Source of the DNA: Oceanotoga teriensis
Lineage (GTDB): Bacteria > Thermotogota > Thermotogae > Petrotogales > Petrotogaceae
Direction of reading: 5' to 3'
Length of the DNA: 54,762 nt
Assembly: GCF_003148465.1 (NCBI RefSeq)
Contig: NZ_QGGI01000001.1
Span: 1 to 54,762, forward strand
Under the pieces are notes generated by a model. The model was not told the DNA's origin, ran no database searches, and saw nothing but the letters and a program-made list of their open reading frames with translations. The position numbers and the translations under genes are program-made. Below are positions 1 through 54,762 of this stretch, one piece after another. The stretch's first letter is position 1. Each line of letters begins with the position of its first letter.

Positions 1-58
<58 letters not shown>

Positions 59-171
59 GGTTTGTCCTTCTTCAGTTCTTTCTCTGACGTCTTTTATTCC
101 TTACCTTATTGGCTTTCTTCTATCCACTTTTCAAACAGCATTTCTTCCTCTGGCTTCTCAGCCAGCCGAAG

Positions 172-204
172 TATATACTATCACATTTCTCTATCTCCTG
201 TCAA
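172..204 (-). promoter_or_regulatory. Probable rRNA operon promoter
   Basis: On the minus strand there is a perfect -35 box TTGACA at 204-199 and, 18 bases further, TAGTAT at 180-175 as the -10. It lies about 120 bases upstream of the 16S start, a normal leader length. Positions 59-319 hold no gene: only this promoter, the pyrimidine-rich 16S leader and the terminator at 280-313. Confidence 0.6.
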
Positions 205-279
205 TTTCTTTTTTGTTACATTTATTCCCCCCTTTCCTTACATATTTCCACCTCTTAACGTGTTTGATGATTTTATAAG

Positions 280-313
280 AAAATATGGAGACACAATAAT
301 ATCTCCATATTTT
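280..313 (-). terminator. Terminator after pepD
   Basis: A 12-bp perfect inverted repeat (AAAATATGGAGA / TCTCCATATTTT) with a 10-base loop lies 6 bases past the pepD stop. It separates pepD from the rRNA promoter. Confidence 0.65.
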
Positions 314-319
314 TATATT

Positions 320-1774
320 TTATAATTCTTTGAGTATATTTTTTAGAAAATTCCAACTTCTTTCAACGGATGAAATACTCATTTTTTCTTTTGGAGTATG
401 AACATCATATAAATTAGGACCAAATGATATCATATCTATATCTCCAAGTTTTTCTTTAAAAAGTCCACATTCTAAACCAGCATGTATTGCTGAAATTTCT
501 GGATCTTTGTTATACATTTTTTTATAAACATCTATAAAAACATTTCTTATTTTTGAATTTTCTTTGAATTGCCATGCTGGATATTCAGCAGTTCTTTGAA
601 CTGTTGAATTTGTTAAAAAAGCAATATTATCAAAAATCATATGCATATAATCTTTTTTACTTTCTATAGAACTTCTTGAAGCAGATTTAAAATATATTTT
701 TTTATCTTTTATTTCAATAATACCCAAATTATTAGATGTTTCAACTAAATCTTCAATTTCGTCTGACATTCTTATCACACCATCAGGTATTAAATTTATT
801 ATATTTATTATTTTTTTAGTAATACTATTTTTTATAACTTTTTTAAATTTTTCTTTTGATTCTTTAAAATCAATTCTAATATTTTTATCAACTTTATAAT
901 ATTCTTTTTTTATTATATCAACAATTTCGTCAAAATCATTTTTTATTGTAGTAAAATATTTTTCATCAAATGCTATTATTGCCTTTGATTCTCTTGGTAT
1001 TGCATTATCTTTCGCGCCTCCAATTAAATCAACAAGTCTTATTTTAGTATTTTTAGATATTTCATATAAAACTCTTCCCATTAATTTATTAGCATTAGCT
1101 TTTTGTTTTATTATTTCAGAACCTGAATGACCACCATTTAATCCTGTTATATATATTTCAAAGAATCTATAATCTTTTTTAGATTCTTTATATTCTAAAT
1201 CAAGGGATATATTTTCCCTCATTCCACCAGCACAACTAACTAAAAATATTCCTTCTTCTTCTGAATCTATATTTATTAAAGTTTTACCTTTAATATTTTC
1301 TGGATTTAAATTATGAGCACCTGTCATTCCAGTTTCTTCATCGGTTGTTATTAAAACTTCTATTGGTGGATGGGCTATATCTTTAGAATCTAATAAAGCT
1401 AATGCAAAAGCTACAGCTATACCATCATCTCCACCTAATGTTGTGCCCTCTGTTTCAATAAAGTCTCCATTAATTTTCATTTTTATAGGATCTTTAGAAA
1501 AATCATGTTTTACAGAACTTTCTTTTTCACAGACCATATCCATATGACCTTGAAGTGTAATTATGGGATTATTTTCTTTACCATTTGTACCATTTTTTCT
1601 AATTATTATATTTAAAGCTTTGTCTTGTATTACTTCAAGATTTCTTTCTTTAGCAAAATTAAAAAGCCAATCACTTATTTTTTTTTCACACTTTGAACAA
1701 CGTGGAATTTGATTTATTTCTTCAAACCATTTAAAAACTTCTTTGGGTTCTAAATTTTCTAAAACTTTATTCAT
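320..1774 (-). CDS. pepD: Beta-Ala-His (cytosol non-specific) dipeptidase PepD, M20 family
   Basis: A 484-residue cytosolic metallodipeptidase, the normal PepD length, expected to hydrolyse Xaa-His and other dipeptides. Visible M20 motifs in order are GHMDMVCEK (His77, Asp79), LGGDDGIA (Asp116 bridging the two metals), TTDEETGM (catalytic Glu146/Glu147), IDSEEEG, and HSGSEI in the lid domain. The late DVHTPKE segment supplies a metal-binding His. The ATG follows a GGGGGT ribosome site. It stands alone between two terminators, so it is probably monocistronic. Confidence 0.93.
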   Translation of the reverse strand: MNKVLENLEPKEVFKWFEEINQIPRCSKCEKKISDWLFNFAKERNLEVIQDKALNIIIRKNGTNGKENNPIITLQGHMDMVCEKESSVKHDFSKDPIKMKINGDFIETEGTTLGGDDGIAVAFALALLDSKDIAHPPIEVLITTDEETGMTGAHNLNPENIKGKTLINIDSEEEGIFLVSCAGGMRENISLDLEYKESKKDYRFFEIYITGLNGGHSGSEIIKQKANANKLMGRVLYEISKNTKIRLVDLIGGAKDNAIPRESKAIIAFDEKYFTTIKNDFDEIVDIIKKEYYKVDKNIRIDFKESKEKFKKVIKNSITKKIINIINLIPDGVIRMSDEIEDLVETSNNLGIIEIKDKKIYFKSASRSSIESKKDYMHMIFDNIAFLTNSTVQRTAEYPAWQFKENSKIRNVFIDVYKKMYNKDPEISAIHAGLECGLFKEKLGDIDMISFGPNLYDVHTPKEKMSISSVERSWNFLKNILKEL

Positions 1775-1851
1775 ATTATTACCCCCTTATATTATTTATA
1801 ACAATTATAACAAAATGAGTTTATTTTTTCATAAAGTATATTTAAATTTTA

Positions 1852-1885
1852 AAAAAAATGATATCTGAATAATCAGATATCATTC
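1852..1885 (-). terminator. Terminator overlapping the chemoreceptor stop codon
   Basis: The minus strand reads AATGATATCTG, a 6-base loop, CAGATATCATT, then a run of U. The stem is 11 bp and contains the TGA stop codon of the chemoreceptor gene. It is a textbook intrinsic terminator. Confidence 0.85.
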
Positions 1886-3913
1886 GAATTTGAATATGTT
1901 TATTTTTTCATTTAAATTTGTTGATATTTCTTTTAATGAATCAGAAAGTTGTTCAATTTCATGAGATTTTTTTGTGTTAGTTTCTATCATTTCTTTAATA
2001 TCTTTTATTTGATAAAATATTTCCTTTACTAAATTATCTGCCGCCTCCATTGAAGAATTCATTTCTTCAGATGAAGCACTTTGTTCTTGACTCGATGCTG
2101 AAAGATTGTTTATTTCACTATTAATCGAATACACTTTTTGTTTTATATCTTCAAATTTTTTTATTAATTCATCTGTACTTAAATCTATTCCTTCAATTAT
2201 TTCAACTATTTTAGATGTTGATTTGTTAACACTGATGGTTCCAGCATTTATATCTTTTAATATTTCTTCAATTTCTTGTGTTGCTTTAGAACTATCATCT
2301 GCAAGTTTTCTTATTTCATCTGCAACTACAGCAAATCCTTTTCCAGCTTCTCCCGCACGAGCTGCTTCAATAGCAGCATTCAATGCTAATAAATTAGTTT
2401 GTTCTGTTATACTTCTAATACTTTCAATTATACTTTGAACATTTTTTGTATTATTTAAAAGTTTTTCAACTTCTTCTTCTGTTAATTTAGATCTATTTTT
2501 TGCATTATCTATAGTAGATTTTATATCTTTTATTTTTTCAGATCCATCTTCAGCTGAACTTAATGATTCACCAGAAAAAATACTGAGTTCTTGTGCCGAA
2601 TTAGAAATAGTAGTAGAACCTTGAGCTACTTCAAATATACCATTATTTAAATTTTCAACATTATTGCTAACATTCTCAGAATTATCTTTTACAGTAGTTA
2701 TTTTTTCTTGTAACTTAATTCCAAAATTTATCAATTCTTCAGCTGTATTGTTCAATTTTTTTGAATACTCTAAATTTGAATTAGAACTAAATTCAACTTG
2801 TTTTAAAGCATCATTTAAATTTTTTCTCATATCTTCTAATGCATTTGAAATATCACCTATTTCATCTCTTCTATTCAGTTTAAAATCTACTGTAAGATCT
2901 CCTTTTCCAAATTTTTCAATTTTATTTTTTATATATTTTAAAGGATTTATAATTATTTTATTTATTAAAAGAAATAGAATTAAAATAAATATAGCTATAA
3001 ATATTATAGAAATTATTATTGATTGAGTTATAGCATTTCTTATTCCTAATTCTTCTTCTAAAAGGTTTATAATTATGAATATTCCTGTATCTCCTATTAT
3101 TGATTTTGAAAAATATGTATTTTTGGAATTATAGTCAAATTCTTTTACTTCAGTCCTTTCAGATAAAATATAATCTGTAATATCTTTCTCTAATTTATTT
3201 TTTATATTAATCTTTAAATTTTCTTCTTTATTATTTGAAACAACATAAGTACCATCTTTATATACTGCAAAAGCTGATCCAGTTTCTCCAATATCAATAT
3301 TCAAAACTTTATCAGTTAAAACATCCAATCCAATATCTATTGTAGTAACACCTATATTTTTGTTATCTTTTATTATTGGAGAGGTTATTGTGATCATAGT
3401 CACATTGGTGACAGAGTCAGCATAAGGTCGACTCCAAACAGAATTTTTAGATTTTATTCCCGATTTATACCAATCTTCTTTAAAATAATTTGATTTTTCA
3501 TTTGAATAATCCCAAGTTAATTTTATGTTTGAATTTTCTTTATATGAATATGGTCCAAAATATATTTCATTTTTATCATATTCATATGGTTCCATCCAAA
3601 AACCTCCTCCAACTATTAAAGGATTATTTTTTATTATTTCATTCAAAAAATTTATTATAATATCTGTTGACTCTTCATCATAAGTTTTAAAAGATGAAAC
3701 TAAATTTGAAAGATTTTCAGAACTCTCTTTTATCTTTTCGAAAGAAATATTTAAATTATCTGAAATCCCTTCACTCTTTGCAGATAAATAATTATCAGCC
3801 ATACTTTGTATATTTGTTTTTAAAGAACTTACATTAATATAAATTTGAATTGCAAATAGTATTACTGAAATTGAAGAAATAAAAATAATTATTTTTTTAC
3901 TTATAGTATTCAT
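1880..3913 (-). CDS. Methyl-accepting chemotaxis protein with extracellular Cache sensor
   Basis: A 677-residue transmembrane chemoreceptor. One membrane segment lies at about 7-29, a periplasmic dCache-type sensor with WMEPY and TMITITSPI elements at about 35-285, and a second membrane segment at about 294-317. A HAMP linker follows ([18 protein letters not shown]), then a long coiled-coil signalling domain with the hairpin tip [19 protein letters not shown] that contacts CheA and CheW. The ligand cannot be told from sequence; Cache domains often bind amino or carboxylic acids. No CheR-tethering C-terminal pentapeptide is seen. It is a single gene with its own terminator, and the ATG follows a GGGGGT site. 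Confidence 0.93.
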
Positions 3914-4122
3914 TGTAATACCCCCTTAATTTTTAATAATAAGCTATATAATTACATCATTAAATTTTTTCTTAAAATAAAATAATATTTTTATTTATAA
4001 AAAACATAAATTAAATTTCATTTGATAAATTAACATTTTATTATTTATACAGTAATCATAACACATTATAAAACCGAAATATTAACTAATTATTAAATAA
4101 ATATATTTTTATTGTATCTATA

Positions 4123-4160
4123 AAAAACAAAATAACATACCATAATAGGTATGTTATTTT
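4123..4160 (-). terminator. Terminator of the GntR/GlpA-like operon
   Basis: The stem AAATAACATACC / GGTATGTTATTT with loop TATTAT includes the stop codon of the last operon gene. A U-rich tail follows in the minus direction. The gap 3914-4153 upstream of the chemoreceptor otherwise holds only AT-rich DNA. Confidence 0.82.
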
Positions 4161-5881
4161 TTATTATTTCTTATTAAATTTTTTTCCAAATCTAAACCTA
4201 ATGTTCCACCTGGATTCATTATATTATTAGGATCAAAATAATTTTTTAAATTCTTAAATAAATCCATTTGATTTTCACCTATATAGCTTTCTAACCAAGG
4301 AGCAGTCATTTTCCCTATTCCATGATGATGTGACATGCTCGCACCATATTTTTGAATATTGTCTAATATTCCATATTGATATTCGAGATATTCTTCTTCC
4401 TCTTCCATTTTTGCAATAAAAATAAAATATAAATTTGCTCCCTGAGGATAAAAATGTGATATATGAGTCATACATATTGTATTTGGTCTGCTATGACAAA
4501 ATTTTCTTACTCCTGTATGAACTTTTTCCATATTTTCCCAATTTACAGAGCATTCCAATGTATCTATCATAATTCCAAAGTCTCCAAGATCTTCTCTTAA
4601 ATAAGGATCTCTAAATCTACCTTTTTCCCATGAAGAGGTGATATATCCTGTTGTATACATAGCATTATATTTTTTACAAATTTTTTTTATATTTTTTTTC
4701 ACCAATTTAGAAAAATTTTTTTCTCCTTCTGTAAATCCGAGCATTAAACATCTTTCCATAGGATTGAATCCTCTAAATTTAAGAATTTTATCTATTATAG
4801 TATCTTCTACACCGTATAATTTCATAGCAACATCTGTCTCTTCAGGATCAGATAGTCTAAAAACTGATGGATAACCAAACTGACCTTGCATTATTTCTCT
4901 TGCAGCTTCTTTTGCATCTTCCCAATTTTTAAATATGAATGAAAATTTTTGATGGTTTTCTGGTAAATACTTAAAAATTTTTAAAGTGGCACTAATGAGA
5001 ATACCAAATGCTCCTTCACTTCCCATCATTATTTCATCTATATCTGGACCAGTAGCTTGAGCAGGAAATTCATTAGTTTTTATTTCTCCTATTGGAGTAA
5101 TATATTCTTGGCATATAACTATATCTTCAATTTTTCCGAAATATGTCGAATTTTGTCCTGCTCCTCTTGTTACTATCCAACCTCCTACTGAAGAATATTC
5201 AAATGATTGTGGAAAATGTCCACAAGTATATCTTCTTTTTGCATTAAATTTTTCTGGGGCTTTATTTAAATACTCTTCAAGATCCGGACCTTGCATTCCA
5301 GCTTGAACAGTTATAGTTTGATTTATTTCATTAAATCTTATTACCTTATTCAGATGTTTTCTCATATCTAAGGTTATTCCTTGTTTTACAGCTTCCATAC
5401 CTCTTGTTACAGTTGATCCACCACCAAATACATATATAGGTATTTTTTCATCATTACAATATCTAACTATATTAATTATATCTTTTTTATCTCTTGGATA
5501 AATTACTATATCTGGAATATTTTCTACTTTTTTGTGCCTCATTCTTATTGAATCAATCATAGTTTTACCATAAGAAACTGAAAGTCTCGTATAAACATCC
5601 TCATTTACATTGTCTTCACCAACAATAGTTTTAAATTTATTTATATTTTCTTTAGTAAGTTTAATTTCTCCATCATATTTCACATCATCAAGCCCAAGAT
5701 TTTTAGGTTCTATAAAATCATTATCTGTCATATTAAACGTTTTTTTCATTAATTCATATAATTTTTCATTTGGATGTTTAAATTCATTCCATTCCCCCCA
5801 CTTAAATATGCTTCTATAAGAATTTTCTGGCGGTTTATTTATATACCAATTTGGTTCGAATCCTTTATATTTATGACCCAT
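4154..5881 (-). CDS. FAD-binding oxidase of the alkyl-dihydroxyacetonephosphate synthase (AGPS) type
   Basis: A 575-residue flavoprotein of the VAO/PCMH superfamily. The FAD-pyrophosphate loop VFGGGSTVTRG lies near residue 155, and GGWIVTRGAGQNSTYFGKIED is AGPS-like. The C-terminal half carries the signature SHHHGIGK near 518, the His-rich active-site loop conserved in AGPS, and ends FDPNNIMNPGG. In eukaryotes AGPS swaps the acyl group of acyl-DHAP for a fatty alcohol, making the ether bond; many bacterial relatives are uncharacterised. It is the last gene of the GlpA-like operon, 12 bases after the kinase. The ATG at 5881 has the better ribosome site (GGGGTGGGATTT-ATG) than the GTG three codons upstream. 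Confidence 0.8.
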   Translation of the reverse strand: MGHKYKGFEPNWYINKPPENSYRSIFKWGEWNEFKHPNEKLYELMKKTFNMTDNDFIEPKNLGLDDVKYDGEIKLTKENINKFKTIVGEDNVNEDVYTRLSVSYGKTMIDSIRMRHKKVENIPDIVIYPRDKKDIINIVRYCNDEKIPIYVFGGGSTVTRGMEAVKQGITLDMRKHLNKVIRFNEINQTITVQAGMQGPDLEEYLNKAPEKFNAKRRYTCGHFPQSFEYSSVGGWIVTRGAGQNSTYFGKIEDIVICQEYITPIGEIKTNEFPAQATGPDIDEIMMGSEGAFGILISATLKIFKYLPENHQKFSFIFKNWEDAKEAAREIMQGQFGYPSVFRLSDPEETDVAMKLYGVEDTIIDKILKFRGFNPMERCLMLGFTEGEKNFSKLVKKNIKKICKKYNAMYTTGYITSSWEKGRFRDPYLREDLGDFGIMIDTLECSVNWENMEKVHTGVRKFCHSRPNTICMTHISHFYPQGANLYFIFIAKMEEEEEYLEYQYGILDNIQKYGASMSHHHGIGKMTAPWLESYIGENQMDLFKNLKNYFDPNNIMNPGGTLGLDLEKNLIRNNKK

Positions 5882-5893
5882 AAATCCCACCCC

Positions 5894-7453
5894 TTATTCA
5901 TTTGGATAATTAGCTATATCCTTAATTTGAATATATAAATTTTTTAATCTTGGATATATTCTTTTATATACTTTATGAAATAAATCTTTATATATTTCAG
6001 AATTTTTTTTATCTGGAATAAACTCATCTTTATAATGAATCATATTTTTTATTGCTTCTTGATAATTTTTATATATTCCCAATGAAACAAAACCTATCAT
6101 AGCTGCTCCTAATCCACTAGCTTCATTAGTATGTATTCTAAGTACTTTTCTATTGAACATATCAGAAGTTATTTGACATATAGTTTCTGATTTACTTCCA
6201 CCTCCTGAAACCTTTATTTCTTCAATATGTTTATTAGTTTTAGATTCAATCATTTCTATACCATCCATTAAACCATAATTTATACCTTCTATAATTGCTC
6301 TATATATATGTATTCTCGTATGAACATCTCCAAAACCTATTATTGATCCTTTTGCAAAAGGGGTTTTTATATGTGGTCCCCAATATGGTTGTAATATTAA
6401 ACCGTCTGAACCAGCTGGTATACTATTTAATCTTTGATTTAAAAGAATTTCAGGATTTATATTTAATTTTTTTGCTTCTTCCATTTCTTTTTGTGCAAAT
6501 TCTTTTTTAAACCAACTTATCATCCAATAGCCTCTAAATATTTCTACTTCGGGATTATATGAGTTTTTTATAATACCAGGATATGCAGGCATAAATTTTA
6601 TTGGTTCTATATACTTATTAGATGTTATTTGAATAGTTGCTGTAGTTCCAAAACTTATACTCGCACATCTTTCATCAATACATCCATTTGCAAGAGTTTC
6701 ACACCCTTTATCTGAAGCACCAGCATAAACTGGAATTCCATTTTTTAATCCAGTTTCATATTCAGCATTTTTGTTTATATTTCCTATCAAGGTTCCAGGT
6801 TCAACAAGTTCTGAAAGTTTATCTTTTTCAATACCAAAAATTCGCCATTTCCAACTACTCAAATTTTCTTCCCATTTTCTTTTTTTATAATTAAAAGGAA
6901 TATGGCCTACTTGATTTGCAATAGAATCTTTTATTTCGCCTGTTAATTTAAAATTCAAATATGCTGATAATTGAATATATTTATAAGTTTTATTCCATAC
7001 TTCATTTTCATTTTCTTTTATCCAATTAGCTTTTGATTCTCTTGATATAATTTCTATAGTTTTTTTCATACCAACCAAATCAAATATTAATTTTTCATGT
7101 TTATAAAGTTTTCCTGGATATTTAACCATTCTTTGATCAAGCCAAGTTATAGTATTTCTCAATACTTTTCCATTTTTATCTAAATTTATCATTGTATCTC
7201 TCAAAGTAGTTATGACAACAGCATCTATTTTTTTAAATTCTGAAAAATTTTCTAATTTCAAATAATTTGTTGCTTCACATAAACTTTTCCAATATATTTC
7301 AGCTTTTTGTTCTGCCCAACCAGGTTTAATAGAAAAATAAGGATTAAAATCTATTTTTTTATACCCTTTAATATATCCAAATTTATCAAAAATAATTCCT
7401 CTCAAACTCTGGGTTCCACAATCAATTGATAAAATTCTTTCATCCCCCTGCAT
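5894..7453 (-). CDS. FGGY-family carbohydrate/polyol kinase
   Basis: A 519-residue cytosolic sugar or polyol kinase. Phosphate-1 loop DCGTQSLRG is at 11-19, ITWLDQR and GASDKG (catalytic Asp region) lie in the middle, SFGTTATIQ is phosphate-2, and GGGSKSETICQI with EASGLGAA forms the adenosine site near the C-terminus. Its operon partners are a GlpA-like dehydrogenase and an AGPS-like flavoprotein, so a glycerol-like substrate is more likely than a sugar, but the specificity loop does not let me call it GlpK. The ATG follows GGGGTGAAATAA. Confidence 0.87.
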   Translation of the reverse strand: MQGDERILSIDCGTQSLRGIIFDKFGYIKGYKKIDFNPYFSIKPGWAEQKAEIYWKSLCEATNYLKLENFSEFKKIDAVVITTLRDTMINLDKNGKVLRNTITWLDQRMVKYPGKLYKHEKLIFDLVGMKKTIEIISRESKANWIKENENEVWNKTYKYIQLSAYLNFKLTGEIKDSIANQVGHIPFNYKKRKWEENLSSWKWRIFGIEKDKLSELVEPGTLIGNINKNAEYETGLKNGIPVYAGASDKGCETLANGCIDERCASISFGTTATIQITSNKYIEPIKFMPAYPGIIKNSYNPEVEIFRGYWMISWFKKEFAQKEMEEAKKLNINPEILLNQRLNSIPAGSDGLILQPYWGPHIKTPFAKGSIIGFGDVHTRIHIYRAIIEGINYGLMDGIEMIESKTNKHIEEIKVSGGGSKSETICQITSDMFNRKVLRIHTNEASGLGAAMIGFVSLGIYKNYQEAIKNMIHYKDEFIPDKKNSEIYKDLFHKVYKRIYPRLKNLYIQIKDIANYPNE

Positions 7454-7473
7454 TTATTTCACCCCAACCCATT

Positions 7474-7824
7474 TTATTCTATTTCATCCGTAGTTATTAT
7501 ATCCACCCCTGTATTACAAACATTTTTTAAAACAATACTTCCAGGTTCTATTTTTTCTTTAAGTATGAATTTATTTATATTTTGCATTATTTCAAATATT
7601 TTATTCTTGGGAACTTCTGAATTTGTTTTAACAGATAATCTTGGCTTATCTTTAAAAATCGTTTTTATTGTAGTACATATTGTTCTTCTTGGATCTTTTA
7701 ATTCATTTAATGCAAAATAATATCCTCTTTTACATTTATTACCAGTTATAATATATTCATTTTTTTCTTTTTCAATATTTAATTCACAGGAGTTTGGACA
7801 TACTATACAAGTAAGTTTCACCAT
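7474..7824 (-). CDS. DUF1667 iron-sulfur-type accessory protein
   Basis: A 116-residue protein with the N-terminal pattern Cys6-x2-Cys9-x3-Cys13 and Cys31 (TCIVCPNSC and GNKCKRG), which resembles the [4Fe-4S] region of molybdopterin oxidoreductases. DUF1667 proteins are known next to GlpA-like and FAD oxidoreductase genes in Thermotoga and Firmicutes, as here. It is probably a small electron-transfer subunit of the complex. The ATG at 7824, five bases after GGAG, is preferred over the GTG at 7830 that overlaps the upstream stop. Confidence 0.82.
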   Translation of the reverse strand: MVKLTCIVCPNSCELNIEKEKNEYIITGNKCKRGYYFALNELKDPRRTICTTIKTIFKDKPRLSVKTNSEVPKNKIFEIMQNINKFILKEKIEPGSIVLKNVCNTGVDIITTDEIE

Positions 7825-7826
7825 TA

Positions 7827-9068
7827 TCACTCCAATATCATACTTATTTTTTTATTTTTAATATTTTTTATAGTTAATTTTTCCATTTCTGCCGGAATTA
7901 ATTTATTATAATTTTTTTCAACAATTTTGTCATCTAAAAAAATTTTTAATTTAGCATTTTCAAATCTCTTTTTACTTCTAAAATAAAAAATTATCTCATC
8001 ATTTGAATTTTCATTTATATATTGAGGTACAATGTATAAAAAATTTTCATTTATATCTACTTTAGTATTCTTATTATTTGTTTTTTTATTTTTAATATAT
8101 TCGCATGCTTTTTTTCCAGCAATTTCACCACTCTCGGAAACATAATCTACTAGATCGTTTACATGGAGAGCATTACCACATATAAATATTCCTGGAATTT
8201 CAACAGACATAAAATCATTATCTACAAATGCTCCATTTGTTTTTTTATCTATAGTTATTCCTAGATCTTCTAAAAGTTCATTTTCGGGTATTAATCCAAC
8301 TGATAATATTAAAGTATCACACTTTATTATTTTCTTTGAATTTTCTATAAGTTCATAGTTTTTATTTACTTTAGATATTTCAACAGCTTCAATTCTTTCT
8401 TTTCCAAATATTTTTGTTATTGAATGCGACAAATATAAAGGTATATCATAATCATATAAACACTGTCTTATATTTCTTGTAAGACCTGATGGTGTATCTT
8501 TTATCTCATAAACTCCCAATACTTTAGCTCCTTCAAGTGTAAGTCTTCTCGCCATTATTAGCCCTATATCACCGCTTCCTAAAATAATACAATTTTTTCC
8601 TGGCATAAATCCCATTATATTAGTCATATATTGAGCAGTTCCAGCATTATATATTCCAGCAGGTCTCTCTCCTTGTATAAAAATTTGTTTTGATGTTCTT
8701 TCTCTACAACCAGTTGAAAAAATTACAGTTTTTGTTTTTAAAATATGTATTCCATTTTCATTTATTATTTTAATATGAAAATCTTTATCTTTTTTTATTT
8801 CAATAACAAAAGTTTTTAATAATATATCAATATCTTTATTTTTTATAATATTTTTATATTTTAAAGCATATTCAGGTCCCGTAAGTCTTTCATTAAATTT
8901 TAAAACTCCAAACCCATCATGTATGCATTGTTTTAAGATTCCACCTAATCTTTCTTCTCTTTCAATTATTAGAGCTTTACAACCTTCATTATTGACTTTT
9001 AAAGCAGCTGCCATTCCAGCAGGTCCTCCACCTATGATAATAACTTCATATTCTTTCAATAAAATCAT
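7827..9068 (-). CDS. NAD(P)/FAD-dependent oxidoreductase (GlpA-operon partner)
   Basis: A 413-residue pyridine-nucleotide-disulphide-type flavoprotein. The N-terminal FAD fold has IIIGGGPAGMAAA, an NAD-binding Rossmann motif ILGSGDIGL lies mid-protein, and the second FAD contact is GIFICGNALHVNDLVDYVSESG. FSTGCRER near residue 122 is typical of this family, which includes the alpha-type subunits of anaerobic glycerol-3-phosphate and sarcosine-type dehydrogenases. It probably shuttles electrons between the GlpA-like subunit and NAD(P). Its beginning overlaps the end of the upstream gene by about 23 bases. Start choice is uncertain: TTG 9074, ATG 9068 or TTG 9056. Confidence 0.85.
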   Translation of the reverse strand: MILLKEYEVIIIGGGPAGMAAALKVNNEGCKALIIEREERLGGILKQCIHDGFGVLKFNERLTGPEYALKYKNIIKNKDIDILLKTFVIEIKKDKDFHIKIINENGIHILKTKTVIFSTGCRERTSKQIFIQGERPAGIYNAGTAQYMTNIMGFMPGKNCIILGSGDIGLIMARRLTLEGAKVLGVYEIKDTPSGLTRNIRQCLYDYDIPLYLSHSITKIFGKERIEAVEISKVNKNYELIENSKKIIKCDTLILSVGLIPENELLEDLGITIDKKTNGAFVDNDFMSVEIPGIFICGNALHVNDLVDYVSESGEIAGKKACEYIKNKKTNNKNTKVDINENFLYIVPQYINENSNDEIIFYFRSKKRFENAKLKIFLDDKIVEKNYNKLIPAEMEKLTIKNIKNKKISMILE

Positions 9069-10767
9069 CCCCAAATTTTTTTGTTTCCTTAAATATTAAA
9101 TTTGAACCTAAACCTTTTTTTAAAATTTTTTCATATTCTATTCCAGTTTCTTCATGAATTATTTTTAATAATAAAGGTGTACAAAACCCACCTTGACATC
9201 TTCCCATTCCAACTCTTGTTCTTCTTTTTATCGCATCTAAAGTAATAGCTGGTATATTAGAATGTATAACTGATTTTATTTCTCCATAACTTATCATTTC
9301 ACATCTACAAACTATTTTTCCAAAATCTGGATTTTTATTAATAATTCTATTTTTTTCTTTATCCTCTAATAAATAAAGTATAGGATATCCTTTTCTATTT
9401 GGATTATATTTAATATTTTGATTTATATTTGTTTTACTTTTTAAAATATTTATAGTTATTTTCTCAACATCTTCTGATATAGACGGTGCAGAAGCTATTC
9501 CAGGTGATTGTATTCCAGATACATGAATAAAATTTGAAATTTTTGAAGATTGTTTTATTATAAAATCTTCTTTATAAGTAGAAGCTCTTGTCCCTGAAAA
9601 ATAAGTTATTATATCTTTTTTATTTATTTGTTTTAAAACAGAACTATGTTTATTCATTATTTCATTTATTCCTTTTGAAGTTGTACTATAATCTTCTTTA
9701 TAAGGTTGTTCATAAGCATTAGGCCCTAATAATAAATTCTCTTCTACTGTTTTTATTATTCCTCCACCCTTACTATTATTTTTTAAATTAAAATCAGTTT
9801 TTGAAACCACTGAATTTATAAAATTTCCTGTTTTTTTATCCAATATAATTATCTCGCCTTTTCTTGGATGTATAGTATAAAATCTATCTCCAACAATTTC
9901 TGCTACTTCATCAGAATGAACTCCAGCACAATTTATTAAACACTTTGTGAATATTCTTCCTCTATTAGTTTCTATATAAACTACTTCATTATTTTCTTTA
10001 TAAACATCTTTTAAGAATGTTTCAAAACTAATATCAACTCCATTTTCAACTGCATTTTCTGCATATGCTATTGTTGTTTTATATGGTGATATAATTCCTG
10101 TTGAAGGAATTAAAAATCCTCCTATTAAGTTCTTATCTATATTTGGTTCTATCATATTTATTTGTTTTTTATCAACATATTTTAAATAAACACCATTTTT
10201 TTTAGCTCTTAATTTAATAAAAGGCGATATGAATTTTAAATGCCATTTATCAAAAACTATTAAAGATCCTGTTCTTTTAAATTCAAAATTTAATTCTTTT
10301 GATTTTTTTTCATATAATTTATTGCCAAGTACATTATAATAAGCTTTTTTAGTACCAGGTTTAGGACTTAATCCTGGATGAATCATTCCATCATTTCTTG
10401 ATGAAGTATGTACTGCTATATCATTTTCTTTATCTATTACTAAAATTTTTATATTCCATTTTGAGAGTTCTCTTGCAATACTACAACCTATTATTCCAGC
10501 ACCTATAATAATTACATCATATTTTTTATTATTTAATTTGTTATCTTTTAAATCTGTATTTATAAAATTTTCTTTTTCTTGATTTATAAATTTCAAATTA
10601 TTTATAACTCCATCAAAATCTGACATAGCAGCTATTTTTCCAGCTTTAATTACTTGTTCCCAATTTTCAACCACACCTTCAAGCTTTAAGGCATTGTTTT
10701 GAATTGATATATCAATATCATAAGAAATATCTTTTTTTATTTTATTTTTTAATTTTTGAATATTCAT
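9046..10767 (-). CDS. BON-domain plus GlpA-like FAD-dependent dehydrogenase with Bfd-type [2Fe-2S] tail
   Basis: A 573-residue fusion. Residues about 5-62 match a BON fold (LKLEGVVENWEQVIKAGKIA, then a VINNLKF end). Then comes a DAO-type FAD domain: GAGIIGCSIARELS, TSSRNDGMIHPGL, LINCAGVHSDEVAE, and GIQSPGIASAPS. The C-terminal Bfd-like module has CRCEMISYGE and MGRCQGGFC cysteines. DAO plus Bfd is the layout of GlpA, the anaerobic glycerol-3-phosphate dehydrogenase; the BON head is an unusual addition. An ATG further upstream exists, but AGGAGATGAGCAA directly precedes the ATG at 10767. First structural gene of the operon. Confidence 0.87.
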   Translation of the reverse strand: MNIQKLKNKIKKDISYDIDISIQNNALKLEGVVENWEQVIKAGKIAAMSDFDGVINNLKFINQEKENFINTDLKDNKLNNKKYDVIIIGAGIIGCSIARELSKWNIKILVIDKENDIAVHTSSRNDGMIHPGLSPKPGTKKAYYNVLGNKLYEKKSKELNFEFKRTGSLIVFDKWHLKFISPFIKLRAKKNGVYLKYVDKKQINMIEPNIDKNLIGGFLIPSTGIISPYKTTIAYAENAVENGVDISFETFLKDVYKENNEVVYIETNRGRIFTKCLINCAGVHSDEVAEIVGDRFYTIHPRKGEIIILDKKTGNFINSVVSKTDFNLKNNSKGGGIIKTVEENLLLGPNAYEQPYKEDYSTTSKGINEIMNKHSSVLKQINKKDIITYFSGTRASTYKEDFIIKQSSKISNFIHVSGIQSPGIASAPSISEDVEKITINILKSKTNINQNIKYNPNRKGYPILYLLEDKEKNRIINKNPDFGKIVCRCEMISYGEIKSVIHSNIPAITLDAIKRRTRVGMGRCQGGFCTPLLLKIIHEETGIEYEKILKKGLGSNLIFKETKKFGDDFIERI

Positions 10768-10783
10768 TTGCTCATCTCCTAAA

Positions 10784-10833
10784 TAATGTACATACTGTCC
10801 GGACATTTAAATTATATACTATATTAATTTTTT
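10784..10833 (-). promoter_or_regulatory. Operon promoter region with two palindromes (possible GntR operator)
   Basis: Between the GntR gene and the GlpA-like gene lie the palindromes ATGTACAT (10786-10793) and TGTCCGGACA (10796-10805). Just upstream is a TATAAT -10 box, with only a weak -35 (TTAAAC). The GC-rich palindrome stands out in AT-rich DNA and sits near the expected transcript start, a plausible repressor site. Binding by the adjacent GntR protein is inferred. Confidence 0.5.
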
Positions 10834-10918
10834 GTTTAAATGTTATTAATTTTATTAAGCTTTGAAAATCAGTTTTTATTTTAGATTAAGCTTTAAATTC
10901 CATTAAATTTTGAATTAT

Positions 10919-11614
10919 TTAAAATTTAACTACACTTTTAAATGTATATATATCACCTCTAAATATAAATTTTAAATATAAAAAAATATCATTTTTTTCA
11001 TCAAATATTTTTCTCGATAATTTTATACCGGGAATTCTTTTTGTATTTAAGTATTCTGATATGGGTGAATCTATCAATACTGGTTTTATTTCTTGCTCCA
11101 TCTTTTTATAAATAAAATTTTTCTTTTTAGACAAAAAATAATGCATGGAGTCTTTTATCATATCTTCATCTATATCTCCAACTTTACTAAAAGGAAGATA
11201 TGATTCCTCATAAGCAAAAGGTATTTCAGAAGCATATCTTATTTTTATTATTCTATATAAGTATTCTTCGTTTTGGAAAAGTTTTTTATTATTTTTAACT
11301 TTGTTAAAACTTATTATTTTATTCTTAGGAACATATCCCATTTTTATTATCTCTTTTGTAAAAGAAATTTTTTCGCCTATACTATCATTTATTCCATCTT
11401 TTTTTGATATAAAAGTACCCTTACCAGGTCTTCTAACAACATAACCTTCTTCAACTAAAATATTTATTGCTCTTCTTATAGTTTCACGACTAACTTTAAA
11501 TTTATTCATTAATTGAATATCGCCAGGAATTTTATCTCCAATCTTATATTCATTCGAATTTATCATTGATTCTAATAATATTGATATATCTTCATATAAT
11601 GGATTTTTTTTCAA
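10919..11614 (-). CDS. GntR-family transcriptional regulator, HutC/UTRA subfamily
   Basis: A 231-residue DNA-binding regulator. The N-terminal winged helix-turn-helix shows KIPGDIQLMNKFKVSRETIRRAI and a wing VVRRPGKGTFI. The C-terminal half is a UTRA ligand domain (YRIIKIRYASEIPFAYEESYLP). UTRA domains usually sense a phosphorylated sugar or similar catabolite. It lies directly upstream of, and co-oriented with, the GlpA-like operon, so it is the likely local regulator. TTG at 11614 fits an AAGGTGAT ribosome site better than the ATG at 11629, which has none. Confidence 0.88.
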   Translation of the reverse strand: MKKNPLYEDISILLESMINSNEYKIGDKIPGDIQLMNKFKVSRETIRRAINILVEEGYVVRRPGKGTFISKKDGINDSIGEKISFTKEIIKMGYVPKNKIISFNKVKNNKKLFQNEEYLYRIIKIRYASEIPFAYEESYLPFSKVGDIDEDMIKDSMHYFLSKKKNFIYKKMEQEIKPVLIDSPISEYLNTKRIPGIKLSRKIFDEKNDIFLYLKFIFRGDIYTFKSVVKF

Positions 11615-11712
11615 ATTTATCACCTTCATTTTTATTCTATTTCACTTAAATATTTATTCTTTTTTATTTTATCATGTTAAAATATTTTTAGATAAACAAT
11701 AGGGGGGATAAA

Positions 11713-12354
11713 ATGAGAGATGAACTTTACAAATGGAAATTTATGAGTATAGGAAATGAAATTATAGAAAATTTGAGAATGAAGAAACATGAAGCTTATC
11801 TTGTAGAATCTTCTAGTGAAGCTTTAGAAATTATAAAAAAATTAATACCAGAAAATTCAAAAGTTACTGTGGGTGGAAGTATTACTTTATCTCAAACTGG
11901 TATAATCGATTATTTAGAAAACAGTAATATAAATTATATCAGCAGAAAAAATGCTAAAAATTCAGATGAAATGAATAAAGTATTTTTAGAATCTTTTACG
12001 AGTGATTTTTTTATTTGTTCTGCAAATGCAATAACTTATGATGGTAAAATAGTACAATTGGATGGTAATGGTTCAAGAGTAGCCCCTATGATTTGGGGAC
12101 CTAAAAATGTAATAATAGTTGCTGGAATGAATAAAGTTGTAAACAATTTAGAAGAAGCAAATTCAAGAATTACTTATATAGCTCCAATGAATGCAAAAAG
12201 ATTAAACACTAAAACGCCCTGTACGAGATTAGGCGAATGTATAGATTGTGAATCAAGAGAAAGAATTTGTGTTCACAAAACCATATTAGAAACAGGAGTA
12301 AGACATCCTGGAAGATTTAAAATAATTTTAATCGCTGAGAATTTAGGACTTTAA
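11713..12354 (+). CDS. LUD-domain (LutC/YkgG-like) protein
   Basis: A 213-residue protein of the LUD family (DUF162). Family marks are VTVGGSITLSQTGI near residue 55, ITYDGKIVQLDGNGSRVAP and the cysteine pair TPCTRLGECIDC near 170. LutC belongs to the LutABC L-lactate oxidation complex, but no lutA or lutB is nearby. Single-gene LUD proteins like this are common in anaerobes and their job is unknown. The ATG follows a strong AGGGGGG site. It is transcribed divergently from the GntR regulator and ends in the shared terminator at 12353. Confidence 0.85.
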   Translation: MRDELYKWKFMSIGNEIIENLRMKKHEAYLVESSSEALEIIKKLIPENSKVTVGGSITLSQTGIIDYLENSNINYISRKNAKNSDEMNKVFLESFTSDFFICSANAITYDGKIVQLDGNGSRVAPMIWGPKNVIIVAGMNKVVNNLEEANSRITYIAPMNAKRLNTKTPCTRLGECIDCESRERICVHKTILETGVRHPGRFKIILIAENLGL

Positions 12355-12378
12355 AGGGAGATTTTATCTCCCTTTTTT
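12353..12378. terminator. Bidirectional terminator between LUD and FlhB-tail genes
   Basis: AAAGGGAGAT / ATCTCCCTTT with a short T loop lies between two convergent genes, with T runs on the outgoing sides. It serves both transcripts. Confidence 0.82.
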
Positions 12379-12624
12379 ATCAATAGTGTAAACATAAGCT
12401 ATTATTTCAGCAGCTATTTTATACATTTCAGGAGGAATTTCTAAATTTAAATCTAATCCATAAAAATTTTCTGTAGCAACTTCATCTTTAATAATAGGGA
12501 TTCTTTCTTCTTCAGCTCTTTCTATTATTTTATCAGCTATTTCATTTATTCCTTTAGCAACTATTTTAGGTGCTTTATCAGTACCTTTTTTATATCTTAA
12601 AGCTATTGCTTTTTTCTTATTCAT
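12364..12624 (-). CDS. Stand-alone FlhB C-terminal-domain protein (FlhX/YlqH type)
   Basis: An 86-residue soluble protein matching only the cytoplasmic FlhB/YscU tail (AIALRYKKGTDKAPKIVAKG, ending in IAAEIIAYVY). FlhB is the export-gate switch of flagellar type III secretion and self-cleaves at NPTH; here the protein begins just after where that motif would be, and there are no membrane segments. Such orphan tails exist in flagellated bacteria and can partly replace the FlhB tail. No flagellar operon is adjacent, but a chemoreceptor and a YjfB-like protein elsewhere in the window suggest motility. Confidence 0.87.
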   Translation of the reverse strand: MNKKKAIALRYKKGTDKAPKIVAKGINEIADKIIERAEEERIPIIKDEVATENFYGLDLNLEIPPEMYKIAAEIIAYVYTIDKKGR

Positions 12625-12812
12625 GATATACTCCTTTTATATTTTAATATCATTTATAAAACTATATATAAATTCCTTGAATTATTATAATTTAAATATA
12701 ATTATAGCACTATATTTTAATTTTTAAAATATAATCAAATTTTTTAATTTTTGTTAAGTATGGTAAAATTATTATGAAGATTTTTTTACATACTTCAAAG
12801 GGGGAGATTTAT

Positions 12813-13889
12813 ATGGAGAACATTGTAAACGTGAACTTAAATGGAGAGGTTTACACTATAACAGATAGAACACCCTTTCCATTATTACTTTCTGAATATT
12901 TATATGAAGGCGATTTTGATCTTATGATGGTAGATTTAAAAGAAAAAAAAGACTTTATAAATGAATGTAAAACGTTAAAAGTTCTCATGGATAATATTCC
13001 AGGTATAAATTCTAACTTCATAACAAGTCCTTTTATTTTTAATGATTTTTTATCCTATATGGAAGAATTCAATATAAAAATAAATGATTTTAATCATGTT
13101 TCTTTGAATGGTTTGATAGATATAGTTTTGGATAGAGCTGATAAAAAAGATTTTGATATAGTAAAAAAAATATTATACTTCACATTAGATATTGATTCTA
13201 ATTTTGCCCCTGCATATGAACTTTTAGGATCTATTCTAATTGAAGAAGGAAATTTTGAAGATGGAAAAAAGTCTCTCGAAAAAGCTGCAAAAATAGACCC
13301 TTGGAATATTGCCGCTTTGTCTGAACTAGGAGAGGCTTATTTTAATTTAAAAGAATATGATAAAGCGGCTGAAATTTGGAAAAAAGAAATAGAACTTGCC
13401 CCTAATAATTATGTAACTTATTTTATGATAACTGATGCTTATATGGAAGTAGACAAGTATGATAAAGCAGCAAACATTTTAGAAAAATTTTTAAATAGAT
13501 TTCCAAAAAGTATACTTGGAAAATTCCAACTTTCAAATATATATAAAGAATTATCAAGAAATATAGAAGCTGAAGGTCTTTTAAACGAAATTTTAAATTC
13601 TATTCCGGAATACGAGAGTGATATAGAGATATGGACTAAATTAATGATAGAAAACAATAAAAATAAAACAGTCATAAAATTTATAGAAAAATTCATAGAA
13701 AGATCTGAAAACAATGAACATTTCAAACTTTTATTAGTTATACCATATTTTAAATCTGGCGAAATAGAAAAAGCTAAAAAAATTTTTAAAAACTTAAAAG
13801 ATGAATACTCATGGTATATATATGGCTTAAAAGATTCGTTCAATGCTGTTTTAAATAAAGATGAACTAAAGGAATTAGAACTGATATGA
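12813..13889 (+). CDS. Tetratricopeptide-repeat protein
   Basis: A 358-residue protein with at least four TPR units at about 120-300, for example ALSELGEAYFNLKEYDKAAE and a repeat at YDKAANILEKFLNRFPKS. The first ~110 residues match nothing I recognise. No signal peptide is seen, so it probably acts in the cytosol as a protein-binding scaffold. ATG at 12813 has a GGGGGAGA site; the upstream ATG at 12774 has none. Its stop overlaps the prepilin peptidase start (ATGA), so the two are translationally coupled, pointing to a pilus or secretion role. Confidence 0.82.
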   Translation: MENIVNVNLNGEVYTITDRTPFPLLLSEYLYEGDFDLMMVDLKEKKDFINECKTLKVLMDNIPGINSNFITSPFIFNDFLSYMEEFNIKINDFNHVSLNGLIDIVLDRADKKDFDIVKKILYFTLDIDSNFAPAYELLGSILIEEGNFEDGKKSLEKAAKIDPWNIAALSELGEAYFNLKEYDKAAEIWKKEIELAPNNYVTYFMITDAYMEVDKYDKAANILEKFLNRFPKSILGKFQLSNIYKELSRNIEAEGLLNEILNSIPEYESDIEIWTKLMIENNKNKTVIKFIEKFIERSENNEHFKLLLVIPYFKSGEIEKAKKIFKNLKDEYSWYIYGLKDSFNAVLNKDELKELELI

Positions 13890-14371
13890 CTTTTAAAAAA
13901 AAGTGCCTATTGGGCACTTTAATTTTTTCTATAAATTTAATTCATTTCTTTTTATTTGAAAATTTCTTTGATATAATTATTATAAACTCTATAATATTTG
14001 CTGGATATATTGACTATAAAAAATTCATAATTCCAGATACTTCTGTAATAATAATTTTAATTGTATCTTTATTTAATTTTTCTATTTATAATTTAATAAT
14101 TTCAATAATAATTTTTTTATTACTTGTAAATTTTTATAAAAAGAAAAAAATGGGATTTGGAGATGTAAAACTTTTAACAGTATTAAGTTTATATTTTGGA
14201 TATGAAATTTTTTTTATAATAATATTTAGTATCATATTGATACTTATTTTAAATTTTAAAAAAGAACAGGCTAAAATACCTTTTGGTTTTTATATAATGT
14301 TTGGAGTATTAATAAATTTATTCATGAGGTGGTTTTATGATCCTTTACAAAATTATTGGTTCCCTTTTTGA
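13886..14371 (+). CDS. Minimal A24 prepilin peptidase (no methylase domain)
   Basis: A 161-residue, almost entirely hydrophobic protein with about five or six membrane spans. It carries both catalytic aspartates of the A24 aspartyl peptidases, in GYIDYKK near residue 43 and the family signature GFGDVK near 93. Full PilD/GspO proteins have an N-terminal methylase domain with zinc cysteines; that is absent here, as in the short TadV/archaeal-like forms. It would cleave type IV pilin-like leader peptides at the inner membrane. Start overlaps the TPR stop, end overlaps the ydcF-like start by 35 bases. Confidence 0.82.
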   Translation: MTFKKKCLLGTLIFSINLIHFFLFENFFDIIIINSIIFAGYIDYKKFIIPDTSVIIILIVSLFNFSIYNLIISIIIFLLLVNFYKKKKMGFGDVKLLTVLSLYFGYEIFFIIIFSIILILILNFKKEQAKIPFGFYIMFGVLINLFMRWFYDPLQNYWFPF

Positions 14372-15101
14372 AATTCCCGGAATTTTTATATTGATATGTT
14401 TTATAATGTTTTTATACTACTTAAAAAAAGAGAAACGTGTTAGAAAATTTCTTCTTTCTATATTGATAATAATATATATAATTTCAACTGGTTGGTTTTC
14501 AAGAATGCTTGTCTACCCTTTAGAAAATAAATATCCTCCATTTAAACTTCAAGGTAAAGAATTTTCAAATGATAATGGTATAATACTGACACTTGGTGGT
14601 GGAATAATATCTAATATTTCAGAAAACACAAATCAACTTTCAGATTCATCTATGCAAAGAATATATCAATCATATTTAATGTATAAAAATTTAAGATATC
14701 CCATAATAGTAACAGGAGGAAAAATTGAAGGGACAAAAAATCTTCCGGAAGCTTTTGTTATGAAAGATACATTGATAAAAATGGGAGTTGAACCAGAAGA
14801 TATTTTTATAGAAATAAATGCTAGAAACACAGAAGAAAATGCTAAATTTGCATCTGATATAGCTAAATCTTTGAATAAGGATAAAATATATTTAGTTACT
14901 TCAGCTGTACATTTACCAAGGTCTATGAAAATATTCGAAAAATATTTTGAAGAAAATTTAATACCAATACCTACAGATTATCAACTTTCAAGAACAGAAT
15001 TAAGTTGGTATGATTTTTTGCCAAAGATGGAATTTTTAAAAGCTACAGCAAGTGCATTACATGAATATATTGGTATTTTGTATTTGATGTTAAAAAATTA
15101 A
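14337..15101 (+). CDS. YdcF/SanA-family (DUF218) membrane protein
   Basis: A 254-residue protein with two N-terminal membrane segments at about 10-27 and 38-56, followed by a DUF218 domain. Domain marks are ILTLGGGI, IIVTGGKIEGT, the charged RNTEENA turn, and YLVTSAVHLPRSM. Relatives (SanA, ElyC, YdcF) affect envelope integrity and peptidoglycan or lipid-carrier metabolism, but the enzyme activity is unproven. Third gene of a tightly packed run; ATG follows GAGGTGGTTTT. Confidence 0.85.
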   Translation: MILYKIIGSLFEIPGIFILICFIMFLYYLKKEKRVRKFLLSILIIIYIISTGWFSRMLVYPLENKYPPFKLQGKEFSNDNGIILTLGGGIISNISENTNQLSDSSMQRIYQSYLMYKNLRYPIIVTGGKIEGTKNLPEAFVMKDTLIKMGVEPEDIFIEINARNTEENAKFASDIAKSLNKDKIYLVTSAVHLPRSMKIFEKYFEENLIPIPTDYQLSRTELSWYDFLPKMEFLKATASALHEYIGILYLMLKN

Positions 15102-15114
15102 TTGAGGTGTTATT

Positions 15115-16017
15115 TTGATATATTTAATAATAGCAATATTTTTTAGTTCTTCAATAGCAATAATATTTAAAGTATCAGAACTCAATTCTCAAAGTAGATT
15201 AAATGTTACAACATTTAATTATGCAACTGCCTCAATAATAAGTGGGATTATGTCTTTAAGAATCCCACTTAATTTTGAAAATAACATAAATTTTTTTAAT
15301 GAGTTTAAAAATGTAATAGAAACCCCCAACTTAATTTTAAGTAATAGTTCAAGTTTCATATGGAGCTTAATTATAGGAGTTCCTGCTGGATTATTCTTTT
15401 TTCTATCTTTTTTACTTTATCAAATAAATATTAAAGAAAATGGAGCTTCATTATCTGGTGCATTTTCAAAAATTGGAATTCTTGTTCCAATGATAATATC
15501 AATAATTTTATGGAAAGAATATCCAACTAAAATCCAATCTTTTGGTATAATTTTATCTTTAACTTCTATATTTCTAATAAATATTCCAAATAAAAATGAA
15601 AAAAAGAATTTTAATTATTTATTAATTTTATTATTATTAACGGGTGGAATGGCAGAATTTTCAAATAAATTATTCCAAAAATATGCCAAAACAGAAATTA
15701 AAAGTATATTTCTATTTTTTGTTTTTATATCAGCATTTTTGATAAGTTTAATTTTTTCAAAAAAAGATTTAAAAAAATTAACAAAAAAAGAAATTCTTAC
15801 TGGTATATCAGTAGGAATTCCTAACTTATTTTCATCTTATTTTTTAATATTATCTTTAAATTATATAAAAACCTCTATAGCTTTCACAATTTATTCAATA
15901 GGAAGTATTTTAATAATAAATATAATAAGTTTTCTATTTTTTAAAGAAAGATTGAAAAAAATAGAAATAATAGGTATTTTTATCATTATATTATCTCTGT
16001 TTCTTTTAAATATTTAA
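15115..16017 (+). CDS. EamA/DMT-family transporter
   Basis: A 300-residue protein with about ten membrane helices arranged as two EamA halves: GASLSGAFSKIGILVPMI closes the first half and YIKTSIAFTIYSIGSILIIN the second, each followed by a loop and final helix. It is a drug/metabolite exporter of unknown substrate. Starts at TTG behind TGAGGTGTTAT, a few bases after the ydcF-like gene, so it is probably in the same operon. It converges on the isochorismatase-family gene with a one-base gap and no clear terminator. Confidence 0.85.
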   Translation: MIYLIIAIFFSSSIAIIFKVSELNSQSRLNVTTFNYATASIISGIMSLRIPLNFENNINFFNEFKNVIETPNLILSNSSSFIWSLIIGVPAGLFFFLSFLLYQINIKENGASLSGAFSKIGILVPMIISIILWKEYPTKIQSFGIILSLTSIFLINIPNKNEKKNFNYLLILLLLTGGMAEFSNKLFQKYAKTEIKSIFLFFVFISAFLISLIFSKKDLKKLTKKEILTGISVGIPNLFSSYFLILSLNYIKTSIAFTIYSIGSILIINIISFLFFKERLKKIEIIGIFIIILSLFLLNI

Positions 16018-16018
16018 A

Positions 16019-16603
16019 TTAAATAATTTCTATCTCATCTAAAACATCTTTACTTAAATTTTCTGAAATTTGTTTTTTATTAACAGATTTGACAAATTTT
16101 TTTAAAACTATTACATTGAAACCTTTTTCTAATGCATCTTTTATTGTTTCTTTAACACATACATCTCCTGCAAGTCCTAAGATTATAAGATTTTCTATAT
16201 CTTCTAATCTTAACCTTTCTTCAAGACCATTTGATTTTTTTAATTCATAATCATCATAAAATGCAGAATAACTATCAAATTCTTCAGATGTTCCCTTTTG
16301 AAATAAAAAATCATAGTATTCTATGAAAAGCTGATTACCAAATGTGCTTTTAACGCAATGAATTGGCCATTCTTTGAATGAAATATGATTTTTCGGATGA
16401 TCATCTTTACTTGAAAAAATCTTTATACCTTCTTTTTTTATATCTTTTACAAAATTATTAATATCTTTTATCCAAAACTCATCAGTTCCTTTAACTGGAA
16501 GTTCTGATGGGCATCTTTCAGTAAAACCGTTTTGGCAATCAACACATAATAAAGCAGTATTCTTTAAATTAAATTTAGTTTTAATATATTCTAATATGTT
16601 CAT
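16019..16603 (-). CDS. pncA: Isochorismatase-family hydrolase, probable nicotinamidase
   Basis: A 194-residue cysteine hydrolase. LLCVDCQNGF holds the catalytic Asp, DDHPKNHISF the metal-binding Asp/His/His set of nicotinamidases, WPIHCV the second substrate wall, and LGLAGDVCVKETI the nucleophilic Cys. The zinc-site pattern separates PncA from plain isochorismatases and points to nicotinamide to nicotinate conversion in NAD salvage. ATG at 16603 follows a GGGGGGATTTAAA site; the ATG at 16618 lies before that site and is unlikely. Single gene. Confidence 0.82.
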   Translation of the reverse strand: MNILEYIKTKFNLKNTALLCVDCQNGFTERCPSELPVKGTDEFWIKDINNFVKDIKKEGIKIFSSKDDHPKNHISFKEWPIHCVKSTFGNQLFIEYYDFLFQKGTSEEFDSYSAFYDDYELKKSNGLEERLRLEDIENLIILGLAGDVCVKETIKDALEKGFNVIVLKKFVKSVNKKQISENLSKDVLDEIEII

Positions 16604-16750
16604 TTTAAATCCCCCCATAAAGTTATTCTATAAATATTTTATCATATATAATATTATTTTTCCTTTAAAGTATTTTATTTGTAAAATATCTCTTATATAA
16701 TATATATTGTATGTTCTAATTTTTCACAATCATTTAAAGGGGTGAATAAT

Positions 16751-17497
16751 ATGTATAAATTAGTATTAATAAGACACGGCGAAAGTGAGTGGAATAAAGA
16801 AAACAAATTCACAGGTTGGACAGATGTTAACCTTTCCGAAAAAGGTGTTAGTGAAGCTAAAAATGGTGGAAAACTATTAAAATCAGAAGGTTTTGAATTT
16901 GATATAGCTTTTACTTCAGTTTTGAAAAGAGCTATAAAAACTTTAAACTTTGTTTTAGATGAAATGGATCAAGATTGGATACCAGTAATTAAAGATTGGA
17001 GACTTAATGAAAGACATTATGGTGCATTACAAGGTTTAAATAAAGCAGAAACAGCTGAAAAACATGGAGATGAACAAGTGAAAATTTGGAGAAGAAGTTA
17101 TGATATACAACCTCCAGCCTTAACAGAAGATGATGAAAGATATGCCGGAAAAGATAGAAGATATTCAAATCTTTCAAAAGAAGAATTACCATTAACAGAA
17201 TGTTTGAAAGATACTGTTGAAAGATTCTTACCTTTATGGCATGAAGAAATAGCTCCTACAATAAAAGAAGGAAAAAAAGTTATAATTGCTGCTCATGGTA
17301 ACTCATTAAGAGCTTTAGTAAAATATTTAGATAATATATCAGAAGAAGAAATTGTTAGTTTAAATATTCCTACAGGAACACCTCTTGTTTATGAATTAGA
17401 TGAAAATTTAAAACCAATTAAACATTATTATTTGGGAGATCAAGAAGCTATAAAAGCAGCAATGAATGCCGTTGCAAATCAAGGAAAATCCAAATAA
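16751..17497 (+). CDS. gpmA: 2,3-bisphosphoglycerate-dependent phosphoglycerate mutase
   Basis: A 248-residue glycolytic enzyme interconverting 3- and 2-phosphoglycerate through a phosphohistidine. The nucleophile motif [10 protein letters not shown] opens the protein. [30 protein letters not shown] and [14 protein letters not shown] are all intact, and the length is standard. ATG at 16751 follows AAAGGGGTGAATAAT; the GTG nine bases upstream is part of that ribosome site. Ends in a strong bidirectional terminator. Confidence 0.95.
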
Positions 17498-17499
17498 TT

Positions 17500-17531
17500 A
17501 AAAAAGCAGTTCAAAATGAACTGCTTTTTTT
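17500..17531. terminator. Bidirectional terminator gpmA / amino-acid ABC operon
   Basis: AAAAAAGCAGTTCA / TGAACTGCTTTTTT with a 3-4 base loop lies between convergent genes, with A and T runs on both sides. Confidence 0.9.
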
Positions 17532-18252
17532 AATTAAAATATTTATCTATTAATTCTTTATATTTTCCATTTTCTCCTAATTTTTTTAAAGCATTATTTA
17601 TTTCTAACATCAAATTTTCATCATCTTTTCTAAAGGCTATTGCATAACTTTCTTTCAATGAATCAGTATTTACAACTTTTATACCTTCATTATTTTTTAT
17701 AATATTCTTAGCTGGTTCTGAATCTAATACTATAGCTTCAATTTTTCCATTTTTTAAATCTAATACAGCAGAATAAACATTTGAAAATCTTTTTAATATT
17801 GAATTATCTTTTTCTGTCATCAAAGCATCTCCAGTAAAACCTAAAACAACACCAACATTTTTATTTTCAAGATCTTCAAAACTTTTTATATAATTATTAT
17901 CTTCATTTATAATTATTACTTGTTTGGCTTCATAATAAGAATTACTAAAATTGACATTTTCTTTTCTTTCTTCAGTTTCGGTCATTCCTGCAATTACCAT
18001 ATCAACTTTTTTACTCTGTAAAGCTGGTAAAAGACCATCAAAGTCCATATGTATAACCTTTATTTCTTTATTTAATATATTTCCAACTTCATTTATTAAA
18101 TCTATATCAAAACCAACTATTTTATCTTTATCAAAATATTCAAAAGGAGGAAATTCAGCATTTGTTCCAACATATATAATATTATTCTCATTACATGAAA
18201 CTAAAAAAATAGCCATAATAGTCAATAAAATACTAAGTAAAAATTTTTTCAT
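17530..18252 (-). CDS. Amino-acid ABC transporter substrate-binding lipoprotein
   Basis: A 240-residue binding protein of SBP family 3. The N-terminus is a lipoprotein signal with lipobox LVSC, so Cys20 would be lipidated and the protein anchored outside the membrane. EFPPFEYFDKDKIVGFDIDL and the following ALQSKKVDMVIAGMTETEER are the polar-amino-acid family signature. Third gene of the operon after permease and ATPase. Ligand is not fixed by sequence; the Arg-coded leader upstream suggests arginine or another basic amino acid. Confidence 0.9.
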   Translation of the reverse strand: MKKFLLSILLTIMAIFLVSCNENNIIYVGTNAEFPPFEYFDKDKIVGFDIDLINEVGNILNKEIKVIHMDFDGLLPALQSKKVDMVIAGMTETEERKENVNFSNSYYEAKQVIIINEDNNYIKSFEDLENKNVGVVLGFTGDALMTEKDNSILKRFSNVYSAVLDLKNGKIEAIVLDSEPAKNIIKNNEGIKVVNTDSLKESYAIAFRKDDENLMLEINNALKKLGENGKYKELIDKYFN

Positions 18253-18266
18253 ATATCAACAACTCC

Positions 18267-18992
18267 CTATTTTAAATTAATTTTATTTAAGAAATCTAAA
18301 GTTCTTTTATTTTTTGGATTATTAAATAATATATCTGGTGATCCTTTTTCTATAATTTTTCCTTCATCCATGAACCAAATTTCATCTGATATATTTTTTG
18401 CAAAATTCATTTCATGTGTCACAATGAGCATAGTTATATCATCCTTGGATAAATCTCTTATAACATTCAAAACTTCTTGAACCATTTCTGGATCAAGTGC
18501 AGAAGTTGGTTCATCAAAAAGTATTATTTCAGGATTCATAGCCATAGCTCTCGCTATAGCTACTCTTTGTTTTTGCCCACCACTTAATTGAGATGGATAT
18601 GAATTTATTTTATCTAAAAGTCCAACTTTATCAAGTAATTCATATGCATTTTTTTCAGCTTCTTTTTGAGTTTTTAGGCCTAATAAAATCGGAGCCAAAA
18701 TTATATTATTTAAAACATTTTTATTGTTAAATAAATTAAAATTTTGAAAAACCATTGCTATATTTTTTCTTATATTACTAATATTTTTTTCATTTAAAAT
18801 ATTAGTGCCATTAATATATATTTCACCACTTTCTGGAATTTCTAATAAATTTATGCATCTTATTAAAGTTGATTTTCCAGAACCAGAAGGACCAATTATT
18901 GAAACTTTTTGACCTTTTCTAACTTCAATATTTATATCTTTTAAGATATGTTTATCAGAAAAATATTTATTTAATTTTTTTATTTTAATCAT
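18267..18992 (-). CDS. Amino-acid ABC transporter ATP-binding protein
   Basis: A 241-residue GlnQ/HisP-type ATPase. Walker A GPSGSGKST, Q-loop VFQNFNLF, signature LSGGQKQR, Walker B EIILFDEPTSALD and switch His in VTHEMNFA are all present. Its ATG overlaps the permease stop, and the binding-protein gene follows by 14 bases. It powers polar amino-acid uptake. Confidence 0.93.
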   Translation of the reverse strand: MIKIKKLNKYFSDKHILKDINIEVRKGQKVSIIGPSGSGKSTLIRCINLLEIPESGEIYINGTNILNEKNISNIRKNIAMVFQNFNLFNNKNVLNNIILAPILLGLKTQKEAEKNAYELLDKVGLLDKINSYPSQLSGGQKQRVAIARAMAMNPEIILFDEPTSALDPEMVQEVLNVIRDLSKDDITMLIVTHEMNFAKNISDEIWFMDEGKIIEKGSPDILFNNPKNKRTLDFLNKINLK

Positions 18993-19689
18993 TTACTTTC
19001 ATTCCTTTTTCTATTTTTTTCATTATCTTTGTAAAAATAAAAGTTAAAATTAAATAAATTATTCCAACTAATATTAAAGGTTCAATACCTCTATATGTCT
19101 GACTTGTTATAATCTTAGAAGAGGTTAATAAATCCATGCCGCCAATAAATCCTACAATTGAAGTTTCTTTAAGCAAAGTTATAAATTCACTTATCAATGT
19201 TGGTAAAATAATTTTAATGGACTGAGGTACTATTATATTCTTCATAGTCATAGAATAACTGAGACCTAATGAATATGCTGCTTCTTTTTGACCTTTATCA
19301 ACTCCTTGTATTCCAGATCTTATAATTTCAGAAACATAAGCAGATGAATTTATACCAAAAGAAATAGAAGCTATTATAAATATAGGTGTATTTTTAAGAT
19401 ATCCAACAAATATTAAATTTGCAAATATCATTAATTGAACAACAGCTGGTGTACCTCTTATTAGATTAACATATAATTCTCCTATTTTTTCTAAAGGATT
19501 TAGAAATATTCCCCATTTTTTAAAAGGGTGAAATTCAAACAATCTCAAAAAAGCAATTAATATTCCCAATCCTAATCCAATTAAAGCCGAAAAAAATGTA
19601 ACAGAAAGTGAAAAACCTAAACCTTTTAAAATATATAAATATCTTTCATTTTCTATAAAAATAAAACTCAAAGTTTCTAAATAATTCAT
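18985..19689 (-). CDS. Amino-acid ABC transporter permease
   Basis: A 234-residue HisM/GlnP-family inner-membrane permease with about five helices. The EAA loop reads GQKEAAYSLGLSYSMTMKNIIVPQSI, which docks on the ATPase. LIRGTPAVVQLM is a further family mark. First structural gene of the operon and the one directly behind the attenuator and the second micro-ORF. The ATG follows GAGAGGAGATTTTA. Confidence 0.92.
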   Translation of the reverse strand: MNYLETLSFIFIENERYLYILKGLGFSLSVTFFSALIGLGLGILIAFLRLFEFHPFKKWGIFLNPLEKIGELYVNLIRGTPAVVQLMIFANLIFVGYLKNTPIFIIASISFGINSSAYVSEIIRSGIQGVDKGQKEAAYSLGLSYSMTMKNIIVPQSIKIILPTLISEFITLLKETSIVGFIGGMDLLTSSKIITSQTYRGIEPLILVGIIYLILTFIFTKIMKKIEKGMKVND

Positions 19690-19712
19690 TAAAATCTCCT
19701 CTCAATATAAAT

Positions 19713-19754
19713 TTAATCTTTTTCATTATATTGAAAACTCCGTTTTTTAAACAT
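19713..19754 (-). CDS. 13-residue micro-ORF MFKKRSFQYNEKD
   Basis: A very short reading frame lies 23 bases upstream of the permease, after the attenuator terminator. It has one of the best ribosome sites in the window, AAGGAGGTATACAA-ATG, and contains a rare CGG arginine codon. Its core KKRSFQYN resembles RRRSFEMN in the first leader peptide. It may be a second translational leader controlling the permease, or a relic of a duplicated leader. Its function is unknown. Confidence 0.5.
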   Translation of the reverse strand: MFKKRSFQYNEKD

Positions 19755-19768
19755 TTGTATACCTCCTT

Positions 19769-19806
19769 ATATATAATAAAATGGAAGTCATACTAAGACT
19801 TCCAAT
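19769..19806 (-). terminator. Attenuator terminator (arms 3:4) in the amino-acid ABC leader
   Basis: On the minus strand TGGAAGTC, loop TTAGTAT, GACTTCCA is followed by TTTTATTAT. The stem's left arm (GGAAGTCTTAGTATG, 19803-19789) can instead pair with CATACTATTGACTTC at 19883-19869 inside the leader peptide gene, which would abolish the terminator. Confidence 0.78.
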
Positions 19807-19855
19807 TTTATATTAAAAATATATTTAGATATACAAAAATTAGTTCAAAAAATGA

Positions 19856-19933
19856 TTATAATGAACATGAAGTCAATAGTATGATAAAATAATTATTCAT
19901 TTCAAATGATCTTCGGCGATATCGCATTTTCAT
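19856..19933 (-). CDS. Arg-rich 25-residue leader peptide of the amino-acid ABC operon
   Basis: Encodes MKMRYRRRSFEMNNYF followed by IILLTSCSL, then TAA. Four of residues 4-8 are arginine, read by CGA, CGC, CGA and AGA; CGN codons are rare in this AT-rich sequence. The ribosome site AAAGGAGGAAATAGT is excellent. Codons after the Arg block overlap arm 2 of the attenuator, so a ribosome stalled on Arg codons would leave arm 2 free to pair with arm 3, while one reaching the stop would cover arm 2. That is the classical leader-peptide layout. Too short for standard gene finders. Confidence 0.78.
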   Translation of the reverse strand: MKMRYRRRSFEMNNYFIILLTSCSL

Positions 19934-19948
19934 ACTATTTCCTCCTTT
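19869..19948 (-). promoter_or_regulatory. Attenuator arms 1 and 2 (pause and antiterminator)
   Basis: Arm 1, AATAGTATGA (19939-19930), covers the leader start codon and is the exact complement of arm 2, TCATACTATT (19884-19875). Arm 2 extended (CATACTATTGACTTC) also complements arm 3 of the terminator (7 plus 6 pairs around a small internal loop). Thus 1:2, 2:3 and 3:4 pairings are mutually exclusive, as in trp- and his-type attenuators. Confidence 0.75.
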
Positions 19949-20007
19949 TATTTTTTGATATTTTACAATATTTTTATTTACAAATCATGTGATATATGTT
20001 AAATTTA

Positions 20008-20469
20008 TTAAATCAAATTATCTATATTAATCATTTCAAGCAAAGATAAAGCGGCATCGAATCCTTTATTTCCAGATTTTAATCCTGATCTATTAAAAGA
20101 TTGTTCTAATGTATCTGAAGTTACAACTCCAAAACTTATAGGAATTTTAGAATTTAATGTTAAATGAGCTATTCCTTTTGAAACCTCATTTGAAACAATT
20201 TCAAAATGATATGTATCCCCTCTTATAATACATGCTAAAGCTATTATTCCATTATATTTTTCTGAATCTAAAATTTTATTACATAAATGTGGAATTTCAA
20301 AAGCTCCAGGAACAATATAAACATCTATATCCTCTTCTTTGACATCATGTCTTATTAAACAATCATTTGCACCTTTTAATAAATTATCTGTGATTGTAGA
20401 ATTAAACCTTGAAATTATAATTGCTATTTTTTTATTTAATCCATTATATTTACCTTCATATATATTCAT
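20008..20469 (-). CDS. ribH: 6,7-dimethyl-8-ribityllumazine synthase
   Basis: A 153-residue cytosolic enzyme joining the pyrimidine intermediate to 3,4-dihydroxy-2-butanone 4-phosphate. Family motifs are ISRFN, VPGAFEIPH, ACIIRGDTYHFE(I)VSNE with the catalytic His, and FGVVTSDTLEQ. The ATG at 20469 follows AAGGAGGTTATT; the upstream ATG at 20487 overlaps ribBA and lacks a site. Last gene of the riboflavin operon. No clear terminator follows before the amino-acid transporter leader. Confidence 0.95.
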   Translation of the reverse strand: MNIYEGKYNGLNKKIAIIISRFNSTITDNLLKGANDCLIRHDVKEEDIDVYIVPGAFEIPHLCNKILDSEKYNGIIALACIIRGDTYHFEIVSNEVSKGIAHLTLNSKIPISFGVVTSDTLEQSFNRSGLKSGNKGFDAALSLLEMINIDNLI

Positions 20470-20479
20470 AATAACCTCC

Positions 20480-21649
20480 TTAAACATTCAAATTATGATT
20501 AAATCTAATTTTTTTTGTTTTCAAATAAAATTCATTATATTCATTAATTTCTCCATATAGATTTATACTTTCTTCTATATCTATACCATACTTAGATAAT
20601 TGTTTTATTTTATCTGGATTATTAGTTAATAATTTTATTTTATTTACTTCCATAGCTTTAAGAATTTGAGCAGCATTTGAATAGTCTCTATTGTCTGCAG
20701 GTAGTCCTATTACCTCATTAGCATCATAAGTATCTACACCTTTATCTTGAAGAGCGTAGGTTTTAATTTTATTTGTTATTCCTATATCTCTACCTTCTTG
20801 TCTCATATAAATTAAAATCCCATCATTCTCTGATATGAACTTTAAATAATTATTTAATTGACTTCCACAATCACATTTTAATGAACTCATCACATCACCT
20901 GTTACACATTCAGAATGAACTCTCACATAAGGTATCTTATTATAAAAATCACCTTTTTTTATGACAAAATGTTCTTTTTTATCAAGATTATTTTTAAAAG
21001 CTATTATCTCAAATTCTCCATATTTTGTTGGAAGTTTTGCTTTTGAAACCATAAAAATATTTTGAACTCTTTTTATATATTCTTCATAAATTTCATCAAT
21101 AGTAATTACTCTAATTTGAAGTTCTTTTGCAAGATTTTCTATATATTTTAAATTATGAGACTCTCCATTATCATCTATTATTTCTACAAAAGAAGAAAAT
21201 CTTTTATATCCTAAAATACTCATTAATTCAATAGAAGCTTCTGTATGACCTTTTCTATTATTAAGACCTCTTCCACCAATCAAACTAACATGACCGGGAT
21301 AAGCAAAAAGTCCTATATTTGGATTTTCGGATAAAACAGATACAGTATTCGCTCTTTCAATAGAAGAAATGCCTGTATTTGAAAGCTTATAATCAATAGG
21401 AATAAAAAAATTTGTGGAAAATTTTTCTTTATTATTAGATGGAAGTTTTATAAAACCTCCATCCAAAAGGATATTTTCATCTGCTGCTGTACATAACAAT
21501 CCTCTACCTTTTTGTATAAATAAATTTATAATTTTTTCATCCATCAATTCAGATGGAAATACCATATCCCCTTCTATTTCTCTCTTAGTATCTAATATAA
21601 TAACCGGTTTACCTAATTCAAAATCTTTTTTTATATTTTCAATATCCAT
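20480..21649 (-). CDS. ribBA: Bifunctional DHBP synthase / GTP cyclohydrolase II
   Basis: A 389-residue fusion supplying both riboflavin precursors. The RibB half (about 1-200) makes dihydroxybutanone phosphate from ribulose 5-phosphate: REIEGDMVFPSE and GRGLNNRKGHTEASIELM. The RibA half (about 205-389) opens GTP: VRVHSECVTGDVMSSLKCDC with the zinc cysteines, and MRQEGRDIG. ATG at 21649 after GAGAGGTGAAAAGT is preferred to the ATG at 21667. Confidence 0.95.
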   Translation of the reverse strand: MDIENIKKDFELGKPVIILDTKREIEGDMVFPSELMDEKIINLFIQKGRGLLCTAADENILLDGGFIKLPSNNKEKFSTNFFIPIDYKLSNTGISSIERANTVSVLSENPNIGLFAYPGHVSLIGGRGLNNRKGHTEASIELMSILGYKRFSSFVEIIDDNGESHNLKYIENLAKELQIRVITIDEIYEEYIKRVQNIFMVSKAKLPTKYGEFEIIAFKNNLDKKEHFVIKKGDFYNKIPYVRVHSECVTGDVMSSLKCDCGSQLNNYLKFISENDGILIYMRQEGRDIGITNKIKTYALQDKGVDTYDANEVIGLPADNRDYSNAAQILKAMEVNKIKLLTNNPDKIKQLSKYGIDIEESINLYGEINEYNEFYLKTKKIRFNHNLNV

Positions 21650-22196
21650 ACTTTTCACCTCTCGCATATCTATTTAAAATATCAATTTCATAATTAACAT
21701 AATCATACATCTTCAAATCAAATAAATTTGTATTTAAATAAGTATGTGGAATAACTTGAATTACAAAAGAATCCATATATTTTTCGGCAATAGTCAAACT
21801 AATTCCATTTAGTGCAATTGCTCCTTTTCTTACAATTGCCCAATTTTCTTTTGGCATTTTAAATTCCATATAATAAGTATCAGAAATTTTCTTACAATTT
21901 AAAAATCTTATCATACCGTCTATATGACCAGTTACAATATGACCATCAAGTCTTCCATTAAACTTTAAAGCTCTTTCTATATTTAATTTTTTGGATATAT
22001 TAATATTTGTAATTTTCTTAGTCTCTTCTCCAAGTGTAAATTGCAATTTACTTTCTGATAAAGAATCTACAGTTAAACAAACTCCATTAAGGGCTATAGA
22101 ATCTCCTAATTTTATTTCTTTTGAAAAATTATTTATTACAATCTTATTGTTAAAAATATTAAAATCTGACTTTTTTTCTATTATTCCCGTAAACAT
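21639..22196 (-). CDS. ribE: Riboflavin synthase alpha chain
   Basis: A 185-residue enzyme dismutating two lumazines to riboflavin. It starts MFTGIIEK and shows the internal lumazine-binding duplication: GDSIALNGVCLTVD in the first half and GAIALNGISLTIAE in the second, with GHIVTGHIDG between. It is slightly short at the C-terminus compared with the usual 200-215 residues. It overlaps ribD by 16 bases and ribBA by 11, so the operon is translationally coupled. Confidence 0.93.
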   Translation of the reverse strand: MFTGIIEKKSDFNIFNNKIVINNFSKEIKLGDSIALNGVCLTVDSLSESKLQFTLGEETKKITNINISKKLNIERALKFNGRLDGHIVTGHIDGMIRFLNCKKISDTYYMEFKMPKENWAIVRKGAIALNGISLTIAEKYMDSFVIQVIPHTYLNTNLFDLKMYDYVNYEIDILNRYARGEKYGY

Positions 22197-23224
22197 CTTT
22201 TCAACTCCAACTTGATATTTTCTCCAATAATAAAACTATTCTTAATATGAAATTCTTTAATTTTTTTTAAATTTTCAAAAGGAGAAATACCTTTTCCAAA
22301 TATTTTATTACTAATATAAACATTTATTTCATCTGAATAATCATAAAATAAAGAAATTATTTTTCCGCCGCCTTCTACAAGTACAGAATTAATATCCATT
22401 TTATTTATTTCTTTCAAAATATTTAAAATACTAAAATCTTTTATATAAACAATTTTTGTTATTTTTGAATTACAAATATAATTTTTAGAATTAGTAAAAA
22501 TAATGTTTTTACCTGGAATATTAAATATATTAAAGTCAGTACTTTTTATATCAAAATCTTTATCAATTACTATTCTTATTGGAGAAATACCTTCTAAATA
22601 TCTTAAATTAAGTTTAGGATTATCTTTTAAAATAGTTCCAGCACCTACAAGAATAGATTGATATTTTTTTCTCATTTTATGAACATCAATTAAGGATTCT
22701 TTACATGTAAATCTACCTTTAATTGAATCATTATATATAAACCCATCTAAACTTTGTGCATATTTTATATTTATATATGGTATAGAATAATTCATACTTT
22801 TAATAAAAAATTTATTTAATTCTGTTATTTCATCTTTTAATATTCCTTCATCAACAATTACTCCATTTTTTCTGAGTTTTTCTATGCTTTTACCATTAAC
22901 TTTTGGATTAGGATCTTTGATCCCAATAAATACTTTTTTAAATTTATACTTTAATATTTCATCAACACAGGGAGGTGTTTTACCATAATGAAAACAAGGT
23001 TCTAAAGTTATATAAATATTTGAATCTTTTATCTCATGACCTTTTTTCAATGCATTTTTTATAGCATTTACTTCGGCATGATCACCACCAAAATATTTAT
23101 GATATCCTTTTGAAAGAATATGTCCATTTTTTTCTATAATTGCTCCAACCAAAGGATTAGGATTAGTATATCCAATAGCTTTTTTAGATTCTTCTAAAGC
23201 CATTCTCATATAAAATTCTTTAAT
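22181..23224 (-). CDS. ribD: Bifunctional riboflavin deaminase/reductase RibD, apparent AUU start
   Basis: A 347-residue bifunctional enzyme. The deaminase half (about 1-145) has TNPNPLVGAIIEKNG, HAEVNAI and the zinc-binding PCFHYGKTPPC. The reductase half has KYAQSLDGFIY and VLVEGGGKII. Family members begin like M-E-E-Y-Y-M-K-L-A-L; the matching residues here (KEFYMRMALEE) lie upstream of the first ATG (23209). The only start that includes them is ATT at 23224, immediately after an in-frame TAA and 8 bases from the end of a perfect GGAGG (23237-23233). The ATG at 23209 would be 23 bases away. First gene behind the FMN riboswitch. Confidence 0.9.
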   Translation of the reverse strand: MKEFYMRMALEESKKAIGYTNPNPLVGAIIEKNGHILSKGYHKYFGGDHAEVNAIKNALKKGHEIKDSNIYITLEPCFHYGKTPPCVDEILKYKFKKVFIGIKDPNPKVNGKSIEKLRKNGVIVDEGILKDEITELNKFFIKSMNYSIPYINIKYAQSLDGFIYNDSIKGRFTCKESLIDVHKMRKKYQSILVGAGTILKDNPKLNLRYLEGISPIRIVIDKDFDIKSTDFNIFNIPGKNIIFTNSKNYICNSKITKIVYIKDFSILNILKEINKMDINSVLVEGGGKIISLFYDYSDEINVYISNKIFGKGISPFENLKKIKEFHIKNSFIIGENIKLELKRCLRE

Positions 23225-23254
23225 TTAAATCACCTCCAAAATTTAAATATATAA

Positions 23255-23283
23255 CAAAAAACCCCGGATTTCTCCGGGGTTTA
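23255..23283 (-). terminator. Riboswitch-controlled terminator
   Basis: AAACCCCGGA / TCCGGGGTTT with a 4-base loop and a TTTTTTG tail lies between the FMN riboswitch and ribD. It is the expected expression platform: FMN binding favours this terminator. Confidence 0.9.
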
Positions 23284-23324
23284 AATTTATATAAATTGAA
23301 AAAATATATATAAATATACTTATT

Positions 23325-23433
23325 CTTCTTCTATCATCCAGACTTTACTGTCGGTTCCGGAATTACACCGGATCAACCAAAAAGGTTCGCGGACTTTACC
23401 GCCGGTCGGGAATTTCACCCTGCCCCGAAGAAG
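23325..23433 (-). promoter_or_regulatory. FMN riboswitch (RFN element)
   Basis: The minus strand carries the RFN consensus in order: closing helix P1 GAAGAAG / CTTCTTC, then GGGGCAGGGTGAAATTCCC, GACCGGCGGTAAAGTCCGCG, a variable stem, GATCCGGTGTAATTCCGG, ACCGACAGTAAAGTCTGGATG. All conserved bases I know are present. It senses FMN and shuts off the ribD-E-BA-H operon through the terminator downstream. Confidence 0.97.
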
Positions 23434-23445
23434 TGTTACACAAAT

Positions 23446-23475
23446 ATTATATCACATAAACTATTCAATACACAA
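23446..23475 (-). promoter_or_regulatory. Promoter of the riboflavin operon
   Basis: Minus-strand -35 TTGTGT, an 18-base spacer and a perfect TATAAT lie just upstream of the FMN riboswitch. Confidence 0.6.
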
Positions 23476-23539
23476 AAAAGTAACATACAAAAAAATATTT
23501 GATGTATAATTGACATAGTATAGTTTGAGAGGTGATTTA

Positions 23540-24067
23540 ATGAATATAAGAATAGAAAAATTAAAACAAAAAAACTTAAATTTATTTAAAATAATAGAAA
23601 GTAAATTTATATCTAATTTTAAAGTTGTACCAAAAATGAAAGATTCTCATTTATATTATGACCTACAAAGAATAGATCAATATGAAAAATCTTATTCATT
23701 TGATTTTGAACTTGAAAAATTTATTACTATGGAAGATCGGTGTATATACTTTGCTTTCTTAAAAAAAGAAATTGTTGGTTCAATAACACTAAAAAAAAGC
23801 TGGAATAATTTTGTTAATATAATGGATATAAGGGTTTCAAATAATTTTAGAAATATAGGTATAGGTAATAAATTAATTCAATCTTCAAAAATATGGGCAA
23901 AAATGAATAACTGCAGCGGATTATTTGTTGAAACTCAAAATACAAATTATCAAGCTTGTAAATTTTATGAATCTCTCGGATTTAAATTAAAAGGATTTGA
24001 TGAATTATACTATATAGGATTTGAAAATTACGATGAAATAGCTTTATTTTGGTATTTATTGATATAA
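23540..24067 (+). CDS. GNAT-family N-acetyltransferase
   Basis: A 175-residue acetyltransferase. The acetyl-CoA core is visible as MDIRVSNNFRNIGIGNKLIQ followed by CSGLFVETQNTNYQACKFYESLGF, the V/A-to-B motifs of GNAT enzymes close to the streptothricin/ribosomal-protein type. The substrate is unknown. ATG at 23540 follows GAGAGGTGATTTA; the ATG at 23525 lies before that site. Divergent from the riboflavin operon and convergent with the ABC exporter, with no gap. Confidence 0.85.
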   Translation: MNIRIEKLKQKNLNLFKIIESKFISNFKVVPKMKDSHLYYDLQRIDQYEKSYSFDFELEKFITMEDRCIYFAFLKKEIVGSITLKKSWNNFVNIMDIRVSNNFRNIGIGNKLIQSSKIWAKMNNCSGLFVETQNTNYQACKFYESLGFKLKGFDELYYIGFENYDEIALFWYLLI

Positions 24068-25795
24068 TTAACTTTTTATAAAATCATTATTTTGACTATT
24101 ATAAAGGGAATAATATAATCCTTTATTTTCTATTAATTCATTATGATTTCCATCTTCAATTATTCCATCTTCTGTTAAAACAATTATTCTGTCAGCATTT
24201 TTAACTGTACTCAATCTATGAGCAATTATAAAAGTTGTTCTATTTTTTGATAAATTTTCTATTGATTTTTGAATAATTTTTTCACTCTTATTATCTAAAG
24301 CCGAAGTTGCTTCATCAAGTATCAAAATAGAAGGGTTTTTTAGAAACATTCGAGCAATAGATAATCTTTGTTTTTGTCCGCCAGATAATTTAACTCCTCT
24401 TTCACCTATGTAAGTATCATAACCATTTTCAAGATTCAAAATAAAATCATGAGCATTTGCTGCTTTTGATGCCTCGATAATTTCATCTTCTGAAGCATCC
24501 AATTTTCCATATCTTATATTTTCTAAAATACTACCAGAAAATAAAACTACATCTTGTTGTACAACTCCAACATTTTCTCTTAAAGATCTTAAAGTTACAT
24601 TTTTTATATTTATTTGATCTATTAATATTTCTCCATCACTAATTTCATAAAATCTCGGTATTAAACTACATAAAGTTGTTTTTCCTGAACCAGAAGGACC
24701 AACTATTGCAATATTTTCACCCTTTTTAACAAAAAGATTTATGCTTTTTAAAATATTCTTACCTTCATCATATTTGAAAGTAACATTCTTAAATTGTACA
24801 TTTCCTTCTACATTTTTTAATCTTAAAGCATTTGAAGAATCTTTTATATCTGGTTCTGTATCCATAATTTCTAAAAAACGTCTAAATCCTGCCGCTCCTT
24901 GTTGATATTGTTCAATAAATCTTAAAAGAACATTTAAAGGTGTTAAAAACTGTCCTATTAATATAGAATACGCAAAAAAATCCCCTATATTTATAATGTT
25001 TTTGTATACAAAAATTCCTCCAATTACAAGATTAATAACTATTGCCATATTAGAAAAAAAATTAACAACCGAATCAAATATTCCAATATGTTTAACTGCT
25101 TGTCTTCTTGCATCTCTTAAACTTTTATTATTTTCATCAAACTTCTTATTTTCATAGTCTTCATTTGTATAAGTTTGTACAACTCTTATGCCTGATATAC
25201 TTTCAGAAATTTTAGCATTAATATTTGATGTTCTTCTTTTTAAGTCTCTAAAGGCTTTTTCAAGTTTATTATTATAATAAATCATAAACCAAAACATAAA
25301 CGGTATAATGGCAAAAGTTATTAATGTCAATTTTACATTAATAAACAGAAGAATTATGAAAGAGCCTATTACTTTGATTGAAGAAATAAACAGATTTTCT
25401 GGTCCATGATGAGCAACTTCAGAAATTTCAAACAAATCATTTACTATTCTCGACATTATATGACCAGTCTTATTATTATCATAAAATTTAAAAGATAATT
25501 TTTGAAGATGTTGATAAAGATCTTTTCTCATATCATATTGAATCTTTACTCCTAAAACATGTCCCCAATATCCTACAACATATTCTAAAAACATTCTAAC
25601 TAAATATAAAACTGTTAAAAAAATTCCAAAAAATATTATTTTATTTAAATTTTTATTTGGAATCAAATCATTTAAAATATATCTCGAAATTAAAGGGTAT
25701 ACTAAATCAGAAACTGAAATCAAAAATGCAGCCGTCATATCAATTATAAATAAAAATTTATGTGGCTTATAATATTCTGCAAATCTTTTTAACAC
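24068..25795 (-). CDS. ABC exporter, fused membrane and ATPase domains
   Basis: A 575-residue half-transporter of the MsbA/LmrA type, expected to act as a dimer. About six helices lie in residues 1-310, then an ATPase with Walker A GPSGSGKTT, Q-loop VVQQDVVLF, signature LSGGQKQR, Walker B ILILDEATSALD and switch His in IIAHRLSTV. The cargo is not predictable (lipid, drug or peptide). GTG start behind AGGGGATAATTT, overlapping the end of the metallo-beta-lactamase-fold gene by 7 bases, so the two are co-expressed. Confidence 0.9.
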   Translation of the reverse strand: MLKRFAEYYKPHKFLFIIDMTAAFLISVSDLVYPLISRYILNDLIPNKNLNKIIFFGIFLTVLYLVRMFLEYVVGYWGHVLGVKIQYDMRKDLYQHLQKLSFKFYDNNKTGHIMSRIVNDLFEISEVAHHGPENLFISSIKVIGSFIILLFINVKLTLITFAIIPFMFWFMIYYNNKLEKAFRDLKRRTSNINAKISESISGIRVVQTYTNEDYENKKFDENNKSLRDARRQAVKHIGIFDSVVNFFSNMAIVINLVIGGIFVYKNIINIGDFFAYSILIGQFLTPLNVLLRFIEQYQQGAAGFRRFLEIMDTEPDIKDSSNALRLKNVEGNVQFKNVTFKYDEGKNILKSINLFVKKGENIAIVGPSGSGKTTLCSLIPRFYEISDGEILIDQINIKNVTLRSLRENVGVVQQDVVLFSGSILENIRYGKLDASEDEIIEASKAANAHDFILNLENGYDTYIGERGVKLSGGQKQRLSIARMFLKNPSILILDEATSALDNKSEKIIQKSIENLSKNRTTFIIAHRLSTVKNADRIIVLTEDGIIEDGNHNELIENKGLYYSLYNSQNNDFIKS

Positions 25796-26700
25796 AAATT
25801 ATCCCCTGCCTTCAATTTTATTAGATTATCCATAATAATTTTAATTTTTTTATTATTTATCAATGAAGATATATGAGCATTTATAGTTGTAATATTAAAG
25901 TAGTATTCTGTTGGAGTTGAATTTTTTAAGTTTAGTTTTTCAAAAATTTTTTTATACAGTTCTTCAAAAGAAAGTTTATTTTTATTATTAATAAAAATAT
26001 TTATAATGATATCATTTATATCTTTTATTCTATTTATATTTAAATCAACTGTTTTATGTAAATCTTTTATGATATTTCCATGTGAAGGAACATATAAGTA
26101 ATTTGAATAGTTCTTTATCAAATTTAAACCTTCAATCAATGAATCAATATTTATATAAAAAGATAATTTATGTTTATTTAAAATTTCCTCAGAGATCACA
26201 AGATCGCCACCAAAAATAACATTATCATATAAAATACTTAGATGGCCATAAGAATGTCCTTCATTTCTTATTAATTCAAATTCAAAATCTTTAACTTTAA
26301 TTTTTTTAATATCGGACGATAATTTAATGTCTACAGTACAAGGATTTGAAAAAACAAATTTATTTTTGATTCTGTTTGGAGCATTTGCACCTAAAAATTG
26401 TGAATTGACTTTTAATTGAGGATTTTCTATAAAAATAGATTCTTTTTCATCTGCATATATAATCGGATTAAATATTTCTCTATAATAATAATTTTCACCA
26501 CAATGGTCTGCATGTGAATGTGTATTAATTATTGCTATAAGATTTAAATTATTTTCTTTTATAAAATTACATACAAAATTTGTAGTTTTTCTATTACATC
26601 CTGTATCAATCAAAATTATTTCATTATTATTTTTTACATAACCTAAGTTAGTATCACCAGTAAAAAAGCCTACTTTTTTATTTATTGATATTTTACTCAT
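25789..26700 (-). CDS. MBL-fold metallo-hydrolase
   Basis: A 303-residue metallo-beta-lactamase-fold protein. The zinc motif THSHADHCG lies near residue 65, NEGHSYGHL supplies the next His, and FGGDLV the bridging Asp; the C-terminal ~90 residues look like the helical or winged-helix tail of the LACTB2/ribonuclease-Z-like hydrolase group. The substrate is unknown. ATG at 26700 follows GGAGGTATTCTT, better than the ATG at 26718. First gene of a two-gene unit with the ABC exporter. Confidence 0.83.
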   Translation of the reverse strand: MSKISINKKVGFFTGDTNLGYVKNNNEIILIDTGCNRKTTNFVCNFIKENNLNLIAIINTHSHADHCGENYYYREIFNPIIYADEKESIFIENPQLKVNSQFLGANAPNRIKNKFVFSNPCTVDIKLSSDIKKIKVKDFEFELIRNEGHSYGHLSILYDNVIFGGDLVISEEILNKHKLSFYINIDSLIEGLNLIKNYSNYLYVPSHGNIIKDLHKTVDLNINRIKDINDIIINIFINNKNKLSFEELYKKIFEKLNLKNSTPTEYYFNITTINAHISSLINNKKIKIIMDNLIKLKAGDNLC

Positions 26701-26741
26701 AAGAATACCTCCAAACATTTATCATTATAACATTTAATTAG

Positions 26742-26770
26742 CTAACCTAACAAAAAAAATATGTTATAAT
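26742..26770 (+). promoter_or_regulatory. Extended -10 promoter of the yjfB-like gene
   Basis: TGTTATAAT (TGn plus perfect TATAAT, 26762-26770) with only a weak -35 (CTAACC). It lies about 40 bases before the ATG and AAAGGAGG site. It does not resemble a sigma-28 flagellar promoter. Confidence 0.5.
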
Positions 26771-26809
26771 TAAATAACACTATATTCGAATCCGAAAGGA
26801 GGAGCTATA

Positions 26810-27013
26810 ATGAATGTACAAGGTGTATCAGCAATGATGTCAAATATGCAAGGAATGGAAACAGCAATGAAAATTTCAACTTCTGTAACAAGCAAAGCTT
26901 TAGATACAACAAAATTGATAGGTAACATGGTTATGGAAAATATAGAAAGCGCAAAAGTAGATCCAATGGTTAAAGATCCTAACAGAGGGCATAACTTAGA
27001 TATATTAGTTTGA
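26810..27013 (+). CDS. YjfB-like putative motility protein
   Basis: A 67-residue protein matching the small YjfB family: MNVQGVSAMMSNMQGMETA, a helical SVTSKALDTT core and a C-terminal end rich in PNRGHNLDILV. The family is found in flagellated bacteria and is tagged motility-related, but no biochemical role is known. It is a single gene with its own promoter and a strong terminator, which suggests high or independently controlled expression. Confidence 0.82.
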   Translation: MNVQGVSAMMSNMQGMETAMKISTSVTSKALDTTKLIGNMVMENIESAKVDPMVKDPNRGHNLDILV

Positions 27014-27044
27014 TATAAAAATACTTAGGTTAATTAATTATATT

Positions 27045-27074
27045 AAAACCGTTTTTTAAAAACGGTTTTTTTTA
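27045..27074 (+). terminator. Terminator after the yjfB-like gene
   Basis: AAAACCGTTTTT / AAAACGGTTTT with a short loop followed by a long T run. Confidence 0.9.
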
Positions 27075-27172
27075 ATTTATAAAAAAAATATTAAAATTTT
27101 AAAATTGTTTATTATTAAGGTATAATAAATATGTATTTATTATTATCATTATTTATTATTGGGAGGATTTGT

Positions 27173-28432
27173 ATGAAAGAACCTAAATTTAAGTTTATAC
27201 ACTGTTCTGATATACACTTAAATGATTTATATTATATGAATGATATAAATCAAGAAAACGACTCTAAAAATAAAATTAAAAGTTTTAAAACATTTGATAA
27301 ACTAATATCAGATGCAATTGCTTTTGATGTTGATTTCATATTGATAAGTGGAGATTTAATAAACAAAAATATTTATTCTTTAAAAGCAAAAAAACATATA
27401 ATTGAAAAATTTGATCATTTAAAACAATTCAATATAAATGTATATATTATAGGTGGTCAAATAGATGAATCAAAAGAAGTATTCTGGAAGGAATTCAATA
27501 TTCCAGAAAATGTAAATTATTTTTCTAATTCAAGAACTCAAGTATTTCCATTTATAAAAAAAGATAAAGTAGTTGCAAATATATTTGGAATAAGCTTTAA
27601 CGATTCTAACCCTAAAGAAAATCTTTCATATATGTTTACAAATAAGAGCAATGAAACTTTTTCAATTGGAATGATGTATGCAAATATAATGGAAATAAAT
27701 GAAAACTTTAAAATAAATCCAGTGAGCATAGATGATTTAAAAAATAATACTATAAATTATTGGGCAATAGGTTCAGAACATACAAACAATATATTAAATG
27801 CCGATCCATATATTGTAAGTTCTGGAAGCTTAAGTGCTCATTCTTTAGATGATTTAGGAGAAAAAGGGTATTATTTAGTTGAAGTTAAAGGTAAAAGGAT
27901 TTTAAACATTGATTTTCATCCAATATCAAATATAATATATGAAAATCTAGATATTCATATAAATAAATTGAAAAATATTGAAGAATTAAAAAAAGTAATC
28001 GATTCAAATATAAATAATTTGATAAACAAATATCAAAACAAATATATTTTTTTAAATATAATTTTAAAAGGCAAAGGATATCTTCATAAACATTTAAATG
28101 AACAAAATGTAGAAAAACTTTTTTTTGAATACAAAAATTTAACAAAATATAGCAACTCAATAATAAATTTAATAAATATAGAAAATGAAACTTTTCCGGA
28201 TTTAGACTTTGAAATGAGGAAAAAAACAGATGATTTTATTTCAAGAACTATAAAAATATATGAAAACAATAAACAAAATTCAAAAAATTATATACTAAAA
28301 AATATACAAAATGAAAATTCTTATAAAAAAATAGAAAAATATTTAAATTATATAAAAGACGATGAATTCGATAAAATATATGAAAAATCTCTAATAAAAG
28401 CTTTTGACTATCTCGGTGGTGAAGAATATTGA
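27173..28432 (+). CDS. SbcD/YhaO-like metallophosphoesterase with degenerate motifs
   Basis: A 419-residue protein placed as the nuclease half of an SbcCD/YhaON-like pair. Motif I is intact (CSDIHLN: Asp13, His15) and motif II is intact (ISGDLI: Asp61). The usual GNHD motif III is replaced by GGQID at 94-98, and the late GHxH is GSEH. It may therefore have reduced or altered nuclease activity. ATG at 27173 with GGGAGGATTTGT; the ATG at 27131 has no site. Its stop overlaps the TTG of the ATPase gene, typical of this pair. Confidence 0.82.
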   Translation: MKEPKFKFIHCSDIHLNDLYYMNDINQENDSKNKIKSFKTFDKLISDAIAFDVDFILISGDLINKNIYSLKAKKHIIEKFDHLKQFNINVYIIGGQIDESKEVFWKEFNIPENVNYFSNSRTQVFPFIKKDKVVANIFGISFNDSNPKENLSYMFTNKSNETFSIGMMYANIMEINENFKINPVSIDDLKNNTINYWAIGSEHTNNILNADPYIVSSGSLSAHSLDDLGEKGYYLVEVKGKRILNIDFHPISNIIYENLDIHINKLKNIEELKKVIDSNINNLINKYQNKYIFLNIILKGKGYLHKHLNEQNVEKLFFEYKNLTKYSNSIINLINIENETFPDLDFEMRKKTDDFISRTIKIYENNKQNSKNYILKNIQNENSYKKIEKYLNYIKDDEFDKIYEKSLIKAFDYLGGEEY

Positions 28433-31400
28433 AAGTAAAATCTTTATTTATAGAAAATTTTGGAATATTCAACAATTTTCATATTGAAAATTTTGATAAA
28501 AATATAAATTTAATATATGGTGAAAATGAATCTGGAAAAACAACCTTAAAAAACTTTATAAATTATATCTTTTTTGGAGAAAATTTAAATTATAGATCCA
28601 ATGAAGATATAAATTTTGGTGGATATTTAGAAATAACTTCAAAAGAAAAATATTATAAAATAATAAGATATGAAAACAGCCTTTCCATAATAGATGAGAA
28701 TGGAAAGATTGTTAATAAAAATCCCCAAGAACTCTTTTTAAACTCAATAGATTACAACACATATAATAAAATATTTTCCTTAAATATAAACGATCTTGAA
28801 AGACTGGATATATCAGATAAAAATATAAATAATGTTATATTTTCTGCTGGAACTGGTCTTGGAAATAAATCAATTACTGAAATAATAAAAAATATAGAAT
28901 TAAAAGAAGAAGAATTGATTTCTTTAAGAAATCAAGAAAAATTGATAAACAGAAAGATTGATAAAATAGATGAATTAGATGAAAATATAAAAAAATTAAA
29001 TATAAAACTTCAAAAATATGATGATTATAATAATAAAATAAATAAAAACATTCAAAAGATAAATTCTATAGATTTAAATATAAAAGATTTTTTTAATAAA
29101 AAAGAAATTTATTCTATATCAAACAAAATTTTCCCTATGTTTCATGAAAAAAACAAATTAATAAATGAAATAAGTTCATTAGAATACTCTTCTTGTTTCC
29201 CAACTCGTGGAGATGAAAGATATTTAAACATTAAAAATCAAAAATATGAAACTGAAAAAACTATTAAAGAATTATCTTTGGAAATTAAAAACCTAAAAAC
29301 AGAAAAAGAAACCATAAAAATAAATGAAGATATATTATTAAATTCTGAATTGATAAAATATCTTTTTGAAAATAATTATGATTATAAAAAGAAAAAAATT
29401 GATTATGAAACTGCCAAAGATAAATATAACAACTTATCTTTAGAGTTAGAAGAACAATTAAAAATAATCGGTAAAGACTGGAATATAAACCGTCTTGAAG
29501 ATACTCAAATAACATCTGATTCAAGAAATGTAGCATTTAAAATTTCGAAAAAACATCAAGATATTACCCAAGAAATAAAAACTCTTGAAAAACAATTAGA
29601 AATCGAAAAAATTAATATAAATAATTTAAACTTGGATAAAAATAAATTAATTGAAGAAAGAAGTAACATAAAAATAGATGATTTAAATGTTGAAAACATA
29701 AAAAATAAAAAAATAAAACTTTTTGAAATGCAAAAAATATTTACTCAAATAGAAAATTTAGTAAAAAGAAAAGATGAAATACAAAACGAAATTGATCATA
29801 TAAATCAAAATATTGAGAAAATAAATTCAAAAAAAGATAATTTTGGAACATTTTTTGGAACTACTGGTTATATAATAATTTGGATATTATTAATGATTTC
29901 TGGTGGAGCAACTTTTTATTTTTTAAATAATATTGCTGGAATATCTATATCAATATTTTCATTTTTTATGATAATAATAGGGAAAATGAAATACAATAAT
30001 GAAAATTTTAAATTAAATGATTTGAAAAATGAAATAGAAGAAAATAATGCTCTGATAGATGAAAAATATTCTCAAATAAAAAATATAAATAATCAAATAG
30101 AAAATTTTGCCCAAAAAAAAGTTCAAATATCAGAAGAAATCGAAATAAATCCAAATATATTAGAAAAAGAAATGGAATTAGAATTAATAAAAAATGAAAA
30201 AGCCCATGAAAATTATCAAAAATATATGAACTATTCAAATTCTATTGAAAATACCAATGAAAGAATAAATAATTCGAATAATTTGGTAGAAAAATACAAT
30301 GATGAAATACAAAAATTAAAAAATGAACAAATGGAAATAGAAAATAAATGGAAAGAATGGTTAAAAGAAAAAAAATACGATGAATCATATACTCCATTCA
30401 ACTTTGAAGGGTTTATAAACTCCATAAATCATTCAAAAAATATCTTAAGGGAATTCAGAAATGCTGAAAATATAATAAAAAAATTAAAAACTTTTATAGA
30501 TGAATATGAAAATAAATTAAATCTTTTAAAATCAAAATTTGAAGAAAAATATGAATTAAATTCAATTCAAAATATCCATGAAGAATTATTAGAAAATATA
30601 AAAAATAATACTATAAAAGATTCATTAGATAAAACAATAAAAGAAAAAGAAGCTATTTATAAAAATAAATTAGAATTTTTATCAAATCTTGATAATAATA
30701 TATTAAATTTATTTAAAAAAGCTAATACAACAAATGAAGATGAATATTTTAAAGTCTCAGAAGATTTTAAAAAATTAACAATTCTAAAAGAAAATATAAA
30801 TGATTTAGATAAACAAATGGATAACTATTTAAAAAACAATAAATATTTTTCTGAAATAATAGATATATTAAAAAATATAGATAAAACAACTATAGAAAAA
30901 ACAATTGAAGATTGTGATGAATATATATCAAAATTAAAAAATAAAAAAATCTCTCTAAAAGAAGAAAATATAAACTTTGAAAAAGAAAAGATAGCACTTG
31001 AAAATCTTGAAGAATATATAGAATTAATTCAAAAAAGAGAAAATATAAAAAATACTATAATAAAAAATATAAAAAAATTATTAGAATTAAATACAAGTAA
31101 AAATATAATAAATGATACAGTAACTTTCTTTAAAAATAACAGAATTGCTGTTTTCAATACAGCCAGTAAAAATATTCAATTAATGACCGATTATAAATAT
31201 AAACTAATATATAATGATGAAAAATTATTCTTAAAAGATAAAAAAAATATTGAAAAAAACAAAAATAAATGGAGCGATGGAACATTAGATCAAGTATATT
31301 TATCTTCAAGACTTGCTTTCATAGAAGAATATAATAAAAAATCATCATCTCTTCCTGTTGTATTAGATGATATACTAATAAAATTTGATTTATATAGAAA

Positions 31401-31548
31401 AAGAAAAGCACTCGAATTATTAATAGAATTCTCAAAAAATAATCAAATATTTGTATTTACTTGTAATAAAAAAACAAAAGAAATCTTCGAAAGTTTAAAT
31501 AACAATTCTAAAATTTATACTTTAAAAAATGGAATATTAGAAAAATAA
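28429..31548 (+). CDS. YhaN/SbcC-like SMC-type ATPase with central membrane hairpin
   Basis: A 1039-residue ABC-type repair ATPase. Walker A GENESGKT is at 31-38. Two long coiled-coil arms follow, interrupted near 475-520 by two hydrophobic helices (GYIIIWILLMISGGATF and a second one) instead of the SbcC zinc hook. The C-terminal cap has the SDGTLDQVYLSSRLAF signature and Walker B LPVVLDDILIKFD. The membrane insertion in place of the hook matches Bacillus YhaN rather than SbcC. TTG start coupled to the upstream gene. Probably a membrane-associated DNA-end-processing complex. Confidence 0.86.
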   Translation: MKVKSLFIENFGIFNNFHIENFDKNINLIYGENESGKTTLKNFINYIFFGENLNYRSNEDINFGGYLEITSKEKYYKIIRYENSLSIIDENGKIVNKNPQELFLNSIDYNTYNKIFSLNINDLERLDISDKNINNVIFSAGTGLGNKSITEIIKNIELKEEELISLRNQEKLINRKIDKIDELDENIKKLNIKLQKYDDYNNKINKNIQKINSIDLNIKDFFNKKEIYSISNKIFPMFHEKNKLINEISSLEYSSCFPTRGDERYLNIKNQKYETEKTIKELSLEIKNLKTEKETIKINEDILLNSELIKYLFENNYDYKKKKIDYETAKDKYNNLSLELEEQLKIIGKDWNINRLEDTQITSDSRNVAFKISKKHQDITQEIKTLEKQLEIEKININNLNLDKNKLIEERSNIKIDDLNVENIKNKKIKLFEMQKIFTQIENLVKRKDEIQNEIDHINQNIEKINSKKDNFGTFFGTTGYIIIWILLMISGGATFYFLNNIAGISISIFSFFMIIIGKMKYNNENFKLNDLKNEIEENNALIDEKYSQIKNINNQIENFAQKKVQISEEIEINPNILEKEMELELIKNEKAHENYQKYMNYSNSIENTNERINNSNNLVEKYNDEIQKLKNEQMEIENKWKEWLKEKKYDESYTPFNFEGFINSINHSKNILREFRNAENIIKKLKTFIDEYENKLNLLKSKFEEKYELNSIQNIHEELLENIKNNTIKDSLDKTIKEKEAIYKNKLEFLSNLDNNILNLFKKANTTNEDEYFKVSEDFKKLTILKENINDLDKQMDNYLKNNKYFSEIIDILKNIDKTTIEKTIEDCDEYISKLKNKKISLKEENINFEKEKIALENLEEYIELIQKRENIKNTIIKNIKKLLELNTSKNIINDTVTFFKNNRIAVFNTASKNIQLMTDYKYKLIYNDEKLFLKDKKNIEKNKNKWSDGTLDQVYLSSRLAFIEEYNKKSSSLPVVLDDILIKFDLYRKRKALELLIEFSKNNQIFVFTCNKKTKEIFESLNNNSKIYTLKNGILEK

Positions 31549-31580
31549 ATGCTTTATTATATAAAGCATTTATTTTTTTA
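31543..31580. terminator. Bidirectional terminator yhaN-like / MATE
   Basis: AAATAAATGCTTTA / TAAAGCATTTATTT with a small loop and T run lies between convergent genes and includes the yhaN-like stop. Confidence 0.85.
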
Positions 31581-32897
31581 ATTCAAATTTTTTATCCATT
31601 TTTTTCTGATATATCTAATAAAAAATAAAGTTCCTTTAAAAAATTCACCTATTATCATAGCAAAAAATATACCATTCAATTTAAAATCAAAAACAAATCC
31701 TAAAATATATGAAAGAGGGATTTGAATAATCCAAAAACCAAATAAAGTTATAAATAATATGCTCCAAGTATCTCCTCCACTTCTCAAAATATAAGGAAAA
31801 ATTATATTAGAAGTTTGACAAAAAATCAAAAATATCAAATAAATCATCAAACTTTTTCCAATAAATACAGAATTTTGACTTAATTTAAACCAATCAAAAA
31901 TATTGTCATAAAATAAAATTATTATAAAACTCAAAATAGAAGTAATTAAAAAACTTAAAAAAATACTTTGTTTAGAATAAATATTAGATTTTTCATAATC
32001 TTTTTTTCCTAAATATCCAGCTATAATACCAACACTTGCAGAAGCTAACGCTGAAATTGGAGTAAGAACAATACTTTGAAATATTTTTAAAACTTCAAAA
32101 ATTGCCATTTGATCTGTTCCTAATCTAAAAATTAATGAAGTGTTTACAGTAGCAGCAAATTGCCAAACAGCGCCATCAATAGTCATTGGTAAAGAAATAT
32201 ATAATAATCTTTTTAAAATATCTTTATTAAAATTAAATTTGAAAATTATATTCTCAAATTTAAATCTTTTATAAACAAAAAAAATCAAAATAATAAATTC
32301 TAATATTCTTGCTAAAAAAGTAGCCCAAGCTGCCCCTAAAACTCCAAAATCTAAAATTATTATAAAAAAATAATCAAAGCAAACATTAAATATCATAGAA
32401 AATAGAGTTGCTAACATCGGAAAAAAATTCTTTTTATTAGCAACAAAAAAACCCGAAAAAACGGAAGATAATATTATAAAAATAATCGATGGGATATTTA
32501 TAAAAAAATATTCATAAGCCTTATCAAAAGCTATTCCATCAATTTTCATCCAACTTAAAAATGTATCAGACCACATATAAAAAATGCTCATCAATAATAA
32601 AGATAAGAAAATTGAAAAACTAATAGTATTATTAATTAACTTATTAGTATATTCTTTATCATTTTTACCTTCGCTTTGTGATACTAAAATTGTAAAACCT
32701 GAAGAAAAAGAAAAAACAATAACCAAAAAAAGTGATATCAATTGATTAGCCCCACCAACACCAGCTATTGTATCTTCTCCAAGTTGACCAACAAAAATCT
32801 TGTCAATAGTTCCCAAAAGTATACGCAAAGTATTTTGTACTATTAATGGAAAAGAAATTAAAAAAATATCAACTAAAATATTAAATCTATTTTTCAT
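31578..32897 (-). CDS. MATE-family efflux transporter
   Basis: A 439-residue, twelve-helix inner-membrane protein. FPLIVQNTLRILLGTIDKIF begins the first MATE repeat, and the second repeat begins LYISLPMTIDGAVWQFAATV. Family members export drugs or metabolites with sodium or protons. It overlaps the GH13 gene by 11 bases, so they share a transcript under the LacI-type regulator. Confidence 0.88.
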   Translation of the reverse strand: MKNRFNILVDIFLISFPLIVQNTLRILLGTIDKIFVGQLGEDTIAGVGGANQLISLFLVIVFSFSSGFTILVSQSEGKNDKEYTNKLINNTISFSIFLSLLLMSIFYMWSDTFLSWMKIDGIAFDKAYEYFFINIPSIIFIILSSVFSGFFVANKKNFFPMLATLFSMIFNVCFDYFFIIILDFGVLGAAWATFLARILEFIILIFFVYKRFKFENIIFKFNFNKDILKRLLYISLPMTIDGAVWQFAATVNTSLIFRLGTDQMAIFEVLKIFQSIVLTPISALASASVGIIAGYLGKKDYEKSNIYSKQSIFLSFLITSILSFIIILFYDNIFDWFKLSQNSVFIGKSLMIYLIFLIFCQTSNIIFPYILRSGGDTWSILFITLFGFWIIQIPLSYILGFVFDFKLNGIFFAMIIGEFFKGTLFFIRYIRKKWIKNLN

Positions 32898-34206
32898 AAC
32901 TTAAAATATATACTCCTTTTTCAAAAAAAGAATCTTCATAGTATTCTTCAGTCAATTCATCAAAATAAGTTCCTTCCAACAAATAATTATCATTTTTATT
33001 TACTAAAATCATAAATTTGTCTTCATTATAGACTTTATCAAAAATAAGAACATCTTTATCTTCTTTTAAAATATAATTCCCTTTAAAAAGTGATTTGTTA
33101 TTCTTTCTAAGATTTACAAGTTTTTTGAATAAATCAAATAAATATTTTTCTTTAATAGAATGATTATCTTTAAATTTCATAGAAACTCTACCAGATTCAT
33201 GAAAATTTTTATAAGTTATATCTCCTTGAATACCTATTTCATTTCCATATTCAAACATTAAATTTCCACTAAGTGTAAATAAAAATTTCAATACCATTTC
33301 AAATTTCTTATAATCTCTACAAATATTAATAAATCTTGGTAAATCATGATTTTCCATGAAATATGTCAATTTAAAGTTTTTATTATTCATAGAGTATGAT
33401 TTAATTATTCTATTGAAAAATTGAGAATTATTAATTTTATCTTCCGCAAAAAACTCTATAATAGAATCATACATATAAAAATCAAATAAAGATGTAAAAG
33501 TAGTATTTCCATCAAACTCTTTAAAATGTTTTATAAGTTTATAATTATCATTAGAATCAGAAATATCATCCCAAACCTCTCCAAGCAAAATAATATCTTT
33601 ATTTATATTTTTAAGTTCTATATAAAATTCACTCCAAAATTCTATAGGTAACCCTATTGCATGATCAAGCCTATAACCATCAATATTAAATTTTTCAACC
33701 CAATATTTCCCAACAGAAATTAAAAATTTTTTTGTTTCTAAATCTTCAACATTCCAAAACTTAAAAAGCCTTTGCCATCTATTTTCTTGAGGCGTTTTTG
33801 GATTTTCTGTAACGGGTCTAAACTGTGTAATCGTTTCCATTTCATAAAATTTAGATACATGATTAAGAACTAAATCAAAAATAACTTTAATATCATTTGA
33901 ATGACATAAATTTATAAAATTATGCAATAATTTCTGACTTTTGAATTCATTTTTATCAAAAATATGAGTTGCAAGTTTAAAATAATTAACAGTATCATAT
34001 CCGTGAGTAGTATCACTTTTAAAAATAGGTGCAAGATATATTAAATCAACCCCGAGTTCTTTAATATAATCAAAATTATCAATAATTCCTTTTAAATCTC
34101 CTTCTACTGAATTGCTCTCACAAAATCTATATTCATTTGGTAAAAAATCATTTTCTGAATCACCATTATAAAAGAATTTTACTAAAATATGATATCCAAT
34201 AAACAT
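32887..34206 (-). CDS. GH13 alpha-amylase-family glycoside hydrolase, cytoplasmic
   Basis: A 439-residue alpha-glucan or oligosaccharide hydrolase with no signal peptide. The GH13 regions appear in order: DLVLNHVSKF (about 111), GYRLDHAIG with nucleophile Asp181, LLGEVWDD with acid/base Glu210, and FMENHDLPR with transition-state Asp288. It resembles cyclomaltodextrinase/neopullulanase-like enzymes of moderate size, acting on imported oligosaccharides. It sits 2 bases after the LacI-family gene. AGGAGGTTAAAT precedes the ATG. Confidence 0.88.
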   Translation of the reverse strand: MFIGYHILVKFFYNGDSENDFLPNEYRFCESNSVEGDLKGIIDNFDYIKELGVDLIYLAPIFKSDTTHGYDTVNYFKLATHIFDKNEFKSQKLLHNFINLCHSNDIKVIFDLVLNHVSKFYEMETITQFRPVTENPKTPQENRWQRLFKFWNVEDLETKKFLISVGKYWVEKFNIDGYRLDHAIGLPIEFWSEFYIELKNINKDIILLGEVWDDISDSNDNYKLIKHFKEFDGNTTFTSLFDFYMYDSIIEFFAEDKINNSQFFNRIIKSYSMNNKNFKLTYFMENHDLPRFINICRDYKKFEMVLKFLFTLSGNLMFEYGNEIGIQGDITYKNFHESGRVSMKFKDNHSIKEKYLFDLFKKLVNLRKNNKSLFKGNYILKEDKDVLIFDKVYNEDKFMILVNKNDNYLLEGTYFDELTEEYYEDSFFEKGVYILSYEK

Positions 34207-34208
34207 AT

Positions 34209-35189
34209 TTAACCTCCTGTACTATTTCTATAAACTATTTTATAGTTCATAGATATTTTATTTATAGAATTTGTTGATTTAATTTGTTGATACAATAAAA
34301 CAGCAGCATTATAACCAAGTTGATACTTATCATAGCTAACACTAGTTAATGAAGGTGTTATATATTTTACAATATCCATATCATCAAAACCACTAATCCA
34401 AACTCTTTTTGGAATATTTACATTTACACTTTTCAAATATGAAATACATGAAATAGCTATTGAATCATTGCAACATATTATTCCATCATAATCACTAATT
34501 TTATTATTATTAAAAAAATTTTCTATTATTTTATAAGATTCATCAATAGAAAAAGATGCTTCAAGAATCTTATAATTATGAATATTATTATTTTTTAATG
34601 TATTTTCAAAAGATTTTTTCCTAATTTGAGAACTATAATTATATTCTTGACCATTTATAAACAATAAATTTTTTTTATCATTTTTCAAATAAAATTCAAC
34701 TATTTCTTTCATAGAACTATAATGATCTTGTATTACACAAGGAATATCTTTAAACTCATAATCTATAATGACAAAAGGTTTTTTATTTCCAAATTCTTTA
34801 ATTTTACCATCAATTGAATTATCAATATACCATGGAAAATAAATTATTCCATCAACATTTTTATTCAATAAAAATTCAATATTTTCAACTTCATTTTTAT
34901 ACCTATCAGCTGATAGAAGAATTGAATAATTTTTTTTTGAAAAAAAATCTGTTATACCAAAAATAATTTTTCTAAAATATGTATCAACACCTGGAATAAA
35001 AACTCCAATAGTTTTAGTTTTCTTTGTAGTTAAACTTTGTGCATAAATATTTGGAGTGAAATCGGTTTCTTTTATGACTTTTAATACTTTTTCTCTTACT
35101 TCATCTCTTACACCTGATTTATTGTTCAAAACTCTTGATACTGTTGAAATAGAAACATCACACATCTTTGCTATTTCTTTCATTTTCAT
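34209..35189 (-). CDS. LacI-family transcriptional repressor
   Basis: A 326-residue repressor. Helix-turn-helix EIAKMCDVSISTVSRVLNNK is at the N-terminus, followed by a hinge (SLTTKKTKTIGVFIPG) and a periplasmic-binding-protein-like sensor domain ending with ISGFDDMD and TSVSYDKYQLG. Its effector is probably a maltooligosaccharide or glucoside, given the GH13 enzyme in the same operon. The first in-frame GTG is at 35201; ATG at 35189 is more likely. Its promoter overlaps a perfect LacI-type operator, implying autoregulation. Confidence 0.9.
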   Translation of the reverse strand: MKMKEIAKMCDVSISTVSRVLNNKSGVRDEVREKVLKVIKETDFTPNIYAQSLTTKKTKTIGVFIPGVDTYFRKIIFGITDFFSKKNYSILLSADRYKNEVENIEFLLNKNVDGIIYFPWYIDNSIDGKIKEFGNKKPFVIIDYEFKDIPCVIQDHYSSMKEIVEFYLKNDKKNLLFINGQEYNYSSQIRKKSFENTLKNNNIHNYKILEASFSIDESYKIIENFFNNNKISDYDGIICCNDSIAISCISYLKSVNVNIPKRVWISGFDDMDIVKYITPSLTSVSYDKYQLGYNAAVLLYQQIKSTNSINKISMNYKIVYRNSTGG

Positions 35190-35214
35190 AACCTTTTTCA
35201 CCCCCGTTTAACTT

Positions 35215-35255
35215 ATATTATCATAAAAAGATTTTTTTTGCAACCGGTTGCAAAA
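35215..35255 (-). promoter_or_regulatory. LacI-type operator overlapping the lacI/GH13/MATE promoter
   Basis: A 20-bp perfect palindrome, TTTTGCAACCGGTTGCAAAA, occupies 35236-35255. Its right half forms the -35 box TTGCAA (35243-35238), followed by a 17-base spacer and TAATAT as the -10. A central CG with flanking GCAA is typical of LacI-family operators. Bound repressor would block RNA polymerase. Confidence 0.85.
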
Positions 35256-35342
35256 TTTCATAATAATAAAAAGTTATTTTGATAACAAAAAAATAATAAA
35301 AAAAAGATAATATATAATATGAGATTATATGGAGGGAACAAT

Positions 35343-36194
35343 ATGTTTATAAAAACAAATGATGATTTAAAATTATATTATAATTTTAAAAATAATAATA
35401 AAAAAAATACTCTTTTTTTCATACATGGAGGACCTGGTGCTTCATCTTATTTCTTTGAAAAACATATGTCAGAACAAATATCAAAAAATTATAATTTATT
35501 AACTTATGATCAAAGAGGTTGTGGTAGATCTGATGGAAATAAAAATACCGATTATACTTTAAATACTTTATTAAATGATATAGATATAATAATAAAAAAA
35601 CTTTCATTAGATAATATTAATCTGCTTTGTCATTCATTTGGTGGAATTTTAGGTTTAAATTATATACTTAAATATCAAAAAATAAAATCATTAATTCTTT
35701 TAAATTCAACTTTAAACTTTATAGATTCTATAAAATACCAAATAACTCAAATAAACAAAATATTAAATATAAAAAATGAAACTATAAATAATAACAAAAT
35801 ATTAAATGAATGGTTAAAAAAATTAAGTATCTTAAATAAAGAAAAAAAAATACATAAACTTTCTTTTTTCAAGTATGAAAATTACAAAAACTTTTTCAAA
35901 ATAAATGAAATTGAAAATAAAGAAAATTTTCTACAACAATATGTTTTAAATTCTTCAGAATATTTTAAAAATTTTAATGAAAAAACCGAAAAAATTCATA
36001 TTCCAGTCTTAATAATCAACGGTATATATGACAATTCTGTAAATCCAAATGATTATAAAATAATGAAATTTAAAAACCTCTATATATCAAATATAAAAGG
36101 ATCACATATGTTATATTATGAAAATCAAAAAGAATTTTTAAATGCAATTAATCATTTTTTGAATGATTTAAATATAAAAAACAAAACAATTTAA
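35343..36194 (+). CDS. Alpha/beta hydrolase, proline iminopeptidase-like
   Basis: A 283-residue serine hydrolase. The oxyanion motif FFIHGGPGASS is characteristic of the proline-iminopeptidase group. DQRGCGRSDG follows, the nucleophile elbow is LCHSFGG (His in place of the usual Gly), and the acid and His fall in INGIYDNSV and IKGSHMLYY. It may release N-terminal residues or hydrolyse esters. ATG at 35343 follows GGAGGGAACAAT; the ATG at 35319 has no site. Extremely AT-rich. Confidence 0.83.
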   Translation: MFIKTNDDLKLYYNFKNNNKKNTLFFIHGGPGASSYFFEKHMSEQISKNYNLLTYDQRGCGRSDGNKNTDYTLNTLLNDIDIIIKKLSLDNINLLCHSFGGILGLNYILKYQKIKSLILLNSTLNFIDSIKYQITQINKILNIKNETINNNKILNEWLKKLSILNKEKKIHKLSFFKYENYKNFFKINEIENKENFLQQYVLNSSEYFKNFNEKTEKIHIPVLIINGIYDNSVNPNDYKIMKFKNLYISNIKGSHMLYYENQKEFLNAINHFLNDLNIKNKTI

Positions 36195-36765
36195 TGTTTT
36201 TTTATTTAAATGAAATAAAAATAACTTTTTATTATTTTATCAATTTTTTTAATTTCATTTTAAAGAAATGAAAAAGTTGTTTTTAAATATCGTTTTTAAT
36301 TAACATTCGTTAACAATAAATTACATATAATATTATATTTATGTAAATATAAATAATATGTTTCTATTATATATATTAAATAAAAATTTTTATTATTTTC
36401 ATAAAATCCAATTCAAAAAAATAACAAAAATCAAGAAAACACTTATAATGGGAAAAATTCTAATTATAAAATCATAAAATTCAAAAATGAAAAAACTTCT
36501 TATTAATATATCATCAACATAACTCCTATTTAATTTATTAAATTAAATTTACTTCATTTTAATCTATATAAATTTAATAGCTTTTTAATAGCTATAGTGT
36601 ATTATTAATTGTGCAAGATTAATTAGCTTCAATTAAATCTTATTATTAACAAAAAACTTCAAAATACTTCAAATTCAAAATCTAATAAAAAATTCAAAAA
36701 TCAAGCCATTAAAAGTGGTTCTATTTTTTTGTTTTTTTAACAAATAATAGTTCAGGAGGTAAACA
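36195..36765. other. 570-bp AT-rich intergenic leader of the opuA operon
   Basis: No gene is seen. It holds a weak stem (TTTCATTT / AAATGAAA, 36252-36275) that may end the hydrolase transcript, TATAAT-like boxes near 36327, and a hairpin with U run at 36704-36740. No known riboswitch or small RNA was recognised. Confidence 0.5.
36704..36740 (+). terminator. Hairpin with U tract in the opuA leader
   Basis: AGCCATT AAA AGTGGTT (two G-U pairs) is followed by CTATTTTTTTGTTTTTTT. It lies about 25 bases before the opuAA start with a separate GGAGG site after it. It is either an upstream terminator or an attenuator of the osmoprotectant operon. Confidence 0.5.
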
Positions 36766-37959
36766 ATGAATAATGAATACAAATTAGAGGTTAAAAACCT
36801 TTATAAAGTTTTTGGTCCTAATCCAAAAAAAGTTTTTCCTTTAATAAAAAAAGGATTAACAAAAAGTGAAATACTAAAAAAAACAGGAAATACTATAGGT
36901 GTAAATGATGTGAGTTTCAACGTAAAAGAAAAAGAAATTTTTGTTGTAATGGGACTTTCTGGAAGTGGAAAATCCACATTAATAAGATGTTTAAATAGAT
37001 TGATAGAACCTACTTCAGGAGATATATTAATCGATGGTCAAGATATAGTTAAAACCAATAAAGAAGAATTGAGAAATATAAGAAGAAAAAAGTTAGCAAT
37101 GGTTTTTCAAAAATTTGCTTTATTTCCACACAGAACTATATCTTCAAATGTTGAATATGGATTAGAAGTTCAAGGTGTAGACAAAGAAGAAAGAAAAGAA
37201 AAAGCATATGAAGCATTAGAAATGGTTGGTCTTAAAGGGTATGAAGAACAAAAACCAAATGAATTAAGTGGTGGGATGCAACAAAGAGTTGGCCTTGCAA
37301 GAGCTTTAGCAACAAATCCTGATATTTTATTAATGGATGAAGCATTTAGTGCTTTAGATCCTTTAATAAGAAAAGATATGCAAGATCAACTATTAGAACT
37401 TCAAGAAAGGTTACATAAAACAATAATATTTATAACTCATGATTTAGATGAAGCTTTAAAACTCGGAGATAGAATAGCAATAATGAAAGATGGTAGAGTA
37501 GTTCAAATTGGAAGTGCAGAAGAAATATTAACTAATCCAGCAAATGGTTATGTAAAAGATTTCGTTCAAGATGTTGATAGATCCAAAGTAATAAAAGCAG
37601 AAGCTATTATGCAAAAGCCACTCGATAATCTTCTTCCTAAAGATACACCAAGAGTAGCTGTAAGAAAAATGAGAAAAGCTGGAATAGATTCTATTTTAGT
37701 AACAAAAAAAGATAGGACTTTAGAAGGTATAGTTACTATAGAAAAAGCTTCAAAAGCAGTTGAAAATGGAGAAACAACTATTGAAAATATTATAGAGAGA
37801 GATGTACATAAAGTTTCACCTGATATACCAATCTTAGATATTTTACCAATGCATATAGAATATAATCATCCTGTCTGTGTAGTAAACGAAGAAAACAAAC
37901 TTTTAGGAATAATTGTAAAAGTATCTGTTTTAGCAGGTATATTAGGGGAGGTAGATTAA
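36766..37959 (+). CDS. opuAA: Glycine betaine/proline ABC transporter ATPase with CBS domains
   Basis: A 397-residue OpuAA/ProV ATPase. The N-terminal extension contains YKVFGPNPKKVFPLIKKG, Walker A is GLSGSGKST, Q-loop VFQKFALFPHR, signature LSGGMQQR, Walker B ILLMDEAFSALD. Residues about 280-397 form two CBS domains, which in OpuA sense ionic strength near the membrane. First gene of the osmoprotectant uptake operon; AGGAGGTAAACA precedes the ATG. Confidence 0.94.
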   Translation: MNNEYKLEVKNLYKVFGPNPKKVFPLIKKGLTKSEILKKTGNTIGVNDVSFNVKEKEIFVVMGLSGSGKSTLIRCLNRLIEPTSGDILIDGQDIVKTNKEELRNIRRKKLAMVFQKFALFPHRTISSNVEYGLEVQGVDKEERKEKAYEALEMVGLKGYEEQKPNELSGGMQQRVGLARALATNPDILLMDEAFSALDPLIRKDMQDQLLELQERLHKTIIFITHDLDEALKLGDRIAIMKDGRVVQIGSAEEILTNPANGYVKDFVQDVDRSKVIKAEAIMQKPLDNLLPKDTPRVAVRKMRKAGIDSILVTKKDRTLEGIVTIEKASKAVENGETTIENIIERDVHKVSPDIPILDILPMHIEYNHPVCVVNEENKLLGIIVKVSVLAGILGEVD

Positions 37960-37960
37960 A

Positions 37961-38782
37961 ATTATCGATTTAAAAATAGGTAAAGGATTTGAAATAATAG
38001 TTAATTGGTTAAAAGATAATTGGGAACCTTTTTTTGATGGTGTAGCAAGTTTTATAAATTTTATAATATCTTCATTAGAAGATTTATTTACTTGGATTCC
38101 TTGGTATGTAATGTTAGCAATCTTAGTAGTAGTTGCTTGGAGAAAAACGGGAAAAGGTACAGCAATATTTACGTTTATAGGATTATTTTTAATACAAAGC
38201 ATGGATCTTTGGTCAGAAACAATGCAAACACTTGCATTAGTAACAAGTTCAGCTTTACTTGCATTAATAATTGGAATTCCATTGGGTATATGGTCTTCAA
38301 AAAGTGATACTGTAAATAAAGTAATGAGACCTATCCTTGATTTCATGCAAACAATGCCAGCTTTCGTATATTTAATACCAGCTGTATTGTTTTTTGGTTT
38401 AGGTAAAGTTCCTGGTGCAGTAGCAACAATAATTTTCTCAATGCCACCAGCTGTAAGACTTACTAATCTTGCTATAAGACAAGTTCCAGAAGATGTAGTC
38501 GAAGCAAGCCGTTCTTTTGGTTCTACATCATCACAAATGCTTTTTAAAGTTGAATTACCAATAGCAACTCCAACAATATTAGCCGGAATTAATCAAACTA
38601 TTATGCTTGCATTATCAATGGTTGTTATATCTTCAATGATAGGTGCTGGCGGATTAGGTAAAAAAGTCTTAAATGGTATCACTCAATATAAAATTGGAAT
38701 GGGATTTGAAAGTGGTTTAGCTGTTGTTATTCTTGCAATGATTCTCGATAGAATAACTCAATCATTAGGGAAAAAGAAATAA
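37961..38782 (+). CDS. opuAB: Glycine betaine/proline ABC transporter permease, apparent AUU start
   Basis: A 273-residue permease. In front of the first ATG (38111) the same frame encodes a typical OpuAB/ProW N-terminus (IDLKIGKGFEIIVNWLKDNW, then FTWIPWYV). No ATG, GTG, TTG or CTG exists in that stretch, and it is preceded by an in-frame TAG. The best start is ATT at 37961, 9 bases after GGAGG (37947-37951). About five to six membrane helices, and the EAA loop VVEASRSFGSTSSQMLFKVELP docks on OpuAA. It overlaps nothing: 1 base after the opuAA stop. Confidence 0.88.
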   Translation: MIDLKIGKGFEIIVNWLKDNWEPFFDGVASFINFIISSLEDLFTWIPWYVMLAILVVVAWRKTGKGTAIFTFIGLFLIQSMDLWSETMQTLALVTSSALLALIIGIPLGIWSSKSDTVNKVMRPILDFMQTMPAFVYLIPAVLFFGLGKVPGAVATIIFSMPPAVRLTNLAIRQVPEDVVEASRSFGSTSSQMLFKVELPIATPTILAGINQTIMLALSMVVISSMIGAGGLGKKVLNGITQYKIGMGFESGLAVVILAMILDRITQSLGKKK

Positions 38783-38812
38783 TAATTCAAATACTATATA
38801 GGAGGGATTTTT

Positions 38813-39646
38813 TTGAAAAAAATCATATTATTTTTATTCATTACTATTATGGCATTAAATGTATTCGCTAAGGAAACTGTCAAACTTGCTTATGCAAATT
38901 GGGCTGAAGGTATTGCGATGACAAATCTCGCAAAAGTTATTTTAGAAGATGAAATGGGTTATGATGTTGAAACAACAATGGCTGATCCTGGATTAATATT
39001 TGTATCATTAGCTCAAGGAAATCAAGATGCATTTTTAGATGCTTGGTTACCAATAACACATGAAGCTTATATAAAACAATTTGGAGATAAATTAACTGAT
39101 TTAGGATATAATTTTGAAGGTGCGAGAATAGGATTAGTTGTTCCTGAATATGTAAATATAAACTCTATAGAAGAATTAAATAATTCAAAAGATAAATTTG
39201 ATTCTCAAATAGTAGGAATAGATGCTGGTGCAGGAATAATGAGTACTACATATAGTGCAATAGATGCTTATGACTTAGATCTTGAATTAATAGAAAGTTC
39301 AGGACCGGTTATGACAGCTTCATTAGCAAATGCAATAGATAAAAAAGAATGGATTGTAGTAACTGGATGGCAACCACATTGGAAATTTGCAAGATTTGAT
39401 CTTAAATTCTTAGATGATCCAAAAGAAGTATATGGAAAAGCAGAAAATCTTCATACAATGGCAAGAAGAAATTTTATAATTGATATGCCAGAAGTTGCAC
39501 AATTCCTAACACATTTTTACCTTAATTCACAACAACTTGGTTCATTAATGGACATGATTTCAAACAGTGATGATGCTGAAGATGCTGCAAGAGAATGGAT
39601 TAAACAAAATAAAAAAGTTGTTGAAAATTGGATACCAAATAATTAA
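38813..39646 (+). CDS. opuAC: Glycine betaine-binding protein of the OpuA system
   Basis: A 277-residue substrate-binding protein (OpuAC domain). A signal peptide with cleavage near LNVFA-KETV is present, but there is no lipobox cysteine, so it may be periplasmic or anchored by its signal. KLAYANWAEGIAMTNLAKV, GNQDAFLDAWLPITHE and VTGWQPHWKFARFDLKFLDD provide the Trp residues of the aromatic betaine cage. TTG start after GGAGGGATTTTT. It is followed by a strong terminator, closing the operon. Confidence 0.92.
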   Translation: MKKIILFLFITIMALNVFAKETVKLAYANWAEGIAMTNLAKVILEDEMGYDVETTMADPGLIFVSLAQGNQDAFLDAWLPITHEAYIKQFGDKLTDLGYNFEGARIGLVVPEYVNINSIEELNNSKDKFDSQIVGIDAGAGIMSTTYSAIDAYDLDLELIESSGPVMTASLANAIDKKEWIVVTGWQPHWKFARFDLKFLDDPKEVYGKAENLHTMARRNFIIDMPEVAQFLTHFYLNSQQLGSLMDMISNSDDAEDAAREWIKQNKKVVENWIPNN

Positions 39647-39655
39647 TAATACAAT

Positions 39656-39690
39656 AAAAACGGTATGATTATAAATCATACCGTTTTTTT
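39656..39690. terminator. Bidirectional terminator opuA operon / MFS
   Basis: AAAAACGGTATGATT / AATCATACCGTTTTT with loop ATAA, symmetric, between convergent genes. Confidence 0.92.
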
Positions 39691-40806
39691 ATTTATATAT
39701 AATATTATAAAAAAGATAACTATTGCTGGAAAAGTTAAAAATAAATAAGCCATAAAAATAGAACTATCTGCAACAAGTCCCATAACACCTGTAATTATCA
39801 TTCCTCCAAAACCCGTTATTGCATAAAGAATTCCATTAAAAATAGCCAATTGATTAGAAGGAATTTTTTGATTTACAAATCTTTGAAAAACTGGAAAAAT
39901 AGGCCCTATAAACAATCCTAATAAAACATACAAAAAAGATAATTTTAAAGTCAATAATAAAATTATAGAAATAAATATTCCAAATATACAAATTAAAAGT
40001 AATTTAAAATAGCCTATCCTTTTAAGAACAAAATCAGATATAAGTCTTGAAAAAGTATAAAATAACCAAAACATACTGATAAAAAAAGCTGAGTAACTTT
40101 CAGAAAACAGAAAATAATCTACATGTAAATTAGAACTCCAAGTAACTACACCTTTTTCTATACCAGAATAAAACATAAAAAATATTAAAAAAATAATCAC
40201 TAATTTATTTAAAAATAAATTTTTAAAACCTTTTTTATTAATACCACATTTATTGCTATCTTCCATAAAATATTTATTAAAAAAACTCAAAACAATAATT
40301 ATCAACAAGATAAAAACTATCATATAAATGAAATAAGATATAGGAATATTTTTTTTAATAAAAAATGATATTATAATTGGTGACAAAATACCACCCATAC
40401 CAAACATACCATGATAAACTCCATAATTTTGATACTTTAAATCAAGCTGAGCAAATATTGTAGTCATAGTAAGTATAGATAAACTTATTCCAAAACCTAT
40501 AATAAAAGAAGCTAAAATTAAAATTATATAATTAGAAGCTCCTACAAATAATAAAGATCCTAATATATTTAAAAAAAGTGAAATCAAAAAGACTCCCTGA
40601 GATCCCAAAAATGAAATCAAAATACCTCCAAAAATATTACCTAAAAAACCTCCAACAGTATTAAAAATAGGAACCAATGAAGATTGAGAAATTGAAATCC
40701 CATAAGTCTCTTGAATATTCTTCATCAATGGTGGAATAAAGTTGGGTATCATTGCTATAAAAACCATAGAAATAAAAATAAAATACATAATTCTTTTTTG
40801 TGACAT
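39676..40806 (-). CDS. Major facilitator superfamily transporter
   Basis: A 376-residue membrane protein with about twelve helices. GGFLGNIFGGILISFLGSQG fits the loop between helices 2 and 3 of MFS sugar/drug carriers. FPVFQRFVNQKIPSN is the equivalent in the second half, resembling FucP-like or Fsr-like carriers. The substrate is unknown. Single gene; AAAAGGAGTAGATTTT precedes the ATG. Confidence 0.82.
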   Translation of the reverse strand: MSQKRIMYFIFISMVFIAMIPNFIPPLMKNIQETYGISISQSSLVPIFNTVGGFLGNIFGGILISFLGSQGVFLISLFLNILGSLLFVGASNYIILILASFIIGFGISLSILTMTTIFAQLDLKYQNYGVYHGMFGMGGILSPIIISFFIKKNIPISYFIYMIVFILLIIIVLSFFNKYFMEDSNKCGINKKGFKNLFLNKLVIIFLIFFMFYSGIEKGVVTWSSNLHVDYFLFSESYSAFFISMFWLFYTFSRLISDFVLKRIGYFKLLLICIFGIFISIILLLTLKLSFLYVLLGLFIGPIFPVFQRFVNQKIPSNQLAIFNGILYAITGFGGMIITGVMGLVADSSIFMAYLFLTFPAIVIFFIILYINKKTV

Positions 40807-40888
40807 AAAATCTACTCCTTTTATTAAAAAAATATCAAATACAATTATAATAATTTATTGTAAATTAAACAATTACTAAAAATAAACA

Positions 40889-40916
40889 TTGTTTTTTAAA
40901 ATATAAATGGTATAAT
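40889..40916 (+). promoter_or_regulatory. Promoter of the hypothetical gene at 41034
   Basis: TTGTTT, a 16-base spacer and a perfect TATAAT. The start of transcription would fall at about 40923, directly at the base of the hairpin that follows. Confidence 0.6.
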
Positions 40917-40921
40917 AACTT

Positions 40922-40954
40922 AGTAAGCTGGCACGTTGTCAGCTTACTTTTTAT
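40922..40954 (+). terminator. Promoter-proximal hairpin/terminator (attenuator-like)
   Basis: AGTAAGCTG, loop GCACGTTGT, CAGCTTACT then TTTTTA: a perfect 9-bp stem with U tail only a few bases after the predicted transcript start and about 85 bases before the gene. It could act as an attenuator, or produce a very short capped RNA. Confidence 0.65.
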
Positions 40955-41033
40955 GTATTTCAAAAAATTTATAATTAATTATATTAAAATTCAAAAAAAT
41001 TTGATATTATATTTTATTGAGGGGGGTGTACTT

Positions 41034-41594
41034 TTGAATACATCGATAAACTTAGATAATAATCAGAAAATTACAATCAAAAAACTTCTATTGAATTACT
41101 TTAAAAATGAAAAAATAAATAAAATAACTTTTAGAAAAGAAATTGTATACTTAAAATCTTCTGAAAAAAATCTAAAAATAATCATAAAAAACTTAGAAGA
41201 ATACAATTGTGATTACTACTTAAAAATAAAAAATAATTGGGAATTACAAAAAAATATCAATCTCTTAGATTCAAAAAGAAATAAACACAAAAAAGGAGCT
41301 TTAAATTTAAATAAAATGGACATTGAGAGACTAAAAAGAGGTGTTTCAAGATATATCAAAGCTAAATCAAATTTCTTAAAAAGAAAAGAATTCATAATTG
41401 AAATATCAAATAATCAAATAAATATAGACTTTTATTTAGATGATTATTTTATTATAGAAGTATTGGACCAAGAATTAAAATCATGTATATTATACATAAA
41501 TGATAAAAAAGAATCCGAAGGGGATTTTGATCATATAATGTTTAATTTAGATATTTACTTTTCCAAAAAATACTTTTCTGATGAATTAATATAA
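41034..41594 (+). CDS. Hypothetical protein, Lys/Asn-rich
   Basis: A 186-residue protein I do not recognise. It is basic in the middle (SKRNKHKKGALN) and acidic at the end, with no signal peptide or membrane segment. The first 75 residues alternate helix and strand (TIKKLLLNYFKNEKINKI), and residues about 110-186 look like an alpha-beta domain. TTG start behind a GGGGGG ribosome site; an upstream ATG at 40953 has no site and lies in the hairpin leader. It has its own promoter, leader hairpin and terminator. Confidence 0.6.
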   Translation: MNTSINLDNNQKITIKKLLLNYFKNEKINKITFRKEIVYLKSSEKNLKIIIKNLEEYNCDYYLKIKNNWELQKNINLLDSKRNKHKKGALNLNKMDIERLKRGVSRYIKAKSNFLKRKEFIIEISNNQINIDFYLDDYFIIEVLDQELKSCILYINDKKESEGDFDHIMFNLDIYFSKKYFSDELI

Positions 41595-41609
41595 AAAATT
41601 CAACTTCAA

Positions 41610-41647
41610 AAAAACAGTGGATTCCATTAAGAATCCACCTTTTTTAA
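41610..41647 (+). terminator. Terminator after the hypothetical gene
   Basis: GTGGATTC / GAATCCAC with a 6-base loop and CTTTTTT tail, 20 bases after the stop. Confidence 0.88.
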
Positions 41648-41704
41648 TTAAATATAATATGTTAAAATATATTATATTATAAAAGATAAAAAGAGGTGAA
41701 AATA

Positions 41705-42268
41705 TTGAAAATAGAATCATATGAAACTGGACCAATTGGAACAAATGCTTATATAATAGATGAAAAAATAATAATAGATCCTGGATATGGAATATCAAAT
41801 TATATAAACAAAGAAAAAGAATATGATGTTTGGCTTACACATGCTCATTTTGACCATATTAAAGGTATAAAAGAAATAAAAGTGAAAAATCTATATCTTC
41901 ATCCAAAAGACTATGAACTTTTAAAAGATCCAGAAAAAAATCTTTCAATATATACTAATGAACCTTTTACAATAGACATACCTTATAAAGATATAAGCAA
42001 TATTACAAGATTTATTCACACTCCTGGACATACTCCTGGTTCCATAATAATAATATTAGAAAATAATTTATTTACAGGAGATACTATATTTTCAGACAGC
42101 ATAGGAAGAACTGATTTTCCTGGTTCATCATACGAAGATATGGAAAAATCTCTTATAAAAGTAAAAGAATTTTTACAAAAAAACAAAAATATTAAAAATA
42201 TATATCCAGGTCATATGAACAAAACAACTAGAGAACTTATTTTAGAAACAAATCCATATTTATATTGA
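41705..42268 (+). CDS. MBL-fold hydrolase, glyoxalase II-like (YcbL type)
   Basis: A 187-residue metallo-hydrolase. The zinc motif LTHAHFDHIKG, HTPGHTPGS, FTGDTIFSDSIGRTDFPG and IYPGHMNKT are the four metal motifs of the small glyoxalase II/YcbL group, which hydrolyse thioesters such as S-lactoylglutathione or related substrates. The long GloB substrate-binding tail is missing. TTG start after AGAGGTGAAAATA. The rRNA methyltransferase gene follows 11 bases downstream. Confidence 0.87.
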   Translation: MKIESYETGPIGTNAYIIDEKIIIDPGYGISNYINKEKEYDVWLTHAHFDHIKGIKEIKVKNLYLHPKDYELLKDPEKNLSIYTNEPFTIDIPYKDISNITRFIHTPGHTPGSIIIILENNLFTGDTIFSDSIGRTDFPGSSYEDMEKSLIKVKEFLQKNKNIKNIYPGHMNKTTRELILETNPYLY

Positions 42269-42279
42269 GGAGAGATATC

Positions 42280-43623
42280 ATGAGTATTCAATTAATACCT
42301 GAAAAAATAGTTTATGGAGGATATGCATTAGCAAAATATGATAATGAAGTATATTTAATAGAAAATGCACTTCCAGGAGAACTAATTGAAATTGAAGTGT
42401 ATAATAAAAAGAAATCTGTAAATTTTTCAAAAGTAACAAAAATAATAGAACCATCAAAAGATCGTGTCAAATCTGTATGCCCTCACTTTAATAAATGTGG
42501 AGGATGTGATCTATTAAATTATCGATATGAAAAACAAATAGAACAAAAAGAAAATATATTAAAAGAACAATTAAGAAGAATAGGTCATCTGAATATAGAA
42601 ACAGAAAAATTTGAAAAATCCTTTAATAATTTAAATTATAGAAATAAAATGGAATTCACATTCTCAAAAGATGAAAATAATAATATAGTATTAGGATTAA
42701 ATGAAAAAAAATCTCATAAAATAATAAATATAGAAAAATGTTATATAGCACCAGACTACTTTAATACTATAAGAAATACAGTAAAAGAAGTTGTAAAAGA
42801 ATTAGATATCCCAATATATGACCCTAAAAAAAGAAAAGGTGTGTTAAAACATTTAGTAATAAAAAAATCTTCAAAAACAAATAAATTAATGATAATAATA
42901 GTAACTCATACAGAAACTCTTCCAAAATCAAAAGAATTAAAACATTTATTATTACAAAAATTAAATTTTGACTCTTTAATACATGTAATGAACAGTTCTG
43001 ATAAAGTAACTTTAAGAGGTCCTTATAAAACTCTTTTTGGAGAAGGAATATTAAAAGAAAATTTTGATGAATTCGAATATCAAATTCCTCCAACTTCATT
43101 TTTTCAAATAAATTATGATATAACAGAAAAAATATTACAATATATTTTAGAATATATAAAAACTAAAAACACCTCTAAAGATACTTTATTAGATCTTTAT
43201 TGTGGTGTAGGCTTATTCAGTCTTTTTTATTCTCCTCTTTTTAAACATGTAACTGGTGTAGAATACTCAAAAAACTCTATAAAAGCTGCTAAATCTAATC
43301 TAAATATAAATTCAATAAAGAACATAAACTTTATTGCAGAAGATTCTTTACAATATATAAATCAAAGTATAGAAAAACAAAAAACATTTGATTATATTAT
43401 AATAGATCCGCCAAGAAGTGGCCTTGGAGTTAAAGCTTCTGAAAAAATGTCTAAAATAACTAAAAAAACTTTAATATATATATCATGTGATCCGTCAACT
43501 CTTTCAAGAGATCTTAATATACTCAGTCAAAATGGTTTTAAAGTTGATTCTATAAAAGGGTTTGATATGTTTCCTAATACTCACCATATTGAGACATGCG
43601 TACTTTTGTCCCGCAAAAATTAG
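42280..43623 (+). CDS. rlmD: 23S rRNA (uracil-5-)-methyltransferase, RlmD/RumA family
   Basis: A 447-residue AdoMet-dependent enzyme methylating uridine in 23S rRNA. The N-terminal TRAM domain is followed by iron-sulfur cysteines in VCPHFNKCGGCDLL and a fourth Cys in EKCYIA. The Rossmann fold shows LDLYCGVGLFS, the substrate loop IIDPPRSGLG, and the catalytic ISCDPSTLSRDL. The final codons (43591-43623) use ACA TGC GTA CTT TTG TCC CGC, GC-rich choices unlike the rest of the gene, as expected if an inserted element replaced the 3' end. ATG at 42280 follows GAGGAGAGATATC. Confidence 0.93.
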   Translation: MSIQLIPEKIVYGGYALAKYDNEVYLIENALPGELIEIEVYNKKKSVNFSKVTKIIEPSKDRVKSVCPHFNKCGGCDLLNYRYEKQIEQKENILKEQLRRIGHLNIETEKFEKSFNNLNYRNKMEFTFSKDENNNIVLGLNEKKSHKIINIEKCYIAPDYFNTIRNTVKEVVKELDIPIYDPKKRKGVLKHLVIKKSSKTNKLMIIIVTHTETLPKSKELKHLLLQKLNFDSLIHVMNSSDKVTLRGPYKTLFGEGILKENFDEFEYQIPPTSFFQINYDITEKILQYILEYIKTKNTSKDTLLDLYCGVGLFSLFYSPLFKHVTGVEYSKNSIKAAKSNLNINSIKNINFIAEDSLQYINQSIEKQKTFDYIIIDPPRSGLGVKASEKMSKITKKTLIYISCDPSTLSRDLNILSQNGFKVDSIKGFDMFPNTHHIETCVLLSRKN

Positions 43624-43696
43624 TAAATATCTCACTGTACTTATAAACAGGAAAATTGAATAAAATAGATTTTAATGACTATTCAAACTTGTTATA

Positions 43697-43743
43697 TGAA
43701 AAAATCTCTATTTCTTTGATTGAAGAAATAGAGATTTTTTTCA
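43697..43743 (+). terminator. Strong terminator after rlmD
   Basis: AAAAATCTCTATTTCTT / AAGAAATAGAGATTTTT, an ~17-bp stem with a 6-base loop and T run, 75 bases past the rlmD stop, inside the presumed element end. Confidence 0.88.
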
Positions 43744-43910
43744 AGTTCTAAGATGATGTCATATGATTAAGCTTGTATTCGATAAGTTGTGAATTTCCTG
43801 TCTATACTTGATTTTATTTCTATTGCAAAATCCTAATTTTAATAAGATTTATGATTAGCTATATGTTAGTTTTTTGAGCATAGCTTTATTCAAAGCTTTT
43901 TCCTAGTCGT

Positions 43911-44167
43911 TTAAATTTGCACTTTCTGATAAAATGGGTACTCCATTGCGTTAAGTGTCGTTATCCTTCTGATTTTTTGAATACCCTGTAAATTAAGATA
44001 ATTAGCAACTTTATAAAATTTCATATTCTCATTTAAATATTTATCAAAAATAATGCATACTACTTCAGCTTCATCTTACGTATAAAAAGTTGTTTATACG
44101 TGAGATAGTAGCCGTAAGAAGCAAAGCCACCATTCCAAAAGCCTTGACGAGCTTTTTCTTTTCGTTA
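43911..44167 (-). pseudogene. Serine site-specific recombinase fragment (frameshifted)
   Basis: Minus-strand reading gives KARQGFWNGGFASYGYYLTY up to about 44075 in one frame, then, after a frameshift, DEAEVVCIIFDKYLNENMKF followed by YKVANYLNLQGIQ in another, ending at TAA 43913. Both parts are the hallmark recombinase-domain region of large serine recombinases (GxWxGGxxPYGY, then EAEVVxxIF). The catalytic N-terminal resolvase domain and C-terminal zinc/coiled-coil are missing. It sits next to the altered rlmD end, where the integrase of an element would be. Non-functional. Confidence 0.75.
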
Positions 44168-44528
44168 AAGATAAAGTCGATGTAATGAGAAAAAAATAAG
44201 ACTGGAGAATCCTTTAAGGTAGGAATTTTTTCCATAATATCCAAAGTTTATGAATACTACTCTGCTTATGGAGAAAAAGAAGATATTTTACAGAATTTTA
44301 AATAAAGTGGTTTTGTAAAACTCTTTGGATAGGTTACAACTTCTATTAAGAATATTATAAAAATACATAGAAATATAAAAATAATATTATCAAAGCACTT
44401 AGAGAGAACAGATAAAAAAAAGAAGCCATAAAAAAATCAGTCTGAAAGATAATTTTATGGTTAATATAATTTTAGGGATTACTACAATGATTTTTATTTT
44501 ACAAGAATTTAAATAAAAAGAATATATT
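44168..44528. other. Non-coding remnant DNA of the element
   Basis: No intact gene. It holds broken frames, including a 54-codon minus-strand frame that overlaps the recombinase remnant, and a run of short AT-rich hairpins. Together with 43744-43910, it is best read as decayed mobile-element sequence. Confidence 0.5.
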
Positions 44529-44557
44529 TATTTAAAAAGGATATTTTATGTTATAAT
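44529..44557 (+). promoter_or_regulatory. Probable promoter of the Xre/Thoeris unit
   Basis: Extended -10 TGTTATAAT (44549-44557) with a weak -35. It lies about 50 bases before the Xre-type gene. Confidence 0.45.
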
Positions 44558-44609
44558 GTAATAAATAAAGTTGTTTTAGTTATAAAAAATTATTTAAAAA
44601 TTAATATAT

Positions 44610-44783
44610 ATGGAAATGAAAAATACTGAACTTATGGAAAAAGTAAAAGTGAGTAAAAGCACATTTTATAAAATAAAAAATAGACAAAATGTTACTACGG
44701 ATGTTTTACTTAGGATTTGTAATACTTTAGACTGTAATATTGAAGATATTATAGAAATTAATGACATTAAGGAGGTCAAATAA
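44610..44783 (+). CDS. Short Xre-family helix-turn-helix regulator
   Basis: A 57-residue protein matching the C-terminal two thirds of a Cro/C1-type regulator (ELMEKVKVSKSTFYKIKNRQ, NVTTDVLLRICNTLDCNIED). Full family members begin about ten residues earlier with a SYKKLWKLLI-like helix; SYKKLFKN is readable just upstream (44578-44601) but in another frame, so the N-terminus seems frameshifted or lost. It may be a decayed regulator of the TIR/caspase operon, whose first gene starts 2 bases after its stop. GGAGG within its last codons is the ribosome site of that gene. Confidence 0.65.
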   Translation: MEMKNTELMEKVKVSKSTFYKIKNRQNVTTDVLLRICNTLDCNIEDIIEINDIKEVK

Positions 44784-44785
44784 TT

Positions 44786-45163
44786 ATGAAAAGAATTTTT
44801 ATTAGTTTTGCAATTGAAGATGAACGGTTAAGAGATTTTTTAAAAGGACAAGCGAAAAATGAAAATAGCCCATTTGAATTTGTGGATATGTCAGTTAAAA
44901 AACCGTGGGATTCACAGTGGAAAACAAATTGCAGAACAAGAATAAAAGGTTGTGACGGTGTGATATCAATAGTTACAAAGAATACCAAAAATGCAGATGG
45001 ACAAATTTGGGAAATGAAGTGTGCAAAAGATGAAAATATTCCAATAGTTGGAATATACGGAAATGATAGTCACTCTGGAGTTGCTATTCCAAGTGAATGC
45101 GGATATATTAGATTGATGGACTGGAAATGGTCTAATATTTCAAATTGGATTAAAAGTATATAG
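44786..45163 (+). CDS. thsB: TIR-like domain protein, Thoeris ThsB type
   Basis: A 125-residue single-domain protein of the ThsB TIR-like family. KRIFISFAIEDERLRDF starts the fold, EFVDMSVKKPWDSQWK is the ThsB signature region, and DGQIWEMKCAKDENIP carries the Glu76 expected to be catalytic for NAD cleavage. In Thoeris defence such proteins sense phage and make a cyclic or modified ADP-ribose signal that switches on an effector. The next gene is a caspase-like protease, so that is the likely effector. Coding is less AT-rich than the backbone, consistent with transfer. ATG follows GGAGGTCAAATAATT. Confidence 0.87.
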   Translation: MKRIFISFAIEDERLRDFLKGQAKNENSPFEFVDMSVKKPWDSQWKTNCRTRIKGCDGVISIVTKNTKNADGQIWEMKCAKDENIPIVGIYGNDSHSGVAIPSECGYIRLMDWKWSNISNWIKSI

Positions 45164-45183
45164 GCTGATTAGGAGGGGAAAAT

Positions 45184-46176
45184 ATGGTGAACAATAAAGC
45201 TTTAGTTGTTGGCATAAATGATTATCCTAGTTGTCCATTATCATGCTGTATAAACGATGCTGAAGAAGTGGGCAAGATTCTTTCAATGAATGGAGATGGA
45301 AGCCCAAATTTTGATGTAAAATTTGCACTTGATGTTAGAACAAAGGCAGAATTATATGATGGCTTGAATTCGTTGTTTAATGAAGGCGAGGCGGATATAG
45401 CCTTGTTTTATTTTTCAGGACATGGGACGGGTTTAATTAATGGGAAGTTAGTCACACCTGACTTTACTGGTATGGATGCTGGCATTTCTATGGGCGAAAT
45501 TTTATCAATGGCAAACAAGTCTAAAAGTAAAAATAAAATTATTATTTTAGACTGCTGTTTTTCAGGAAAATTTGGTGAAAATGGTGTTACAAATTCTAGT
45601 GAATCTGTTTTATCGAATGGAGTTACTATAATAACAGCAAGTAATAGTGATGAATATTCTATGGAAGTATCGGGGGATGATGGTATACCCGGCCACGGAG
45701 TTTTTACTGAACTATTGATACAGGGGTTAAAAGGCGGAGCGGCAGATGTAGGTGGTAATATTACTCCTGCAAGCTTATATTCATTTGTCGATCAATCGTT
45801 GGGAGCCTGGGAACAAAGACCTCTTTTTAAAACAAATATCTCTAGGTTCCTTCCCATTAGAAAAATAAAGCCTAAAGTTCCTATTGAAGTGTTAAGGAAG
45901 TTGAGTGATTATTTTCAAAATCCTGATAGTGAATATTCTTTAGATCCGTCTTTTGAATTCACTAATACTCCAGAGTATAAGATTGAAATTAGAGAACCAT
46001 ATGCAAACGATGTAAATGTTAGTAAGTTTAAAGAATTACAACTATATGAGAGTGTTGGTTTAATTGAACCAGTCGATGAGGAACATATGTATTTTGCAGC
46101 AATAAATAGTAAGTCATGCAGGTTGACTCCTCTAGGGTTGCATTATTGGAAACTATCAAAATATAAAAGATTTTGA
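45184..46176 (+). CDS. Caspase-like protease (C14 family), probable Thoeris effector
   Basis: A 330-residue cytosolic caspase-fold protein. ALVVGINDYP opens strand 1, catalytic His80 lies in FYFSGHGTG and catalytic Cys125 in ILDCCFSG, so the dyad is intact. The C-terminal ~100 residues (about 225-330) form a separate basic domain: YESVGLIEPVDEEHMYFAAI followed by NSKSCRLTPLGLHYWKL, looking like a winged helix. That end is found in other bacterial defence effectors and may hold the signal-binding or regulatory site. Together with a TIR gene it matches type IV Thoeris, in which the TIR signal activates a proteolytic effector. GGAGGGGAAAAT precedes the ATG. Confidence 0.85.
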   Translation: MVNNKALVVGINDYPSCPLSCCINDAEEVGKILSMNGDGSPNFDVKFALDVRTKAELYDGLNSLFNEGEADIALFYFSGHGTGLINGKLVTPDFTGMDAGISMGEILSMANKSKSKNKIIILDCCFSGKFGENGVTNSSESVLSNGVTIITASNSDEYSMEVSGDDGIPGHGVFTELLIQGLKGGAADVGGNITPASLYSFVDQSLGAWEQRPLFKTNISRFLPIRKIKPKVPIEVLRKLSDYFQNPDSEYSLDPSFEFTNTPEYKIEIREPYANDVNVSKFKELQLYESVGLIEPVDEEHMYFAAINSKSCRLTPLGLHYWKLSKYKRF

Positions 46177-46187
46177 GAGGAATATAT

Positions 46188-46766
46188 ATGATTTTAACAA
46201 AAGATTTTTTAATAAGAGAATCTGCAAAAAGAGACATTAGCAATGCATCGGAAACTAGGATTTTAAATGAAAATCATGCGGTTTTTTCAAAAAAAGAGTT
46301 ATATGACTTGTTTATATCACATAGTTTTTTAGATAAAAAACTCATATTAACGCTAATTGATTTATTTAATAATGCAGGTTATTCAGTATATGTAGATTGG
46401 ATAAATGATAAAAATTTAGATAGAAATAATGTATCGCCTAAAACGGCTAATGTTATTAAAAATAGAATATCTAATTGTAAAGGCTTATCTTATATTGCCA
46501 CTAGAAATATTGTTAATTCAAAATGGTGTCCATGGGAATTGGGTTTAGCAGATGGCATGTTAAATGGGAAATCATGTATATTACCAGTAATGGAAGAAAC
46601 CGGTAATTTTAGAGGTCTTGAATATTTAGGTCTTTATCCATACATAGAATATGAAAAAATAAGTAGAAAGAGTACTTATGAGTTCTGGGTTATAGATCAA
46701 GACGATAGTAGTATATACGCTTCTCTAAGGAACTGGCTAAATGGGGCTGCACTAGAAAGACATTAA
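46188..46766 (+). CDS. Second TIR-domain protein of the defence operon
   Basis: A 192-residue protein with a ~30-residue N-terminal extension and a TIR domain: ELYDLFISHSFLDKKLI, the AGYSVYVDW strand, and SKWCPWELGLADG with the putative catalytic Glu117. It is a different TIR family from the first gene, closer to classic STALD/TIR_2-like domains. Thoeris operons may carry several TIR sensors feeding one effector. The reading frame at 46173 begins with a TTG in the caspase stop region; the ATG at 46188 follows GAGAGGAATATAT. Third gene of the operon, ended by a hairpin at 46774. Confidence 0.83.
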   Translation: MILTKDFLIRESAKRDISNASETRILNENHAVFSKKELYDLFISHSFLDKKLILTLIDLFNNAGYSVYVDWINDKNLDRNNVSPKTANVIKNRISNCKGLSYIATRNIVNSKWCPWELGLADGMLNGKSCILPVMEETGNFRGLEYLGLYPYIEYEKISRKSTYEFWVIDQDDSSIYASLRNWLNGAALERH

Positions 46767-46773
46767 AAATAAT

Positions 46774-46803
46774 AAGGAGATGGAGCTATCTCTCCATCTC
46801 CTT
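46774..46803 (+). terminator. Hairpin ending the TIR/caspase operon
   Basis: AAGGAGATGGA / TCCATCTCCTT with an 8-base loop. A U tract is lacking, but position between converging transcripts supports a terminator role. Confidence 0.5.
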
Positions 46804-47990
46804 ACCCATGTAAATTCCATAGTTCTTTCGTATTTGATAAAGCTCGTTCATAGTAGATTTTGAGGAAAAATACTTTTGCATAAGGGTATTCTTTTTTTCT
46901 TGCAATTTATCAAGTTTATCTAAAATATTCTTTGAATCAGGCAGCTTTAAATAGGACTTTTTCAGTTTTACAAGAGCTGTTTCGTAGCGTGTGATTTCAA
47001 CCTTATGTTCCTCAAAAAATGCCTTATCGGAAGGATTTGATTTACATTCTTTGTAATAGGCTCGATATTTTTTAACAGTATGAACCTGCTCCATTGTATC
47101 AGAAAGTAGCTGCATATCCTTGTCAATTTCTTTGATTTTATCTTGTAAGTTCTGTCTTTCTTCAGCAGTTTTTTGAATGTATTCATCAAGTTTGCTTAAC
47201 AGATTTAATGCCATGTTCTCTTATAAAAACAACGGACTCAGCCATTGTGTTTAAGTTATGCTTGGTTGTCCAATACTCATAACCTTTGTTCTCTTTCACT
47301 TTGGCATTAGTATTCATATTATGACATTTCCGATTCGTTTTTTGACAGGAGGGGTTTTAATAACTTGATTTTCTGTAATACGCTCTTTTAATTTTTCTTC
47401 GGTATAATCTTCACCAATCGTCTTAGCCCTTGTAAATCTCTGCTTATCTTTTGGCTTAAAGGCTATATGTTTTCCATACTTTATTTCATAACCAAGTTCC
47501 GCCATCTTCTTTAGAAATTCTTCCCAATCATTAGACTGTTTTATCAAACGATCAATGTCAAATTGAAGTTTGCTTTTCCAAGAAGTACCTTTCTTAGACT
47601 GTTCATTTTCATACCATGACTTTCCACTAACCTTGCACTTTTTCTTATAAGCTTCATAAAATTCATCAATAACAGAAAGGTTGTTTTCTTTGCATAGCTT
47701 ATCACTTTGATACGTATTTGATGATAGCTCTTTTTATTAGATTGATAGCACTTGCCCGTTACCATATTTACATTAATATGGTTGTGGATATATCCTTTAT
47801 CTATGTGTGTAGATAAGACAAATTCGTACTCATCTTTTAATATCTTTTTACAAAGTTCAATACCAATTTGATGTGCCATTTCAGAACTTGTTTCTCCAGG
47901 CAAAAAGGACTGAATGAGATGTCTTGCAAGGATAATCCTATTTGTTCCTGAATCATTTCGTTTTCTTAAAAATTGAGTATGAGCATTTTC
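46786..47990 (-). pseudogene. MOBP-type relaxase of a Tn1549/IME-like element, multiply frameshifted
   Basis: Minus-strand fragments read in order: HLIQSFLPGETSSEMAHQIG (start region), ATHID-like STHIDKGYIHNHINVNMV (the HUH histidine motif of the relaxase), then KKMAELGYEIKYGKHIAFKP, the NKGYEYWTTKHNLNTMAESV segment at 47215-47313, and a coiled-coil tail to 46786. At least three frame changes (near 47740, 47545, 47315 and 47195) separate them, so the relaxase cannot be made. It normally nicks oriT for transfer. Convergent with the defence operon. Confidence 0.85.
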
Positions 47991-47991
47991 C

Positions 47992-48112
47992 TGTCATTTA
48001 TATCATCTTTATAGATTACATCGGTCGAATTTACTTGCTTCGCAATTTAATTGATGTTTTTTGTAGCATTGGAAAGTAAGCCTTGTAAATCCCTGAATGG
48101 TTCTAAATCCAT
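47992..48112 (-). pseudogene. MobC-like mobilisation protein, C-terminal remnant
   Basis: Reads MDLEPFRDLQGLLSNATKNIN, then a stop in place of Gln or Asn, then IAKQVNSTDVIYKDDI, the typical MobC end (IAKRVNSTGSIY-like). It lies directly upstream of the relaxase remnant, as in intact mobilisation modules. Confidence 0.72.
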
Positions 48113-48160
48113 TATTGAATTAAAATTCAATATTATTCAGTTTTGAAAAGAGATTTACTT

Positions 48161-48325
48161 ATGTCTGAAAAAGAATTATCAAAAAAAGTGATTGAAAAAA
48201 TTGAAGAAATAAAATATGAAAATAATATTATTTTCATATCAATTGATAAAAATTTAAAGTCAACTAAGAAATATATATACTCTACTGATGAGAAAAAACT
48301 ACTTACTTTTTTCAATAGATTATGA
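48161..48325 (+). CDS. Small hypothetical protein
   Basis: A 54-residue Lys-rich frame (MSEKELSKKVIEKIEEIKYE...) that I do not recognise. The first part would form a helix and the rest a short strand pair. The start at 48161 is preceded by GAGATTTACTT, a weak site; an alternative ATG is at 48143. It ends 25 bases before the left copy of the 120-bp repeat. May be a remnant. Confidence 0.3.
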   Translation: MSEKELSKKVIEKIEEIKYENNIIFISIDKNLKSTKKYIYSTDEKKLLTFFNRL

Positions 48326-48349
48326 TGGACACTTTGTAAAAATAATGAT

Positions 48350-48470
48350 AAGAATATTAAACACATTGTATTTCATTGTTATAATATAGTGGGTATACTT
48401 AACCATTAAAATTAAATTCAACGATTGGCATAGCAAAGTATATAAAATTTGTTCCAATAATAATAATTCC
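48350..48470. repeat. 120-bp direct repeat, left copy
   Basis: Almost identical to 49962-50079: two substitutions and one extra TAA. Read on the minus strand it encodes the end of a small membrane segment (GTNFIYFAMPIVEFNFNG) and stop, as the right copy does next to the ABC-2 permease gene. The two copies flank a small membrane-protein frame and the DUF5131 gene. Confidence 0.92.
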
Positions 48471-48782
48471 TCATTATCGTTGAAAAAACAAGCTATACCT
48501 GACCAGCATACCTATTAAGAAAAGTAAATTTATAAAATAGTTACAGATATGCAAATTGAAGAATTTGGATTATTTTTTCATTCTTTTAATTATATATAGA
48601 ATTTGGCCAAGAAATATGGAACGGTTTTTTTTGATGCCTTGGCTCTATTGCTTAGAGACTAATTGATTTGATATAACGAATGATTTTAATGTAGCTTTAT
48701 TCTTTGCAACTTGAAAAACAGACAGTAATACTAAAAAATCATTAAAAATACATATGTAAATTTGAACTAAAGGAGGAACATT
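48471..48782. other. Non-coding stretch inside the repeat-flanked block
   Basis: No gene is seen. There is an inverted GCCAAG / CTTGGC pair around 48604-48648 and AT-rich filler. Confidence 0.4.
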
Positions 48783-48793
48783 ATGAATATTTT

Positions 48794-48988
48794 ATGGGAA
48801 GTTTGATGTTATTAATTGGTCTTTTTCTATTTGTATCATCAATTAAAAAAAGTAAATTTATCATATACAAAACCCTTGTCGATAGAAGCAAAAGTTTATG
48901 GGGAGAAAATGTACATACTTTTTTCATAGCAGTAGGTATTGTCATCATGGGATTAAACTCATTGTTCTTTTTAAATATCTGGGGGTAA
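48794..48988 (+). CDS. Small two-helix membrane protein, start probably frameshifted
   Basis: A 64-residue hydrophobic protein with two membrane helices (MGSLMLLIGLFLFVSSI and TFFIAVGIVIMGLNSLFFL) and a basic loop between. The ribosome site AAAGGAGGAACATT and ATG at 48783 are in a different frame, which hits TGA after seven codons; one extra base there would explain it. It is either translated from the weak ATG at 48794 or inactive. Family unknown. Confidence 0.45.
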   Translation: MGSLMLLIGLFLFVSSIKKSKFIIYKTLVDRSKSLWGENVHTFFIAVGIVIMGLNSLFFLNIWG

Positions 48989-49176
48989 TATATATTTGAA
49001 TTCTTAGATTATCATAAACAATTGCGATAGAAAATGATTATTTACACTAATTATAGATTTGCTATTATAAATATTTTGAGGTAAATAATAACTTATAAGA
49101 ATTTGGATGAAAAAGCAAATAAAAAACTGATTCTAAATAGACACCACAAAATTCACTAAATAAGGAGGAGTTCTCA

Positions 49177-49899
49177 ATGAATTGGGAACCATGGACAGGT
49201 TGTTACAAAATTAGTGATGGGTGCACATATTGTTATTTTTATGGACCTCATGCAAAACGATATGGTCAAAATATCATAAAAAGAACAGATAAATTTGATT
49301 GGCCCATAAAAAAAGATACCAAAGGGGAATACAAAATTAAAGGAAACAAAGTTCTTGCAACATGTTTTGCAACTGATTTTTTTCTTTCTGAAGCAGATGA
49401 ATGGCGTAAAGAAGTTTGGGCTATCATCAGGGAAAGAACAGATATAGAATTTTTAATTTTGACAAAACGAATTGACCGTTTTCTTGTATCACTTCCATCA
49501 GATTGGGATACTGGATATGACAATGTAAATATTGGTTGTACTGTTGAAAATCAAATGCTGGCTGATTATAGACTTCCATTATTTTTATCTTATCCGATAA
49601 AGCACCGTTTTATTGCATGCGCTCCGATCTTAGAAGCAATAGATCTAACATCCTATCTTCATGGAGTAGAGCATGTTACAGTTGGTGGTGAAACAGGCCG
49701 AGAAGCTCGCGAATGTGATTATGATTGGGTACTTAATATCCGTAAACAGTGCATAAAAGCAAATATAACATTTTGGTTCAAAAATACAGGTTCATTTTTT
49801 AAACATAATGGAATAGTGAAAAAAATAAATCCTTTTAAGCAATCTAATATGGCGAAAAACCTTGGCATAAATATTTCAGAAGAGAAAAAATTATTTTAA
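49177..49899 (+). CDS. DUF5131 / phage Gp37-Gp68 family protein
   Basis: A 240-residue protein of the Gp37/Gp68 family common on phages and mobile elements. MNWEPWTGCYKISDGCTYCY gives the Cys-x7-Cys-x2-Cys cluster typical of the family and reminiscent of radical-SAM iron-sulfur sites. VGGETGREARECDYDWV and FWFKNTGSF are further family marks. The biochemical role is unknown. AAGGAGGAGTTCTCA precedes the ATG. It lies inside the block bounded by the 120-bp repeats, so it may have been inserted or moved as a unit. Confidence 0.85.
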   Translation: MNWEPWTGCYKISDGCTYCYFYGPHAKRYGQNIIKRTDKFDWPIKKDTKGEYKIKGNKVLATCFATDFFLSEADEWRKEVWAIIRERTDIEFLILTKRIDRFLVSLPSDWDTGYDNVNIGCTVENQMLADYRLPLFLSYPIKHRFIACAPILEAIDLTSYLHGVEHVTVGGETGREARECDYDWVLNIRKQCIKANITFWFKNTGSFFKHNGIVKKINPFKQSNMAKNLGINISEEKKLF

Positions 49900-49961
49900 C
49901 CTTAACAGAATAATAGAAAAAATTATTGCCTATTTTATTTAATTAATATTCTGAAATACTC

Positions 49962-50079
49962 AAGAATATTAAACACATTGTATTTCATTATTATAATATA
50001 GTGGGTATACTTAACCATTAAAATTAAATTCAACGATTGGCATAGCAAAGTATATAAAATTCGTTCCAATAATAATTCC
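49962..50079. repeat. 120-bp direct repeat, right copy
   Basis: See the left copy at 48350-48470. The right copy continues into the minus-strand frame ITGLKMTFVVFILRG-like (to about 50190) that overlaps the end of the ABC-2 permease gene in another frame. This copy looks like the original and the left one like the duplicate. Confidence 0.92.
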
Positions 50080-50143
50080 CCTTAAAATGAATACTACAAA
50101 GGTCATTTTGAGACCAATTATTGTTGTTGTAAAATATTCATTT

Positions 50144-50860
50144 TCACTCTTGAACTTGTTTTTTGAGTAAAAAAATAATAGAAAGTATTGCAATAATAAA
50201 AACGATAATCAAGACCAATAAATTTTCAATCTGAAACTCGCTATTCAACATCAATTTATAGCCCCATGTAGCAGGAAATACTTTTCCAATTATTTCAAGA
50301 GGTTTTGGCAATAAGTTGACTGGAAACATAATACCTGAAAGCATTATAGATGGCAAAAATATAATTTGCGAAAACATAGTTAGTTTTGCTTGTTTTTTTA
50401 CTAACAAACCTAACACAATTGCAATGCTTAAAGAAACTATAATAAGAATTGCCAGTCCAAGAAAATAAAATGGAATATTTGTGGGCAATATTGCATCAAA
50501 AACAATAGGAGCAATCAAAAATATGAGGATAGACATTATCATCAAATTAATAAATGTAGAAATAAACATAGTTGCTACACCCAAATATAATGGAACGCCA
50601 TTTGCTCGATAGACTTTTTTTATATCGCTTCCATATGTTTCTAAGATGGTGGGAGGCAATCCAATTATTGCTCCCATAGATACACCCATAACAGTCATAG
50701 TTTGAATTAGAGTATTTTTCATTGTTGGAACTATAGAGGTAAAAATACCACCCATGATGGCAAAAAATAAAAGTGGCACTAAGTAACAGGTAACAAGCGA
50801 TGTATTACTTCGAATATCTAGCTTCCATTGTAATACTACTCCATATAAAAAAGCTCTCAT
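50144..50860 (-). CDS. ABC-2 type transporter permease
   Basis: A 238-residue membrane protein with about six helices of the ABC-2 exporter family. The SLSIAIVLGLLVKKQAKL segment and LPSIMLSGIMFPVNLLPKPL followed by PATWGYKLML are the family hallmark. It partners the upstream ATPase; its ATG overlaps the ATPase stop (TAATG). Likely exports a drug, peptide or lipid in response to the MerR regulator. Confidence 0.88.
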   Translation of the reverse strand: MRAFLYGVVLQWKLDIRSNTSLVTCYLVPLLFFAIMGGIFTSIVPTMKNTLIQTMTVMGVSMGAIIGLPPTILETYGSDIKKVYRANGVPLYLGVATMFISTFINLMIMSILIFLIAPIVFDAILPTNIPFYFLGLAILIIVSLSIAIVLGLLVKKQAKLTMFSQIIFLPSIMLSGIMFPVNLLPKPLEIIGKVFPATWGYKLMLNSEFQIENLLVLIIVFIIAILSIIFLLKKQVQE

Positions 50861-51672
50861 TATAAATTCCTCCTTGCAAGCTCTATAAAGTGCTGTTCTA
50901 GTGTTCCACGACTTATTGTTATATCCAATACCAAAATTCCTTTTTGTTTATAGTTTTCAAGCAGTTTCAAGAGTGTATCTGAAACATTATCAGTTTCAAC
51001 AATATCATTTCCTTGATTAGTTTCAATTTTAATGGAATAATGTTTCCCAATCTTTTTCCTTAATTCTTCGAATGTACCTAAAAATACTATATTTCCGTTG
51101 TTCAAAATAGCAATTCTGTCACATAGAATTTCAACTTCTGCCATATCATGACTTGTCAAGATGATCGTTTTACCCCGATCTTTTAATTTGCGAATTTGTG
51201 CATGGAGTGATATTCTAGCCTCTACATCAAGACCTGCTGTTGGTTCATCAAGAAATAAAATATCTGGATTGCTTATTAATGCAAGTGCAAGATGCAAGCG
51301 ACGTTTTTGACCTGTAGAAAGCTGAAAATATTGTTGTTTTGCAAGTTTGTCAATACAAAGAGTTGTTAACATTACTTGATCAATTTTGACTTTGTTCCAT
51401 TTTGCAAAAAGTTGTACAGCTTCCATTGGTTTAATATGTTCTGGCAAAGAAGATGATTGCAGTTGAATACCCATTTTTCCATTTATAGTAATAACCCCTT
51501 GATCATACTTACGTAACCCTTCAATACATTCAAGAGTTGTTGTTTTTCCAGCACCATTCACACCAAGTATGGCAAAAACTTCGCCTTTTTTTACATCAAA
51601 ACTAATTCCTTTTAACACAGTATGATTACCGTAGTTTTTTTGTAAATTATCAATTGTCATTGCAATATTCAT
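50860..51672 (-). CDS. ABC transporter ATP-binding protein (ABC-2 exporter)
   Basis: A 270-residue ATPase of the CcmA/DrrA type. Walker A GVNGAGKTT, Q-loop LQSSSLPE, signature LSTGQKRR (Ser-Thr-Gly variant), Walker B ILFLDEPTAGLD and switch His in LTSHDMAEV. It forms an operon with the MerR gene upstream (ATGA overlap) and the permease downstream. Confidence 0.92.
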   Translation of the reverse strand: MNIAMTIDNLQKNYGNHTVLKGISFDVKKGEVFAILGVNGAGKTTTLECIEGLRKYDQGVITINGKMGIQLQSSSLPEHIKPMEAVQLFAKWNKVKIDQVMLTTLCIDKLAKQQYFQLSTGQKRRLHLALALISNPDILFLDEPTAGLDVEARISLHAQIRKLKDRGKTIILTSHDMAEVEILCDRIAILNNGNIVFLGTFEELRKKIGKHYSIKIETNQGNDIVETDNVSDTLLKLLENYKQKGILVLDITISRGTLEQHFIELARRNL

Positions 51673-52469
51673 TTTGTTTTCTCTATAAATGGATTAATTC
51701 CTAATTTAGTTAAATAAACATCTAACGCTTTTTCAATATATGTCATATCAATCATTTGTTTTTCCCCACTTTCAATTGCATTTTTATTTATGTTTCCAAT
51801 TTCCATAAGCTTTGAAAATATACTCATATCTCCATCCGTAAAATCCATAATCATTTTCCAAAAATCTTTCGCAAGTAATTGACCTTCTTTACTATCTGGA
51901 GATACATTATTTTTTTGCAATTCTTGTGTTTTATTGTTTAAATCTATAAATTGATTCATAAAGGCTGTACCACTTTCCATATCAAACTTTTTGTAAAGAT
52001 GGTTAAGTGTTTCTTCATCAAAATGCTTTATAAGTCCGTAAAATTTATTTCCCATTTGTAGATTAACAATAATACTCGCATATTTTTTAAAATCTACCGA
52101 TTGTATTTGTAATACCTCTGCTTTTAATAATTTAATTTCTTCATATGCTTTTGAAAGATCTTGTATTTTCCTTTTAATATCAGCAGCCTGTTCAGTTAAT
52201 ATTATAGCAACATTATCTGGAGTATCTAGTGACATAATTTTATTTTTTATGTTTTTTAATGAAAAACCGAGATGTTTTAAAGATAAAATCTGATGAAGTC
52301 TAACTAAATCCTTGTTAGTATATAACCTACGTCCTCCATCACTTTTAACAGATGGAGAAAAAAAACCTTCTTTATCATAGTATTGCAACGTACGAACAGT
52401 TACTCTCATTTTCTTTGCAATTTCGCTCACTGTCATATATTCTTTTGGTATAATTCTATGTTTTTCCAT
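51669..52469 (-). CDS. MerR-family transcriptional regulator
   Basis: A 266-residue activator. The N-terminal helix-turn-helix is YMTVSEIAKKMRVTVRTLQY with the wing GGRRLYTNKD and a dimerising helix; the C-terminal ~130 residues form a large helical effector domain resembling TipA-type multidrug sensors (KLMEIGNINK, GMTFMNQF-like). It is the first gene of the exporter operon. The ATG at 52469 follows GGAGGTAATGATA. Confidence 0.88.
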   Translation of the reverse strand: MEKHRIIPKEYMTVSEIAKKMRVTVRTLQYYDKEGFFSPSVKSDGGRRLYTNKDLVRLHQILSLKHLGFSLKNIKNKIMSLDTPDNVAIILTEQAADIKRKIQDLSKAYEEIKLLKAEVLQIQSVDFKKYASIIVNLQMGNKFYGLIKHFDEETLNHLYKKFDMESGTAFMNQFIDLNNKTQELQKNNVSPDSKEGQLLAKDFWKMIMDFTDGDMSIFSKLMEIGNINKNAIESGEKQMIDMTYIEKALDVYLTKLGINPFIEKTK

Positions 52470-52490
52470 TATCATTACCTCCTTATTCAT

Positions 52491-52521
52491 ATTATAAGTT
52501 ATAACGTTACGTCATAAGCAA
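52491..52521 (-). promoter_or_regulatory. MerR-type promoter with 19-bp spacer
   Basis: Minus-strand -35 TTGCTT (52521-52516), a 19-base spacer and TATAAT (52496-52491). The spacer holds the imperfect palindrome TTATGACGTAACGTTATAA. An overlong spacer with a central dyad is the diagnostic MerR-activated promoter design, so the regulator likely controls its own operon here. Confidence 0.8.
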
Positions 52522-52648
52522 GTTTTTTATCATAAATCAAATACACAAATATAAATTTTTATAAAATAGGAACATATAAACTCTCAAATGTAGTATGATT
52601 GAATGGATAAAATGATTATAAAAATTAATTTCTTTTGAGGTGCAAAAA

Positions 52649-54394
52649 ATGATAGGTTTAAAAAGAGGAACAGTAAAACTGTTCAACCATGAAAAAGAAT
52701 GGGAAATTGAAGCTCAAAGAACAATTTCTCGTTTGAATAAGATTTTAGGTTCTGTTGCAAGTGATATTCAACATGTGGGCAGCACATCTGTTTTTACAAT
52801 AAAAGCTAAGCCAATAATTGATATTGCAGTTGCAGTAGATAATTTTAAAGATGTTCTTGCTTTAGAAAAAGAATTCATTAATTATGGATTTTATTATAGA
52901 CCTAATGCAAATTTGAAAGGCCAACTTCTTTTTGCCTGTGGTAGTTATTATGATGGTACTGGTGATCTACAAACACATTTTATTCATATTGTTTTAAAAG
53001 ATAGTATGGAATGGATAAACTACATTAATTTTAGAGATTATTTAAATAAAATGCCAAAGGTAGCTAAAGCTTATGAAAATTTGAAATTATCACTTGTAGA
53101 AACTATACACTCTGACAAATGTAGAGAAGAATATTTGAGAAGGAAAAATGATTTCATTGTTTATACTTTAAGAAAAGCTCTTGTTAATTATTATCTTGGA
53201 AAAACAGTTGAAATTAAAATTGATCGACCTATAGGCAGTTCTCATCCTAAATACTCAGATCTCATATATCCTGTAAATTATGGATATATTCCAGGTGTTT
53301 TAGGTGGAGATGGTGAAGAATTAGATGTTTATCTTCTTGGTATAGATAATCCCGTAAAAAATTATATAGCTCGTATTATAGGCATTATTCATCGTCATAA
53401 CGATATAGAAGATAAACTTGTAGCTGCACCTGAAGGAATAAATTTCACTAAAACAGAAATTAAAAAAATATTACATTTTCAGGAACAATATTATAAAAGC
53501 GATATAGAAATAATTCCTCCATACAAATTTATTTCGAAAAAAGTCATCAATAAAGGTTGGTCAGGTGATAAGAAGTACTGTGTTATAACTGATGATGGTA
53601 TAAAATACTTACTAAGAATTACTCCAAAAGAAAAAAGTGCTAATCGTGAAAATATGTTTCGTATACAAAAACAGCTAGCATCTTTAGATGTTTCTATGTG
53701 TAAACCTGTGGAGTTAGGAAAGTGTAAAGAAGGTATTTACATCCTTCAAACTTGGATTGATGGTAAAGATGCTGAAGAAATTATTCCTCATCTTACTAAT
53801 TCTGAGCAGTATTATTATGGTCTTGAAGCAGGTAAAATGCTTAAAATAATTCATTCCATTCCAGCTCCAAAGAATCATCCTGATTGGGAATTTCGATTTA
53901 ATGCAAAAATGGATAGTAAAATCAAAATGTACAATGAATGCCATATTAAATTTGATGGTGCAAAAGATATGATTTCTTATATGAATTCTAACCGTCATTT
54001 GCTTGCAAACAGGCCACAAACCTTTCAACACGGAGATTATCATATTGGTAATATGATGATTGAAAAGAATAAGATTGTTATTATAGATTTTGACCGTTAT
54101 GATTTTGGTGATCCTTGGGAAGAATTTAATCGTATCGTATTTTGTGTTCAAATTTCTCCTATGTTTGCATCAGGAATTATAAATGGTTATTTTGATAACA
54201 AAGTACCGTTTAAATTTTGGAAATTACTTGCATTATACATTAGCAGTAATACGCTTTCTTCTATACCATGGGCTATTAAATTTGGAGAAAGTGAAGTAAA
54301 TACTATGCTTAATCAAGCAAAGAATATTATGAATTGGTATAACAATATGCAGAATCCTATTCCAACTTGGTATAGGGATATAGTAATCAAATAA
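52649..54394 (+). CDS. GrpB – pyrophosphatase-like – aminoglycoside phosphotransferase fusion
   Basis: A 581-residue three-domain protein. Residues about 1-175 are a GrpB/UPF0157 nucleotidyltransferase-like domain (HVGSTSVFTIKAKPIIDI). Residues about 180-300 match the short inorganic-pyrophosphatase-like family (IYPVNYGYIPGVLGGDGEEL, then a HRHNDIEDKLVAAPEG end). Residues about 305-581 are an APH/choline-kinase-like fold with catalytic HGDYHIGN and metal-binding IIDFDRYD. All three active-site motifs look intact. The substrate is unknown; the C-terminal kinase resembles aminoglycoside and nucleoside phosphotransferases. ATG at 52649 with TTGAGGTGCAAAAA; a GTG lies 9 bases upstream. Mobile-region cargo, so a resistance or salvage role is possible. 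Confidence 0.82.
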   Translation: MIGLKRGTVKLFNHEKEWEIEAQRTISRLNKILGSVASDIQHVGSTSVFTIKAKPIIDIAVAVDNFKDVLALEKEFINYGFYYRPNANLKGQLLFACGSYYDGTGDLQTHFIHIVLKDSMEWINYINFRDYLNKMPKVAKAYENLKLSLVETIHSDKCREEYLRRKNDFIVYTLRKALVNYYLGKTVEIKIDRPIGSSHPKYSDLIYPVNYGYIPGVLGGDGEELDVYLLGIDNPVKNYIARIIGIIHRHNDIEDKLVAAPEGINFTKTEIKKILHFQEQYYKSDIEIIPPYKFISKKVINKGWSGDKKYCVITDDGIKYLLRITPKEKSANRENMFRIQKQLASLDVSMCKPVELGKCKEGIYILQTWIDGKDAEEIIPHLTNSEQYYYGLEAGKMLKIIHSIPAPKNHPDWEFRFNAKMDSKIKMYNECHIKFDGAKDMISYMNSNRHLLANRPQTFQHGDYHIGNMMIEKNKIVIIDFDRYDFGDPWEEFNRIVFCVQISPMFASGIINGYFDNKVPFKFWKLLALYISSNTLSSIPWAIKFGESEVNTMLNQAKNIMNWYNNMQNPIPTWYRDIVIK

Positions 54395-54493
54395 CAATAT
54401 TTGACAAATTAAGTAAAACAGAATTAATTGAAAATAAAAAAGTCTAATAAAAAAAATTGAATAATTATTATATTATGTTATGGGTGTGAAAAA

Positions 54494-54762
54494 ATGGAAA
54501 ATAGACCAAAGTTTGAAGATATAACCTCATTTGAAAATTTCAATAAATATTATTGGTATAGGGATGAATTATCAAAAATATGTAGGTCATTAAAAATAGA
54601 ACATAGAGGTACTAAAAAAGAATTAATGAACAATATAAAAAAATACTTCTCTGGAAAATTAATCAAAAAAAAAGTTTCAAAGAAATATATTAAAAAAACT
54701 CATAATATCTCTATAAATACTCCACTATTAGAATGTAACTTTTCTTTTAATTCAAAATTTAG
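54494..54762 (+). CDS. SAP-domain protein, N-terminal part (cut by window end)
   Basis: The first 89 codons of an open frame that runs off the window. It begins MENRPKFEDITSFENFNKYY and continues with a SAP-like helix-loop-helix (WYRDELSKICRSLKIEHRGT, then KKELMNNIKKYFSG), as in small DUF6434/SAP proteins. SAP motifs often bind DNA or RNA. The GTGAAAAA before the ATG is only a weak ribosome site. It may belong to the element or the chromosome. Confidence 0.65.
   Translation, partial: MENRPKFEDITSFENFNKYYWYRDELSKICRSLKIEHRGTKKELMNNIKKYFSGKLIKKKVSKKYIKKTHNISINTPLLECNFSFNSKF

Follow-up and report, generated by a model that had tools for sequence, protein, structure and literature searches.

A predicted arginine-responsive transcription attenuator with a second short leader ORF upstream of an amino-acid ABC transporter operon in Oceanotoga teriensis

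On the minus strand of an Oceanotoga teriensis contig (NZ_QGGI01000001.1, positions 1 to 54,762; this whole stretch of 54,762 nucleotides is called the window below), a gap of 318 bases lies between the ribH stop (20008) and the start of an amino-acid ABC permease gene (19689). Does this gap simply end the riboflavin operon, or does it decide, through a leader peptide with tandem arginine codons, as the initial annotation had it, whether the transporter genes are transcribed? Our analysis points to the second answer: the gap probably holds a trp/his-type, arginine-responsive transcription attenuator upstream of the ABC operon. This prediction is built on the sequence, on pairings beyond chance, on codon rarity and on computed switching, with the leader presumably transcribed and translated and charged tRNA-Arg presumably the signal. 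A promoter search from ribH to the leader returned no convincing candidate. The leader starts as follows:

19941..19947, minus strand: ribosome site AAGGAGG of leader ORF 1 (sequence reading, SD scan)
19856..19933, minus strand: leader ORF 1, 25 codons, MKMRYRRRSFEMNNYFIILLTSCSL (ATG at 19933, TAA at 19858-19856)
19910..19924, minus strand: control codons CGA TAT CGC CGA AGA, codons 4-8, with Arg at codons 4, 6, 7 and 8

Every element quoted in the initial annotation, among them the 25-codon leader, its strong ribosome site and the codon run CGA TAT CGC CGA AGA, was found where it had been placed; what that description missed was a second SD-led ORF (leader ORF 2) and a stem lying partly over the ribosome site of that ORF. 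Both ORFs are preceded by a canonical AAGGAGG site, the two sites lying within 180 bases of each other. Across the 44 genes of the window, arginine makes up 2.7% of codons, and CGA, CGC and CGG account for 2.9%, 1.0% and 0.7% of arginine codons. Three of the four arginine codons in leader ORF 1 (CGA, CGC, CGA, AGA) are thus the rare CGA or CGC, which together supply ~4% of arginine codons. Taking codon usage in genes as the null hypothesis, four arginines among nine codons have a binomial probability of ~6e-5, and the three rare arginine codons in leader ORF 1 one of 2e-7. At least four arginines in codons 2-10 were found in 3 of 529 short ATG ORFs (window, any frame), two of the three being leader ORF 1 itself. 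Genome-wide (2.79 Mb), the pattern SD-ATG-CGVCGV occurs three times and, with reading frames judged by eye, is in frame at leader ORF 1 only.

The genes that this leader would control are the following:

18985..19689, minus strand: amino-acid ABC permease (HEQRo family)
18267..18992, minus strand: amino-acid ABC ATPase
17530..18252, minus strand: family 3 solute-binding lipoprotein, whose best solved relative is presumably the T. maritima arginine-binding protein
17500..17530, minus strand: intrinsic terminator closing the ABC operon (terminator scan)

Judged from its relatives, the operon probably imports arginine. The best PDB matches of the binding protein are 6svf and 4prs of T. maritima, which we take to be the arginine-binding protein of that organism (the PDB titles call them amino acid-binding proteins), and the reconstructed AncQR comes second. 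The Lys/Arg/Orn subfamily model fits the binding protein best, with a score below the cut-off, and the best models for the permease and ATPase are those for cystine and glutamine. The permease shares 63-64% identity with Lachnospirales (the order of the Epulonipiscium record) versus 33-42% with relatives in its own phylum, and the gene order in Lachnospirales is binding protein-permease-ATPase, whereas in O. teriensis the binding protein comes last. Therefore, the transporter operon was likely acquired by horizontal transfer.

An outside source of arginine would probably be needed by this organism, since no true ArgG (argininosuccinate synthase) was detected in the 99.9% complete genome while all of the 14 controls were positive; O. 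teriensis is thus likely an arginine auxotroph. The sole ArgG match (21.5 bits, below the cut-off) lies in a 520-residue frame and appears to be a different ATP-pyrophosphatase. In the same family, several other genera carry an unmistakable ArgG, with scores above 200 bits. ArgR was not detected in the O. teriensis genome or in 30 relatives, with T. maritima positive in the same search. It is plausible for a likely arginine auxotroph with no detectable ArgR to carry such a switch.

These properties of the genome and operon help in weighing a different role for the codon cluster, namely, that of a speed bump made of rare codons, through which ORF 1 would respond to overall translation or to a shortage of Arg tRNA, and not to arginine in the medium. 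Three of the four arginine codons are very rare in the genome and might therefore be decoded slowly even in cells that are not starved. However, the clustered residue is the very one that the transporter looks built to import and that the organism likely cannot make, and we regard a general speed bump as unlikely.

Downstream of the control codons, the RNA can be divided into arms that compete for one another:

19930..19945, minus strand: arm 1, overlapping the AUG of leader 1 and most of its ribosome site (folding, shuffles)
19869..19884, minus strand: arm 2, within the 3' part of leader ORF 1, partner of arm 1 or arm 3 (folding, shuffles)
19788..19804, minus strand: arm 3, 5' arm and loop of the terminator, partner of arm 2 or arm 4 (folding, shuffles)
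19782..19789, minus strand: arm 4, 3' arm of the terminator (terminator scan, shuffles)
19774..19781, minus strand: U-rich tail TTTTATTA of the terminator (sequence reading, terminator scan)

Arms 1 and 2 pair as AATAGTATGA with TCATACTATT (19939-19930 with 19884-19875), and in folding this hairpin is extended by GGAG/CTTC (19945-19942 with 19872-19869), so that it also covers the ribosome site and AUG of leader 1 itself. The 2:3 pairing, which would act as antiterminator, has 14 pairs and a small internal loop (19884-19877 with 19795-19788 and 19874-19869 with 19802-19797), and the 3:4 pairing has eight (19804-19797 with 19789-19782), followed by the U-rich tail. Duplex energies are -18.0 kcal/mol for 1:2, -17.4 kcal/mol (shuffle comparison) or -21 kcal/mol (folding) for 2:3 and -12.9 kcal/mol for 3:4. 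The three mutually exclusive pairings proposed in the initial annotation held up against dinucleotide shuffles, with 0 of 1000 at least as strong in each case, and the whole region 19950-19690 folds with z = -5.0. The terminator stem (19804-19782) and its U-tract stand ahead of the permease, the first gene of the operon; the stem contains only four G-C pairs, and the U-tract is interrupted.

For each of 30 terminator-like sites on both strands of the window, pairing of the 5' arm and loop with the 160 bases upstream was compared with shuffles. The strongest competing upstream pairing was that of the leader terminator (z = -3.4), and the second was that of the FMN riboswitch terminator (23282), which served as an unplanned positive control. 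An SD-led short ORF stands upstream of three other terminator-like sites, none of which has a competing pairing. Two other attenuator candidates were rejected: that at 584(+) lies inside a gene, and that at 39656(+) is a terminator between convergent genes. In a search of the window with Rfam at the gathering score, nothing matched at the leader (T-box included), and the sole match was the FMN riboswitch (23322-23436).

The site comparison also bears on whether the hairpin is the plain terminator of the upstream riboflavin operon, with short ORFs that are accidental. Immediately upstream, on the strand that also carries the leader, stands the rib operon (ribD-ribE-ribBA-ribH), whose end is at 20008. 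No clear promoter separates ribH from the permease. Since no other terminator-like site was found between these two genes, transcription of the rib genes may continue into the leader. A plain terminator, however, needs neither a 14-pair antiterminator nor a protector hairpin, both of which exceed all shuffles, and the combination of a competing pairing with an SD-led short ORF occurs at this site alone among the 30 in the window. The cluster of rare arginine codons and the two canonical ribosome sites so close together would likewise go unexplained, which makes this reading, in our judgement, quite unlikely. The leader terminator may serve both as the end of the rib operon and as part of the attenuator.

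How the arginine attenuator would respond to translation was computed by folding the leader with a ribosome footprint on each codon, assumed to extend 12 bases behind and 16 bases ahead of the first P-site base; all folds are equilibrium rather than co-transcriptional ones. At 37 C, the 1:2 pairing and the terminator both reached at least 0.99 when no ribosome was present, the antiterminator reached 0.97-0.98 with the P site at codons 2-5 (which puts Arg codons 4 and 6 at the A site or close to it), and the terminator returned to at least 0.99 once the ribosome was past codon 13, stop codon included. A moderately thermophilic relative would grow at about 55 C. At this temperature, the tested positions gave 0.94-0.95 for the antiterminator versus 0.98-0.99 for the terminator, and switching by ribosome position persists across 37-60 C. 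Of the initial annotation, the trp/his-type scheme holds up, as do the tandem Arg codons and the identification of an amino-acid ABC operon, and the logic of the scheme works in silico over this range. For a stall at codons 6-11, the outcome depends on arm 1: the terminator wins if arm 1 is free to pair around the ribosome with arm 2, and the antiterminator reaches 0.8-0.95 (37 C) if arm 1 is barred from doing so. Since stalls at codons 6-11 can restore the 1:2 pairing and the terminator, the first two arginine codons alone would be unambiguous sensors.

In the predicted mechanism, a ribosome would translate ORF 1 as RNA polymerase extends the leader, and three outcomes are possible: (i) when arginine is scarce, the ribosome would wait at the arginine codons (4 and 6-8) and mask arm 1, the 2:3 pairing would form in place of the terminator, and the permease, ATPase and binding protein genes would be transcribed; (ii) when arginine is plentiful, the ribosome would run into arm 2, the 3:4 pairing would form and transcription would stop at ~19775; and (iii) when the leader is not translated, arms 1 and 2 would pair and the terminator would also form, leaving the operon off by default.

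Between the terminator and the permease lie further features:

19762..19768, minus strand: ribosome site AAGGAGG of leader ORF 2 (sequence reading, SD scan)
19713..19754, minus strand: leader ORF 2, 13 codons, MFKKRSFQYNEKD, with a rare CGG (19742-19740) as its sole Arg codon
19827..19852, minus strand: 5' side of an outer stem, able to pair with the ribosome site and start of ORF 2 (folding)
19743..19764, minus strand: 3' side of the outer stem, comprising half of ribosome site 2, the start codon and the first codons of ORF 2
19699..19737, minus strand: weak hairpin (19737-19726 with 19710-19699) over the 5' half of the permease ribosome site

The outer stem has a duplex energy of -18.0 kcal/mol, with none of 1000 dinucleotide shuffles as strong, and the hairpin at the permease site is weak, being equalled by 31 of 1000. 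In the terminator-bearing fold, the ribosome site and start of ORF 2 are paired with 19852-19827; because the outer stem crosses the 2:3 pairing, the antiterminator fold would free this site. The computed effect is partial, the unpaired value of site 2 rising from 0.40 to 0.71 at 37 C and from 0.43 to 0.64 at 55 C. The sequestered fold is favoured at equilibrium once the transcript is complete, even with a stalled ribosome, so release of the ORF 2 site would have to be kinetic. The two leader peptides align as YRRRSFEMN/FKKRSFQYN (score 29, shuffle p = 0.0008), their shared R and S being encoded by different codons. A pattern for the shared stretch matched in 33 of 390 genomes, mostly once per genome, and only the O. 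teriensis genome has two in-frame copies behind ribosome sites, ~170 bases apart. The ORF 2 peptide also resembles MKRTFQPN matches from the same search, which we take to be the N-terminus of ribosomal protein L34.

ORF 2 likely has a role, and, less firmly, we infer that it adds translational control of the permease. Alternatively, it could act by simple reinitiation, which has been proposed for leader genes generally (PMC4833913), although 23 bases to the permease start is a long distance for such a mechanism. More tentatively still, the tandem related leaders might form a two-stage arginine switch, in which ORF 1 controls termination, the antiterminator fold frees the ORF 2 site, passage or stalling at CGG opens the permease site and the stretch common to both peptides (YRRRSFEMN/FKKRSFQYN) may have an effect of its own inside the ribosome tunnel; such a switch would have arisen in an ArgR-less lineage after the transporter genes came from Lachnospirales-like bacteria.

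The nascent chain of the speF leader in Salmonella senses ornithine. That the nascent chain of ORF 1 (and ORF 2) stalls in a similar way on a ligand such as arginine or ornithine, by means of the stretch that both peptides have in common and independently of tRNA charging, would agree with the peptide alignment, the motif pair found in one genome of 390 and the conserved RR core of the speF leader ORF (PMC6386406), but we think such an arrest peptide very unlikely, given only two copies in one genome, homologues not found elsewhere and rare arginine codons already explained by tRNA sensing.

Where the attenuator came from was approached through related loci. An Arg-rich short ORF with a terminator was present at none of 59 related-permease loci (Lachnospirales and the phylum), the window being recovered as a control, so the leader seems local to the O. 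teriensis lineage. Inheritance of the leader with the operon was rejected because no such leader stands at the loci of the nearest permeases (63-64% identity, Lachnospirales). No leader-like DNA match was found in 103 genomes of the phylum, and the four DNA matches to the leader that were followed up all lay inside genes, for instance, a glycosyltransferase-like gene of the same genome, and were judged to be AT-rich chance matches. A scan of 121 genomes with the pattern SD-ATG-[KR][KR]RSF gave candidate RRSF-type small ORFs elsewhere; the eight loci examined, the best-looking matches included, proved to be N-termini of longer genes (such as MYKKRSF in a branched-chain permease), unrelated genes or out of frame.

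All testable sequence-level features of trp/his-type attenuators are present in the O. teriensis leader. Like the trp, his and leu leaders, it has clustered cognate codons, alternative 1:2, 2:3 and 3:4 pairings, an intrinsic terminator and a default off state without translation; unlike them, it concerns arginine, an uptake operon and another phylum, and it has a second SD-led ORF after the terminator. The tandem leader is possibly a variant of this known scheme. Two short leader ORFs also occur in Salmonella mgtCBR, whose leader signals are related to Mg2+, proline and ATP. In the abstract of the mgtCBR study (PMC3641672), these ORFs precede a transporter operon controlled by attenuation, and arginine sensing is not described there.

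Arginine-sensing leader ORFs have been reported for Salmonella speF (PMC6386406) and S. aureus rbfL (PMC13009471). The speF leader orf34 is likewise a short ORF with consecutive arginine codons, slow reading of which at low arginine alters RNA folding, and it also acts at more than one level of control, as the O. teriensis leader may; its Rho-dependent termination, RNase G, masking of the ribosome-binding site, decarboxylase target and DUF2618 conservation are its own (PMC6386406). Identity with the speF leader was rejected, since the HIRRT..HIMM core (PMC6386406) is absent from both O. teriensis peptides and the operon encodes an ABC transporter. In rbfL, rare arginine codons in a leader ORF also sense arginine restriction, but control there is exerted on translation only and represses at low arginine, the next ribosome site being blocked by the paused ribosome (PMC13009471).

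A location outside Proteobacteria, which the initial annotation pointed out, would not in itself be novel, as leader-peptide attenuators have been reported, besides those of Proteobacteria, in Actinobacteria (PMC1262725) and in hisS leaders of Firmicutes (PMC2965389), the latter study also listing 205 candidate attenuated ABC transporter genes. Full-text literature searches, with most subscription papers outside their scope, found no case described in Thermotogota. A broad prediction survey cited in PMC4833913, Lopatovskaya et al. 2010 (Mol Biol 44:128), may include this phylum. If the prediction is true, trp/his-type attenuation would extend to arginine uptake and to a phylum for which we found no described case, and an attenuator would have been built on a transporter operon apparently from another phylum, in an organism with no ArgR and probably no arginine synthesis. 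The tandem related leader peptides, if real, would make it possible to tell codon sensing cleanly apart from sensing by the nascent peptide.

Among neighbouring features of the window, the riboflavin operon directly upstream (20008-23436, minus strand) carries its own FMN riboswitch (23436-23322) and riboswitch terminator (23282-23259). Farther away are a relaxase-like fragment (47903-47544, minus strand) and an NWEPWTGC...-type protein (49177-49899, plus strand), which presumably resembles phage Gp37/Gp68-type proteins; together, these two suggest a mobile element at 47544-49899.
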